Assembly: GCA_947447005.1 (NCBI GenBank)
Contig: CANFHO010000006.1
Coordinates: 1 to 48,795 of the forward strand
Reading direction: 5' to 3'
Length of the DNA stretch: 48,795 nt
Source: Chitinophagaceae bacterium
Lineage (GTDB): Bacteria > Bacteroidota > Bacteroidia > Chitinophagales > Chitinophagaceae
The position numbers were made by a program, and so were the translations under genes. Positions 1 through 48,795 of this stretch are shown here, in pieces (the first letter of the stretch is position 1; every line of letters begins with the position of its first letter). The notes under the pieces were generated by a model. The model ran no database searches. It worked only from the letters and a program-made list of their open reading frames with translations, and was not told where the DNA came from.

Positions 1-639
1 CATGGTTTTCAGTATTTGTTTGAATCAGATGACGCAGGCAATACTTGGAGAAGAATCAGCGGAGATTTGACATATAATGATAAAAGCAGAATGGGTAAGA
101 CTCCTTATGCAATCAATCATCAGGCCATTACAGCCATGGATGAATCTCCTCTCAAGAAGGGCTTGTTGTATGTGGGAACAGATGATGGTCGCGTTTGGGT
201 AAGAGATGGAGCTTCCGGAACATTTACAAACATTATGAAAGGTATTCCTCAGAATGCCCATACATCCAGGCTTGTAGCCTCTTCACACAAAGAAGGGCGT
301 GTTTATTTAAGCTTGAGCAATAGAAGGGAAGATGACAACAATGTCTATGTGTATGTATCAGAAGACAAGGGTGCAACCTGGACAAGCATTGCATCTAATT
401 TGCCCAAGGCTCCGGTGAATGTGATCAGGGAAGATGATAAGGATGCAAATAAACTGTATTGCGGAACCGACATGGGAGTATATATCAGTACCAATCGTGG
501 GAAAACCTGGAGTTCATTGCAAGGCAATCTTCCTGCGTCTGTTTCTGTTCAGGATTTGTTCATTCATCCCCGCGACAGGAATGTGGTGATTGCAACGTAT
601 GGGAGAGGGGTCTTTATATTGGAAGGCAATAGGCAATAG
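1..639 (+). CDS. BNR/Asp-box repeat secreted protein, C-terminal part (5' end outside the window)
   Basis: The frame is open from the first base, so the start lies upstream of the window. The visible C-terminal part holds repeated Asp-box-like units (SDDAGNTW, SEDKGATW, STNRGKTW) and ends with YGRGVFIL, typical of the sortilin/VPS10-like seven-bladed propellers of Bacteroidota that are usually annotated as glycosyl hydrolase or BNR-repeat proteins. Such proteins are exported; the substrate is unknown. The last residues (GNRQ) and the TAG stop are written by the first units of the repeat element that follows, so the natural C-terminus may have been replaced by repeat sequence. The family assignment is good; any enzymatic role is open. 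Confidence 0.8.
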   Translation, partial: HGFQYLFESDDAGNTWRRISGDLTYNDKSRMGKTPYAINHQAITAMDESPLKKGLLYVGTDDGRVWVRDGASGTFTNIMKGIPQNAHTSRLVASSHKEGRVYLSLSNRREDDNNVYVYVSEDKGATWTSIASNLPKAPVNVIREDDKDANKLYCGTDMGVYISTNRGKTWSSLQGNLPASVSVQDLFIHPRDRNVVIATYGRGVFILEGNRQ

Positions 640-824
640 GCAGTAGGCAGTAGGCAAGGAGGCAAGGAGGCAAAGAGGCAAGGAGGCAAGGAGGCAAAGA
701 GGCAAGGAGGCAAAGAGGCAAAGAGGCAAAGAGGGGGGCAGCCAGTCTCAGTTCAACAGTTATTGGCTGTTCTTCTCTTTGCCTCTTTGCCTCTTTGCCT
801 CTTTGCCTCTTTGCCTCTCCTTGC
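625..824. repeat. Hairpin repeat element 1 (GGCAATA and GGCAAAGA units)
   Basis: The left arm (about 625-735) starts with 7-bp units GGCAATA/GGCAGTA and then changes to 8-bp units GGCAAGGA/GGCAAAGA. The right arm (about 775-824) is the reverse complement of the 8-bp units. The apex contains CAGCCA (739-744) facing TGGCTG (764-769). The element fills the whole gap between two convergent genes and contains the stop codon of the left gene. Its arms mix two unit types, which suggests recombination between families. Confidence 0.9.
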
Positions 825-826
825 AT

Positions 827-1645
827 TCAAAGAAACAAATCCCCATACAACTGTGCACCGGGCACAACGGAGTAGTGTGATAGATCGGTGATGCCTTCTT
901 TTGCAAGAACATCTTCATCAATGAAAAAATTTCCTGTGCAGGAGGAAGAAGGTTTCTGTAAGATATGGGATGCTGCATCAGCGAGAATTTCTGGCTTTCG
1001 GCTCATGCGCATCAGCATTTCACCTCCCAACAGGTTTTGTACAGCTGCGGTAGCAATGGTGGTGCGAGGCCATAGTGTGTTTGCGGCGATATGGTATGCC
1101 TTCAACTCTTCTGCCAATCCCATGGCAATCATGCTCATGTTGTATTTGCTTATGGTATATGCCACATGATTTCCGAACCATTTTGGATCCATGTTGATGG
1201 GAGGGGAGAGATTGAGTATATGCGGGTTGCTTCCTTTTTTCAGGTAAGGGATACAGTGTTTAGATACCAGGAATGTGCCCCGTACATTGATATCATGCAT
1301 GAGGTCGAAACGCTTGGATTCTGTTTGTTCCGTATTTGTAAGTGAAATGGCAGATGCATTGTTAATGAGGATATCGATGCCCCCAAATTTTTCTACACCT
1401 TGCGCGATGGCGTGGATGATCTGTTCTTCAGAACGGATATCGCATGCAACCGGCAATGCCTTTCCTCCGGCTTCTTCAATCTCTTTGGCTGCGGTATAAA
1501 TGGTTCCTCCCAGCTTCGGATTCTCTTCTACCGATTTGGCCGCGATGATAATATTAGCCCCTTGCTGTGCCAGTTTGATGGCAATGGCTTTTCCTATGCC
1601 TCTGCTTGCACCGGTAATGAAGGCGGTTTTATTCTGAAACAACAT
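827..1645 (-). CDS. Short-chain dehydrogenase, HSDL2-like
   Basis: This is a 272-residue classical SDR with the NAD(P)-binding TGASRGIG motif near residue 11, the NNAS motif near residue 92, and the catalytic YTISK. Long blocks (IIIAAK, GTIYTAAKEIE, GGIDILINNASAISLTNT) match the SDR domain of eukaryotic hydroxysteroid dehydrogenase-like protein 2. The C-terminal sterol-carrier domain of HSDL2 is absent. The substrate is unknown; HSDL2 relatives are linked to lipid metabolism. The gene is transcribed towards repeat element 1 and its stop codon directly abuts that element. It diverges from umuD, with a 147-bp gap. Confidence 0.85.
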   Translation of the reverse strand: MLFQNKTAFITGASRGIGKAIAIKLAQQGANIIIAAKSVEENPKLGGTIYTAAKEIEEAGGKALPVACDIRSEEQIIHAIAQGVEKFGGIDILINNASAISLTNTEQTESKRFDLMHDINVRGTFLVSKHCIPYLKKGSNPHILNLSPPINMDPKWFGNHVAYTISKYNMSMIAMGLAEELKAYHIAANTLWPRTTIATAAVQNLLGGEMLMRMSRKPEILADAASHILQKPSSSCTGNFFIDEDVLAKEGITDLSHYSVVPGAQLYGDLFL

Positions 1646-1751
1646 ATCATGAACAATTTAGAGATGAAGGATGGTCTATTGAATGTACGAAACTTCCTGT
1701 TGTACGGTTCTGTAATTTCTCTCAAAAGAAGTCTTTCATAAATTTTGATTG

Positions 1752-1787
1752 CTAAAATAATTAGTATATTATTGCTAAATAAATTAG
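1752..1787 (+). promoter_or_regulatory. Tandem palindromic operator upstream of umuD
   Basis: Two near-identical 22-23 bp direct repeats (1748-1770 and 1771-1792) each contain the palindrome CTAA-N5-TTAG (1752-1764 and 1775-1787). The second copy ends 6 bp before the ATG of umuD, in the place of a ribosome binding site. This layout suits a repressor site that controls the polymerase V-like operon. The cognate protein cannot be told from the sequence. Confidence 0.55.
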
Positions 1788-1792
1788 TATAT

Positions 1793-2224
1793 ATGGATGG
1801 CGAATTTTTTCAGGGAGCCGTTTATGAAGGCTCCAAACAGTACACACAACAGCAGGTGCGAACCGCCAATGCAACTGGTTTTGGTGCGGCGGCAGACGAT
1901 TATGCAGAACGCGGAATAGATCTCAATGAGCAGTTGATACGCAACAAGCCAGCCACTTTTTTCATGAAGGTGAGAGGCGAGGCAATGGTGGGTGCAGGCA
2001 TCTTTGATGGAGATATGGTGATTGTTGACCGGAGCATCAAACCCGTCAGTGGCCGCATTGTGATAGCGGTCTTGAATGGCGACATGCTTATTCGTCGTTT
2101 TGAAAACCGATTGAATCGCATTCGGTTGGTTCCCGAAACAGATCGCCTCGCAGCCATCGACATCGACCCTTATGCAGAATTCTCCATTTGGGGAGTTGTT
2201 ACGTATGTTATTCACAGATGTTAA
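1793..2224 (+). CDS. umuD: UmuD-like S24 peptidase-fold protein lacking the catalytic dyad
   Basis: The 143-residue protein aligns along the length of E. coli UmuD: TGFGAAADDY corresponds to the cleavage region CGFPSPAADY, then IDLNEQLI, GDMVIVDRS and the C-terminal WGVVTYV. The catalytic serine motif GDSM is GEAM here (codon GCA) and the catalytic lysine (E. coli K97) is arginine in LIRRF. Both dyad residues are therefore missing, and self-cleavage to UmuD' should not occur. I chose the ATG at 1793 because the preceding 48 bases are the direct-repeat operator; an in-frame upstream start would run through it. umuC follows after 98 bp that hold a repeat element. Confidence 0.85.
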   Translation: MDGEFFQGAVYEGSKQYTQQQVRTANATGFGAAADDYAERGIDLNEQLIRNKPATFFMKVRGEAMVGAGIFDGDMVIVDRSIKPVSGRIVIAVLNGDMLIRRFENRLNRIRLVPETDRLAAIDIDPYAEFSIWGVVTYVIHRC

Positions 2225-2230
2225 AAAAAT

Positions 2231-2320
2231 GAAGAGTGAAGAATGAAGAGTGAAGAATGGAACTGAATTAAGTACTCCCCATCTTTCTCTCTTCACTTTT
2301 CTCTTTTCTCTTTTCTCTTC
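2231..2320. repeat. Hairpin repeat element 2 (GAAGAGT/GAAGAAT units) between umuD and umuC
   Basis: The left arm (2231-2259) is four 7-bp units GAAGAGT/GAAGAAT. The right arm (2284-2320) is pyrimidine-rich (CTCTTCACT and TTTTCTC units) and only roughly complementary. It starts 6 bp after the umuD stop and ends just before the umuC ATG, so it occupies almost the whole space between two genes that are normally adjacent or overlapping. Confidence 0.75.
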
Positions 2321-2322
2321 TA

Positions 2323-3618
2323 ATGTACGCCATCATCGACTGTAATAGTTTTTATTGTTCTTGTGAACGACTTTTTCGTCCTGATCTACGGGTGAAACCT
2401 GTTGTTGTGCTCAGCAACAACGACGGGTGTATTATATCCAGAACAGATGAGGCAAAGCAATTGGGCATTGATATGGGTGTGCCATTGTTTGAGAGCCGGG
2501 AAATGTTGAAGCAGCATGATGTAACTGTGTTTTCATCCAATTATCATTTATATGGTGATATGAGCATGCGTGTGATGGATACCCTGCGGTTGTTTACTGA
2601 TCATGCAAGCTATCGTTGTGTAGAAGTATATTCTGTGGATGAGGCTTTTGTATGTGTTGATCATATTCCTGCAGAGGCATTGCAGTCATTCTCTGAAAAA
2701 CTTAGGGATGTGGTGGTGCAATGGACGGGTATCCCTGTATCCATTGGTGTTGGTCCCTCGAAAGTACTGAGCAAGGTGGCAAACAGATTGGCTAAGAAGA
2801 ACAAGGTGAAGACGGGTTGCGTCATGGTGTTGGATACCGAGGATACATTGCAAGATGCTTTGGAAAGAACGGATGTATCTGATTTATGGGGAATTGGCAG
2901 GCGATATTCCAGGAAGTTGAAAGAGATGTATGGTATCAATACGGCATGGCAGTTAAAGCATATGCCACAGGAGTGGGCAAGAAAAAATCTGGGCGGTGTG
3001 GTAGGGGTGAGGATGATCAAGGAACTCAATGGAGAGTCGTGCATACAACTCAAAGATCCGTTGGAAAAAAAGAAGATGATTGCCACCACGCGGATGTTTG
3101 GCAAGCCGGTATTTGAACTTGAATCCTTAAAAGAGGCTGTGGTAACCTATGTTTCGCGGGCTGCGGAGAAGTTGAGACGCCAATATGGGGCAGCAACAGG
3201 TATGGATGTATTTGTGGTCACCAATGGAACAATATCTGGTTCCTACGTCTATGATCCGCAGCACCATCACCGCTATTGCAATCTAACAACGCCAACGGCA
3301 GATACTGCGGTATTGATTAAGACGGCCTTGCCATTGGTGGAATCCTTATACAGGAAAGGCACAAAATATGTCAAGGCCGGCGTTATGCTTACCGGCATTG
3401 TACCGGATGATTCTCTGCAAGGAGATTTGTTTGCAGGTCCTGCGAAGCAGGAAAACAGGGCCCTGATGCAGGTGCTTGATAATATCAATTTTGGAATGCG
3501 CAGTGATATGGTCAAGTTTGCCTCCTCCGGACTCACCCGCAATTGGAAAATGCGTCAGGAGATGCGCAGCAACCGCTTTACTACGAGGTGGGATGAGGTG
3601 TATGAGGTTAAAAAGTAG
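2323..3618 (+). CDS. umuC: Y-family DNA polymerase V catalytic subunit UmuC
   Basis: This is a full-length (431-residue) translesion DNA polymerase. The N-terminus MYAIIDCNSFYCSCERLF and the catalytic block YSVDEAF near residue 107 are typical of UmuC, as are the helix-hairpin-helix region (DLWGIGRRYSRKL) and the little-finger domain. The C-terminus KFASSGLTRNWKMRQE, followed by SNRFTTRWDEV, is the usual UmuC tail. It acts with UmuD in error-prone bypass of lesions during the SOS response. Expression probably depends on the tandem operator before umuD, with transcription running through repeat element 2. Catalytic residues appear intact, in contrast to its UmuD partner. Confidence 0.95.
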   Translation: MYAIIDCNSFYCSCERLFRPDLRVKPVVVLSNNDGCIISRTDEAKQLGIDMGVPLFESREMLKQHDVTVFSSNYHLYGDMSMRVMDTLRLFTDHASYRCVEVYSVDEAFVCVDHIPAEALQSFSEKLRDVVVQWTGIPVSIGVGPSKVLSKVANRLAKKNKVKTGCVMVLDTEDTLQDALERTDVSDLWGIGRRYSRKLKEMYGINTAWQLKHMPQEWARKNLGGVVGVRMIKELNGESCIQLKDPLEKKKMIATTRMFGKPVFELESLKEAVVTYVSRAAEKLRRQYGAATGMDVFVVTNGTISGSYVYDPQHHHRYCNLTTPTADTAVLIKTALPLVESLYRKGTKYVKAGVMLTGIVPDDSLQGDLFAGPAKQENRALMQVLDNINFGMRSDMVKFASSGLTRNWKMRQEMRSNRFTTRWDEVYEVKK

Positions 3619-3626
3619 GATAGGGT

Positions 3627-3792
3627 ACAGGGAATACAAGGGACAAGGCACGAGGCACAGGGCACGAGGAACAGCCAGAGAAAAATTACAAGTTTACTCT
3701 GTATTCCCCGTGCCTTATCACTTTTATTCGGCTGTTCCTCGTGCCCTGTGCCTTGTGCCCCGTGCCTTGTCCCTTGTGCCTTGTATTCCCCG
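3627..3792. repeat. Hairpin repeat element 3 (GGCACGA/GGCACAG units)
   Basis: The left arm (3627-3676) and right arm (3730-3792) are near-perfect reverse complements about 50 bp long, built from 7-bp units such as GGCACGA, GGCACAG and ACAAGGG. The inner ends are GAACAGCC and GGCTGTTC, the same apex seen in elements 1 and 5. A third partial half (TATTCCCCGTGCC) lies in the loop near 3702-3714. The element starts 8 bp after the umuC stop and ends just before the CRP/FNR-like boxes of the next operon. Confidence 0.92.
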
Positions 3793-3805
3793 GCCTTGTC
3801 TTTCA

Positions 3806-3871
3806 TGATTTCCATCATCCACCTCCTTGATATCCATCATAGAATCATATACCCTTGAAAGGCCATTTTTG
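3806..3871 (+). promoter_or_regulatory. Tandem CRP/FNR-like boxes and promoter of the ccoI operon
   Basis: Two perfect TGAT-N4-ATCA boxes lie at 3806-3817 and 3828-3839, with centres 22 bp apart. The likely -7 element CATTTTTG is at 3864-3871. Box centres lie 59.5 and 37.5 bp from the G of TTTG, the geometry of an activator at about -41.5 with a second dimer two helical turns upstream. This promoter would drive the small helical protein gene and ccoI. Confidence 0.65.
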
Positions 3872-3901
3872 CAGAATAGGAAATTTTTTAAAAAACGGGA
3901 T

Positions 3902-4291
3902 ATGGACGGCAGAATACTAGAGCTTTTTATGAAAGAAAATGATGCTTGGGATGATATGATTACCAGGCAAAGTAAGGAAATTCCAGATTTGGAAAAGATG
4001 CTGTCTACGGTAGTTGCAAACAAACCTTTTATCGCAGCGGAGATTCTTTCCAGCCTGGATGTGCTAAAAGGTGAGATGCATCAGCAGGAAACAATCATGG
4101 CCGCCATCAGGGAAGAGTTGGCCATACAACAACGTATCCTGAAGCACGAAACAAAGGAGCATCAGGATGGCTTTGCTGTTGATACACTGCTGAGTCAGAA
4201 TGTATTGAGGGAAAAGATACGTGGAGTTGAAAAAAAGTTCCTGGATTTAAAATGCAATTTCCTGAACTATCTGGCTACCAGCGCATTGTAA
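3902..4291 (+). CDS. Small helical protein of unknown function, first gene of the ccoI operon
   Basis: The 129-residue product is strongly helical and charged, with no signal peptide, membrane segment or cysteine pattern. I chose ATG 3902 because the candidate promoter (-7 at 3864-3871) lies downstream of the farther in-frame start at 3827. It ends 6 bp before ccoI. It resembles the product of 13820-14245: an N-terminal LxxEN block, a central FI-x2-(D/E) helix, and a C-terminal LR-x2-(I/M)-x2-(V/I)-E block ending in NYL or IYL. Both members sit behind CRP/FNR-like promoters next to respiration or stress genes. Function unknown; a regulatory or chaperone-like role is only a guess. Confidence 0.7.
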   Translation: MDGRILELFMKENDAWDDMITRQSKEIPDLEKMLSTVVANKPFIAAEILSSLDVLKGEMHQQETIMAAIREELAIQQRILKHETKEHQDGFAVDTLLSQNVLREKIRGVEKKFLDLKCNFLNYLATSAL

Positions 4292-4297
4292 TTTGAA

Positions 4298-6724
4298 ATG
4301 ATAGTGAAGGCTTATTCTGATTATGTATGTATCCATTGTGGAGAATCTTGTAATGGCAAGATCAACAATGGCATGTATTCTTTCTGTTGTGAAGGATGCA
4401 TGCAGGTATATCTGCTCATCAGTGAAACAGACGTTTGTGATGTAGAGCAAATGCAAAAGCTCGCAGGCATCCGGCCCAAAGGAAGATTTGTGCAAGACAA
4501 ATGGAATTATCTGGATGAGCCCACCATTGCAAGAAAGCTTGTCAATTATCAAGACAGCAAACATACCCATATACAATTCAGTCTTCCTCAAATGCATTGT
4601 TCAAGTTGCATCTGGTTATTGGAACATCTTGGAAGAATCAATGGAGCCGTGGTTTCCAGCAAAGTCGATTTTGATAAAAAAGAAATCGTTGTGGTGTATG
4701 GAACAGATAAGCTGAAGCTGAGTGAACTCGCAGCTTTATTGGATTATATCGGATATCCGCCTGCCGTAAGTTATAAGGATAATGAAAAGAAAGAGACGCA
4801 ACAATCCAATCGGAATGAGATTATACGAATTGGTGTTGCAGGTTTTTGCTTCAGCAATATCATGATGCTCAGCTTTCCGGATTACCTTGCATCAGATGGT
4901 TTGGATGAAAAATTGTTGGAACATGTATTCAGCTATCTTAGTTTGGGATTGGCCATTCCTGTTTTCTTTTATGCAGCATCGCCATTTTTTATTCAGGCTT
5001 GGAAGGGACTTCGGCAAAAATGGCTGAATATCGATAGTCCGATTGCCTTTGCCATTTTGGTTACATTCCTTCGGAGTATATATGAGATTACAACGGATTC
5101 CGGAACAGGTTATCTCGATTCCATGAGTGGTATTGTATTCTTCATGTTGGTAGGAAGGTGGTTTCAATTGAAAACACAAAATGCGGTTTCATTTGAGCGA
5201 GATTACAAATCATATTTCCCGATGAGTACATTGGTGATTAAGGATGGGATGCGACAATACAAAACAATTGATAAACTGGATAAGGGAGATCAGATATTGG
5301 TGAGAAATCAAGAGTTGATACCCGCAGATTCTATCTTGAAAAAAGGCCAAGCGCTCATTGATTATAGTTTTGTTACAGGAGAGAATGAACCTGTGCCCGC
5401 AGTTCAAGGCAGTTTGGTGTATGCAGGAGGAAAGCAGTTGGGGACAGGGATTGAACTGGAAGTAGTGAGGACAGTTTCAACGAGTCATTTAACCAGATTG
5501 TGGAACAATGATGTTTTTCAGCATAATAAAAACAAGGAAGAATCTTTCATTCATCCATGGAGTTATTATTTCAGCATCGGTTTGTTTTCTGTAGCCATCA
5601 TTGCAGCCATATACTGGCAGATGCATGATCCAACCAAAACCTGGAAGGCCATAACATCTGTGTTGATCGTTGCTTGTCCTTGTTCACTTTTATTGTCGGC
5701 AACATTTACTTTCGGAAATCTGATGCGCATTTTTGGTCGGAATGACATGTACCTGAAGAATGCAAATGTGATTGAAAAAATGGGGGATGCAGATGTGGTG
5801 GTATTTGACAAAACGGGAACACTTACGTCCAGCAGTGGTTCAGCCATTCAATATGAAGGTGAGGTATTAACAGAAGAAGAGATGTTGAAAGTGAAGACCA
5901 TTGCACTGCAATCGAATCATCCACTGAGCAAGATCTTATCATCGTGGTCTGAATGGGATTCTTTGAAGGAAACAGATGATATTCATGGTTTCAAGGAAAT
6001 TCCAGGGAAAGGGATGGAGGCAAATATTGGAGGATCCATCATTAAATTGGGTAATCACGGGTATACATGGGAAGAAAGTTTAATTGAATATACCAAGGGC
6101 GAAAGCGATGAGGGTGCAGTTATATATGTCAGTATAGATGGGAAAGCGAAGGGTCGGTTTATATTACAGCAGAAATATAGGGAAGGCGTTTTTGAGGCGA
6201 TATATCAAATCAAAAGAAGTATTGCGGCTATACATGTTTTGAGTGGAGACAATAGCTGGGAGGAGGGTTATTTGCGACATCGATTGGGAAATGATACTAT
6301 TTTAAAATTTGGACAATCGCCACAAGAGAAACTGGAACATATACAATCCTTGCAAAAAAATGGCCACAAGGTTATCATGATTGGTGATGGTTTGAATGAT
6401 GCAGGCGCATTGCAACAAAGTAATGTTGGTATTTCGGTCACTGATCTTTCAAATCATTTTACTCCAGCCTGTGATGCAATTTTATCGGGAAAACAAATGA
6501 GTAAATTAGATGGACTTTTTAATTTGTCAAAAGCAGGAAAAGCCATTGTTGCTGCTAGTTTTGCTTTGTCCATTGTGTATAATATTGTTGGATTATCATT
6601 CGCAACAAAGGCATTGCTATCTCCTTTGGTTGCTGCTATTCTTATGCCAGTCAGCTCCATCAGTATTATTTTATTGGTTACGCTTTTGGGGAATTTGGTT
6701 GCCAGGAGGGAAGCGCTTAAATAG
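4298..6724 (+). CDS. ccoI: Copper-translocating P1B-type ATPase CcoI/FixI
   Basis: This 808-residue ATPase carries an N-terminal cysteine-rich domain (CIHC, CCEGC) and a heavy-metal-associated domain with MHCSSC near residue 100. The membrane metal site ACPCSL, the actuator motif TGE (FVTGENEPV), the phosphorylation motif DKTGTLT and the hinge GDGLNDAGAL follow in order. The combination of an extra N-terminal cysteine domain with CPC is typical of CcoI, which exports copper for CuB assembly of cbb3 oxidase. Its position just upstream of ccoS and the oxidase subunits supports this. The TAG stop overlaps the first unit of repeat element 4. Confidence 0.93.
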   Translation: MIVKAYSDYVCIHCGESCNGKINNGMYSFCCEGCMQVYLLISETDVCDVEQMQKLAGIRPKGRFVQDKWNYLDEPTIARKLVNYQDSKHTHIQFSLPQMHCSSCIWLLEHLGRINGAVVSSKVDFDKKEIVVVYGTDKLKLSELAALLDYIGYPPAVSYKDNEKKETQQSNRNEIIRIGVAGFCFSNIMMLSFPDYLASDGLDEKLLEHVFSYLSLGLAIPVFFYAASPFFIQAWKGLRQKWLNIDSPIAFAILVTFLRSIYEITTDSGTGYLDSMSGIVFFMLVGRWFQLKTQNAVSFERDYKSYFPMSTLVIKDGMRQYKTIDKLDKGDQILVRNQELIPADSILKKGQALIDYSFVTGENEPVPAVQGSLVYAGGKQLGTGIELEVVRTVSTSHLTRLWNNDVFQHNKNKEESFIHPWSYYFSIGLFSVAIIAAIYWQMHDPTKTWKAITSVLIVACPCSLLLSATFTFGNLMRIFGRNDMYLKNANVIEKMGDADVVVFDKTGTLTSSSGSAIQYEGEVLTEEEMLKVKTIALQSNHPLSKILSSWSEWDSLKETDDIHGFKEIPGKGMEANIGGSIIKLGNHGYTWEESLIEYTKGESDEGAVIYVSIDGKAKGRFILQQKYREGVFEAIYQIKRSIAAIHVLSGDNSWEEGYLRHRLGNDTILKFGQSPQEKLEHIQSLQKNGHKVIMIGDGLNDAGALQQSNVGISVTDLSNHFTPACDAILSGKQMSKLDGLFNLSKAGKAIVAASFALSIVYNIVGLSFATKALLSPLVAAILMPVSSISIILLVTLLGNLVARREALK

Positions 6725-6872
6725 GCAATAGGGAATAGGCAATAGGCAGTAGGCAGTAGGGAATAGGCAGTAGTTGGTTGACAAAAGAAGCTTTAATATA
6801 AATAAATTTAATCTATTGCCTACTGCCTATTCCCTTCTGCCTATTGCCTACTGCCTCCTTGCCTCTTTGCCT
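6722..6872. repeat. Hairpin repeat element 4 (GGCAATA/GGCAGTA/GGGAATA units)
   Basis: The left arm (6722-6772) is 7-bp units GGCAATA, GGCAGTA and GGGAATA; the right arm (6812-6872) is their complement and finishes with two 8-bp GGCAAGGA/GGCAAAGA-type units. The AT-rich loop lacks the CAGCC apex. The stop codon of ccoI is the first TAG of the left arm. Mixed 7- and 8-bp units again point to recombination between unit families. Confidence 0.9.
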
Positions 6873-6883
6873 TCCCAATAACA

Positions 6884-6948
6884 TGACCAAAATCATATTC
6901 TCCTCTCAGCTTCGTCATCTCTCTAAAATAACGACGCTCATATTTTTG
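6884..6948 (+). promoter_or_regulatory. CRP/FNR-like box and promoter of the cbb3 structural operon
   Basis: The box TGACCAAAATCA (6884-6895) fits TGA-N6-TCA. A degenerate second box, TCA-N6-TCA, is at 6906-6917, 22 bp downstream. The -7 element TATTTTTG (6941-6948) matches TAnnTTTG exactly. Centres lie 58.5 and 36.5 bp from its G. The ATG of ccoS follows 15 bp later, so the leader is short. Confidence 0.6.
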
Positions 6949-6962
6949 AAAAAATTAAGGTA

Positions 6963-7139
6963 ATGAGTGTCATAATCATTCTGATTATAGCAAGCCTGTT
7001 TGTTGCATCTGGATTTTTGTTCGCCTTTATCTGGTCTGTTTACAAAGGCCAGTATGAAGATGATATTTCTCCATCTGTGAGAATGTTGTTTGATGATACA
7101 CCACCCTCTGATTCTACTTTGAATAGCCAAAACCCTTAA
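6963..7139 (+). CDS. ccoS: cbb3 oxidase maturation protein CcoS
   Basis: This 58-residue protein has one N-terminal membrane helix (about residues 3-24) followed by WSVYKGQYEDDISPSVRML, the FxWaxxxGQYdD-type block characteristic of CcoS. CcoS is needed for cofactor insertion, probably copper and haem, into the catalytic cbb3 subunit. It lies 1 bp before ccoNO and is the first gene after the candidate promoter with a CRP/FNR-like box. Confidence 0.9.
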   Translation: MSVIIILIIASLFVASGFLFAFIWSVYKGQYEDDISPSVRMLFDDTPPSDSTLNSQNP

Positions 7140-7140
7140 C

Positions 7141-9297
7141 ATGCACATAGAAAAATTCTCTTACGACAACAAGATCGTCCGCAATTTTGCTTTCGCAACC
7201 ATCCTTTGGGGCATTGTAGGTATGCTCGTGGGTGTTTGGGTAGCGCTTCTTATGGTATTCCCACAAATGAATCTGGGTGGAATACCAGTTGGTAGCAAAG
7301 AAACAATTGGATTGACTTTCGGCCGATTAAGGCCGCTTCATACCAATGCAGTGATTTTCGCTTTTGTAGGCAATGGTATTTTCATGGGATATTATTATTC
7401 CTTGCAGCGACTGTTAAAAACAAGAATGTTTAGCGACTTGCTGGGCCGTATTCATTTTTGGGGATGGCAACTCATCATCGTTGCAGCTGCCTTAACAATT
7501 CCATTGGGCATTACAACAGGTAAGGAATATGCAGAACTGGAATGGCCAATTGACATTGCTATTACGCTGATATGGGTTGTTTTTGGATTGAATATGTTTA
7601 TCACCATTCTGAAACGTCGTGAGCGACATTTATATGTTGCCATATGGTTTTATATAGCAACATTTGTAACCATTGCAGTTTTACATATTGTAAATTCAAT
7701 TGAATTGCCATTTTCTGTCATGAAAAGTTATTCATGGTATGCAGGGGTACAAGATGCACTTGTACAATGGTGGTATGGACATAATGCAGTTGCTTTCTTT
7801 TTGACAACACCGTACCTGGGTTTGATGTATTATTTTTTGCCCAAGGCTGCCAACAGGCCTGTCTATTCTTACAGACTTTCCATTATACACTTTTGGGCAT
7901 TGATATTCTTGTATATCTGGGCAGGCCCGCACCATCTGCTGTATACAGCGCTGCCAAACTGGGCTCAATCGTTGGGAGTGGTATTTAGTTTTACATTGAT
8001 ATTCCCGAGCTGGGGTGGTATGATCAATGGTTTATTGACACTGCGTGGCGCATGGGATAAAGTGCGAGAGGATGTAATCCTGAAATTTATGGTGGTTGCC
8101 GTAACAGCTTATGGTATGTCAACTTTCGAAGGACCTATGCTATCATTGAAAAATGTAAATGCCATTGCACACTTTACGGATTGGATCATTGCACATGTTC
8201 ATATCGGAGGCTTGGGATGGAATGGTATGTTGACATTTGGCATTCTATATTGGTTGATTCCAAGAATTTATAAAACGGAGTTGTATTCTAAAAAACTTGC
8301 CAATGTCCATTTCTGGATTGCAACCCTTGGGATTCTTTTTTATGCCATACCAATGTATTGGGCAGGATTTAAACAAAGTCTGATGTGGAAAGAATTTACC
8401 GATGCAGGTAATTTAAAATATCCTTTCGTTGAAACGGTTACACAAATGAGGCCCTTCTATGCCTTGCGTGCATTTGGAGGAACACTGTTCCTGATTGGAG
8501 CATTGGTGATGGTATATAATTTGGTTGTTACGGTGAGAAGGGCTGGTGTTGTGAAGGATGATGAAACCGAAGCTCCTGCATTGGAAGGATCATATAAAAA
8601 ACATGGATCAGAACACTGGCATCGTGTTATTGAAAGAAAACCTGTGCCATTTCTCATACTTACATTGATTGTCATTCTGATTGGTGGCATGATTGAGTTG
8701 ATTCCTACTTTTTTGGTGAAAGAGAATATACCAACCATCTCTTCAGTGAAACCATATACGCCACTTGAATTACAAGGGCGTGATATTTATATCAGAGAGG
8801 GATGTTATACCTGTCACTCACAAATGATCAGGCCTTTCAGATCAGAGACGGCTCGCTATGGAGAGTATTCCAAAGCAGGTGAGTTTGTATACGATCATCC
8901 ATTTCAGTGGGGGTCAAAAAGAACAGGTCCGGATCTTCAAAGAGAAGGGTCAGGGAATTTAAAGAAATCAAATAGCTGGCATTATAATCACATGGATGAT
9001 CCACAAGCAATATCAACAGGTTCTATCATGCCTTCATATGCATTCTTGCTTGATCACAATCTTGATACCAGCACTACCAATGCAAAGATCAAAGCCATGC
9101 AAACATTGGGAGTGCCTTATGCAGTGGGGTATGCTGCTAAAGCCAATTTAGATCTGATTAAACAGGAAGAAGACATTGCAAAAAATCTAAAGCAGGATGG
9201 TATTGAAACACCTCCAAACAAGGAGATCATTGCAGTGATTGCTTATTTGCAAAGACTTGGAACAGATATTGAAAAATTTAAACCAGTTCAAAAATAA
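7141..9297 (+). CDS. ccoN/ccoO: Fused cbb3 cytochrome oxidase subunits I and II (CcoN-CcoO)
   Basis: This 718-residue protein joins the twelve-helix haem-copper subunit CcoN (about residues 1-500) to the membrane-anchored monohaem CcoO (about 500-718). Haem and CuB ligands are visible in RPLHTNAV, WYGHNAV, GPHHLLY and IAHVHIGG. The CcoO haem c site is CYTCH near residue 555, followed by QMIRPF. This fusion is the usual arrangement in Bacteroidota. The protein is the terminal high-affinity O2 reductase at the inner membrane and starts one base after ccoS. Genes downstream follow in the order Q-like, P, G, H. Confidence 0.96.
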   Translation: MHIEKFSYDNKIVRNFAFATILWGIVGMLVGVWVALLMVFPQMNLGGIPVGSKETIGLTFGRLRPLHTNAVIFAFVGNGIFMGYYYSLQRLLKTRMFSDLLGRIHFWGWQLIIVAAALTIPLGITTGKEYAELEWPIDIAITLIWVVFGLNMFITILKRRERHLYVAIWFYIATFVTIAVLHIVNSIELPFSVMKSYSWYAGVQDALVQWWYGHNAVAFFLTTPYLGLMYYFLPKAANRPVYSYRLSIIHFWALIFLYIWAGPHHLLYTALPNWAQSLGVVFSFTLIFPSWGGMINGLLTLRGAWDKVREDVILKFMVVAVTAYGMSTFEGPMLSLKNVNAIAHFTDWIIAHVHIGGLGWNGMLTFGILYWLIPRIYKTELYSKKLANVHFWIATLGILFYAIPMYWAGFKQSLMWKEFTDAGNLKYPFVETVTQMRPFYALRAFGGTLFLIGALVMVYNLVVTVRRAGVVKDDETEAPALEGSYKKHGSEHWHRVIERKPVPFLILTLIVILIGGMIELIPTFLVKENIPTISSVKPYTPLELQGRDIYIREGCYTCHSQMIRPFRSETARYGEYSKAGEFVYDHPFQWGSKRTGPDLQREGSGNLKKSNSWHYNHMDDPQAISTGSIMPSYAFLLDHNLDTSTTNAKIKAMQTLGVPYAVGYAAKANLDLIKQEEDIAKNLKQDGIETPPNKEIIAVIAYLQRLGTDIEKFKPVQK

Positions 9298-9300
9298 TTT

Positions 9301-9465
9301 ATGTTCAAATTCATCAAGCAATATGTAGAAAAGATTGACGGGGTAGCTATATATCCTGTAATTGCACAATTCATTTTCATTGCATTTTTCATTCTGGTGC
9401 TGGTTTATGTGTTCAAAATGAAAAAAACAAACATTGACGAATTGGAAAATCTTCCTTTGGATTAA
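9301..9465 (+). CDS. ccoQ: Small CcoQ-like cbb3 subunit
   Basis: This 54-residue protein begins 3 bp after ccoNO. It has a single membrane helix (about residues 18-39) followed by a basic and then acidic tail (KMKKTNIDELENLPLD). Position, size and topology match CcoQ/FixQ or the equivalent small subunit of Bacteroidota cbb3 operons; the sequence itself is poorly conserved in this family. It would help stabilise the oxidase complex. Confidence 0.75.
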   Translation: MFKFIKQYVEKIDGVAIYPVIAQFIFIAFFILVLVYVFKMKKTNIDELENLPLD

Positions 9466-9484
9466 CAATATCAAACCAAAACAT

Positions 9485-10657
9485 ATGTCAGTAATTAAAA
9501 ATTCATATACACAAAAAATAGCTGGAGCCATGATGCTCACCACTGTTGGAACTGCTGCCATGTCGCAGGAAATTACAGCTACAAATACGGATTCTTCCAA
9601 TTTACTTGAAGGATTGTTGGTCATATCTGCTATTGTGTTGGTATTTGTTATCTGGATTTTGTCTCAAGTTCTTCTTGCCCTTTCAAGATCAATCCTCAAA
9701 AAAAGAAAAGGAGAAGCTGTACTGAAATCAATGCTGCTGTTATTGTCCTCAAGTATGATTGCAGGTTCTGTTTCTGCACAGTCAAATTATATCATATCAG
9801 GATTGAATGATGACAAGAGTTATGGTGGAATGCAGGCAATTCAATTTTATTCTTTGGCCACAGTGGTAGGAATTGAACTTCTCGTGATTTTATTTCTTGC
9901 ATTCATGGTCAGAAGGGCATTCCGAGATCTGTCCGGGCAAGCAGATGAAGCGCTGGCAAAAGAAAGAAAGCCATTGGCAATGATTTCTTTTTGGAAGACC
10001 ATTGATAAAAAATGGATGACAAGGGCTGTACCGGTTGAAAAAGAAGCAGATATTCTTTTGGATCATGATTATGATGGTATTCGCGAATTAGATAATGCAT
10101 TACCACCATGGTGGAAATATGGATTCTATATCACCATTATAATTGCTTTCATGTATATTTTTTATTTCCATTTCATGGGAATTGGTTTGAATCCTACACA
10201 GGAATATGCTGCAGAGATGGAGGAGGGTAGACTTCAGGAGGAAACGTATAAAGCCAAGACAAAAGATCTCATTGATGAAAATAATATCAGGATGTCTGAT
10301 CTTACTGGAGTGGAATCAGGAAAGTCCATTTTTATTTCAACCTGTGTGCCTTGTCATGGCTCTAAAGGCGAAGGAGGAATTGGTCCGAATCTTACTGATG
10401 AATATTGGATACATGGCGGTTCCATGAACAATATTTATAATACCATCAAAATAGGTTATCCAGAAAAAGGCATGCAATCTTGGCAAGCCATGTTCAATCC
10501 TGTTCAAATGCAAAATCTTGCAAGTTTTGTAAAATCATTGAAAGGTACAAATCCTCCAAATGGAAAGTCTCCTCAAGGTGTTATATATACTGAAGAAGTT
10601 AAAATGCCTGCTGTTAAAAAAGATTCTATTACTACTCCTGTTATCAGCCCAAAATAA
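9485..10657 (+). CDS. ccoP: cbb3 oxidase cytochrome c subunit III (CcoP), mono-haem form
   Basis: This 390-residue protein has several hydrophobic segments (an initial signal-like one, then about 35-58, 80-95, 110-135 and 205-230) before a periplasmic cytochrome c domain with one haem site, CVPCH, and the distal ligand region PEKGMQSW. Proteobacterial CcoP is di-haem; a single haem is common in Bacteroidota. The second hydrophobic block ends in a signal-peptide-like VSAQS. I prefer ATG 9485, 19 bp after ccoQ, over an upstream in-frame start at 9434 that lies inside ccoQ. It passes electrons from the donor cytochrome c to CcoO. Confidence 0.92.
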   Translation: MSVIKNSYTQKIAGAMMLTTVGTAAMSQEITATNTDSSNLLEGLLVISAIVLVFVIWILSQVLLALSRSILKKRKGEAVLKSMLLLLSSSMIAGSVSAQSNYIISGLNDDKSYGGMQAIQFYSLATVVGIELLVILFLAFMVRRAFRDLSGQADEALAKERKPLAMISFWKTIDKKWMTRAVPVEKEADILLDHDYDGIRELDNALPPWWKYGFYITIIIAFMYIFYFHFMGIGLNPTQEYAAEMEEGRLQEETYKAKTKDLIDENNIRMSDLTGVESGKSIFISTCVPCHGSKGEGGIGPNLTDEYWIHGGSMNNIYNTIKIGYPEKGMQSWQAMFNPVQMQNLASFVKSLKGTNPPNGKSPQGVIYTEEVKMPAVKKDSITTPVISPK

Positions 10658-10663
10658 ATTATC

Positions 10664-12073
10664 ATGATATCGGCAAATCAGAAAACTGAGTTTATTGATC
10701 AGGCGTATAGGGATTCTGTTGCTACTATCGACAAGAAAGGAAAGAGGAATTATATTTTTCCTAAAAAGCCTAAAGGATCTTTATATAACAAGAGAACTAT
10801 TGCATCAATCATTTATCTGATTGTTTTCTTCAGTTTACCATGGATAAAGATGAATGGGGAACCTTTCATTATGTTGAATGTACTGAAGCGAAAATTTATT
10901 CTATTTGGACAAATTTTTGGTCCTCAGGATTTTTTCATTTTTGCATTGGGGATGTTGACTTTCGTTGTTTTTATCATCTTATTTACAGTCGTTTTTGGAA
11001 GGGTTTTTTGTGGATGGGCATGTCCGCAAACAGTATTTATGGAAATGGTATTTAGAAAGCTGGAATACTGGATAGAAGGGGATTCCACGAAGCAACATCA
11101 GTTGAAAACAATGCCCTGGAATGGATACAAAATTCGAAAACGTGCAACCAAGATTCTGGTATTTTATCTGGTCTCATTCGTGATAGCCAATTATTTTATG
11201 GCATACCTCATTAGCATGGATGAGGTAATGAGATATGTTCATGAAGGAATTTCAAATCATCTTGGCACCTTCTTCACATTGATTGGATTCACCAGTGTAT
11301 TCTTCTTTGTATACTATTGGTTCCGTGAACAGGTATGTATTGTTGTTTGCCCTTATGGGCGACTGCAAGGAGTTTTGCTTGATAAGAATTCAATTGTTGT
11401 GGCATATGACTATGTACGTGGTGAACCAAGGTTGAAAAAATTGGAGAAAGAAGGAAATGCCGGAGATTGTGTTGATTGTAAAGCATGTGTAAGAGTTTGC
11501 CCTACAGGTATTGATATCAGAAATGGAACCCAACTTGAATGTGTAAACTGTACAGCGTGTATTGATGCATGTGATGAAATCATGGATCATCTCAAAAGGC
11601 CTAAAAAATTAATAAGATTTGCCTCAGAAAATAATATTGCCCAAAAACAAAAGCTCAGGTTTACAACAAGAATCAAGGCATATTCGGTTGTTTTGATGTT
11701 GATTCTAAGCGCTCTTGTAATCATGTTGTCTACACGGGATGTTGTTGATATTACTATTTTACGAACACAGGGAATGGTATATCAAAAGCTTCCAGATGGA
11801 TATATAAGCAATTTGTATTCTGCCAGAATGTTCAATAAAACACATAAAGAAATTACGCTTACACTCAGCATTCCGGAACAGGAAGGCCAAATTGAAATCA
11901 TTGGAAAGCAGCCTACCATCGCAGGCGAAAGCTATGCTATTCTGACATTGTTGGTTAAAAAGAAAGCAGTTTCAATTCATAAAAGAAAAGATGAAGTCAA
12001 GATTGATTTTTTTATCGGCAATAAAAAATTGACAACAAAGAACACGACATTTATTGGTCCTGTGGGATCCTAA
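10664..12073 (+). CDS. ccoG: Cytochrome oxidase accessory ferredoxin CcoG (FixG/RdxA)
   Basis: The 469-residue membrane protein has about five helices, a GWACPQTVFMEMV motif, a CIVVCPYGRLQG motif, two 4Fe-4S clusters (CVDCKACVRVCP and CVNCTACIDACD, around residues 270-310) and a C-terminal Ig-like periplasmic domain. This is the standard CcoG layout. CcoG reduces Cu(II) so that copper can be delivered to the oxidase. It follows ccoP by 6 bp and precedes ccoH. Confidence 0.95.
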   Translation: MISANQKTEFIDQAYRDSVATIDKKGKRNYIFPKKPKGSLYNKRTIASIIYLIVFFSLPWIKMNGEPFIMLNVLKRKFILFGQIFGPQDFFIFALGMLTFVVFIILFTVVFGRVFCGWACPQTVFMEMVFRKLEYWIEGDSTKQHQLKTMPWNGYKIRKRATKILVFYLVSFVIANYFMAYLISMDEVMRYVHEGISNHLGTFFTLIGFTSVFFFVYYWFREQVCIVVCPYGRLQGVLLDKNSIVVAYDYVRGEPRLKKLEKEGNAGDCVDCKACVRVCPTGIDIRNGTQLECVNCTACIDACDEIMDHLKRPKKLIRFASENNIAQKQKLRFTTRIKAYSVVLMLILSALVIMLSTRDVVDITILRTQGMVYQKLPDGYISNLYSARMFNKTHKEITLTLSIPEQEGQIEIIGKQPTIAGESYAILTLLVKKKAVSIHKRKDEVKIDFFIGNKKLTTKNTTFIGPVGS

Positions 12074-12083
12074 ACTATTTAAC

Positions 12084-12521
12084 ATGAAATTAAACTGGGG
12101 GTATAAGATTTTGATTGTATATGCATTTTTTGTTGCAGGCATTTTGTGTTTGGTTTATTTGTCGTCAAAACAAAACAAGGATCTTGTAGCAGAAAATTAT
12201 TATGCGGAAGAGCTGAAATATCAAAAAATCATTGATCAATCTTCCAATACAGCTTCACTTTCATCTCCACTTGAATTGCACAAGCAGGATAATGAAATCA
12301 AATTGTATTTCCCATCAGAGTTTTTCAATGTTAATGGCAAGGGAAATTGGTTGTTGTATTATGCAGCTGATATAGCTTTAGATCAAAGCGGAACTTTTGA
12401 ATTGAAGCATGGTGAAGCAAACATTGTGCTTCCCCACAGACTGCATGGGTTGTATACACTGAAATTGAGCTGGCATGCATTGGATAAGGATTTTTATTTT
12501 GAACAGGATATAACTTTTTAA
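12084..12521 (+). CDS. ccoH: CcoH/FixH family cbb3 assembly protein
   Basis: The 145-residue protein has one N-terminal membrane helix (WGYKILIVYAFFVAGILCLV) and a periplasmic domain containing NYYAEELKYQKIIDQ, the block that identifies FixH. I chose ATG 12084 because it lies 10 bp after ccoG, whereas the earlier in-frame start overlaps ccoG. FixH helps build the cbb3 complex together with CcoI and CcoG. Its stop overlaps the next start by one base (TAATG). Confidence 0.88.
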   Translation: MKLNWGYKILIVYAFFVAGILCLVYLSSKQNKDLVAENYYAEELKYQKIIDQSSNTASLSSPLELHKQDNEIKLYFPSEFFNVNGKGNWLLYYAADIALDQSGTFELKHGEANIVLPHRLHGLYTLKLSWHALDKDFYFEQDITF

Positions 12522-13231
12522 TGGATAAAGGGTATATCATATCAGCCATTGCTATTGGTTTTGTCGGCAGTCTGCATTGTGTGGGTATGTGTGGACCATT
12601 GATGATGAATGGAATTTTTCAAAAAAGCAATCAATCCTTCTCTATTTCACGTTGGTCCATATATCATCTAGGAAGAATAGGGGTATACGCAATATGGGGA
12701 TTGTTGTTTGGGTTTATTGGCACATCCTCAAAATGGTTTGGTTTGCAGCAAAACATATCACTGAGCTTAGGGATATGCATTCTTTTGGTGTTGGTCTTAG
12801 GCAAATTATATCCGCAATTTGAGAGCAGAATTCACAATAGCAGTTTGCTGAAAATCATGAGAGGGAAACTTCTTCCGCTTATGCATTCAACTATTTCGTT
12901 CTCATCATTTTTTGGTGGAATGTTGAATGGAATGCTACCATGTGGCCTGGTATATGTTGCTCTGGCAGGCGCTACGGCTATGCAGAATGTTTATGCAGGT
13001 GGACTCTTCATGATATTATTTGGCCTCGGAAATCTGCCCATGTTGTTTGTATTAATGATGTTGGGTAGGAAATTTCACCTCCCCTTTAGAAAATTGATTT
13101 CCAGATGGTATCCTGCTTTGATTGCTATCATGGCCATTATGTTGATTGTTCGTGGATTGAATTGGAACAATTATTTCAGCCCTTCACTTATAAAAGGTAA
13201 GAATGAGATTATACATTGCTCAATTCGATGA
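12521..13231 (+). CDS. SafE/UreH-type membrane protein of the cbb3 operon
   Basis: This is a 236-residue, six-helix membrane protein of the sulfite exporter TauE/SafE (UreH_2) family. The first helix carries GSLHCVGMCGPLMM and the fourth NGMLPCGLVY, paired motifs that resemble the metal or thiol sites of DsbD-like transporters. Proteins of this kind are regularly found at the end of ccoNOPQ-GHIS operons in Bacteroidota and are thought to serve copper handling, though this is not settled. It is translationally coupled to ccoH. Confidence 0.85.
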   Translation: MDKGYIISAIAIGFVGSLHCVGMCGPLMMNGIFQKSNQSFSISRWSIYHLGRIGVYAIWGLLFGFIGTSSKWFGLQQNISLSLGICILLVLVLGKLYPQFESRIHNSSLLKIMRGKLLPLMHSTISFSSFFGGMLNGMLPCGLVYVALAGATAMQNVYAGGLFMILFGLGNLPMLFVLMMLGRKFHLPFRKLISRWYPALIAIMAIMLIVRGLNWNNYFSPSLIKGKNEIIHCSIR

Positions 13232-13294
13232 TAAATCTCATTTTTTATGGTGATGAGGGTCGTATGTATGGAATAGTTTCCGTGGATAAATTTG
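13229..13294 (+). promoter_or_regulatory. CRP/FNR-like boxes and promoter of hsp20
   Basis: A TGATAAATCTCA box (13229-13240, TGA-N6-TCA) overlaps the preceding stop codon. A second, one-mismatch box TGATGAGGGTCG is at 13251-13262, with centres 22 bp apart. The -7 element TAAATTTG (13287-13294) fits TAnnTTTG. Distances to its G are 59.5 and 37.5 bp, identical to those at the ccoI operon. Confidence 0.55.
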
Positions 13295-13328
13295 TATAAC
13301 CTTTAATCACCCTAAAAAACTATAACCT

Positions 13329-13772
13329 ATGTCCGGAAATGGAAAAGCACTATTGAGACGACCTTTTTTAAAGTCTTCTGTTTTTGAAGATTTTATCAGG
13401 CCTTGGAATGAATGGTTTGACGACAGTTTACCATTGGCAACACAAGCACCTGCAGTTAATATCAAGGAAGCAGAAGATCATTATGAAATTAAATTGGCTG
13501 CACCAGGAATGGAGAAGAGCGATTTTAAGATTGATGTAAATGGATCTTTGATTACAATCAGTGCAGAGAAGGATGAAGAAAAGGAAGAGAAAGAAGAGGC
13601 TTATACGAGAAGGGAATATAGTTTCTCTTCATTTACACGATCTTTTTCTCTGCCTGAAGACATTGATCGATCAAAGATTGATGCGAATTATGTTCAAGGA
13701 GAGTTGAAACTACTTCTTCCCAAAAGAGAGGAAGCAAAAAAAACGACTCATCAAAAAATCAGTGTGCATTAG
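13329..13772 (+). CDS. hsp20: Small heat-shock protein, Hsp20/alpha-crystallin family
   Basis: The 147-residue protein has a central alpha-crystallin domain (about residues 38-130) with YEIKLAAPGMEKSDFKID, EYSFSSFTRSFSLPEDID and the conserved AxYxxGxLxLxLPK-like strand (ANYVQGELKLLLPK). It acts as an ATP-independent holdase in the cytoplasm. The gene stands alone behind its own promoter and is followed by a terminator. The CRP/FNR-like boxes suggest control by oxygen or redox state rather than heat alone. Confidence 0.95.
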   Translation: MSGNGKALLRRPFLKSSVFEDFIRPWNEWFDDSLPLATQAPAVNIKEAEDHYEIKLAAPGMEKSDFKIDVNGSLITISAEKDEEKEEKEEAYTRREYSFSSFTRSFSLPEDIDRSKIDANYVQGELKLLLPKREEAKKTTHQKISVH

Positions 13773-13781
13773 AAAACAATT

Positions 13782-13809
13782 CCTCCTGCTGTTAAAGGCA
13801 GGAGGTTTT
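13782..13809 (+). terminator. Rho-independent terminator after hsp20
   Basis: An 8-bp perfect stem CCTCCTGC/GCAGGAGG with an 8-base loop is followed by TTTT. It lies 10 bp after the hsp20 stop and before the next gene, so the downstream gene is probably transcribed by read-through or weakly on its own. Confidence 0.8.
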
Positions 13810-13819
13810 AAAAAATCTT

Positions 13820-14245
13820 ATGATAGTTGAAAATAAATTGATTGGTAGCAGGACTAGCCAGAGCTTGTTCGAGAATGCCACATGGAACAGAATAATTGAA
13901 TTTTTAAGTCAGGAAAATACCTTCATGAAAAACCGGTTGTCTGAAGTGATTGATCAAATTCATGATAGAGACGATTTGGCATTGGCGGAACATTACCAAA
14001 ATCAATTTATTATCAAGGATGATTTGTTTGATCATATGTTACATAATTTGAATGAGGAGTCTGAAAAGTGGTCTAATCCTACATTCATTTCCACAGAAGA
14101 AAATATACATTTATTACAGAAAACACATGACCATTTACGGGATCAAATGGAATTCATTGAAAAAGATGTAGCAATGATCCGAAAGGATTATAATATATAT
14201 CTCAGTAAAATTCTTTTAGCTTTTAACGCACACTCAATTAAATAA
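13820..14245 (+). CDS. Small helical protein, probable paralogue of the 3902-4291 product
   Basis: The 141-residue product is all-helical and charged, with no signal peptide, membrane span or known motif. It shares a pattern with the first protein of the ccoI operon: an LSQEN block near residue 33, a central FIIKDDLFDHM helix, and a C-terminal LRDQMEFIEK-x11-YL block. It follows hsp20 and its terminator by 10 bp. Its last 12 bases overlap the convergent regulator gene. Function unknown; shared context with hsp20 and ccoI suggests a role in micro-oxic or stress physiology. Confidence 0.75.
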   Translation: MIVENKLIGSRTSQSLFENATWNRIIEFLSQENTFMKNRLSEVIDQIHDRDDLALAEHYQNQFIIKDDLFDHMLHNLNEESEKWSNPTFISTEENIHLLQKTHDHLRDQMEFIEKDVAMIRKDYNIYLSKILLAFNAHSIK

Positions 14246-15289
14246 GGATGCGAGTTTTTTCTCATTCAAAATATGGATACTGCCATCTTTGATATCAATA
14301 AGTTTTTCACTTTTGAAATCGCTGAGTGTTCTTATTAATGACTCTGTTGCAGTTCCTGCAATATTCGCCAGGTCTTCTCTTGAAATGTGAATCGAAAATG
14401 CTTCACCATCTTTACCGAATTTTCTTTGTAGCATAATCAAGGCATCCGCAACTCTTTTGCGCAAGGAGTTGTAGGCCAAACCCAGCAATTGCTCTTCTTT
14501 TTCCATGATATTGCCAGCTAGAATTTGAATGAATTTTTTCATTACAACCGGATTTTCTCTTATCAGTTCATCAAACTCTTCTCTTGGTATGATGGCAATT
14601 TCTGAATCTTCCATTGCCTCTGCTGTTTCCTTGTAAACTGCATTTTCAAGCAATGCCATATATCCAAAGTATTCACCTTCGCCATATAAACCAATGGTTA
14701 AATCCTTCCCATCATCATTTGATTTAAATAATTTTACTTTTCCCCTTTGTACAAAAAACAAACGATTGGGGTGGTTGCCCTCATTGTATATGGCTTGTTT
14801 TCTCCTATAATTATTTGTGTTTCTATTGGTGGAAAGGTCTTTCAACAAATCTTGTTTTCCAATATCCTCAAGTAAGCTGCGAATTCCATCCTGACTGGAT
14901 TCATATTTCTTCTTCAGGATACTGATTTTTTTCAAACGTTGTTCAATTGCATTTAGCAATTCAAGATCTGTGAAGGGTTTGGTAATGTAATCATCAGCCC
15001 CCATTTCCATGCCTTTCCTAAAATCAAGACGCTCCGTTTTTGCAGTTAAAAACACAAATGGGATATCTTTTAATTTCTCATTTTTATTCAATAGGTGAAG
15101 TACTCCATAGCCATCTAATACTGGCATCATGATGTCGCAAATGATTAAATCTGGGGAAACTTCCATTGCTTTTTCAATTCCCACTTTACCGTTTTCTGCG
15201 GTGAGAACTTTGTAGTTCGCCAATTCTAAAATTTCAGCAGTATTCTCTCGTATTTCGTGGTTGTCTTCAATCAGTAGGATGGTGTTCAT
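14234..15289 (-). CDS. Receiver domain fused to a CRP/FNR-type regulator
   Basis: The 351-residue protein joins an N-terminal CheY-like receiver (residues 1-120; acceptor Asp52 in CDIMMPVLDG, plus FLTAK and KPF) to a cyclic-nucleotide-binding-like beta barrel (about 150-265) and a CRP-type helix-turn-helix (about 285-350). The recognition helix TATESLIRTL keeps the Glu and Arg that read TGA...TCA in CRP and FNR. There is no FNR-like iron-sulfur cysteine set. The start overlaps the stop of the kinase gene (ATGA), so the two form a two-component pair. It is a good candidate to bind the boxes at 3806, 6884, 13229 and 33219. Confidence 0.88.
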   Translation of the reverse strand: MNTILLIEDNHEIRENTAEILELANYKVLTAENGKVGIEKAMEVSPDLIICDIMMPVLDGYGVLHLLNKNEKLKDIPFVFLTAKTERLDFRKGMEMGADDYITKPFTDLELLNAIEQRLKKISILKKKYESSQDGIRSLLEDIGKQDLLKDLSTNRNTNNYRRKQAIYNEGNHPNRLFFVQRGKVKLFKSNDDGKDLTIGLYGEGEYFGYMALLENAVYKETAEAMEDSEIAIIPREEFDELIRENPVVMKKFIQILAGNIMEKEEQLLGLAYNSLRKRVADALIMLQRKFGKDGEAFSIHISREDLANIAGTATESLIRTLSDFKSEKLIDIKDGSIHILNEKKLASLFN

Positions 15290-16920
15290 AAAATAAACTT
15301 AATGTTAAATGTTGTTCCTTTTTCCAATTCGCTTTCCACTTCAATCGTGCCGTTCATCAATTCAACATATTTAGAAACGATGTGTAATCCCAATCCGGTT
15401 CCTTGAATGTTGATTACATTTTTACCTCTAAAAAATCTTTCAAATAAATGTTTCTTATCCTCTTCAGGAATCCCCATTCCCTCGTCTGATATAAATATGT
15501 GGAGTGAATCATTTTGATTGATGCTCTTCACTTGAATGGAGGCTCCTTCAGGTGAAAACTTAATTGCATTTGAAACAAGGTTAAAAATAATATTCCTTAA
15601 CAAAGAGTGATCAAGATTTACCTTGGTATCTCCAATATGTTCATAAAGTATATGTTGTCCAATTTTAAGAATGGGTTTAATTTCATTGATGATTAATCCA
15701 AGCTGGTCTTTTAAGTTGAAGGTGGAAAAATGTACCTGTATTTTCCCTTCCTCAATTTTACCCAATGAGAGAAACTCATTTAAAATGTCGGTTAAATTGC
15801 TCACTGCCGAACCAATTCGTTGAATGTGTTTGTCTCTTTTATCTTGATCTTCAGTTTCAGTATACTTGCCAATAAGAGAAACAGATGATAAAATAGTACT
15901 AAGTGGTGTTCTGAATTCATGAGATGCCATGGATACAAATCTTGATTTAAGGTCGCTTAATTCTCTTTCCTTGCTCAAAGCATTTGTAAGTTCATCTCTT
16001 GATTTCTCCAGCTTGCTTAGGGTATCCATCAACTCGTGTGTTCTCTGGGCTACTTTGTTTTCCAATTCTTCGTTGAGCTGTTCAATTTTGAGTTTGGTTT
16101 CTTCAACTTCTGCCTTTTGTTTTCTCAAAGTGTCTTCAATCTCTTTTCGTTGAGTGATATCTAATATGAATGATATGACATAGGGTTCATTGTCTATCAT
16201 ATAGTGACCAAGACTAATTTCCACGGGTACTTCTGCTCCCGATTTTTTCAGGCCCTTCAATTCCATCCCTTTTCCCATCAATCTGTTGGTAGGTTTTTTT
16301 TCATATTTCTCCCTATGGTCAACATGATGATGACGGAACCTTGTTGGGATCAATTCCTCTACTTTTATTTTAAGAATCTCAGCTTCAGTATATTCAAATA
16401 AATCGGTTGCTTGTTTATTGGCAAGGATGATTGAACCACTCTTATTGACTAAAACTATCGGAACAGTTGCATATTGGAATAAGGCTTCAAATTTTTTAAT
16501 TTCTCTAAATAGGTTTTCTGAAAACACCCTTTGATTATCTATATTGATAATTCGTTGAAGAAAATATGTTTTGTTTCCAGAATTGAATGTTACAATATCT
16601 AACTTACCTAAAAAAGTATCTCCGTTCTTTTTGATAAACATTACCTCCTCACGCCAAAGTCCATTTCGTTTGATGGTTTCCCTAACCAGATCAGCAATTT
16701 CAAGATCAATGCTATGTTTTCTAAACCCAAAAAAGTGATAGTCACGCATGAAGGCCATTCGATCAGAATAGCCAAAGAAAAAAGAATAGGCATCATTTAC
16801 ATAAATGATATCATTTCCATTTTCATCCCAAACAGATACAAATTCATCTGAAAATGCAGATAATGCCTGGAGAAGTGAGGTGTGAAAAGAGGTCTCTTTT
16901 TCTTTTTCAATCATAAACAT
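15286..16920 (-). CDS. PAS-PAS sensor histidine kinase, FixL-like
   Basis: The 544-residue soluble kinase has two PAS domains (about 20-125 and 145-260), a coiled coil (260-315), a HisKA domain with SMASHEFRTPLS, and an ATPase domain with N (NLVSNAIKFSPEG), G1 (DEGMGIP) and G2 (GTGLGLHIVSKY) boxes. No membrane segment is seen. The second PAS resembles the FixL haem PAS: in IPTRFRHHHVDHREKY a His falls at the proximal haem ligand position. The residue corresponding to FixL Arg220 seems to be Met, so haem and O2 binding are uncertain. It is coupled to the receiver-CRP gene by a 4-base overlap. Confidence 0.85.
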   Translation of the reverse strand: MFMIEKEKETSFHTSLLQALSAFSDEFVSVWDENGNDIIYVNDAYSFFFGYSDRMAFMRDYHFFGFRKHSIDLEIADLVRETIKRNGLWREEVMFIKKNGDTFLGKLDIVTFNSGNKTYFLQRIINIDNQRVFSENLFREIKKFEALFQYATVPIVLVNKSGSIILANKQATDLFEYTEAEILKIKVEELIPTRFRHHHVDHREKYEKKPTNRLMGKGMELKGLKKSGAEVPVEISLGHYMIDNEPYVISFILDITQRKEIEDTLRKQKAEVEETKLKIEQLNEELENKVAQRTHELMDTLSKLEKSRDELTNALSKERELSDLKSRFVSMASHEFRTPLSTILSSVSLIGKYTETEDQDKRDKHIQRIGSAVSNLTDILNEFLSLGKIEEGKIQVHFSTFNLKDQLGLIINEIKPILKIGQHILYEHIGDTKVNLDHSLLRNIIFNLVSNAIKFSPEGASIQVKSINQNDSLHIFISDEGMGIPEEDKKHLFERFFRGKNVINIQGTGLGLHIVSKYVELMNGTIEVESELEKGTTFNIKFIL

Positions 16921-17011
16921 CCTTCAAATTAAGATGCTATTTTCCAATAATATCTTTGTATTGATACAAGTTACTCAAAAATATACCTTAATATATTTTT
17001 AGGGTAGCAGT

Positions 17012-17725
17012 TTATACTATGAAGTTTAATATCAGGAAAAATAAGGCCTGTACAGCCAATACCACAATTGCAAATCCGTTTGTGTATGGAAGCTTCATCA
17101 TATCATACATTCTGTTCAGGAAAAAGGATATGAGAAACCAACAAACGTAGTTAAAACCAGGAATAATGTTATTTTCCCAATGCCAGAATCCAACTTTGTT
17201 TGCAACTGGTTCCATCAGATAGTCAAAAAAAGTAGCAAGTAGTGCTGCAATGATGGAATAAACCAATGGTGTTTGAAATACAGTCTTGATCTTTCCATCA
17301 GTTCTTTTTGCTATATATTGGCTTAGAATAATCGATGTGATATAGGCACAATATGTTATTTTGAACCAGTTCAGACCAATGATCAAAGGCACGCCAAAAA
17401 TTTGCAAACCTAATATCTCTGAATACGTATAATGTCCAAAAAGCACTCCAGAGTTTACCCCAAGTACCTCTACAAAAAAACCTACTGAGAATCCAAGTAA
17501 AAGAGCTGTTACATATCTCGTTCCAATCTTATGTTCATTCCATAACATTAAAACAAACATGAGCAAAAGGTTGTATGTGGTAGAACCTCTGTATGTTACC
17601 GAAAATGTACTTCCAAATAAAAAAAGACCAACAATATGGGATAAGATTGCCAACCCTGTACTAAACTTGAATACAGGCGTGTTAACATCTCTAATACTTA
17701 GTGTTTTATGTTTCCTGGGCGACAT
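17012..17725 (-). CDS. cruF: Carotenoid biosynthesis protein, CruF/DUF422 family
   Basis: The 237-residue, roughly seven-helix membrane protein has the family blocks EVLGVNSGVLFGHYTYSE, VPLIIGLNWFKITY and a GFWHWENNIIPG loop. CruF is a carotenoid 1',2'-hydratase that puts a tertiary hydroxyl on the acyclic end of gamma-carotene-type pigments. Next to a CrtI/CrtD desaturase and idi it fits a route to monocyclic carotenoids such as myxol, saproxanthin or flexixanthin. It lies 34 bp downstream of the desaturase gene on the same strand. Confidence 0.8.
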   Translation of the reverse strand: MSPRKHKTLSIRDVNTPVFKFSTGLAILSHIVGLFLFGSTFSVTYRGSTTYNLLLMFVLMLWNEHKIGTRYVTALLLGFSVGFFVEVLGVNSGVLFGHYTYSEILGLQIFGVPLIIGLNWFKITYCAYITSIILSQYIAKRTDGKIKTVFQTPLVYSIIAALLATFFDYLMEPVANKVGFWHWENNIIPGFNYVCWFLISFFLNRMYDMMKLPYTNGFAIVVLAVQALFFLILNFIV

Positions 17726-17759
17726 TGGCCCAAGTTACTAAGTTTTCATGAAATTTACT

Positions 17760-19232
17760 CTAAGGGGATATCATGTTAGATACAATCTTAGCACTTTTGA
17801 GACAAAGCGGAATCCCTCCACCAGGATGAACACTGCCCCCTGTAAAATATAACCCTTTGATATCACTGTTGTCGTTGGCATGACGCAGAAAGGCCGACCA
17901 TGTTGAATTGGAGCTTGAACCATACAGGGAACCTAAATACGAGCTTGTCGTTTTCTGTATATCCATAGGCGTCATCACATGTTCGGTGATGATCAATTTT
18001 TCCAAATCTGTCTTTAACATCCGATTCATTTTTTCAATAATGGCCTGTCGGATCATTGGTTGCGCTGCATTCCAATCCAGTTGATCATTTGCAGGAGCAT
18101 TAACCATCACAAACCAGTTTTCATGGCCTTCAGGTGACAACCCTGATTCAAATTTGGATGTGATGTTTACATAAACTGTTGGGTCAGCATGCAACTGTTT
18201 ATGCTTGAACAGATCCTGAAATTCTTGTTCATAATCTTGTGCAAAGAATATGTTATGCAGATGCATATGATCAAACCCTTTTTTTATGCCCCAATAAAAA
18301 ATACATGCACTGCTGCTGCGCTCGTTTTTTAAAACCTTGTCTGATTTTTTAGCATCTCTTAATAGCTTTGAATATGTATAATATACATCCATATTGCTGA
18401 CCACCACATCGGACTCATGTATCGTTTCTTTGATAGATATTCCTTTGATTTTTCCTTCCTTTGAAACAATTGCATCAACCTCCTGATTGAAATGAAATAC
18501 CACGCCCAACCTGTCTGCCAAGTTTTTCAAGGCATTGGTAATACTGATCATGCCGCCTTTTGGAAAAAAAGTTCCTTGTCCCAATTCAAGGTGAGGAATC
18601 ATGCTTAACATTCCAGGGGCTACATACGGATTGCTTCCATTATATGTTGCAAATCGGTTGAATAATTGAATGAGTTCAGGTGATTTGAATGATTTTCGGT
18701 TGTATTCATGCAATGAACCTATAAGGTAACCCAAGCGCAAACCTTTGATGGCTTTCAAAATTCGAGGGTGAAACCATGTTCTCCATTTATGCAATGGATA
18801 ATTCAGAAAAACATCTCCCAATCCTGCATATGCTTTTGCCGCATTATTAAGATATTTTTTTATAGCTATTTTATTCTCTGATGTTTGCTCATGTACTTCA
18901 TTTGCCAATGCATCAATATTGGTGAAGGCACGGATTACTTTACCGTTTTCATAATAATAGTTGAATGAAAGATCGAGTGATGTAAAACTGAAGTGATCTT
19001 CCCATTTTTCGCCTGCCAAACCAAACAATTCTACAATATTTTCTGGCTCTGTAAATAAGGATGGGCCGGCATCAAACGTAAATCCGTCTTTTTCTATGAC
19101 ATGTAACTTTCCCCCTGGGAATGCATTTTTTTCAAACACCTCTACATGATATCCTTTCGCTGCAAGCCTGATAGAAGTAGCGATTCCACCAATACCTGCT
19201 CCAATAATAATAGCTTTTTTCACGGGTTTCAT
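17760..19232 (-). CDS. CrtI-family carotenoid desaturase, possibly CrtD-type
   Basis: The 490-residue FAD enzyme has an N-terminal dinucleotide site (IIIGAGIGGIATSIRLAAKG) and FEKNAFPGGKLHV, with the C-terminal carotenoid desaturase signature TGGSVHPGGGIPLC. I chose ATG 19232, which overlaps the idi stop (ATGA); an in-frame upstream start would lie inside idi. Phytoene desaturase CrtI usually neighbours phytoene synthase crtB, which is absent here. Pairing with cruF suggests the 1-hydroxycarotenoid 3,4-desaturase CrtD instead. The two cannot be separated by eye. Confidence 0.88.
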   Translation of the reverse strand: MKPVKKAIIIGAGIGGIATSIRLAAKGYHVEVFEKNAFPGGKLHVIEKDGFTFDAGPSLFTEPENIVELFGLAGEKWEDHFSFTSLDLSFNYYYENGKVIRAFTNIDALANEVHEQTSENKIAIKKYLNNAAKAYAGLGDVFLNYPLHKWRTWFHPRILKAIKGLRLGYLIGSLHEYNRKSFKSPELIQLFNRFATYNGSNPYVAPGMLSMIPHLELGQGTFFPKGGMISITNALKNLADRLGVVFHFNQEVDAIVSKEGKIKGISIKETIHESDVVVSNMDVYYTYSKLLRDAKKSDKVLKNERSSSACIFYWGIKKGFDHMHLHNIFFAQDYEQEFQDLFKHKQLHADPTVYVNITSKFESGLSPEGHENWFVMVNAPANDQLDWNAAQPMIRQAIIEKMNRMLKTDLEKLIITEHVMTPMDIQKTTSSYLGSLYGSSSNSTWSAFLRHANDNSDIKGLYFTGGSVHPGGGIPLCLKSAKIVSNMISP

Positions 19233-19750
19233 TTCTGTTTTGCAAGATGTTGCTCCAGCATTGGAAATGCAATGAGAAACCATGCGGTATATTTTTCAGG
19301 ATATAATCTGATATCATTTCTGAGATGATCTATGTCAACATATTCAACTGCGGCCACTTCCTCCTCATTTAATTCAAATGGGCCATCATATCTTCCAATC
19401 AACACATGATCATATTCATGTTCAGTAAGTTCATTGTCCAGAACTGCCTTATACATGAATTGAAAAGAAGGGGTTACTTCTGTTGTAAAACCAAGCTCTT
19501 CTTTCAATCTTCTGATGGCTGCCTCTGTCGGAGTTTCAGTGGGGTAGGGGTGACTGCAACAAGCATTGGTCCATAACCCACCACTATGATACTTGGTCAA
19601 AGCCCTTTGTTGTAAAAGCATCTCGCCTTTGGAGTTGAAAATAAAAACACTGAAAGCCCTGTGCAACAAAGCTTTCCGATGAGCTTCCATTTTTTCCATG
19701 AGCCCTATTTCCTCATCATCCTCATTTACCAATACTAACAACTGCTCCAT
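19229..19750 (-). CDS. idi: Isopentenyl-diphosphate delta-isomerase, type 1
   Basis: The 173-residue Nudix-fold enzyme interconverts IPP and DMAPP, supplying the isoprenoid pathway. The catalytic Cys is in TNACCSHP and the catalytic Glu region is LTEHEYDH; the Nudix-like block is EAAIRRLKEELGF. It overlaps the carotenoid desaturase start by 4 bp and sits 11 bp after a glutathione peroxidase gene, so pigment and antioxidant genes share an operon. Confidence 0.95.
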   Translation of the reverse strand: MEQLLVLVNEDDEEIGLMEKMEAHRKALLHRAFSVFIFNSKGEMLLQQRALTKYHSGGLWTNACCSHPYPTETPTEAAIRRLKEELGFTTEVTPSFQFMYKAVLDNELTEHEYDHVLIGRYDGPFELNEEEVAAVEYVDIDHLRNDIRLYPEKYTAWFLIAFPMLEQHLAKQK

Positions 19751-19761
19751 ACGTTTTCTGA

Positions 19762-20454
19762 TTACTCTCCTTTGTGATCCAAGATATTTATTATTCCCTG
19801 GCTAAGCGGACTTACACCTGGATCGAAATATCCCAATAATGTGCCTTCCTTATTCAGGATATATTTTGAGAAATTCCATGACGGATCTTTACTGTTCCAT
19901 CCATTCTGTGTTGCATCACTGAGCCAACTATAAAGCGGGTGTTGATTATTTCCTTTGATCACAGTTGATTTGATGGCTATAGGAAATTCAACCCCATAAT
20001 TCTTTTTACAAAAAGCGGCAATCTCTTCATTGCTGCCTTTTTCCTGTTGCTTGAAATCATTTGCAGGAAATGCAATGATAATGAGATTGTCCTTGTATTT
20101 GTTATACAGGGATTGTAATTCCTCGTATTGCGCCGTGTATCCACAATCACTCGCAGTGTTAACAATCATAATCATCTTGCCACTCCATTTTGAGAGTGTA
20201 ACAGAATCTCCATTGTTCAATTCAAATGGGATATTCAAAACGGATGTTTTTGGAGCCACAACCTGATCGGGTTGTAGGGTTTTGTTGTTCACACCAAAAA
20301 ACCTTGTAACCCCTGTCAATGCAGGATAAATTGATTTTAATATGGATTGTCTTTTGCTCATGCCACTTTGTTTTTTATTGATACTGCATCCCAGTCCAAT
20401 GAGGATTACAAGTGCAAGTATCGATGATAAAAAGATTATTTTTTTATTTTTCAA
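19762..20454 (-). CDS. Glutathione-peroxidase-family lipoprotein
   Basis: The 230-residue protein starts with a lipoprotein signal (hydrophobic stretch ending LIGLGCS, Cys23 as lipidation site), a linker, and a GPx domain. The peroxidatic Cys is in TASDCGYTAQ (usual motif ASKCGxTxQ), followed by IIAFPANDF and the conserved WNFSKY. These enzymes usually use thioredoxin rather than glutathione. It would act in the periplasm or at a membrane face. It lies 9 bp after the aldehyde dehydrogenase and 11 bp before idi. Confidence 0.9.
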   Translation of the reverse strand: MKNKKIIFLSSILALVILIGLGCSINKKQSGMSKRQSILKSIYPALTGVTRFFGVNNKTLQPDQVVAPKTSVLNIPFELNNGDSVTLSKWSGKMIMIVNTASDCGYTAQYEELQSLYNKYKDNLIIIAFPANDFKQQEKGSNEEIAAFCKKNYGVEFPIAIKSTVIKGNNQHPLYSWLSDATQNGWNSKDPSWNFSKYILNKEGTLLGYFDPGVSPLSQGIINILDHKGE

Positions 20455-20463
20455 AGCAGCATT

Positions 20464-21894
20464 TTAAGTGAATTTAAAAATTGTTCTCAGCAATTTGACA
20501 TTGTTTTTAAATGGTGCATACCATATGGGAACATCAAACCAACTTTTGGAAATCATAACAGACTTAGGCCTTGTGAAAGTTTCAAAACCTGACAGACCAT
20601 GGTATTGACCAATTCCACTTGCACCAACACCACCAAATGGAAGATGGGGATTCCCGATATGGATCAATCCATTGTTGACACAGGCTCCACCAAATCTAAT
20701 CGAGTTGATGTACATATCTTGTACCTTTTTGTCTTCAGCATAAATATAAAGGGATAGTGGAAAAGGATTCTTTTTGATCCAGTCAATAGCCTCTTGGTCT
20801 TTTTCATATGTGATGATTGGAAGAATTGGACCAAAGATTTCCTCTTTCATTACACTATGATCTGTGCTGATATTTTGCAACAATGTGGGCTCGATATAAA
20901 GATCCGATTCATCATGTGATCCTCCAGTCAGCTTTTCACCTTCATTCAAATATGAAATTAACTTATTGAATCTTTTTGCATTGATGATGCGCCCCATATC
21001 TTTACTTGCTTTTGGATCCTCTCCAAACATTTTTTTGATGTTTTTCTGGATATGGGAAACCAATTCATCTTTTACACTGCTGTGAACTAAAATATAATCA
21101 GGCGCTATACACGTTTGACCAACATTCATCAGCTTGCTCCATGTAATCTTTTTGGCTGTATATTTCAGATTGGCTGATTTGTCCACAATGCACGGGCTTT
21201 TCCCGCCCAATTCCAATGTAACAGGAATCAATTGCTTTGCTGCCATCTCCATAATCTTTTGGCCTACTATCGTGCTTCCTGTAAAGAAAACATGATCAAA
21301 TCGCACGGCGTGCATCAGCACAGGAATCACCTCATGGCCAAGTCCTTGTACAACCTTCACATAGTTGCTGTCAAAAATTTCAGTGATCATTTTTTCAATC
21401 ACAACTGCTGTAAATGGCGCCTCTTCAGATGGCTTTACAAATGCTGTATTTCCACCTGCAATTGAGTTTATCAATGGAGCAATGGATAATAAAAATGGAT
21501 AATTCCATGGACTGATAATCAATACTGATCCTAAAGGATCACGATGGATTTTACTGCTGGAAGGAAGAAACATCATGGGAGTAGGAACAGCCTTTGGCTT
21601 AGACCAACTATCCAAATTGGCAACAATAAAATCAAGCTCTTTTATAACCTGGCCAATTTCAGATCCAAATGCTTCGTATTCAGATTTACGAAGATCTTTA
21701 TTCAATGCTTCAACAATTTCAGCATCATAACGAATGATGGCATCACGAAGTTTTTTCAGTTGTTGTTTCCTGAATCCAATATTTCTGGTAGTACCTGTGT
21801 CAAAATAGTCGGTTTGGGACTTAAAAATAATGATCAGTTCCTCTTCAGACAATGAGGGAAGCGTTGGGATGATATCTTTTTTCAAATTAGGCAT
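20464..21894 (-). CDS. Aldehyde dehydrogenase, ALDH3-like
   Basis: The 476-residue enzyme shows the catalytic Glu in TLELGGKSP and the catalytic Cys in NVGQTCIAPDY, plus the Rossmann-type IISPWNYPFLL and the ALDH3-type C-terminal FGGVGASGIGQYHG. The C-terminal hydrophobic or basic extension is typical of class 3 and fatty aldehyde dehydrogenases. In this operon it might oxidise lipid or carotenoid-derived aldehydes; that is an inference from context. The gene is 9 bp upstream of the GPx lipoprotein. Confidence 0.92.
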   Translation of the reverse strand: MPNLKKDIIPTLPSLSEEELIIIFKSQTDYFDTGTTRNIGFRKQQLKKLRDAIIRYDAEIVEALNKDLRKSEYEAFGSEIGQVIKELDFIVANLDSWSKPKAVPTPMMFLPSSSKIHRDPLGSVLIISPWNYPFLLSIAPLINSIAGGNTAFVKPSEEAPFTAVVIEKMITEIFDSNYVKVVQGLGHEVIPVLMHAVRFDHVFFTGSTIVGQKIMEMAAKQLIPVTLELGGKSPCIVDKSANLKYTAKKITWSKLMNVGQTCIAPDYILVHSSVKDELVSHIQKNIKKMFGEDPKASKDMGRIINAKRFNKLISYLNEGEKLTGGSHDESDLYIEPTLLQNISTDHSVMKEEIFGPILPIITYEKDQEAIDWIKKNPFPLSLYIYAEDKKVQDMYINSIRFGGACVNNGLIHIGNPHLPFGGVGASGIGQYHGLSGFETFTRPKSVMISKSWFDVPIWYAPFKNNVKLLRTIFKFT

Positions 21895-21970
21895 AAGAGT
21901 AACTTTAGAACAATTCTTATGGAAGATAGTTCATAAAATGCAGTTCTTGATGCCAAAAAGGAATGAAAAC

Positions 21971-22354
21971 CTATCCGAGGTAAGCAATCATACTGATCTC
22001 TACATTCACCCCTTTTGGTAGTCCTTTGACTGCAACGGTTTCCCTTGCTGGATATTCGCCCGAAAGATATGATGCATATACCTCATTGACTACAGCAAAC
22101 AAAGACATGTCAGTGAGAAAAATGGTGGTTTTCACTACGGTTGAAAAATCGGTACCCGCTTCAGCCAAAATAGCGGCAAGATTTTTCATGGCTTGGTGGG
22201 TTTCCTCCGCAGCATCTTTTGCATCTACATTTCCAGTGGAAGGGTCAATGGCTACCTGACCTGAAATAAAAAGCATATTTCCTGCCTTCACAGATTGATT
22301 GTATGGTCCTATCGGTGCTGGAGCATTTACTGTGTTGATGATTGTTTTACTCAT
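21971..22354 (-). CDS. ridA: RidA/YjgF-family enamine/imine deaminase
   Basis: The 127-residue protein shows the family blocks APAPIGPYNQSV, FISGQVAIDP and YPARETVAVKGLPKGVNVEISMIAY, which include the substrate-binding Arg and the active-site Glu. RidA hydrolyses reactive 2-aminoacrylate and related enamines from PLP enzymes. It is divergent from tsaB and lies 76 bp before the aldehyde dehydrogenase of the minus-strand cluster. Confidence 0.95.
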   Translation of the reverse strand: MSKTIINTVNAPAPIGPYNQSVKAGNMLFISGQVAIDPSTGNVDAKDAAEETHQAMKNLAAILAEAGTDFSTVVKTTIFLTDMSLFAVVNEVYASYLSGEYPARETVAVKGLPKGVNVEISMIAYLG

Positions 22355-22400
22355 TTTGAAGAGTTTTAGTGGATACGAAGATAATTGCTTTATATCAACC

Positions 22401-22408
22401 TATTTTTG
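22401..22408 (+). promoter_or_regulatory. -7 promoter element of tsaB
   Basis: TATTTTTG matches the Bacteroidota consensus TAnnTTTG. It implies transcription from about 22414, which rules out the farther upstream TTG start of tsaB and supports the TTG at 22427. Confidence 0.5.
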
Positions 22409-22426
22409 CAAATACAAACAATAAAG

Positions 22427-23104
22427 TTGATCCCACAACCAGTCAACATATTACAAATAAACACTGCCATGCAAGCGGCAAGTGTTGCTATATCGCGGGA
22501 TGGAAGTGTCATTGCCGAAAGAATCAACACTGATCAATATGAACATGCATCGTATGTTCAGCCTGCCATTTTGGAATTATGCACTGAAACAGGATTGGCC
22601 ATCAATGAATTTCATGCTGTAGCTGTTGTAAACGGACCTGGTTCTTACACCGGTTTACGCGTAGGACTTGCATCAGCAAAGGGAATTTGCTTTGCATCAC
22701 AAATCCCATTGATCTGTATAAACACACTCGAATGGATGGCTAGTTCCTATTTGAATCAACCAGATACACTTGTTTGTCCCATGATAGATGCCAGGCGGGA
22801 TGAGGTTTTTACGGGATTATATGATTCAAACGGCAGTATCAAACTTGCCCCACAGGCAATGATTTTGGATGAAGAAAAATTTTCTGCATTCCTGGATTCA
22901 TCCAATATATTTTTTGTTGGCGATGGAGCTGAAAAGTGGAAAAAAATAACACATCATCCAAACGCTCATTTTCCACCATCCGATTTTAGATCAACTGAAC
23001 TTGCAAAACTTTCGCTAGCATACTTCTTTAAAAGCCAATTTTCTGACTTGGCTTATGCAGAACCATTTTACACCAAGGAATTTTACACTACCCAAATCAG
23101 GTAA
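22427..23104 (+). CDS. tsaB: tRNA threonylcarbamoyladenosine biosynthesis protein TsaB
   Basis: The 226-residue protein has the ASKHA fold signature NTAMQAASVAI near the N-terminus, then VNGPGSYTGLRVGLASAKG and CPMIDARRDEVF, all diagnostic of TsaB (YeaZ). With TsaD and TsaE it makes the t6A37 modification of ANN-decoding tRNAs. There is no ATG before the conserved NILQINTA block; TTG 22427 is the most likely start given the promoter. The start is uncertain by a few codons, the identity is not. Confidence 0.88.
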   Translation: MIPQPVNILQINTAMQAASVAISRDGSVIAERINTDQYEHASYVQPAILELCTETGLAINEFHAVAVVNGPGSYTGLRVGLASAKGICFASQIPLICINTLEWMASSYLNQPDTLVCPMIDARRDEVFTGLYDSNGSIKLAPQAMILDEEKFSAFLDSSNIFFVGDGAEKWKKITHHPNAHFPPSDFRSTELAKLSLAYFFKSQFSDLAYAEPFYTKEFYTTQIR

Positions 23105-23224
23105 TACATTAATAATTTTTGTTATACGTTGATTGTCAGACGATTATTTAACTTTTGATTTTTTTTACACAAAGTCAATTATCTGTATATTCGTTGTGCT
23201 ATAACCTAACCACAAACACACCTT

Positions 23225-23590
23225 ATGTCTTTCTCATCCAAAAGCACAACTTCCAGTAATGGAAGCACCGAAATTAAAAAAAACCAATTGACAAACGGTG
23301 AATTACATCTTGACTATTTAGCAATAAAAAAAGCATCCCTCATTTTCAGGGCATTGAATCATCAATTGCGTCAGGATATTCTGAAGTACATTGATACAAA
23401 AGGGAAGGTTACCGTTACTGAAATATTTATTGAATTAAGATTAGAGCAATCAGTTGCCAGCCAGCATCTTGCTATTCTGCGTAGGGCGGGCATTCTAAGA
23501 ACTGAACGTGAAGGAAAATTCATGTATTATAAGCTTAATGAAGATAAGCTGAAGTTGATCATCAATATGGTTGTAAATTTGCTGAACTAA
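23225..23590 (+). CDS. ArsR-family winged-helix repressor
   Basis: The 121-residue protein has the ArsR DNA-binding region: a TVTEIFIELRLEQSVASQHLAILRRAGIL-type helix-turn-helix, split here as TVTEIFIELRL and QSVASQHLAILRRAG, and the wing REGKFMYYKLN. The ELCVC metal site of ArsR/SmtB is absent and the protein contains no cysteine, so a metal or thiol sensor role through cysteines is unlikely. It lies 9 bp before a rhodanese-like gene, a pairing frequent in Bacteroidota. Confidence 0.88.
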   Translation: MSFSSKSTTSSNGSTEIKKNQLTNGELHLDYLAIKKASLIFRALNHQLRQDILKYIDTKGKVTVTEIFIELRLEQSVASQHLAILRRAGILRTEREGKFMYYKLNEDKLKLIINMVVNLLN

Positions 23591-23599
23591 TCAGCAACT

Positions 23600-24250
23600 A
23601 TGACACGTTTAAGGCTTCAGGAAATCAAGGAAATCATTTCATCTGATCGTTTGCATTATATCTTGGATTGCAGAACTACAGAAGATTTTGATCAGGCATT
23701 TATTTCAACTTCCATTTATGCAGGTTCACAATTGTCTAAAATCATCAGATTGGTTGGCGTTCAAACCGAGGCCCATATCTATCTCGTTGCAGGCACTGTA
23801 AGTGAAGGTATCGTAGAGGGATTGAATAAACTCGGGTTTGAAAATGTAACACTGATTGAAGAATTTGAAAATACCGACGAATTGTCAAATTCATCTTTGT
23901 TGGATCTCATGATCACTATAGATCCGGATGAATTGGCCATGGATTTGCCTTTTGAAGAACACGCAAGAATCATTGACCTCAGAGAAGAGGAAATTTATTC
24001 AAAAGGACATATTGATGGTGCCGAGCATATTGATTTGGAAGAGCTTTCTGATATTGGAACCATTGCTGAGTTTGAGGAAAATGAAAATGTATATCTCTAT
24101 GGTGATTCAGAAATGTCATCATTCATAGGCAGCCTGATGAAAAGACAAGGGGTGCATAATTTCAAGAAAGTAACAGGAACATTTGCAGATATCAAATCAA
24201 TTGATACAATTAAAATTTCCACAGTGGCCTCAGCACCTAAGGAAGGTTAA
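23600..24250 (+). CDS. Double rhodanese-like protein without active-site cysteines
   Basis: The 216-residue protein contains two rhodanese-type domains: the first about residues 5-95 (YILDCRTTEDFDQAF), the second about 112-205 (IIDLREEEIYSKGHIDGAEHIDL). In both, the loop that should hold the catalytic Cys lacks it (VAGTVSEG and YGDSEMSS). The only Cys is the one in ILDCR. Sulfur transfer is therefore unlikely, and a structural or ligand-sensing role is more plausible. It forms an operon with the ArsR-type regulator and its last 14 bases overlap the convergent acyltransferase gene. Confidence 0.75.
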   Translation: MTRLRLQEIKEIISSDRLHYILDCRTTEDFDQAFISTSIYAGSQLSKIIRLVGVQTEAHIYLVAGTVSEGIVEGLNKLGFENVTLIEEFENTDELSNSSLLDLMITIDPDELAMDLPFEEHARIIDLREEEIYSKGHIDGAEHIDLEELSDIGTIAEFEENENVYLYGDSEMSSFIGSLMKRQGVHNFKKVTGTFADIKSIDTIKISTVASAPKEG

Positions 24251-25148
24251 GCTCCTCCAAGCAACTGTTTGCATATTCAGGCTTGTATGGGTGTTTCCAT
24301 CGTCTGTGACTCCATAAGTAGTTATCAGGTCTTTTTCTGATGGTATCTTCCAGGTACTTTAAATAACGCAGGGTCAATGCCCCTGGTGGAAGGGATGCAG
24401 GATCTTCAGTAATGATCTCACATTCGAATGTATACAATCCTCTTTTGAGCTTATAAAAATTTGCAAATACTACAATGGTATCTCTCTGCCTGGCTGCCTT
24501 TTCAGGACCAGTAACAAAGGGTGCAGGTTTCCCAAAAAAATTCACCCAAAAAGCCTTCGCAGGATGACCAGGATTTTGATCTGCCACCAACGCAAGAACG
24601 TATTTTTTATCCATGTACTGGATGAAATTATTCTTGAAGTCATTCGCTGGAATGAGAATGGTTCCAAATCTGGATCGCATTTTTTTGAATAGGCGATCAA
24701 AAAAAGAATTGGTGATGGGCTGATAAACAGCTAAAAATGGAGCTTTCAATTCGCGTGCTATGCCGTGATTGACCACTTCCCAATTGAAATTGTGCATCGC
24801 ATGAATTTGCACATTCTTCCCTTTTGATGCTGCTTCTTGTAATACGCTTAGATCGCCTGTGAACATTTTCCTTGATCTCGACGCTCCTGTACTGAGCAAT
24901 TTGATGGATTCAATCATGGTATCCATGAAATTCTGGTAGAATTTCTTTGCAATCAACTTTCGCTCTTCCAAGTTCTTTTCAGGAAAGGCAATGGCAAGGT
25001 TGTTCATCACCACTTTCTTTCGATACCCAACCAAGGTATGCATGATAAAGGAGAGAAGGTCGCTCAGTGCATACAAAATGGGCATTGGAAGGATTGAAAT
25101 GCCATACATCAACACCAACAATGAAAGATCCCGAATCTTGCTCATCAA
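24237..25148 (-). CDS. Lipid A biosynthesis acyltransferase (LpxL/HtrB family)
   Basis: The 303-residue membrane-anchored enzyme has an N-terminal hydrophobic segment (LLVLMYGISILPMPILYAL), the catalytic HX4E motif in HNFNWE near residue 118, VVMNNLAIAFPE, and ADQNPGHPAKAFWVNFFGKP, the usual landmarks of KDO-lipid A acyltransferases. It adds a secondary acyl chain to lipid A at the cytoplasmic face of the inner membrane. The first of two adjacent Met codons is used here. Confidence 0.92.
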   Translation of the reverse strand: MMSKIRDLSLLVLMYGISILPMPILYALSDLLSFIMHTLVGYRKKVVMNNLAIAFPEKNLEERKLIAKKFYQNFMDTMIESIKLLSTGASRSRKMFTGDLSVLQEAASKGKNVQIHAMHNFNWEVVNHGIARELKAPFLAVYQPITNSFFDRLFKKMRSRFGTILIPANDFKNNFIQYMDKKYVLALVADQNPGHPAKAFWVNFFGKPAPFVTGPEKAARQRDTIVVFANFYKLKRGLYTFECEIITEDPASLPPGALTLRYLKYLEDTIRKRPDNYLWSHRRWKHPYKPEYANSCLEELNLP

Positions 25149-25161
25149 AATGTATTTCCTC

Positions 25162-25428
25162 TTATTGATTGTGGCTTCCGTCGCAGTAAGGTGGGTTCTT
25201 CGTTTTTTTACACTGACACAACCAAACCTCTTGTGTTTTTTCGAATGTCACTTTTAGACTTGCATATGGCATGCCTTCAATCTGCTTGTGTTTTCCGTCG
25301 CAGAAAGGTTGTTTTTCACTAAGTCCACAGGTGCACCAGGCATAGGTTTTACCTTCTTCTACCTGAACACATGCTGGAGTGGATTGGGCTACTTTTGGGA
25401 AACCTTCGTTTGGTAATTTGTCTTCCAT
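25162..25428 (-). CDS. Tandem CDGSH-type iron-sulfur protein
   Basis: The 88-residue protein has two mitoNEET-like 2Fe-2S sites: C-x-C...PFCDGKH (about residues 32-49) and C-x-C...PPYCDGSH (about 70-86). Each supplies three Cys and one His. Tandem CDGSH proteins of this size are common in bacteria and thought to serve redox or cluster-transfer roles. It lies between the lipid A acyltransferase and meaB on the same strand, 1 bp from the meaB stop. Confidence 0.93.
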   Translation of the reverse strand: MEDKLPNEGFPKVAQSTPACVQVEEGKTYAWCTCGLSEKQPFCDGKHKQIEGMPYASLKVTFEKTQEVWLCQCKKTKNPPYCDGSHNQ

Positions 25429-25429
25429 T

Positions 25430-26323
25430 TTAAATATATTTTTTTATGAATTGATGCAAATGTAATTCACCTTCTTTCAATGCAAGCATGATATCTTCTT
25501 TCAAATCCATTTCATTGATTTTTTCCATTTTTTTATGGGAAATCAATTGATAGGCTTTTTTTGCAATCAATCTTGACTGTTTGTCAAGATCAAAGGAGGA
25601 TGATATTTGTTGATTGACCGCTATTTTAAGCTCTTCTATTCCTTCGCCGGAACTAGCAACCGTATTTACAACATGCTGTGACTCATTGAAGTCCTCTTTT
25701 TCGTGAAGCGACAATTTCAATTGCTTTGTGAATTGACTCGCTTTGGGTCTGTCTGATTTATTTACTACAAAGATATCTGCGCCTTCCATCAATCCGGCTT
25801 TCATGAATTGTATTTCATCGCCTGCTTCTGGTACCAACACCAAAACAACAACATCTCCCAATGACACAATTTCCATTTCTGATTGACCAACTCCAACGGT
25901 TTCAATGATGATGAGATCAAATCCACATTCTTTGAGAAAGCTGGTAATCTCAATGGCATGTGGATGAAGACCTCCCAAACTTCCTCTGCTGGCCAATGAT
26001 CGAATAAACACCTGTTGATTGTCGTACCACCTGTTCATCCTTATCCTGTCTCCTAAAACGGCTCCCTGGCTGTATGGCGATGATGGATCAATACAGAGGA
26101 TGGCCACTTTTTTATCGTCTTTGATGTATGAACCGATGAGTTGATCGGCCAACGTACTTTTTCCGGCCCCCGGGGGGCCGGTGATACCAATGACCGGAAT
26201 ATCCATTCGCTCATTGATGAGCTCCAAAATGCCATCTGCTGATTCATTTTCAATCAGCGATATGCACCTCGCAATACTACGGTGGTGGCCATTTTTTGCA
26301 TCTTGAAACAATTCTTTGAACAT
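25430..26323 (-). CDS. meaB: Methylmalonyl-CoA mutase-associated GTPase MeaB
   Basis: The 297-residue G3E GTPase has the Walker A GPPGAGKST near residue 51, DPSSPYSQGAVLGDR, the switch block FDLIIIETVGVGQSE and the base motif NKSD. It protects and reloads the B12-dependent methylmalonyl-CoA mutase. I chose ATG 26323, where the conserved sequence starts; an in-frame start 189 bp upstream would run through the divergent coaX promoter. The mutase genes are not in the window. Confidence 0.93.
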   Translation of the reverse strand: MFKELFQDAKNGHHRSIARCISLIENESADGILELINERMDIPVIGITGPPGAGKSTLADQLIGSYIKDDKKVAILCIDPSSPYSQGAVLGDRIRMNRWYDNQQVFIRSLASRGSLGGLHPHAIEITSFLKECGFDLIIIETVGVGQSEMEIVSLGDVVVLVLVPEAGDEIQFMKAGLMEGADIFVVNKSDRPKASQFTKQLKLSLHEKEDFNESQHVVNTVASSGEGIEELKIAVNQQISSSFDLDKQSRLIAKKAYQLISHKKMEKINEMDLKEDIMLALKEGELHLHQFIKKYI

Positions 26324-26408
26324 GGTTATAACCTCTTTCTTAGAAGGATTATGCGAATTTATCGCTTTATTCAGCGAGATTGTCAGACTTTTGTGTAAAA
26401 TCAGCGAG

Positions 26409-27131
26409 ATGAAGACTTTGTGTTTAGACCTTGGCAATACAAGGAAAAAGGGAGCCATCTTTAAAGATGGTCTGCAACAGTCTGTACATGTGTTTGATGA
26501 AGACCTTACCATGTCTGTTGCCAGGCTCTTGGCTGAGGAGAAAATTGATAAATGTTTATTATCGTCTGTGATCCATCATGATCCTCAATTGGAAGAAATG
26601 CTGGAGGAACTTACTGCTTTTCACAGATTATCGAATGAAAGCAAATTGAATTTTACCGTTCCGGTTGGCAAACCTGAAACCATGGGCGCCGACCGACTTG
26701 CATTGGCCGCTGCCTCTGTTCATTTCTACCCAGGCAAAAATAATCTTGTTATTGGCCTCGGGAGTTGCATCACCTATAATTTCATCAATAAATACAACCA
26801 ATTTTTGGGAGGAAGCATTTCTCCTGGCATGGAAATGCGCTTCAATTCACTCCACGATTATACTGCTTTGTTGCCAGTGGTGAAGAAAGATTGGAACTTT
26901 CCATTGGTTGGATATGATACCAAAACAAACATCCTGAGTGGGGTTGTTTTGGGCATGGCGAAGGAGATTGAAGGAATAGTTAAGGAATATCAAGAAAAAT
27001 ATAGGAACTTTAACGTGCTTTTAACCGGGGGGGATTGCAGCTATTTTGCGCAGCTGCTTAAAAATAAGATATTTGCAGACCCCGATTTTTTATTTAAAGG
27101 ATTGTATGCGATCAGTGAGACCAATATTTAA
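26409..27131 (+). CDS. coaX: Type III pantothenate kinase CoaX
   Basis: The 240-residue ASKHA-fold enzyme phosphorylates pantothenate, the first step of CoA synthesis. The phosphate-1 motif LDLGNTR is at the N-terminus, and GADRLALAAA and GGSISPGMEMR are present. The second phosphate motif, usually DxGT, reads GLGSCITYN, so both the Asp and the Thr are changed. The start ATG 26409 is placed by homology, 86 bp from divergent meaB. Its end overlaps the next gene by 26 bp. Probably functional, but the motif change is unusual. Confidence 0.88.
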   Translation: MKTLCLDLGNTRKKGAIFKDGLQQSVHVFDEDLTMSVARLLAEEKIDKCLLSSVIHHDPQLEEMLEELTAFHRLSNESKLNFTVPVGKPETMGADRLALAAASVHFYPGKNNLVIGLGSCITYNFINKYNQFLGGSISPGMEMRFNSLHDYTALLPVVKKDWNFPLVGYDTKTNILSGVVLGMAKEIEGIVKEYQEKYRNFNVLLTGGDCSYFAQLLKNKIFADPDFLFKGLYAISETNI

Positions 27132-28410
27132 GCGTTTTTTTAGTACATCAGCCATTTTCTGCCTGAGCCTTCTTGGTTTCAGGGCTTCCGCACAGGAGAA
27201 CTCTCCCTATTCGCGTTATGCGTTGGGCGATTTGGTCCCTGCTCAAAATATCCTCAACAGGGGTATGGGTGGAATTTCTTTGGCTTATTCAGATTACCAG
27301 TCTGTCAATTTCGTCAACCCCGCATCATATGCATCGTTGAAAATAACAACATTCGATGTGGGCTTGGATCTGACTTCAAGAACATTGATGACCATCAACC
27401 CCCCCAAGAAATTTGGTTCTGCCAATCTGGTACCCTCTTATCTTCAATTGGGACTACCTCTTTCAAAGAAGCACAATTGGGGTATGAACCTGGGTTTGAA
27501 ACCAGTTACCCGTGTTAACTACGACATGATTTCAAATGTTAGACTTCCTGGCGTTGACAGCATCCAATACAATTATTTCGGAAACGGAGGAGCTTATCAG
27601 TTCTTTGGTGGCATGGCGTATGGTGGTAAATCCTTGAGTATAGGTTTTAATGCCGGTTATATGTTTGGTAGTAAAATGACTGCTACAAAAGTGGTGTTTG
27701 TAAATGATACCATCAATTACAAGCCAACGAATTCTACGGATACAACCCATTTTGGAGGCATGTTCTTCAATGCAGGCATCCAATATAAAATTAAATTGTC
27801 TAAAGATGTTACCCTGACCCTGGGTGGAAACGCCAACTTGCAAGCCAAGTTGAACGCTACCAGAAACATTTCCAGACAAACAATTGATTACTCAACATCT
27901 ACTGGTTATTTGACAATTGATAGCATATACTATGGGTCTGAACAAAAGGGAACCATCATTTATCCTTCCAGCTGGGGCGCAGGTTTCATGGTGGCAAAAG
28001 AAAATGTTTGGTTGTTTGGCGCTGAAATCAACATGTGCAAATGGTCTGATTACAGATATTATGGCAATACAGATCGATTGAGCAATAGCTGGACTGCCAG
28101 GTTGGGTGGACAATACCTGCCTGATTTCAAATCAGAAAATTATTGGTTGAGAACTGCCTACAGGTTGGGAGCTTCATTCGGACCTGATCAGGTCATGATC
28201 AATAAAAAAATTCCTCAGGTGATGCTCACATTTGGTGCATCATTGCCCGTAAGAAGGAATCCTTATTCAAATCAATATTCAACCATCAATACTTCATTTG
28301 AAATCGGTTCAAGAGGTAACAAGAACAACGATATCAAAGAAAATATTTTCAGATTATCCCTCGGTTTTTGTTTGAGCGATATCTGGTTCAATAAGCCTAA
28401 ATACCAATAA
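27106..28410 (+). CDS. Outer-membrane beta-barrel protein
   Basis: The 434-residue protein has a signal peptide (hydrophobic core FCLSLLGF, cleavage after ASA-Q) and begins with ENSPYSRYALGDL, then GMGGISLAYSDYQSVNFVNPASY. Alternating beta strands follow to a C-terminal segment ending DIWFNKPKYQ. This N-terminal pattern is widespread among uncharacterised Bacteroidota outer-membrane proteins found next to coaX and lptC. It overlaps coaX by 26 bp and precedes lptC by 12 bp. Function unknown; a barrel role in envelope biogenesis is only suggested by the neighbours. Confidence 0.8.
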   Translation: MRSVRPIFKRFFSTSAIFCLSLLGFRASAQENSPYSRYALGDLVPAQNILNRGMGGISLAYSDYQSVNFVNPASYASLKITTFDVGLDLTSRTLMTINPPKKFGSANLVPSYLQLGLPLSKKHNWGMNLGLKPVTRVNYDMISNVRLPGVDSIQYNYFGNGGAYQFFGGMAYGGKSLSIGFNAGYMFGSKMTATKVVFVNDTINYKPTNSTDTTHFGGMFFNAGIQYKIKLSKDVTLTLGGNANLQAKLNATRNISRQTIDYSTSTGYLTIDSIYYGSEQKGTIIYPSSWGAGFMVAKENVWLFGAEINMCKWSDYRYYGNTDRLSNSWTARLGGQYLPDFKSENYWLRTAYRLGASFGPDQVMINKKIPQVMLTFGASLPVRRNPYSNQYSTINTSFEIGSRGNKNNDIKENIFRLSLGFCLSDIWFNKPKYQ

Positions 28411-28422
28411 AAATTTGTCCTT

Positions 28423-28953
28423 GTGAACAAAGGCTTGATTTTTTTTGCATTCATGATCATTGGATTTACTTCTTGTGAAAATGATGCCAATAAGGTACAA
28501 GCCATGTTTGAAAAAAAGTTGGGTGTCGATAAGGCTATCAATATTGAAAGTTTTATGAGTCAGGGTGGTATGATGCGAGCAAAACTAACCGCCCCGCTCA
28601 TGTACCGTTACCAGGATACCAGTTCGAGGATTGAACTTCCCAACACACTTCATGTTGACTTCTATGATTCTACAAAAAATGTAGAAAGCAAGTTGGATGC
28701 GCTTTATGCTCGTTATTATGAAAGTGATAATAAGATTTTCCTGCGTGATAGCGTTCGCGTATACAACCTCACTGGCGATACCCTTTTCTGTAAAGAATTG
28801 TGGTGGGATCAACGCATTCAAAAATTCTTCACTGAAAAAGCAGTGCGAATCCATACAAAAGATATGATCATGTACGGAGAAGGACTGTCTGCTCCGCAGG
28901 ATTTCAAGACCTTTGAAATCTATAAGGTTACGAATAGCTATATAAGGTTGTAA
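28423..28953 (+). CDS. lptC: LPS export ABC transporter periplasmic protein LptC
   Basis: The 176-residue protein starts with a lipoprotein-like signal (FMIIGFTSC, Cys18) and continues with beta strands typical of the LptC/OstA jellyroll (RAKLTAPLMYRYQ, FYDSTKNVESKLDALYARYY, KIFLRDSVRVYN, YGEGLSAPQDF). It carries LPS across the periplasm with LptA and LptBFG. The start is GTG 28423 (an adjacent TTG is possible); no ATG is available. Confidence 0.85.
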   Translation: MNKGLIFFAFMIIGFTSCENDANKVQAMFEKKLGVDKAINIESFMSQGGMMRAKLTAPLMYRYQDTSSRIELPNTLHVDFYDSTKNVESKLDALYARYYESDNKIFLRDSVRVYNLTGDTLFCKELWWDQRIQKFFTEKAVRIHTKDMIMYGEGLSAPQDFKTFEIYKVTNSYIRL

Positions 28954-29075
28954 GTTGTAGGGATTCTTTACAATTTATCATTTATTAAACCAACAATGAC
29001 CCATTCATCATCGATTATCCAAAATAATCTGTCTATCTATTTTAGTAACTTACAACAAACAACCCAGAACCTATA

Positions 29076-29792
29076 ATGCCTAGACACGAAATCAAATTTT
29101 TAGAAGGTCCACATTCAAGGTGGACAGATTTTAAATTGATGGTGAAGATATGTGTAGAATTTATAAGAGGTTTCCGTGCACTTCATTTCGTTGGGCCATG
29201 TGTTGCCATATTTGGATCTGCCAGGTTTGATGAACAGAGTCAACACTACAAAGATGCCAGGGCACTGGCGGCCGCCATAGCAAAATTAGGCTTTACCATC
29301 ATGACAGGCGGTGGCCCCGGAATCATGGAAGCTGCCAACAGAGGTGCCAAAGATGTTGGAGGTAAATCAGTGGGTTGCAATATCGTCCTGCCCATGGAAC
29401 AACATCAAAATCCATATCTGGATACATGGGTTAATATTCGTTATTTCTTTGTCAGGAAAACATTGCTGATCAAATACTCTTATGCATTTGTAATCATGCC
29501 TGGAGGTTTTGGTACCATGGATGAATTGTTTGAGTCAATGACCTTGATTCAAACAAAAAAAATTGAAGAGTTTCCTGTTATTATTTTCGGAACAGAATAC
29601 CATAAGGAGTTGATTGCCTACATTGAAAAAATGAAAGCAGAAAAAACAATTTCAGAAGATGACTTAAAACTTTTTTTGGTTACGGATTCAATTGATGAAG
29701 CTATTGGACTGATTAAATCCTGTATCAAGAAATTTAGATTGGCACATGTCAGCAGAAAGCCCAAATGGTTTCTGTTTGAAAAAGGCTTTTAA
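29076..29792 (+). CDS. LOG-family phosphoribohydrolase
   Basis: The 238-residue Rossmann-fold protein has MTGGGPGIMEAANRGA and the LOG signature PGGFGTMDE, the marks of LONELY GUY / TIGR00730 proteins once annotated as lysine decarboxylases. They hydrolyse nucleoside 5'-monophosphates to base and ribose 5-phosphate. The physiological substrate here is unknown. A palindrome-like pair (TTGTAAGTT/AACTTACAA) flanks the 122-bp upstream gap. Its last 4 bases overlap the convergent epimerase gene. Confidence 0.92.
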   Translation: MPRHEIKFLEGPHSRWTDFKLMVKICVEFIRGFRALHFVGPCVAIFGSARFDEQSQHYKDARALAAAIAKLGFTIMTGGGPGIMEAANRGAKDVGGKSVGCNIVLPMEQHQNPYLDTWVNIRYFFVRKTLLIKYSYAFVIMPGGFGTMDELFESMTLIQTKKIEEFPVIIFGTEYHKELIAYIEKMKAEKTISEDDLKLFLVTDSIDEAIGLIKSCIKKFRLAHVSRKPKWFLFEKGF

Positions 29793-30823
29793 TTCTTTTT
29801 ACCAAAGAACCTCGAGAAAAATCCTTTCTTCTCTTCTTTCTTTTCCATCACAGCAACACGTAATCTGGTTTGAAAAGCCTGACTGTCTTCTGGTCCGAGT
29901 TCAAGCAATCCCATGTGATTATTGAATGCATCTGGTGCAGAGCTCAGGTTTTCAATTGCAATGCTTTTCCTGTGCGGAGGGGTATAAATCTGTAGATATG
30001 GATAGGCCCTATCGGGGTAGATATACAGCTCAAGTCCCAACTCAGGATCAGATAATGTGCAATGCGGCATGGGTTGATCCAGGTCGAGCAAAAAACAGTT
30101 GTCAAGGAACACATCTTTAAGCGAAGCCCCCTTGAACCATTTTTTATTTCGGATGATTTTTCCGGTTGGAACAAGGATGTTATTGAATTCAACTTGTTTT
30201 TTAGAGTTGAACTGAAGCATAGCCGTATCAATGGTTTCACCAAGTTTGAAGTAGGGATGCCATCCATCCGACATGGGAATGGTTCTGCCGCTTCTGTTAT
30301 GAACGGTGGTGATGATGGTTAATCTGCTTGCACCTTCCAATCTGTATCGGATGTTCATGTCAAAGGCAAAAGGGTAACCTGGATCGGTTCCCTTGTAGCG
30401 GTATAAAAATTTGCATTCTGTCATGAAAGCAGATGCTTCGGCAATCATTACCTCATGAGGTGCATCATACAATAAGCCATGAATAGCATGGCCATTCAAT
30501 GCAAACTTTTCAGTGGTATATTCCTTTCCTTCCCAGTTGTAGGTTGATTGATTCATTCTACACACAAAAGGGGAAAGTTTTGCAGCCTTAAAACCATTTG
30601 TCTTATTGGCTTTCCAATCGTCTGCATCTTTAAATCCTTCCACCAGGTTGATGATCTTTCCTTGGTGTGGCACTTCAAATTTATTGAGAATGCCACCCGC
30701 TGACGGGATGATGGTAGCTTTTGCCCCAGTTGCTTCATCGCGCAGAATAATCTCTTCCCATCCATTTTGCTGGATGCGATCACAATAAAAGGTAAGAACC
30801 GATTGTTTAGCCTGATTTTCCAT
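29789..30823 (-). CDS. Aldose 1-epimerase family protein
   Basis: The 344-residue protein has the galactose mutarotase-like fold: LNGHAIHGLLYDAPHEV with the conserved His, SDGWHPYFKLG with the second catalytic His region, and YLQIYTPPHRKSIAIENLSSAPDAFN with the conserved Glu. It probably interconverts sugar anomers. A lysine-rich tail (EKKEEKKGFFSRFFGKKN) extends the domain. It is coupled to the upstream deoxyhypusine synthase-like gene by a TAATG overlap. Confidence 0.9.
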   Translation of the reverse strand: MENQAKQSVLTFYCDRIQQNGWEEIILRDEATGAKATIIPSAGGILNKFEVPHQGKIINLVEGFKDADDWKANKTNGFKAAKLSPFVCRMNQSTYNWEGKEYTTEKFALNGHAIHGLLYDAPHEVMIAEASAFMTECKFLYRYKGTDPGYPFAFDMNIRYRLEGASRLTIITTVHNRSGRTIPMSDGWHPYFKLGETIDTAMLQFNSKKQVEFNNILVPTGKIIRNKKWFKGASLKDVFLDNCFLLDLDQPMPHCTLSDPELGLELYIYPDRAYPYLQIYTPPHRKSIAIENLSSAPDAFNNHMGLLELGPEDSQAFQTRLRVAVMEKKEEKKGFFSRFFGKKN

Positions 30824-31797
30824 TACCAGCCAAGGATATATGCAAAGATGAGTGGGGCTATGATGGTAGCATCACTTTCAACGATAAATTTAGGCGTGTG
30901 TATATCCAGTTTACCCCAGGTGATTTTTTCATTTGGAACTGCACCTGAATAAGAACCATACGATGTAGTAGAGTCGCTTATCTGGCAGAAGTAGCTCCAG
31001 AATGGAACATCATGCCACTCAAGATCCTGGTACATCATTGGTACAACGCAAATGGGGAAATCACCTGCAATACCACCACCAATCTGGAAGAAGCCAACGC
31101 CTTTTCCACCGCTGTTCTGACGGTACCATTCAGACAACCACACCATGTATTCAATGCCGCTCTTCATTGTTGTGGCTTTCATTTCTCCTTTGATGATGTA
31201 AGACGCAAAAATGTTACCCATGGTACTGTCTTCCCAACCACCTACAATGATCGGCAGATTGCGCTCCATGGCAGCAATCATCCAACTGTCTTTTACATCA
31301 ATTTCATAGTCAGGTTTCATAACCTCGCTTTTCAGCAATTGGTACATGAATTCATGTGGGAAATACCTTTCACCAGATGCATCTGCGTCTTTCCAAAGCT
31401 TTACAATGTGTTGTTGGATCCTTCTGAAGGCCTCTTCTTCAGGTATACATGTATCGGTAACCCTGTTCAATCCTTGTTCTAAAAGCTCCCATTCCTGCTG
31501 CGGAGTAAGGTCGCGGTAATTAGGAACCCTTTTATAATGTGTATGTGCCACCAGGTTCATGATATCCTCTTCGAGGTTGGCACCTGTACAGGAGATGATA
31601 TCCACCTTACCCTGACGAATCATTTCTGCGAAGGAAACACCCAATTCAGCCGTACTCATGGCACCAGCTAATGTAACCATCATTTTTCCGCCTTCCAGCA
31701 GATGTTGCTCATATCCTTTGGCTGCATCTACCAAAGCAGCAGCGTTAAAATGCCTATAATGATGTTGAATGAACTGAGAAACTGGGCCTTTTGACAT
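30823..31797 (-). CDS. Deoxyhypusine synthase-like protein
   Basis: The 324-residue protein follows the fold of eukaryotic deoxyhypusine synthase: TLAGAMSTAELG, SCTGANLEED, the NAD region IIVGGWEDSTMGN, FFQIGGGI, and EKITWGKLDI, where Lys matches the catalytic lysine of the human enzyme. Bacteria lack eIF5A, so the acceptor is unknown; some bacterial relatives act on polyamines. I chose ATG 31797, because the longer frame runs through repeat element 5. It is coupled to the aldose epimerase. Confidence 0.88.
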   Translation of the reverse strand: MSKGPVSQFIQHHYRHFNAAALVDAAKGYEQHLLEGGKMMVTLAGAMSTAELGVSFAEMIRQGKVDIISCTGANLEEDIMNLVAHTHYKRVPNYRDLTPQQEWELLEQGLNRVTDTCIPEEEAFRRIQQHIVKLWKDADASGERYFPHEFMYQLLKSEVMKPDYEIDVKDSWMIAAMERNLPIIVGGWEDSTMGNIFASYIIKGEMKATTMKSGIEYMVWLSEWYRQNSGGKGVGFFQIGGGIAGDFPICVVPMMYQDLEWHDVPFWSYFCQISDSTTSYGSYSGAVPNEKITWGKLDIHTPKFIVESDATIIAPLIFAYILGW

Positions 31798-31830
31798 GGT
31801 GAATGTGTTTAGGCTACAAATATAATAAAG

Positions 31831-31924
31831 CGAAAGGTGAAAGGTGAAAAGAGAAAGGAGAAAACAGCCGTTTATTTCTTTCGGCTGTTTCACTTTTCTC
31901 TTTTCTCTTTTCACTTTTCTCTTT
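31831..31924. repeat. Hairpin repeat element 5 (GAAAGGT/GAAAAGA units, CAGCCG apex)
   Basis: The left arm (31831-31870) is 7-bp purine units (GAAAGGT, GAAAAGA); the right arm (31882-31924) is CACTTTTCTC-type complement. The apex is a 9-bp perfect stem AAACAGCCG/CGGCTGTTT around an 11-base loop. It separates the usp stop codon from the deoxyhypusine synthase-like start, and the usp stop codon (minus-strand TAA) overlaps the outer end of the right arm. Confidence 0.92.
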
Positions 31925-32744
31925 ACCTGTGTGCCACAAACACCGGTATCTTATGTTTTTCTATAATTTCTGCCAGGAAACTTTTCTTGAATAGATTGGA
32001 AAATTCGCTTCTGCCGAAAGCACCGGCAACAAGTAAGGTTTTTTCCTTGACCGACATGCTTTTAGCAAAGGATCTGTCTGAAATGGATGAAACTACCTCT
32101 AAGGTGAGATTTGAAAAATGTTTGGAAGCCAATTCCTCAATCATTTCCTGATATGGAAGTGGATCCTGTTCATCTTCAATGGTAACCAAGGTGGTGTCCC
32201 ATTCATGAAATTGAGGAAACAAATAAGAGAATTGTTTTATGGCAAAGACAGAATCTGATTTGCCATCGTATGCAAGTACAATTTTGTTAGGCATGGTATA
32301 ATCTTCCGGAACCAGCAGAATAGGACATTCCGTTTGTCTGAGCATTTTTTTCAGATATTCATTTGGTTGATCTCTTCCAATATTTTCATAAAAAAGTTCT
32401 GCACTCAGGATCATAAAATCTGCAAACCTTGTTTCAGTCTGAAGTTCCTGCAATGCAAAAAGTTCTGTGTCTTTATGAACCCGGAATTCCAAACCTTCAT
32501 GTAAACATTTACTTTCAAAATAGCTGATGTTTTGGTTGATATGGCTCTCGTCGGTTTCAATGGGAGAAATGTTTATGGAGGTATCTGATTGAAATCCACT
32601 GTATCCAATGATATCCCTGTAATCGATCGCCTGCAGGAAAACGCCAGTTACCAGCAAACGCTCACTCTCATTGAGGTAGCTGGCCATTTTAAATGAACCT
32701 TCAGAAAAATGCTTTCCATCAAATACCAGAATTACTTTTTTCAT
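31923..32744 (-). CDS. Tandem universal stress protein
   Basis: The 273-residue protein contains two Usp domains (about 1-140 and 145-273). The second begins with MPNKIVLAYDGKSDSVFAIK and ends with LVAGAFGRSEFSNLFKKS, a Usp ATP-loop region, and IPVFVAHR. Universal stress proteins respond to starvation, anoxia and other stresses. It is the second gene of an operon after the TerB-like protein (14 bp), behind a CRP/FNR-like promoter. Confidence 0.9.
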   Translation of the reverse strand: MKKVILVFDGKHFSEGSFKMASYLNESERLLVTGVFLQAIDYRDIIGYSGFQSDTSINISPIETDESHINQNISYFESKCLHEGLEFRVHKDTELFALQELQTETRFADFMILSAELFYENIGRDQPNEYLKKMLRQTECPILLVPEDYTMPNKIVLAYDGKSDSVFAIKQFSYLFPQFHEWDTTLVTIEDEQDPLPYQEMIEELASKHFSNLTLEVVSSISDRSFAKSMSVKEKTLLVAGAFGRSEFSNLFKKSFLAEIIEKHKIPVFVAHR

Positions 32745-32758
32745 GATTGCAGTTTAGG

Positions 32759-33175
32759 TCAGAATATGAGAAGTGATGCCTGCAGGTTGAGCAGGTGGTT
32801 TCTTAGCTTGCTGAGTAATTTATTTTCTTTGTTGTTGACATGCCTGTAGGAATCAGCCAATACATCTGATAGTTTTAGGCATCTCGAAATCTCTTCATCA
32901 GAAATATCGTATTTGTATTGTTTGCAATAATCGATGAATGTATCATATGCATCCTCTGTCGTAAGCATTTGATCTTCACTGGTATCGAATGAAAACTGTG
33001 TAAACCATGCTTCATTGGTCCCAAATTCATCCTTATCATTTTCCTTTTGAAGCAATCGTTGCGAAATCAGTTCACTCAATACTTTTCTTTCCTCTGTGCT
33101 GATTTTTCCATCAGCCATGGCCACTGCATACAGCAGTTTACCCAGTTCAGTGTAAAATAGTTCGGTATTTTTCAT
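32759..33175 (-). CDS. TerB-like helical protein
   Basis: The 138-residue protein starts with LGKLLYAVAMADGKISTEERKVLSELI, the hallmark acidic loop (DGKxxxxE) of the tellurite-resistance TerB fold, and is helical throughout. TerB-type domains bind metal or act as scaffolds; no tellurite genes are near. It lies 14 bp upstream of the universal stress gene and is the first gene of that operon. Confidence 0.82.
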   Translation of the reverse strand: MKNTELFYTELGKLLYAVAMADGKISTEERKVLSELISQRLLQKENDKDEFGTNEAWFTQFSFDTSEDQMLTTEDAYDTFIDYCKQYKYDISDEEISRCLKLSDVLADSYRHVNNKENKLLSKLRNHLLNLQASLLIF

Positions 33176-33187
33176 TTTTGCTTTTCA

Positions 33188-33252
33188 CAAAAAAAAGAAA
33201 ACAAGGTTTCTAAGGCAATGATGGACATCATTAAATGTTAGCATCCACATCA
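33188..33252 (-). promoter_or_regulatory. CRP/FNR-like boxes and promoter of terB-usp
   Basis: A perfect TGAT-N4-ATCA box lies at 33219-33230. A half-conserved second box (TGATGTGGATGC on the minus strand) lies at 33241-33252, 22 bp farther upstream. The -7 element reads TTTTTTTG on the minus strand (33188-33195). Box centres lie 36.5 and 58.5 bp from its G, in phase with the boxes at the oxidase operons. Confidence 0.55.
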
Positions 33253-33326
33253 CTCTTTTTGACTTTGTAAAACTTTTTTTGCCAAATGTTGTTTTTCATA
33301 GCACGAGTGAACTAAATTTATACCTT

Positions 33327-33839
33327 ATGGTTGCGATATATTATATATTGGTGGTTTTAGGTGTTTTTCTTTTGATGGAAGGAATTACCTGGTGTACCCA
33401 CAAATGGGTGATGCATGGATTTCTTTGGTATTTGCATAAAGACCATCATCAGGTGGAACCTGGTTTTTTTGAAAAAAACGATGCCTTCTTTGTCATCTTT
33501 GCCATACCAAGTATGTTGTCTATCATGTACGGCACCACAGATGGAATCTGGTGGCTACAGGCCATCGGATTTGGTATCATGGCCTATGGATTTGCCTATT
33601 TTCTGGTGCATGATGTCATCATTCATCAACGATTCAAATGGTTCTCCAGGAGCAGAAATACCTACGTGAGAGCAATCAGGTGGGCACATAAAATGCATCA
33701 TAAACATTTGAGCAAAGAACATGGAGAAAGTTTTGGAATGCTGTATGTGCATAAAAAATACTGGGAAAAAGTAAGGCGCGACAAGCAATTGATGGCTGGA
33801 AAGAAAGTGGCTTATGCTCCCGATGTGAATGAAAAATGA
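33327..33839 (+). CDS. crtZ: Beta-carotene hydroxylase CrtZ
   Basis: The 170-residue membrane di-iron hydroxylase shows the histidine clusters HKWVMH, HKDHH, HDVIIH and HKMHHKH. It adds 3-hydroxyl groups to beta-ionone rings. I chose ATG 33327, where the first membrane helix starts; the upstream extension is rich in rare residues and lies in the divergent promoter region. Its stop overlaps crtY. Confidence 0.93.
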   Translation: MVAIYYILVVLGVFLLMEGITWCTHKWVMHGFLWYLHKDHHQVEPGFFEKNDAFFVIFAIPSMLSIMYGTTDGIWWLQAIGFGIMAYGFAYFLVHDVIIHQRFKWFSRSRNTYVRAIRWAHKMHHKHLSKEHGESFGMLYVHKKYWEKVRRDKQLMAGKKVAYAPDVNEK

Positions 33840-34980
33840 AATGGTGAAATATGATTATATCATCGCTGGCGGTGGTTTGTCAGGATTGAGCCTGGCTCAT
33901 AGATTTATTCACGACCCGTTCTTTGCACATAAAAAAATCCTGCTGATTGAACGGGAACAAAAAAATCAAAACGACCGTACCTGGTGCTTTTGGGAAAAAG
34001 GTATCGGACATTTCGAAGACATCGTATACCGCAAATGGGATCATGCCTGGTTCCATTCCAATTTTCACTCTGAGCGTTATGCATTGCATCCCTATCAATA
34101 TAAAATGGTGAGAGGGATAGATCTCTACAAATGTTGTTATGATCTTATTGAATCTGCTCCCAATATTGAAATGAGGTATGCCAGCGTCTCTTCCATCAAT
34201 CAAATGGACGATTGCATTGAAGTTGTAACCAACAATGATATATTTTATGGTGAATATGTATTTAGCAGTATTTTTTCTCCCGATGAATATTTAAAAAAAG
34301 GAAGGCACAACCTTTTGCAACATTTCAAGGGATGGGTCATTGAAACACCTACTGATCAATTCGATCCGACAACTGCTACTTTGATGGATTTCAGAATGGA
34401 TCAAAGACATGGCACAACATTTATATATGTCATGCCCTTCTCTGAAAGAAAGGCTTTGGTGGAATATACCTTGTTTTCAAAGGAGGTTCTCCTTCAGGAT
34501 GAGTATGTTCTGGGTTTGCAACAATATATCAGCACTCAGTTGAATATTTCTGAATTTACAATTACAGAAGAAGAATATGGAGTGATTCCCATGACGGATC
34601 ATGGTTTCAATGGTAGAGATGGTAATATTATATATGTAGGAACCGCAGGTGGACAAACGAAAGCATCCAGTGGATATACATATCAATTTGTGCAGAAACA
34701 ATGTAATCAGATTGTTGAAAAAATAAAAACCACCGGTAGTCCGGTGGTTGTAAATTCTTTTATGCAAAAACGATTCAAATGGTATGATCGTGTGCTGTTG
34801 AATGTGCTGTACAACAGAAAAGTTGCAGGAGATCTTGTTTTTTCTTTGTTGTTCAAAAGAAACAACATCAAACGATTGTTCTCTTTCCTTGATAATGAAT
34901 CAAAGGTTCACCAGGAACTTTATTTACTAAACACATTGCCAAAGATTCCTTTTATGTTATCAGGTTTGGAAGAAATGTAA
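33829..34980 (+). CDS. crtY: Lycopene beta-cyclase CrtY
   Basis: The 383-residue flavoprotein has YDYIIAGGGLSGLSLAHR, the diagnostic NDRTWCFWE and YVGTAGGQTKASSGYT. It cyclises lycopene ends to beta-ionone rings. The start could be ATG 33829 (11-bp overlap with crtZ) or ATG 33841 (one base after it); the conserved domain starts at the latter, so four N-terminal residues are uncertain. With crtZ it gives hydroxylated rings, complementing the acyclic-end genes at 17-19 kb. Confidence 0.93.
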   Translation: MKNEMVKYDYIIAGGGLSGLSLAHRFIHDPFFAHKKILLIEREQKNQNDRTWCFWEKGIGHFEDIVYRKWDHAWFHSNFHSERYALHPYQYKMVRGIDLYKCCYDLIESAPNIEMRYASVSSINQMDDCIEVVTNNDIFYGEYVFSSIFSPDEYLKKGRHNLLQHFKGWVIETPTDQFDPTTATLMDFRMDQRHGTTFIYVMPFSERKALVEYTLFSKEVLLQDEYVLGLQQYISTQLNISEFTITEEEYGVIPMTDHGFNGRDGNIIYVGTAGGQTKASSGYTYQFVQKQCNQIVEKIKTTGSPVVVNSFMQKRFKWYDRVLLNVLYNRKVAGDLVFSLLFKRNNIKRLFSFLDNESKVHQELYLLNTLPKIPFMLSGLEEM

Positions 34981-34986
34981 GGAAGT

Positions 34987-35505
34987 TTATTTCAGAAACT
35001 TCACAATTTCTTCGTCCATTGGTTTCACTCCACTAGGAAATACTGCCAATAATTTTCCTTGTTCGTCCAAAAGGAATTTTGTGAAGTTCCATTTGATTTC
35101 TGCATCCAATACGCCATTTTCTTTCTTGGAAGTAAGCCATTTGAAAAGCGCATGTGTGTCGTCTCCCTTTACAGAAACCTTTTCTGCAAGAGGGAAGGTT
35201 ACACCATAATTCTTTTTACAAAATGCATTGATCTCTGTGTTGCTTCCAGGTTCTTGTCCGCCGAAATTATTGGCAGGAAATCCAACAATCACCAATTTGC
35301 TTTTGTAGGTTTCATATAGCTTTTCCAGATCTTCATATTGAGGAGTATACCCACATTTAGAAGCGGTATTCACGATCAATATTTTTTTGCCCTTAAAGCT
35401 TGAAAAGTCGATGATGCCACCATCAATAGATGTCACTTTGAAACTGTGCACAGAGTTACCACCCAGGGTAAAAACAGCAAGTGCCATGAGTATAAATTTA
35501 GACAT
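34987..35505 (-). CDS. Glutathione-peroxidase-family protein, exported
   Basis: The 172-residue GPx has an N-terminal signal-like segment (FILMALAVFTLGG), the peroxidatic site NTASKCGYTPQ, VGFPANNFGGQEPG, and IKWNFTKF. I chose ATG 35505; an earlier in-frame Met adds 26 residues without similarity and lies in the repeat-rich spacer. It is convergent to crtY with a 6-bp gap. It is shorter than, and lacks the lipobox of, the other GPx at 19762-20454. Confidence 0.9.
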   Translation of the reverse strand: MSKFILMALAVFTLGGNSVHSFKVTSIDGGIIDFSSFKGKKILIVNTASKCGYTPQYEDLEKLYETYKSKLVIVGFPANNFGGQEPGSNTEINAFCKKNYGVTFPLAEKVSVKGDDTHALFKWLTSKKENGVLDAEIKWNFTKFLLDEQGKLLAVFPSGVKPMDEEIVKFLK

Positions 35506-35586
35506 AAGTAAAGGTTTTGTTGAATATAACACATTTGATTCAATAAAGTTTTCACAGCTCCCCTTCATTTTATATTTCTCCATATT

Positions 35587-35631
35587 CCGTTGCCTGAAGG
35601 CAACGGCAACAATATTAAACCCCCTTCGGGG
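35587..35631. repeat. Double hairpin motif in the GPx-comF spacer
   Basis: A perfect palindromic hairpin, CCGTTGCC-TGAA-GGCAACGG (35587-35606), is followed 14 bp later by CCCC-TTC-GGGG (35621-35631). The two stems with a fixed-looking AT-rich linker resemble a dispersed intergenic motif more than a simple terminator, as no T-run follows on either strand. It differs from the 7- and 8-bp unit repeats. Confidence 0.7.
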
Positions 35632-35689
35632 CTATTTAGTGATTGCTTCATTTGGATTTTTTACTTCATTCAGCCATTTTTATGCAATT

Positions 35690-35751
35690 GCCTACTGCCT
35701 ACTGCCTACTCCCTACTGCCTACTGCCTACTGCCTACTCCCTCTTTGCCTT
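35690..35751. repeat. Single-arm GGCAGTA repeat after comF
   Basis: About eight 7-bp units, TGCCTAC with some TCCCTAC, end with one 8-bp unit and run into the comF stop codon. No complementary arm is present nearby; an isolated CAGCCA lies 20 bp before it (35671-35676). It looks like a half element of the family seen in full at 6722-6872. Confidence 0.8.
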
Positions 35752-36445
35752 AAAGTGTAAACGCCAAACTACATATACTTACCGAACCTGCTCCCTGGGA
35801 GAGCAGGGTTTGTGCACATGCTTCAGTGGAGGCACCCGTGGTAATTACATCATCAATGATCAGAATATTTTTTCCTCTCATCATTTCAATGTCTGTCACT
35901 TCAAATACATCCGCCACATTTTCCCATCTTTCCATCCTGCTTTTTTTAGTTTGGGTTGATGTGTGTTCAATTCTTTTTAAACCGGTTTCATTATAGGGGA
36001 TCTGTGTGATTTCTGATATTCCCTCGCATAACAAGGATGCCTGGTTGTATCCACGGATGTATTGTTTTTTTTTGTGTAAAGGCATGGGTATGGCAAAGTC
36101 TATCTGATGCTGCTGTAACAGTAATTGTATTCTATGAGCCATCAGTCTCCCCATGAAAATAGCAAGCTCCTTTTCGTTTTTGTATTTGATGTTGTGGATG
36201 ATTTGTTGAATGGGACTTCCAGGGATGAAATAAAAAATGCTGCAAATGAATCTGTATTCTATTCTTCCCCAGAACATTTTCTCTGTGGCATTTCCCTGAA
36301 TCTTTTCAAAACCAGTGTAGGGAAGTTGAAGTAGGCAATCAAGACAAAGAAATTCAGTGTTTTCGATTTCTTCATTGAAACATCCAAGACAAATGCTAGG
36401 GTATAGAAGATGCAGCAGAGATGAGAGCATGTAGGATGGAGTCAT
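35750..36445 (-). CDS. comF: ComF-family phosphoribosyltransferase-like protein
   Basis: The 231-residue protein has an N-terminal double zinc-finger-like CxxC pair (CLGC, CLDC), a central IKYKNEKELA, the loop IPMPLHKKKQYIRGYNQA, and the PRPP signature ILIIDDVITTGAST. ComF proteins support DNA uptake or double-strand break repair in some bacteria. The stop codon is supplied at the border of the adjacent repeat. Confidence 0.93.
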   Translation of the reverse strand: MTPSYMLSSLLHLLYPSICLGCFNEEIENTEFLCLDCLLQLPYTGFEKIQGNATEKMFWGRIEYRFICSIFYFIPGSPIQQIIHNIKYKNEKELAIFMGRLMAHRIQLLLQQHQIDFAIPMPLHKKKQYIRGYNQASLLCEGISEITQIPYNETGLKRIEHTSTQTKKSRMERWENVADVFEVTDIEMMRGKNILIIDDVITTGASTEACAQTLLSQGAGSVSICSLAFTL

Positions 36446-36450
36446 AGTTT

Positions 36451-36505
36451 AGGCAAGGAGGGGATATGAAATTTAATCAAGGCAAAGAGGCAAGGAGGCA
36501 AAGAG
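36451..36505. repeat. Left arm flanking the four-helix-bundle gene
   Basis: The core (36479-36505) is GGCAAAGA-GGCAAGGA-GGCAAAGA in 8-bp units, with one more unit (AGGCAAGGAG) at 36451-36460. It is the inverted counterpart of the right arm at 36971-37032; about 24 bp match without a mismatch. It ends 7 bp after the stop of the enclosed gene. Confidence 0.9.
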
Positions 36506-36511
36506 TAGTAT

Positions 36512-36883
36512 TTAAGTATTTTGTAAAGAGAGTTTCTTAATGATGGCATATAGAATTTTATCAACTTCATTTGACAAAGCAGTTAGCCTAGTACAACTTG
36601 CTTCATCTATGTAACCCAGTTCTTTTGAAAGTTCTAGTTGAGTCTGAAACTCAAAAAGTGATCCTTTGGCAATATGTAAGAATCTTATATAATCTTGTTT
36701 TGATTGTCTTCCGTATCCTTCTGCAATATTAGAGGGAATGGAAACTACGCATCTTTGAATTTGACGATAGAGGCAATATTGTTCTTTCGGAGGTAGTTTT
36801 GCTATGATTGGGTAAGTCATTTTAACAAGTAGCATTGCCTTTTGCCAAACAATAAGATCTCTGAATGATTTGATTGTATTCAT
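36512..36883 (-). CDS. Four-helix-bundle protein (S23/23S rRNA intervening-sequence type)
   Basis: The 123-residue protein matches the S23 / TIGR02436 family: FRDLIVWQKAMLLVKMTY, then KEQYCLYRQIQRCVVSIPSNIAEGYGRQS and FLHIAKGSLFEFQTQLELSKELGYID. Relatives are encoded inside 23S rRNA intervening sequences of Leptospira and Coxiella and are structurally similar to the Avd accessory protein of diversity-generating retroelements. They form pentamers and bind nucleic acids. Here the gene is enclosed by inverted 8-bp-unit arms of the dispersed repeat family and has no other partner, which makes it the best candidate for an element-borne gene. Confidence 0.93.
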   Translation of the reverse strand: MNTIKSFRDLIVWQKAMLLVKMTYPIIAKLPPKEQYCLYRQIQRCVVSIPSNIAEGYGRQSKQDYIRFLHIAKGSLFEFQTQLELSKELGYIDEASCTRLTALSNEVDKILYAIIKKLSLQNT

Positions 36884-36970
36884 GATGCAAGGTTACAATC
36901 ATTCCACACTGATTAAAAGTGTAAAACTTCATTTTTAAAGTTATTTTTCACTTTTGTCAACGTGAAAAAT

Positions 36971-37032
36971 CTCTCCTTGCCTCTTTGCCTCCTTGCCTCT
37001 TTGCCTCCTTGCCTCCTTGCCTCTTTGCCTTT
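36971..37032. repeat. Right arm flanking the four-helix-bundle gene
   Basis: Seven to eight 8-bp units (CTCCTTGC/CTCTTTGC) form the reverse complement of the left arm at 36451-36505 and are about twice as long. It ends 4 bp before the radA stop codon and lies about 90 bp upstream of the four-helix-bundle start. Confidence 0.9.
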
Positions 37033-37036
37033 TACA

Positions 37037-38401
37037 TCAATGAAAAATCGTCCTATAAACCTCCTCAATCAAAGCTACATTAATTGCCTTGATCCCTTTG
37101 GATGTTTCGGACCTTCTATTGTATTTGCTAATAACGATGTTTTCAAAGCCGAGTTTTTCTGCTTCGGAGATGCGTTGATCGATGCGATTGACTGCACGGA
37201 TTTCACCGCTTAATCCTACTTCTCCAGCAAAGCAAATTTTTTGTGACAGTGGAATGTCTTCATAAGAACTGAGCAATGCAAATACCATGGCCAAGTCAAT
37301 GGCTGGGTCTTCCACTTTGAGTCCCCCTGCAATGTTTACAAAGACATCTTTGGTGCCGAAATGAAATCCTCCACGCTTTTCCAATACTGCCAGTAACAAT
37401 TGCAATCGTCTCAAATCAAAACCACTTGCCGTGCGTTGAGGCGTTCCATAAACAGATGGAGTAACGAGTGCCTGTACTTCAATCAATAAAGGACGAAGTC
37501 CCTCCATGGTTGCACCAATGGCGATGCCACTGAGTTGTTCTTCTTTTTGATTGATGAGGATGTCGGACGGATTGGCAACTGGTTTCATTCCCATGCCAGT
37601 CATTTCATAGATGCCCAATTCTGCAGTTGATCCAAAACGATTTTTAGTGGTACGCAGAATGCGATATGCATAATGTTGATCGCCTTCAAACTGCAGAACC
37701 GTATCCACCATGTGTTCCAATAATTTTGGTCCCGCGATGCTGCCATCTTTGGTGATGTGTCCGATTAAGAAAACAGGTGTTTGTGTTTCTTTGGCGAAGC
37801 GTTGGAATTCGGCAGTGCATTCACGAATTTGTGAGATGGTGCCTGGCGATGAGTCTATATAATTGGATTGAATGGTTTGTATGGAATCAACAATCACCAA
37901 TTGTGGTTTGATTTTTTTGATTTCCTGGAAAATACTTTGTGTGGATGTTTCTGTCAGCAGATAGAATTCATCATGTTGAACATTGATACGATTTGCGCGC
38001 ATCTTGATTTGTTGTTCACTCTCTTCTCCGCTGATATATAATACACGCAGTTGATGCATCATCAATGCATCCTGTAAAAACAATGTTGATTTTCCAATGC
38101 CAGGTTCTCCTGCTACCAGCACCAGACTTCCGGGAACAATGCCACCACCCAATACGCGATTCAATTCATCGTCTTTGGTAACAATGCGTTCTTGTTCATT
38201 GGATACCACTTCTTGCAGCACAATGCTTTTAGTATGCTTTGAGTCTGTTTCTTTCCAGCTTTGTTTTGTTCCTGATGATTCCTTGTGAATGATTTCTTCT
38301 GTGAATGTATTCCATTCATTGCATGACGGACATTTACCTGCCCACTTGGCAGATTCATAACCACAGTTTTTACAGAAGAAAGCTTTTTTTATTTTGCTCA
38401 T
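37037..38401 (-). CDS. radA: DNA repair protein RadA (Sms)
   Basis: The 454-residue protein has the N-terminal C4 zinc finger (CKNCGYESAKWAGKCPSC), a RecA-like ATPase with Walker A GEPGIGKST near residue 100, the RadA-specific KNRFG motif, and the C-terminal Lon-like domain (FVNIAGGLKVEDPAIDLA). It is a DnaB-like helicase that extends D-loops during recombination. Its 3' end touches the right repeat arm and its 5' side faces another hairpin element. Confidence 0.96.
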   Translation of the reverse strand: MSKIKKAFFCKNCGYESAKWAGKCPSCNEWNTFTEEIIHKESSGTKQSWKETDSKHTKSIVLQEVVSNEQERIVTKDDELNRVLGGGIVPGSLVLVAGEPGIGKSTLFLQDALMMHQLRVLYISGEESEQQIKMRANRINVQHDEFYLLTETSTQSIFQEIKKIKPQLVIVDSIQTIQSNYIDSSPGTISQIRECTAEFQRFAKETQTPVFLIGHITKDGSIAGPKLLEHMVDTVLQFEGDQHYAYRILRTTKNRFGSTAELGIYEMTGMGMKPVANPSDILINQKEEQLSGIAIGATMEGLRPLLIEVQALVTPSVYGTPQRTASGFDLRRLQLLLAVLEKRGGFHFGTKDVFVNIAGGLKVEDPAIDLAMVFALLSSYEDIPLSQKICFAGEVGLSGEIRAVNRIDQRISEAEKLGFENIVISKYNRRSETSKGIKAINVALIEEVYRTIFH

Positions 38402-38416
38402 TTTATAAAGTTATTA

Positions 38417-38622
38417 GGCAAAGAGGCAAGGAGGCAAAGAGTGAATAAGGCAAAGAGAAATTTTGAAAAATATATTTTGCTTTTGTAATTTTCAATTGAT
38501 TGTTTTTACTTATTTCTTTCAGTCATTTTTCAAATTAATTTTTGATTGCAGAATTTTTCATTCTATAATTTTTATGATTCATATTTTTAAATCACTCTTT
38601 GCCTCTTTGCCTCCTTGCCTCC
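38417..38622. repeat. Inverted GGCAAAGA/GGCAAGGA repeat upstream of radA
   Basis: The left arm (38417-38444) and the right arm (38592-38622) are 28-bp inverted copies with two A/G differences, sharing the inner end GGCAAAGAGTGA. One extra unit lies at 38447-38457. They enclose about 150 bp of AT-rich sequence without a convincing gene. The layout is like the pair around the four-helix-bundle gene, but with an empty interior, as in a deletion derivative. Confidence 0.88.
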
Positions 38623-38633
38623 ATCCCTTTGTT

Positions 38634-38715
38634 AAAAACCAAAGGGCCAGCAGAAGCCGACCCTTTAGTACTTACTAACCCATTAAATTCTACCACTAAA
38701 TTACAAATTGCTGTC
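38634..38715 (-). ncRNA. Candidate small RNA, or trailer with a strong terminator
   Basis: On the minus strand an 11-bp stem with loop TTCT (38641-38666) is followed by GGTTTTT, a clear intrinsic terminator, yet no intact gene is transcribed into it. A TAATTTTG element (38722-38729, minus) matches TAnnTTTG and would start an RNA of about 80 bases. Alternatively the terminator belongs to the gene remnant at 38762-39040. The terminator is well supported; the RNA is not. Confidence 0.35.
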
Positions 38716-38761
38716 ACTTGGCAAAATTAATTTTTCGTTTTTGGTCATTTTTCTTTTAGTT

Positions 38762-39040
38762 CTATTTCAAGCCTACAATGTAATTTTCAGCTGTATATAC
38801 TTTCTTAAAGTATTGAAAATCAATATTATAATCATTCAATGTCTGATTCCATGATTTCCCGATATCGCACATCTGTTGATAAAACCCTACCAAAATAGTG
38901 TTCTGTGGAGCAATTGTACAATGACTATTGTAAAAAGATTGAACAGGATATATTTTATAATCTTTTATATATGATAAAAAATTATATATATAATTATTCT
39001 CTTGAAATGTTGAATTTTTGATCCGCCCATTGAAAAAATA
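38762..39040 (-). pseudogene. Possible gene remnant without a start codon
   Basis: About 92 codons are open on the minus strand with no ATG, GTG or TTG near the beginning. The reading ends in FKKVYTAENYIVGLK and includes NTILVGFYQQMCDIGKSW, a composition like that of a real protein. A terminator on the same strand lies about 100 bp downstream. I do not recognise the family. In AT-rich DNA a 92-codon run by chance is possible but unlikely. It occupies most of the spacer before the SusC gene. Confidence 0.35.
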
Positions 39041-39076
39041 TTAAACAAATAGGAGTTTTATTGATTATTCAACGCT

Positions 39077-39119
39077 AAAATGCGATTTTATAAAAAAATA
39101 TTTTTTGAAACCGCATTTT
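39077..39119 (+). promoter_or_regulatory. Inverted repeat in the SusC upstream region
   Basis: AAAATGCG (39077-39084) and CGCATTTT (39112-39119) are perfect inverted copies around an AT-rich loop, about 90 bp before the SusC start. A weak -7-like TAAATTCG lies at 39164-39171. A regulator site or leader hairpin is possible. A 16-bp AT-only palindrome lies at 38980-38995. Confidence 0.35.
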
Positions 39120-39210
39120 CTCCTTCTTTTTTACAAAAATTCACATAAAATTAAAGATTTTGTTAAATTCGTGCCAAGACATTCCCCTTTATTACAAAAA
39201 TTAAAAAAGC

Positions 39211-42200
39211 ATGAGAAAAAAATTTTTGTGGAGCCTTATTGCTTCGTGCCTGTTTATAGGTACAACAATGGCCCAAGACATTACCGTAAAAGGTAAGGTA
39301 ACAGACGAAAAAGGTGAGCCTATTGCAGGTGCTTCCATTCAGGTAAAAGGAAGCAAGGTAGGTACTACTGCCAATGCAACAGGTGAATTCACTTTGAAAG
39401 CAGCCAACGGTGCAGCCCTGGTTGTATCCGCATTGAGTTTTGAAAGCAAGCAAGTAGCAGCAGCAGCCATATTGGTTGTTAAACTCGCACAAGATACCAA
39501 AGCGATGAGCGAGGTGGTTGTAACGGGTGTTGGTACAGCAACGAGCAAAAGGAAATTGGGTATCGCGGTTGAGTCAATCAGCGCTGATAAACTTCCTGCA
39601 GCTCCTTCAGCTTCTATCGACCAAGCCCTTGTGGGTAAAATCGCTGGTGCTCAGATCTCTTCTATCTCAGGTAACCCTGGTGACCCAGTTAACATTGTAC
39701 TCAGAGGTATCAACACCGTACAAGGTGGTACCAAGCCTTTGATCATGTTGGATGGAGTTGAGGTTCGTTCTACTGATTTGAACTCACTTGATCTTAGTAA
39801 CATTGAAAGGGTTGAGGTTGTACAAGGTGCGGCTTCTGCTTCTTTGTATGGTGCTCAGGGTGCAAACGGTGTAATCCAACTCTTCTCTAAAAAAGGTAAA
39901 AAAGGTGCAACTGCGATCAACTATTCTTCTGGTTATGCCCAGAATGAGTTCATCAACAGCGGTAACTTCAATAAATCTAAAATGCATCCATATTTGACAG
40001 ATGCAAGCAATAATATCATTGATTACAGAACCGGTAAGCCTTTAACATACGATGAATTTGGATATCTCTATCCGTTCTCTTATTCTTATGGTGGTTCTGC
40101 TCGTTATGGTATCCTTGACCCAAGGAACACCAACAGCAAGCCTTACAATGCCAATATCAAATGGTATGATCATTTTGATCAAATGTTCCAAAAGGGATAT
40201 ACCATGAATAACTCTGTTAGCTTTTCAGGAGCTAGCGATAAGAGTGACTACTCTTTTTCTGCAGCAAACAGCCACACGCTTACTGCTGTTATGAAAAATG
40301 GATATCACGACAGGTCTAACATTACTGCAAATATCGGAACTGAACTTTTCAAAGGATTTAAATTCAGATCCATTACACAATTGATTTATACGAAGAATAC
40401 CATGCATCCTGGTTTGGGTGGTGCTGGTGGCTACGGCTATGGCAGAGGAAATTCTCTTGGTTCAAATGGTCAAGTATATAGCTTCTTAAACACTTCACCT
40501 TTCTTTGATTTAACTGCTAAGAATGAAGATGGCACAAGGCCAGCTGATCAATATGCAGGTTTCTTGAGTGTGAATGGTTACAATCCTTACTATCAAATGG
40601 AATATTCACAAAGCCAGGATGATAAGATTGACGTAGTTCAAAACTTTGAAGCCAGCTATAAAGTGAATAAGTTCATCGATTTGAAAGCAAACTATGGTTT
40701 AAACTGGAGAAACGAAAGAACCAGGTATATCTTCCCGAACCAAACAACGAATGCTAACTCCAATGATTCTTATTATTGGGCTAGCTGGTTCAATGGTAAT
40801 GATAACACAGGTGAGATCGCAAACTTCCAATATGAGAACCTGTTCAAGAACTTCTTGGCAAGTGCTTATATCAAAACTGATTTCGAAAAAGATTTTGGCT
40901 TGAATCTTCCAATTCAAACAAATACCCAAATTTCTTTTGACCACAGGCAGAACAGATACAGAGAGTATGATACATATGGCTTGAGTTTACCTCTAGATCC
41001 TCCAATCAATTTGAACTCTACCCAATCACAATATGTGGCATGGGATTATGTTGAGCCTTTCGTTACCTATGGTTATTTGATCAACCAAAAGTTTGATTAC
41101 AGCAATTTTGCGGGTGTGACTGTAGGTGTAAGGTCTGACTACTCTTCTACATTTGGAAAGGGTTCTAAGCCATTTACATTCCCGCACTTTGATGGTTATT
41201 TGCTTCCTTCATCCATGGATTTCTGGAAAGGTAAGCTTGCTGATGTAGTTCCTTTCCTTAAAGTAAGGGCGGCATACGGTCAGGCAGGTATTCAACCAGG
41301 TGCGTTCGACAGGTATCCTGTTTTGAACCAGCAAAACCTGGGTGATAACATCGTTTACTCAAAGCGTATCCCAAGTAACAATCCAAACTTGCAGGTTGAG
41401 GTTTCAAAAGAATTTGAAGTGGGTACTGATTTCACCATCAATACTTCCACCAATTCAAATTGGTTGAAAAACATCAACGGATCAGCAACGTATTGGAAGA
41501 GGTCAAGTTCTAATGTAATCTTCGCCGTATCAGTTCCTTTGTCAACCGGTTCAACAAATACATTGACCAATGCAATTGACATGAGTTCACACGGTTTCCA
41601 GTTCTCTTTGAACTTGCCGATTTACTCTTCAAAAATGTTCAACTGGGATTTGACAACCAATTTCGGAAAGCAAACTTCAACAATCGACAAGATTGCAGGT
41701 GGTGCTGAAATTCCATTGACTTCAGGCGCAGGTAGCACTGTAGAAGTATTGATCGCTGGTAAGCCAATCGGTCAGATCTTCGCTTACAAAACGCTGAGAA
41801 CACTTCAGGATACACGCAAGGATGGAACACGTTACATCTCTGCAGCAAATGAAGGATTGTACACCATTGTACATGATCCATATGCTGGTGATGTAGTGGT
41901 TCAAAAAGATACAAAAGGTATCATGTTCACTGGTGAGACATATGCAGTAGGTGATCCAAATCCTAAATTCAACATGTCTTTCATCAACTCTTTGGGTTAT
42001 AAGGATATCGTAAATCTTTCATTCCAATTTGATTGGGTGTATGGAAGTCATCTTTACAACCAAACCAAAGAGTGGATGTACCGTGATGGTATCAGCAATG
42101 ATTTTGATACACCAGTTACCATTGATGGCGCAACTGCTGCATGGACTGCTTATCATGCCAGTGCTTATTATGGACTATGGGGTAGCAAGTCAGGTGCAGG

Positions 42201-42480
42201 TAACAACGCTACAAAAGATTATTTCTATGAAGATGCTTCTTTCGTAAGGTTGAGAAATATTGCACTTTCTGTTGATCTTGCAAAATTCAAGACATTCAAA
42301 GGATTTAAGAAACTCCAACTGGTACTTTCAGGCAGAAACCTGCTTACATTCACAAAATACACAGGTATGGATCCAGAGATCAGCTCAGGTGCAGTTAACT
42401 CTTCATTCGATAGGGGAATTGACCACAGTACCATGCCGAACATCAAATCTATTCAAGTTGGTTTGAATGTTGGATTCTAA
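39211..42480 (+). CDS. SusC/RagA-type TonB-dependent outer-membrane transporter
   Basis: The 1089-residue protein has a signal peptide ending at AMAQ-like TMAQD, a carboxypeptidase-regulatory-like domain (about 22-95: VKGKVTDEKGEPIAGASIQVKG), a plug domain (about 100-230: SEVVVTGVGT, LRGINTVQGGTKPLIMLDG) and a large 22-stranded barrel ending in GLNVGF. It forms the channel of a nutrient uptake complex with the SusD-like lipoprotein 26 bp downstream. No hydrolase, sigma or anti-sigma gene is close, so the substrate cannot be predicted. No STN domain precedes the regulatory-like domain. Confidence 0.95.
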   Translation: MRKKFLWSLIASCLFIGTTMAQDITVKGKVTDEKGEPIAGASIQVKGSKVGTTANATGEFTLKAANGAALVVSALSFESKQVAAAAILVVKLAQDTKAMSEVVVTGVGTATSKRKLGIAVESISADKLPAAPSASIDQALVGKIAGAQISSISGNPGDPVNIVLRGINTVQGGTKPLIMLDGVEVRSTDLNSLDLSNIERVEVVQGAASASLYGAQGANGVIQLFSKKGKKGATAINYSSGYAQNEFINSGNFNKSKMHPYLTDASNNIIDYRTGKPLTYDEFGYLYPFSYSYGGSARYGILDPRNTNSKPYNANIKWYDHFDQMFQKGYTMNNSVSFSGASDKSDYSFSAANSHTLTAVMKNGYHDRSNITANIGTELFKGFKFRSITQLIYTKNTMHPGLGGAGGYGYGRGNSLGSNGQVYSFLNTSPFFDLTAKNEDGTRPADQYAGFLSVNGYNPYYQMEYSQSQDDKIDVVQNFEASYKVNKFIDLKANYGLNWRNERTRYIFPNQTTNANSNDSYYWASWFNGNDNTGEIANFQYENLFKNFLASAYIKTDFEKDFGLNLPIQTNTQISFDHRQNRYREYDTYGLSLPLDPPINLNSTQSQYVAWDYVEPFVTYGYLINQKFDYSNFAGVTVGVRSDYSSTFGKGSKPFTFPHFDGYLLPSSMDFWKGKLADVVPFLKVRAAYGQAGIQPGAFDRYPVLNQQNLGDNIVYSKRIPSNNPNLQVEVSKEFEVGTDFTINTSTNSNWLKNINGSATYWKRSSSNVIFAVSVPLSTGSTNTLTNAIDMSSHGFQFSLNLPIYSSKMFNWDLTTNFGKQTSTIDKIAGGAEIPLTSGAGSTVEVLIAGKPIGQIFAYKTLRTLQDTRKDGTRYISAANEGLYTIVHDPYAGDVVVQKDTKGIMFTGETYAVGDPNPKFNMSFINSLGYKDIVNLSFQFDWVYGSHLYNQTKEWMYRDGISNDFDTPVTIDGATAAWTAYHASAYYGLWGSKSGAGNNATKDYFYEDASFVRLRNIALSVDLAKFKTFKGFKKLQLVLSGRNLLTFTKYTGMDPEISSGAVNSSFDRGIDHSTMPNIKSIQVGLNVGF

Positions 42481-42506
42481 TCTTTAAATATTTTAAATCG
42501 AAAGTC

Positions 42507-44186
42507 ATGAATAAAAATAGATTTATATACTTAAGCTTTTTTGCAGCATTGGTCCTTTTTTCGACCAGTTGTAAAAAACAATTGGAGGTTGGAAATCCCA
42601 ATGCTCCTACCATAGCAGGCAACGTTACTGCTGAAAGCGGATTGTATTCACTGGCACAAGGCGGTGTCTATATCGGAGGTCTTTACAATGGTGATGGTTG
42701 GTTGGGTAACAGTTATTTCTCTCTTCCACGCGGTTACCATGAACTCATGGGTGACATCGTTGGTGGTGGTGAGGGTTCAAACAACCAGACTACTACTGTA
42801 CCTGTTCCCGATTGGATCCAACTCGATGCAACAACCAAACTGACAAATACAGCACCATCAGTAGGAATTCTCAGGTTGTATAACGATAGGTCTGCTACTG
42901 CCAATGCAAACAACGCTCTTTATTATGAGTGGTTGAATATGTATGCATTGAATGGCGCTTGTAATGATGTGCTTTCCATGGTAGATAAGGTTTCTTACAA
43001 TGGTGATGCTGCTTCAAAGCAAAACACTGTGAAGGCATGGTGCTACTGGTGGAAAGGATGGGCATATGCTCAGATTGGTACATTGTATTATTCAGGTATC
43101 ATTGCAGATGAAGCTGATGGAAAAACTACCAACTGGTATTCTCCTCATGATTCAATTGTAATCCGTTCAAACTACTATTATAACCTTGCTGCTACTACAT
43201 TGGACAAGGTTACTTCTACTTCAGATTATACAGCTGCCATGGGCAAATTGATTCCTTCTCATTGTCAGGTTGGCTTGGGACAAATCCCAACCAAGGATAT
43301 GTGGAAGCGCCATATCAATACCATGCTTGCCCGTAACATCCTGTTGAACAAGCTTTCAACGTTTGTAAATGGGGTACCTGGTGGAGCAATCACCAAAAGT
43401 TCAATGTCTGGTGCAATGAGCTCAACCGATTGGAACAGCGTATTGTCGCTTGCTACCAATGGTTTGAAAGCAGGTGACTTTGTATTTGCCGGTAGAACTG
43501 CTGCTGCAAATAACTTCTTTACCGCAACCGGTGGTACAGTTGCTGCATTGGCAACACAACCAGCAAATAAGGGTACCTACAAGATTTCTGAGCGTTTTGT
43601 TCAGGAGTTTAAGGCAGGTGACTTGCGTAAGACAAGTAATTTCACGAATGCTCCTAACGTTTTCTTCAATAATAACCTAAGCTTCTCTACAAGATGGAGC
43701 GTTGTTGATGGTGGAAGCATTCCTGGTGTGTATTCTTATGGTTCAAGAAGTGTAGGTGCATATGAGTTGATCATCGCAGGTAGCTACGAAGAAAATGCTA
43801 TGATGCTTGCTGAAGCAAACATCCAATTGGGAAATACTGCTGCTGGTCTTGCACAGATCGATGCCGTTAGAAACTACCAAGGTGCTGGTCTTGCTGCTGC
43901 TTCAGCTGCTTCTAAAGCTGCTGCTCTTGATCTTCTTACCCGTGAAAGAAGGGTGGCCCTGGCATTCAGAGGTCTTGCTTTCTACGATGCAAGAAGATGG
44001 GGTTGGACCTATGATGTATCTCGCGGTGGTGGCCGTTATGGCAACACCGTGGTGAATGTTGCTGGTGTTCCTTATACCAATGCAACCATCAACTACAACT
44101 TTATGGATTACTGGGATGTTCCAGCCGATGAATTCGTGCTGAATCCTCCAGCATCTGGTTCTGTTGTTAAGAATCCAAACTATTAA
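42507..44186 (+). CDS. SusD/RagB-type nutrient-binding lipoprotein
   Basis: The 559-residue protein starts with a lipoprotein signal (ALVLFSTSCKKQ, Cys22) and an N-terminal LEVGNPNAPT. Helical repeat segments follow, and the C-terminal part contains ELIIAGSYEENAMMLAEANIQLGN and LLTRERRVALAFRGLAFYDARRWG, the usual SusD signature (EAR.....E.RRVEL..EG..Y.D..RWG-like). It caps the SusC barrel and binds the ligand. A strong terminator follows, so the pair forms one unit. Confidence 0.93.
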   Translation: MNKNRFIYLSFFAALVLFSTSCKKQLEVGNPNAPTIAGNVTAESGLYSLAQGGVYIGGLYNGDGWLGNSYFSLPRGYHELMGDIVGGGEGSNNQTTTVPVPDWIQLDATTKLTNTAPSVGILRLYNDRSATANANNALYYEWLNMYALNGACNDVLSMVDKVSYNGDAASKQNTVKAWCYWWKGWAYAQIGTLYYSGIIADEADGKTTNWYSPHDSIVIRSNYYYNLAATTLDKVTSTSDYTAAMGKLIPSHCQVGLGQIPTKDMWKRHINTMLARNILLNKLSTFVNGVPGGAITKSSMSGAMSSTDWNSVLSLATNGLKAGDFVFAGRTAAANNFFTATGGTVAALATQPANKGTYKISERFVQEFKAGDLRKTSNFTNAPNVFFNNNLSFSTRWSVVDGGSIPGVYSYGSRSVGAYELIIAGSYEENAMMLAEANIQLGNTAAGLAQIDAVRNYQGAGLAAASAASKAAALDLLTRERRVALAFRGLAFYDARRWGWTYDVSRGGGRYGNTVVNVAGVPYTNATINYNFMDYWDVPADEFVLNPPASGSVVKNPNY

Positions 44187-44207
44187 TCCAAACAGGTTAA
44201 TATACTT

Positions 44208-44247
44208 GAAAGGCCATCACATTCATTGTGATGGCCTTTCTTCTTTT
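44208..44247 (+). terminator. Rho-independent terminator after the SusCD pair
   Basis: A perfect 14-bp stem (GAAAGGCCATCACA with its complement) around a 5-base loop is followed by TTCTTTT. It closes the SusC-SusD transcript 21 bp after the SusD stop. Confidence 0.92.
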
Positions 44248-44285
44248 AGTAAATTCTTCTGAAACTATATTGTAATTTTATAGGT

Positions 44286-45029
44286 ATGAAAAGGAGCAAA
44301 CCATTTATTGTACTATCCATTTGCCTGTCCATCATGCTTCAAATGGCATTCGCACAACAATTGAGTATTGATTTGAGTTATCAACGAAATGCAAGTTTTG
44401 GTACTGTAAATTTCTTTGATCCTGCAAAAGCAGATAACAAGAAAGTTTCTACCATGAGTTATGCAGATGTAGTTGGATCTCCATTCTTGCATGATGAATG
44501 GAGAACTGCGGTTGTGTATCTCAAGTCAGGAAAGTCAATGCTGTTTCCTAAAGCGCGTCTGAATTCTTATACTGGGGAACTTCATTATCTGGCTAATGTG
44601 GATGTGGAGATGGCTATTGAACCCGATAAGATTGATAAGTTTATCATTTTTGATGCAAAAGACAGTACCAAGACAGGTAGCTTTTATGTATCCTTACCAG
44701 ATCATATCAATAGTAAACCCTTTGCATTCTTCAAGGTCTTCAACAACGGCACTTTTCAATTGCTCTCCCTCCAAAAAACCATGGTAAAAACCAGTCCCTA
44801 CGATCCTTTGGAAGGAAAAAAAATTTCAAGCTTTTTTTCTAAAACATACTATGCCATCTATAACAATGGACGAGTAATCCCCATCAAAGGACTGGACCAT
44901 TCCGTAATAGGTGAAGCCATTCATTTGTCCGATCAGGATGAAAACTGGCTCAAACAAAACAAAAATAAACTTCGCTCAGAGCATGATGTAGTGGACTTTC
45001 TGGCGTATTACAATCAATTGAATAAATAA
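44286..45029 (+). CDS. Secreted protein of unknown function
   Basis: The 247-residue protein has a signal peptide (ICLSIMLQMAFA-Q) and is otherwise beta-rich with no transmembrane span. It contains WRTAVVYLKSGKSMLFPKARLNSYTGELHYL and a helical C-terminus (DENWLKQNKNKLRSEHDVVDFLAYYNQLNK), reported here as separate blocks because I recognise no family. The C-terminal part resembles the helical tails of other Bacteroidota proteins that follow a GxxxxGxxKxL-like loop, but this is weak. It is separated from SusD by a terminator and converges on pabC. Confidence 0.7.
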   Translation: MKRSKPFIVLSICLSIMLQMAFAQQLSIDLSYQRNASFGTVNFFDPAKADNKKVSTMSYADVVGSPFLHDEWRTAVVYLKSGKSMLFPKARLNSYTGELHYLANVDVEMAIEPDKIDKFIIFDAKDSTKTGSFYVSLPDHINSKPFAFFKVFNNGTFQLLSLQKTMVKTSPYDPLEGKKISSFFSKTYYAIYNNGRVIPIKGLDHSVIGEAIHLSDQDENWLKQNKNKLRSEHDVVDFLAYYNQLNK

Positions 45030-45031
45030 GT

Positions 45032-45628
45032 TTAAAACACAACCTGATTGATTTCAATTACAGGAGATTCCTCCCAATGCATCATGGCATTGATGAGTTT
45101 GACATGACTATATTGATGCAAATCTTGCAGTCCTATCTGATCTTCTGTGAGTATTCCCTGATCAAGCAGTGCTGCTCTTTTCGTTCCTTTCAATAAGGGT
45201 TGGTGAGGTGTATACCATGTATCTTTTTTGCAAAAAGCAAGATTGGCATAACTCGCATCGGTGATCATTCTATTCTTTACAATGATGATCTCATCTGCAT
45301 CTACTAACTTGATTAATTCAGTGAGCCAATTCCTGTCTAAACATTTATAGCTATAGGCAAGATCATCTGCATGCACAATCGCAAGACTATTGATATGCCG
45401 CAATTCATAAGGGATGCATTCAATCTGATCAATGCCTTCAGCACCATAAACAATACGGATCTTGGTAATCGGATGATTAGGCATGGAAACTGTTTTCAGC
45501 GCATGTTCAAGATTGATTGAGTGCATACCTCCGAAATGTGATAGGGTTTCATTCACGCGTTGCTGATGATATTGCAACGGTGATATGATTCCATGATCTG
45601 CCCGTATGGTTTCAATAAATCGGGACAT
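45032..45628 (-). CDS. pabC: Class IV aminotransferase, 4-amino-4-deoxychorismate lyase-like
   Basis: The 198-residue protein is shorter than the usual 270 but keeps the class IV landmarks: FIETIRADHGIISPLQYHQQRVNETL, VDADEIIIVKNRMITDASYANLAF and TPHQPLLKGTKRAALLDQG. It would turn 4-amino-4-deoxychorismate into p-aminobenzoate and pyruvate for folate synthesis. The short form paired with pabB is common in Bacteroidota. It overlaps pabB by 17 bp. Confidence 0.88.
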   Translation of the reverse strand: MSRFIETIRADHGIISPLQYHQQRVNETLSHFGGMHSINLEHALKTVSMPNHPITKIRIVYGAEGIDQIECIPYELRHINSLAIVHADDLAYSYKCLDRNWLTELIKLVDADEIIIVKNRMITDASYANLAFCKKDTWYTPHQPLLKGTKRAALLDQGILTEDQIGLQDLHQYSHVKLINAMMHWEESPVIEINQVVF

Positions 45629-46556
45629 ACACTTTTTCTATCATTTCTTTGTATTCCTTTTCCAGTGAACTCTGACTGGTGATTCCTCCACCACTTCGAT
45701 ATACATGTTCATGGTCAATATATCTGATCAACACACAACTGTCCAGCTGCTCACCATCAAAGATACCTGCAATCCCTGTATAGTAGCCTCTTTCTGCCTG
45801 TTCAACGTTTCTGATAATTTCTACTGTTTTGGGCTTGGGTGCTCCTGAAATGGAACCTGCTGGCAGCAAATCAAAGATGATATCACCAATTCTGTTTTGA
45901 AATCCTTCTTCCAACGTGCCCGTGATTTCGGAGCTGACTTGTCCCAACTTTTTTTCATGTGTCTGTATCTCCTCATAATACCTGAACCTCGACACATGCA
46001 CATTGTTGGCCACCCTGCTGAGATCGCTTCTGATGAGATCCACGATGGTAGCATGTTCTGCCGCTTCCTTTTCATCCTGCATGATGATCTCTTTTGCATC
46101 TGGTATAGCCGCATCAATGGTGCCTTTCATCGGAAAGGAACGTATCTGATGATTTTCTATTCGAATGAATGTTTCGGGTGAAAAGCAGACAAACTGGTCT
46201 TTCAGTGTACACTTGTATTTTGATCTGACGGCATGATATATTTCCTGCAAGGAAAGATCTGTATTAATCTTTGTTTGACAGGTGAGATTGACCAAAAAAC
46301 TATCTCCATACCCCAGGTGATGTTTTACCTGCTTAAACATGGTTGCATACGATTCAAGCAAAATGGGTGTCTTCTGAAATGCCCATTGCGCAGGCTTTTC
46401 AGACTGTAATGGATTGTTGTTGATGCCGTTGAAATCGTATATGAATTCCTGCTGCGGATCATCGAGCAACCAATACATGGGCTTTTGCATTTCGTAATCA
46501 ATCAGAAAGATGAAAGCTTTTCTTTCCCTTCCCAGATCATTCAAAATGTTTCGCAT
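45612..46556 (-). CDS. pabB: Aminodeoxychorismate synthase component I
   Basis: The 314-residue chorismate-binding enzyme lacks the N-terminal extension of TrpE and contains FLVNLTCQT, FIRIENHQIRSFPMKGTID, VANNVHVSRF, PAGSISGAPKPKTVEII and YTGIAGIFDG. It makes 4-amino-4-deoxychorismate from chorismate. The overlapping pabC supports this over anthranilate synthase. The glutamine amidotransferase partner PabA is not in the window. RNase G/E lies 21 bp upstream on the same strand. Confidence 0.92.
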   Translation of the reverse strand: MRNILNDLGRERKAFIFLIDYEMQKPMYWLLDDPQQEFIYDFNGINNNPLQSEKPAQWAFQKTPILLESYATMFKQVKHHLGYGDSFLVNLTCQTKINTDLSLQEIYHAVRSKYKCTLKDQFVCFSPETFIRIENHQIRSFPMKGTIDAAIPDAKEIIMQDEKEAAEHATIVDLIRSDLSRVANNVHVSRFRYYEEIQTHEKKLGQVSSEITGTLEEGFQNRIGDIIFDLLPAGSISGAPKPKTVEIIRNVEQAERGYYTGIAGIFDGEQLDSCVLIRYIDHEHVYRSGGGITSQSSLEKEYKEMIEKVYVPIY

Positions 46557-46577
46557 GGAATCTTATTGATGATGGAA

Positions 46578-48125
46578 TCAGAGTCTGATTTCTTCCTGAT
46601 GTTTATCGAAGAAATGGAATTCAGTAAGATGATAATTATTATTGGCATTGATTTGCAGACTGATTCGATATTTCCAAGACCATTTGCGGCGGATGGAAAT
46701 GAGGCCTTTTGTCAGATAGGCAAACAGGATTGGATGAACTGAAATATGCAGTTCCTTGTGTTTTTGTTCACTGAGATAATTAATGTTCTTTTCAATCTCA
46801 TCCTCCAATACCAATGCAGATGAAATCTTTCCTGTGCCCTGACAAGACGGGCATTGTTCCTGTGTATTGATATTCATCTCAGGTTTCATGCGTTGTCTGG
46901 TGAGCTGCATGAGACCGAATTTAGATATCGCCAATACGGAATGCTTTGCCCTGTCTACTTTCATAAAGCCTTCCATGGCTTCATGAAGCTTGCGTTTGTT
47001 CTCAGGCAATTTCATATCGATGAAATCCACCACAATGATACCACCAATATCTCTTAGCCTAAGTTGTCTTGCAATCTCTTCAGCAGCTTCCAGATTGGTT
47101 TGCAGCGCGTTTTCCTCTTGGTTGTTGCTTACACTCTTGTAACCACTGTTTACGTCTACCACATGAAGGGCTTCGGTATGTTCAATAATAAGATAAGCAC
47201 CACTTGGTAGGTTCACTGTTTTCCCAAAAGCACCTTTTACCTGTTTGGTTACACCAAAATGATCGAAGATGGGAGCCGAACTGCTGTATAATGTTACAAT
47301 ATCTGCCTTGTCTGGAGCAATTCTCTGGATATAGGCCTTGGCATCTGCAAAGATTGCCTTCTCATTCACAACAATTCTGGTATAATCTGCATTGAGCAAA
47401 TCACGTAAAATACTGGTGGTCTTGGTTTGCTCACTCATGATCTTGTTGGGAGCCACAGAACCACTCAGGTTTTCCTGAATTGTTTTCCATTTCCCAAAGA
47501 GCATGTTGAGGTCCTCATGCAATTCAGCAGTATTCTTTCCTTCAGCAGCAGTACGAACAATTACACCAAAATTCTTTGGTTTGATTGCTTCAATGATTTT
47601 TTGAAGTCTTTTCCTTTCTTCTCCTGAATGAATTTTTCTGGAAACAGCGATGATGTCATTGAATGGAGTGATTACCACAAATCTGCCTGGAAGGGAGATT
47701 TCGCAACTCAATCTGGGTCCTTTTGCTGCAATAGGCTCCTTCAGGATCTGTACCAATACATTCGGTTTTTGTCCCAATACCTCATTGATCTTACCTGTTT
47801 TTACAATCTCAGGTTCAACGTTGAAGGTTCCGAAATCCTGTTGACTTTGAACAGGGGTATTGATGCTGATGTTGGTGAATTTGAGCAGTGATTTGCAGTA
47901 GGGACTCAAATCTGTATAATGCAGAAATGCATCCTTTTCAAATCCTACATCTACAAAAGCTGCATTCAACCCAGGTATCAGTTTTTTCACTTTACCCAAA
48001 TAGAGGTCTCCTACAGCAAAACTGGCATCAATCTTCTCATTGTGAAGCTCGGCTAGTTTTTTGTCTTCCAACAGGGCTATTTGAACACCCTGGGCTGTTG
48101 CGTTTATGATGAGTTCCTTGTTCAA
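46578..48125 (-). CDS. rng: Ribonuclease G/E family endoribonuclease
   Basis: The 515-residue enzyme has the start block NKELIINATAQGVQIALLEDKKLAELH, an S1 domain (SFAVGDLYLGKVKKLIPGLNAAFVDVG, given as its landmarks), the DNase I-like catalytic region with VVDVNSG and GGIIVVDFIDM, and the zinc-link CPSCQGTG. I chose TTG 48125 because homologues begin at NKELIINAT and the 21 extra codons up to ATG 48188 have no similarity. It processes rRNA and mRNA. There is no Rne-type C-terminal scaffold. Confidence 0.93.
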   Translation of the reverse strand: MNKELIINATAQGVQIALLEDKKLAELHNEKIDASFAVGDLYLGKVKKLIPGLNAAFVDVGFEKDAFLHYTDLSPYCKSLLKFTNISINTPVQSQQDFGTFNVEPEIVKTGKINEVLGQKPNVLVQILKEPIAAKGPRLSCEISLPGRFVVITPFNDIIAVSRKIHSGEERKRLQKIIEAIKPKNFGVIVRTAAEGKNTAELHEDLNMLFGKWKTIQENLSGSVAPNKIMSEQTKTTSILRDLLNADYTRIVVNEKAIFADAKAYIQRIAPDKADIVTLYSSSAPIFDHFGVTKQVKGAFGKTVNLPSGAYLIIEHTEALHVVDVNSGYKSVSNNQEENALQTNLEAAEEIARQLRLRDIGGIIVVDFIDMKLPENKRKLHEAMEGFMKVDRAKHSVLAISKFGLMQLTRQRMKPEMNINTQEQCPSCQGTGKISSALVLEDEIEKNINYLSEQKHKELHISVHPILFAYLTKGLISIRRKWSWKYRISLQINANNNYHLTEFHFFDKHQEEIRL

Positions 48126-48236
48126 ACGTAGTAGGCGTTGTTGTGCATAATATAAAAGATACACGACAGAGTCTATGACCGCTGTCATGCATCAAGTATA
48201 TGCCTTTAAAGAAAGATGGAACAGAGAAAAATCAGA

Positions 48237-48329
48237 CTATTTTCTCTTCTTATGACGGTTCTTTCTCAACCTTTTTTTACGTTTGTGAGTAGCTATCTTA
48301 TGACGTTTCCTTTTTTTACCACAAGGCAT
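48237..48329 (-). CDS. 30-residue basic protein, AURKAIP1/COX24-type
   Basis: The product MPCGKKRKRHKIATHKRKKR plus LRKNRHKKRK is 30 residues, about two thirds Lys, Arg and His. It matches the short proteins of Bacteroidota annotated as AURKAIP1/COX24-domain proteins, related to the C-terminus of mitochondrial ribosomal protein mS38. I infer that it is a ribosome-associated protein. It lies between the TPR gene and RNase G/E on the same strand. Automated gene finders often miss it because of its size. Confidence 0.85.
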   Translation of the reverse strand: MPCGKKRKRHKIATHKRKKRLRKNRHKKRK

Positions 48330-48354
48330 GGCCAGTAATTTTGATTGTTAATAA

Positions 48355-48795
48355 TTATTTTAAAGACTTTATTTTTTCCTTCAATGCCTGAAGCACTTCG
48401 GGGTTGTTAACTTCTTTCATTCCTTTTTCGTACCACTTGATCGCTTCTTCTTTTTTTCCTGCCTTTTCATTCAATTCAGCCAGCAGAAAAACTGCTTCTG
48501 TATTGTGAGGATTCAATTCGATCACTTTCCTGAATCGATCTTCTGCTTTATCATTTTGCCCGGATACCAACCCACCATATCCCAACATGAATTGTGCAAA
48601 CTCATTTTTGGGATCTTTTTCGGCAATCGCCCTGATCTTTAATATTCCTTCCATCGGGGCACCCTGTGCTCCAAAGAAGTAGGTACTTCCATGACCAATG
48701 ACGGTTGAGTCGTTATTCGGATTCAATTTCAGAGAGCGACTGAAGAGGTCGTTTGCCTGCTCAGCCATCCACATTTTCAGTTCTTCGTTGGATAC
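48355..48795 (-). CDS. Tetratricopeptide-repeat protein, C-terminal part
   Basis: The frame is open to the window edge, so the start is outside. The visible 146 residues hold three to four TPR units (QANDLFSRSLKLNPNN, NEFAQFMLGYGGLVSGQNDKAEDRFRKVIELNPHN, given as the helix pairs, and EAIKWYEKGMKEV). TPR proteins of this kind are scaffolds; the partner is unknown. It lies 26 bp from the small basic protein gene. Confidence 0.85.
   Translation of the reverse strand, partial: VSNEELKMWMAEQANDLFSRSLKLNPNNDSTVIGHGSTYFFGAQGAPMEGILKIRAIAEKDPKNEFAQFMLGYGGLVSGQNDKAEDRFRKVIELNPHNTEAVFLLAELNEKAGKKEEAIKWYEKGMKEVNNPEVLQALKEKIKSLK

Follow-up and report, generated by a model that had tools for sequence, protein, structure and literature searches.

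An S23 gene between inverted octamer arrays in a Chitinophagaceae genome, a candidate REPtron-like element with a private repeat unit

S23/IVP genes commonly lie between inverted arrays of short tandem repeats, and this layout is real, general and specific to S23 genes. The insert between radA and comF in the Chitinophagaceae genome studied here appears to be one copy of a widespread element of this kind, in which the arrays flanking the S23/IVP gene are built of 7- or 8-nt units and the unit is probably private to each S23 gene or its close relatives. Comparative analysis leads us to interpret it as a REPtron-like element, whose S23 protein, a putative ring, recognises its own private 7/8-nt unit and aids the spread of that unit. 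We put the probability of this reading at about 0.55.

The window is the whole stretch of DNA that was analysed, 48,795 nucleotides. The element and its host genes occupy the following positions in it.

36451..37032, no strand assigned: whole element, the S23 gene with both repeat arms, inserted between the radA stop and the comF start
36512..36883, minus strand: S23/IVP gene, 123 amino acids, four-helix bundle (PF05635, TIGR02436, predicted structure)
36480..36505, plus strand: left arm, an octamer array of three units, GGCAAAGA GGCAAGGA GGCAAAGA (complementarity)
36451..36461, plus strand: outermost left unit AGGCAAGGAGG, the first bases of the insert (sequence; putative boundary)
36974..37030, minus strand: right arm, seven octamer units, GGCAARGA on the minus strand (complementarity, array)
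37037..38401, minus strand: radA, the upstream host gene (TIGR00416, 2e-175)
35750..36445, minus strand: comF, the downstream host gene (TIGR00201, 4.1e-28, at 98.6 bits under the model cut-off of 233.55; adjoins radA in the parsed junctions)

On the minus strand the gene order is radA, S23, comF. The S23 gene is the sole gene recognised inside the element, within which no Y1 transposase is present. The earlier note had described an S23/IVS-type gene enclosed by inverted arms of a repeat family that also occurs as solo hairpins, and this description holds. The protein scores above the curated cut-off of PF05635 (E 3.9e-37; 127.1 bits, cut-off 33.8) and above that of TIGR02436 (2.5e-36; 124.2 bits, cut-off 24), and the left-arm stretch AGGCAAAGAGGCAAGGAGGCAAAGAG (36480-36505) pairs without a mismatch with 36981-37006 (26 nt, 100% complementary). 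The element lies between radA and comF, outside any 23S rRNA gene, and junctions without S23 point to 36451 as its probable left boundary.

To score arms, the flank preceding a gene was aligned locally to the reverse complement of the one following it. The S23 loci, taken best-score-first or picked from listings, are a non-random selection, within which scores of at least 28, 30 and 34 were reached in a first set by 59, 55 and 50 of 67 loci, compared with 8, 5 and 4 of 237 control ORFs drawn from 40 twelve-kb loci. A phylum sample gave 18 of 30 S23 loci at 28 or above. The larger set, covering the window's phylum together with plasmids, holds 196 distinct S23 ORFs from 99 genomes or plasmid records (ORFs below 85 amino acids and identical ORFs left out), of which 191 could be scored and five had too little flank; arms of at least 30 surround 119 of the 191, against 1.1% of 3000 mismatched pairs. 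All 16 plasmid loci (16 of 39 plasmid records) are within the 191, and 109 of the 175 ORFs that remain without them reach 30; with 300-nt flanks, 11 of the 16 score at least 28. Among the best 80 loci listed from named genomes of many phyla and two archaeal records, 76 could be scored (four had too little flank) and 47 of these reach 30, against 1.25% of 2000 mismatched pairs. The earlier note would have been refuted by S23 genes of relatives mostly lacking such arms, or by arms being just as common around random genes; neither was the case.

A measure blind to complementarity gives the same kind of contrast, with tandem arrays at least 75% periodic on both sides of 90 of 267 S23 genes, but of 14 of 242 controls. 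Among arrays of at least 80% periodicity, 78 sides show a lag of 7, 28 a lag of 8 and 10 another value (lags 5-12 tried), and the left-arm period among the 119 ORFs with arms is 7 or 14 in 85, 8 or 16 in 22 and other in 12. In the 5' arm, G exceeds C in 108 of these 119 (C exceeds G in six and the two are equal in five); the corresponding numbers for the named genomes, among the best 80 loci listed, are 43, three and one. S23 genes scoring below 30 number 72 of 191 in the larger set and 29 of 76 among the best 80 loci listed. At least one of these, the Luteimonas locus (L279), does have arms, the chosen start codon having fallen inside one. Residence in rRNA genes was considered for the weak-arm S23 genes and ruled out: at gathering thresholds, Rfam gave no match at the 20 S23 loci checked for lying in rRNA genes (17 scoring below 28, one unscored and two CPR records with arms).

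A single unit common to all S23 genes was likewise ruled out. Units differ between genes, even within one genome, a point that goes beyond the earlier note. The 2.9 Mb genome of the window carries three S23 genes, all between inverted arms and with three different units; the arms of the second gene (L002) consist of more than 100 nt of GTGGAAKA, and the third (L003) has weaker arms of another unit, 27 nt long and 85% complementary. Elsewhere, up to 16 S23 genes occur per genome. The window octamer pattern has 243 matches genome-wide at no more than two mismatches, against 72 for a read-backwards control, a stricter 22-nt octamer pattern has 241 against 46, and the L002 octamer has 167 against 0; S23 arms are among these matches, and one array may be matched in several overlapping registers, so the numbers are not locus counts. 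The control matches (72 and 46) look like a further octamer family, (AACGGAGR)n-like.

The window also contains solo hairpins of the same repeat family.

38416..38620, no strand assigned: solo hairpin with the octamer of the S23 arms and no gene, arms 38416-38444 and 38592-38620
623..824, no strand assigned: solo hairpin, one arm mixing the 7-mers AGGCAAT/AGGCAGT with the 8-mers AGGCAARG (sequence)
6723..6872, no strand assigned: solo hairpin, chiefly of the 7-mer form AGGCAAT/AGGCAGT (sequence)

The first is the empty pair beyond radA that had been picked out before, and its 29-nt arms are 93% complementary. In the array at 623-824, 7-mers of the form found in congeners pass into the 8-mers of the genome itself. 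This mixture suggests that array units change in place.

The window has other repeats as well. A solo hairpin at 31826-31925 has another 7-nt unit (AAGGTGA-like), one that does not occur as arms around any S23 gene of this genome, and a 7-mer array TGCCTAC lies on the far side of comF (35689-35720), where no partner arm was found. Between radA and the next gene, at about 38636-38720, there is a conserved non-coding box, ACCAAAGGGCC...CCCTTTAGTACTTACTAACCCATTAAATTCT...ACTAAATTACAAATTGC, which is also present in L209-L228; GTACTTACTAACCCATTAAATTCT occurs in 20 of 20 loci.

Cognate pairing between the S23 protein and its unit is well supported by their covariation across loci. For pairs of loci without a shared flank, arm similarity is 0.24 (n=668) at 50-55% S23 identity, 0.28 (n=170) at 55-60%, 0.39 (n=63) at 60-70% and 0.63 (n=3) above 70%, where the baseline at identities below 40% is 0.215. 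The mean over these 904 pairs, 0.261, lies above the maxima of 1000 global (0.238) and 1000 within-genome permutations (0.251), which ignore the tree; proteins of at least 200 amino acids and arms below 28 are left out of the comparisons. Mean identity to the window protein is 0.446 for the 21 loci with AGGCA arms and 0.371 for 159 others (p 5e-5). There is a counterexample, a pair with S23 proteins 67% identical and arms unlike, and shared descent may account for part of the covariation, as the tests are not tree-aware. The tendency of related S23 proteins to carry related repeats suggests recognition by the protein of the repeat copies dispersed across its genome.

The covariation involves particular protein positions. 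After binning by overall identity, covariation with the unit exceeds a z of 3 in 12 of 114 alignment columns, the null maximum having a median of 2.4 in 200 permutations. The strongest column, in the numbering of the window protein, is 57 (z 9.2), followed by 7, 11, 108, 65, 77, 6 and 62. Tyrosine at 57 goes with GGCA (16 of 35 loci, compared with 32 of 181 overall) and glutamine at 57 with TCAG (7 of 10, compared with 26 of 181). An AlphaFold2 model of the window protein (pLDDT 96.6) has helices at 11-27, 38-58, 62-88 and 94-120. Its best PDB match is 2gsc, XCC0516 (TM 0.89), a homopentamer (PMC4990558); it matches BT_0352 at TM 0.78, and the solved S23 homologues have five chains per entry. 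Topology, rather than measured distance, would place the start of helix 1, the end of helix 2 and the beginning of helix 3 together at one end of the up-down bundle, and positions 77 and 84, in the middle of helix 3, away from it.

Comparison across the genus shows that solo hairpins tend to share their unit with an S23 arm in their own genome and to differ between congeners. In 424 kb around S23 genes of other genomes, six and more, 15 solo hairpins have a mean similarity of 0.507 to an S23 arm of the genome they lie in, compared with 0.316 expected from other genomes (13 of 15; p 0.0017). Among 40 congeners, the 22-nt octamer pattern has one match each in G196 and G203 and none in the other 38. 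The 7-mer form has 107 matches in G203, 79 in G196, 44 in G206, 25 in G210 and 17 in the genome of the window, as well as 98 in G179, 17 in G173 and 2 in G174, and none in 33 genomes. At radA-comF, the S23 flanks of G203 and G196 hold 11 and 9 units of this form. It is absent from the two S23 loci examined in G210; in G206 the radA-comF copy is cut and the other S23 copy examined is without it, and in G179 one of five S23 loci was examined and was unscorable.

A different unit, AGGGACR, has 136, 47 and 35 matches in G191, G176 and G053, genomes with 16, 4 and 4 such units in their S23 flanks. It also occurs without a matching S23 arm in G185 (42 matches) and G195 (44 matches, one of two S23 loci examined), and there are 2-9 matches in eight other genomes. 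S23 was found in 27 of the 41 genus genomes. In the 14 genomes without it the octamer and the 7-mer form are absent, and AGGGACR is present in three: G211 (23 matches, no S23 found, genome 69% complete), G181 (3) and G175 (2). The octamer and the 7-mer form are missing from most S23-bearing genomes of the genus too. At the site 5' of radA, across 20 loci, some congeners have hairpins of several different units and others have none.

Comparison of junctions shows that at a particular site gene and arms are present or missing as one, mostly in sense between co-oriented genes. A query of 34900-38650 matched all 41 genus genomes (own included), with the radA part in 40 of 41, and 20 radA-comF junctions were parsed. 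Of these, four have a complete S23 gene and its arms (the genome of the window, G203, G196 and G210), in one (G206) the contig stops within S23, and 15 are without S23, the kind of absence that the earlier note proposed to look for. The radA-comF S23 proteins of G203, G196 and G210 show identities of 60, 56 and 48%. At the junctions without S23, the end of radA and the aligned start of comF are 22-83 nt apart in 13 loci and 150-165 nt in two.

Filled and unfilled junctions are also found far from this genus. On one cyanobacterial plasmid (L135) an S23 gene lies between nrdB and nrdA, antisense to both; in Calothrix NIES-4105 these genes are 40 nt apart, and the extra DNA of L135 starts and ends with heptamers. 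On two others (L134, L140) it lies between cas6 and cas4 of a type I-D CRISPR system, a spacing of 23 nt in Nostoc UHCC 0302, and on a fourth (L139) between cas10/cmr2 and cmr3. The S23 genes of Xanthomonas arboricola (L277) and X. dyei (L278) are enclosed by GGGAATC arms and separate accB from accC, the proteins being 93 and 90% identical to the XCC0516 stretch. The Luteimonas locus (L279) shares this layout; accB and accC were checked against profiles in L277 and L279. Overall, 177 of 242 S23 genes are on the same strand as both neighbours and 21 are antisense to both, compared with 112 and 29 of 244 control triples; neighbours here are crude long ORFs, and 25 S23 genes without a neighbour in reach are left out. 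No target-site duplication was recognised by eye at radA-comF or nrdB-nrdA, where the unfilled sites have diverged, exact insertion ends with a duplication were not found at nrd or cas6-cas4, and no excision events were seen at the junctions compared.

The CRISPR-associated loci have features of their own. In L134, L139 and L140 the S23 genes are inserts within CRISPR operons of types I-D and III-B, which may explain why 23S rRNA IVP appears among domain labels in CRISPR surveys, as in one figure legend (PMC10910872). The annotated cas4 start of Anabaena sp. 90 crosses the right heptamer arm (L134 3408-3475), and so the element seems to supply a new cas4 N-terminus. Where Anabaena sp. 90 has S23 at cas6-cas4, the Dolichospermum UHCC 0315A plasmid has a different MITE-like hairpin, TAGGTTGGGTT...AACCCAACCTA (L381, about 2319-2565). 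This junction was considered as an empty site and ruled out, being filled by another MITE-like element.

An alternative is that S23 is a host regulator, an RNA-binding protein that uses the solo hairpins as targets in many messages, with its own arms providing feedback and mobility being old or incidental. Arguing for this, S23 is under strong purifying selection, judging from a median dN/dS of 0.08 (25 of 32 non-independent pairs, identity at least 0.72; dS was saturated in seven), the gene is sense-oriented between co-oriented genes, and the accB-accC position is common to two Xanthomonas and a Luteimonas. Counter to this, S23 is patchy (27 of 41 genus genomes), one genome may hold several S23 genes with different units, up to 16 S23 genes occur per genome, the units of arrays vary between congeners, and arrays appear and vanish at one site. 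The authors of PMC4692102 were also unable to find a part for their arrays in gene regulation. We judge regulation unlikely to be the main explanation.

It could also be that the arrays are passive structures that grow by slippage and fold-back copying, with S23 a passenger tolerated as RNase III trims the message. Array length does vary, 7- and 8-nt units occur mixed, RNase III removes an S23-bearing insert from 23S rRNA (PMC4990558), and the arms within an element are more alike than the arms of orthologues in 17 of 29 pairs, which is not a clear difference and gives no clear sign of concerted evolution of the two arms. This explanation nevertheless strikes us as improbable, given that the unit tracks the S23 protein without a shared flank and tracks particular protein positions, that control genes rarely have arms, and that S23 is apparently selected at the protein level.

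The earlier note had hinted at a retroelement by way of Avd, and S23 might, like this relative, partner a reverse transcriptase that works on hairpin RNA in trans. The S23 model does resemble Avd (4dwl, TM 0.81, E 1.6e-3) and a diversity-generating retroelement ribonucleoprotein (8ubb, 0.76), a bAvd profile gives a weak match to the window protein (2.9e-06, below cut-off), and S23 has a sense-strand bias. The hint did not survive as the primary reading, and we rate this form of mobility as very improbable: RVT_1 (PF00078) is present in 5 of 41 genus genomes, among them G179 with one, and is absent from the genome of the window, which is 100% complete, and from G203, G196, G206, G210, G191, G176 and G053, thus from most array-rich congeners. 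That the hairpins owe their movement to a Y1 (RAYT-type) transposase encoded at another place in the genome, with S23 a mere companion, has hardly any chance in our estimate and is largely refuted, for although Y1_Tnp occurs in 23 of 41 genus genomes, with one gene in each of the five with S23 at radA-comF (the genome of the window, G000, and G203, G196, G206, G210), it is absent from G191, G176, G053, G185 and G195 despite 136, 47, 35, 42 and 44 array matches, and the element itself has no transposase.

Under the REPtron-like reading that we prefer, the S23 protein, a ring of five in a solved homologue, would recognise its own unit, perhaps one unit per subunit. Recognition would be mostly through one end of the bundle (residues of about 6-11, 57-58 and 62-65 in the window protein, together with the latter half of its helix 4), a simple picture that the covarying positions 77 and 84 in the middle of helix 3 do not fit. 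The protein may bind arms that have folded up in RNA or in single-stranded DNA, protecting or delivering them, and hairpins with the cognate unit would thereby persist, lengthen and arise at new intergenic sites. Solo hairpins would be non-autonomous followers, as REPs are to RAYT genes. The division into an autonomous element and non-autonomous hairpins, proposed at the outset, is supported: solo hairpins often share the unit of their own S23 gene, with exceptions, and mobility is our interpretation of these patterns. Because neither the RVT_1 reverse transcriptase nor the Y1 transposase is common to carriers, the catalytic step may be borrowed from the host, with replication or repair the likeliest source.

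A broader proposal, which we regard as possible though somewhat short of an even chance, is that S23/IVP proteins read tandem 7-8-nt hairpin arrays in a sequence-specific manner, by a code residing at a few positions, and that they drive a large class of prokaryotic repeat elements that can do without a transposase or reverse transcriptase of its own. The orphan heptamers of Xanthomonas and cyanobacteria and the 23S rRNA IVSs would be members, and a shift in preference would lead to the arrays of a genome being rewritten to the new unit. The finding assigns a testable role to a common protein family so far named for its place in rRNA, and heptamer repeats described without a partner gain a partner gene. 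If binding and spread hold, repeats could proliferate without a dedicated transposase or reverse transcriptase, and there would be a natural library of protein-repeat pairs from which to read the recognition code. The presence of S23 genes in CRISPR operons also finds a simple explanation, as inserts.

In the open-access literature, as distinct from subscription papers and preprints, and as far as its text was seen, we found no paper linking S23 genes outside rRNA with repeat arrays at their flanks. Related reports place IVP ORFs in rRNA inserts of CPR bacteria (PMC11270868) and four-helix-bundle genes among those unique to one Arthrospira strain (PMC8700078). The 23S rRNA IVSs of Coxiella and Leptospira are alike in having an S23 gene within a stem-forming insert. 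In Coxiella, two to three tandem heptamers GACAGAT and one degenerate copy lie just upstream of the S23 ORF (PMC4990558), an arrangement that fits an element of the window type. RNase III excises the Coxiella IVS, an older idea held IVSs to be mobile, and the Coxiella ORF looked unexpressed and decaying (PMC4990558). The window insert differs in that protein genes flank it, arrays stand on either side of S23, the repeat has many solo copies and the unit is private to the gene.

The quadruplex heptamers of Xanthomonas (GGGAATC) and Nostoc (GGGGA(C/T)T) form mostly intergenic arrays, with 70 convergent pairs in Xcc, 75 in Xac and few in Nostoc, and their role was left to be elucidated (PMC4692102). 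Most of the arrays have the same neighbouring genes in the two Xanthomonas, the regions around them are unusually stable, and they are generally unlinked to mobile elements (PMC4692102), features that count against frequent recent mobility. They resemble the arms of S23 genes in being 7-nt G-rich arrays, and the arms of S23 in L277 and L278 are GGGAATC-type units, inverted; the window unit is a different octamer. The consulted text of PMC4692102 names no partner protein, and the wording 'four helix' is absent from its main text, whereas here S23 is the associated gene.

PF05635 is kin to Avd of diversity-generating retroelements (PMC10053308). The likeness lies in the fold and in the five chains per entry of solved S23 homologues, with XCC0516 a homopentamer. 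Unlike a diversity-generating retroelement, the window element resides in a genome without RVT_1, and its S23 protein reaches 28.5 bits against the Avd model, for which the cut-off is 80.

In REP/RAYT systems (REPtrons), a gene lies between inverted copies of a short repeat, many solo copies are present, and gene and repeat covary. S23 elements differ in that S23 is not a Y1 transposase, several array-rich carriers are without any such transposase, and the repeat is a tandem 7/8-mer array. What they have in common with REPtrons is the combination of inverted repeat flanks, solo copies and covariation between gene and repeat.
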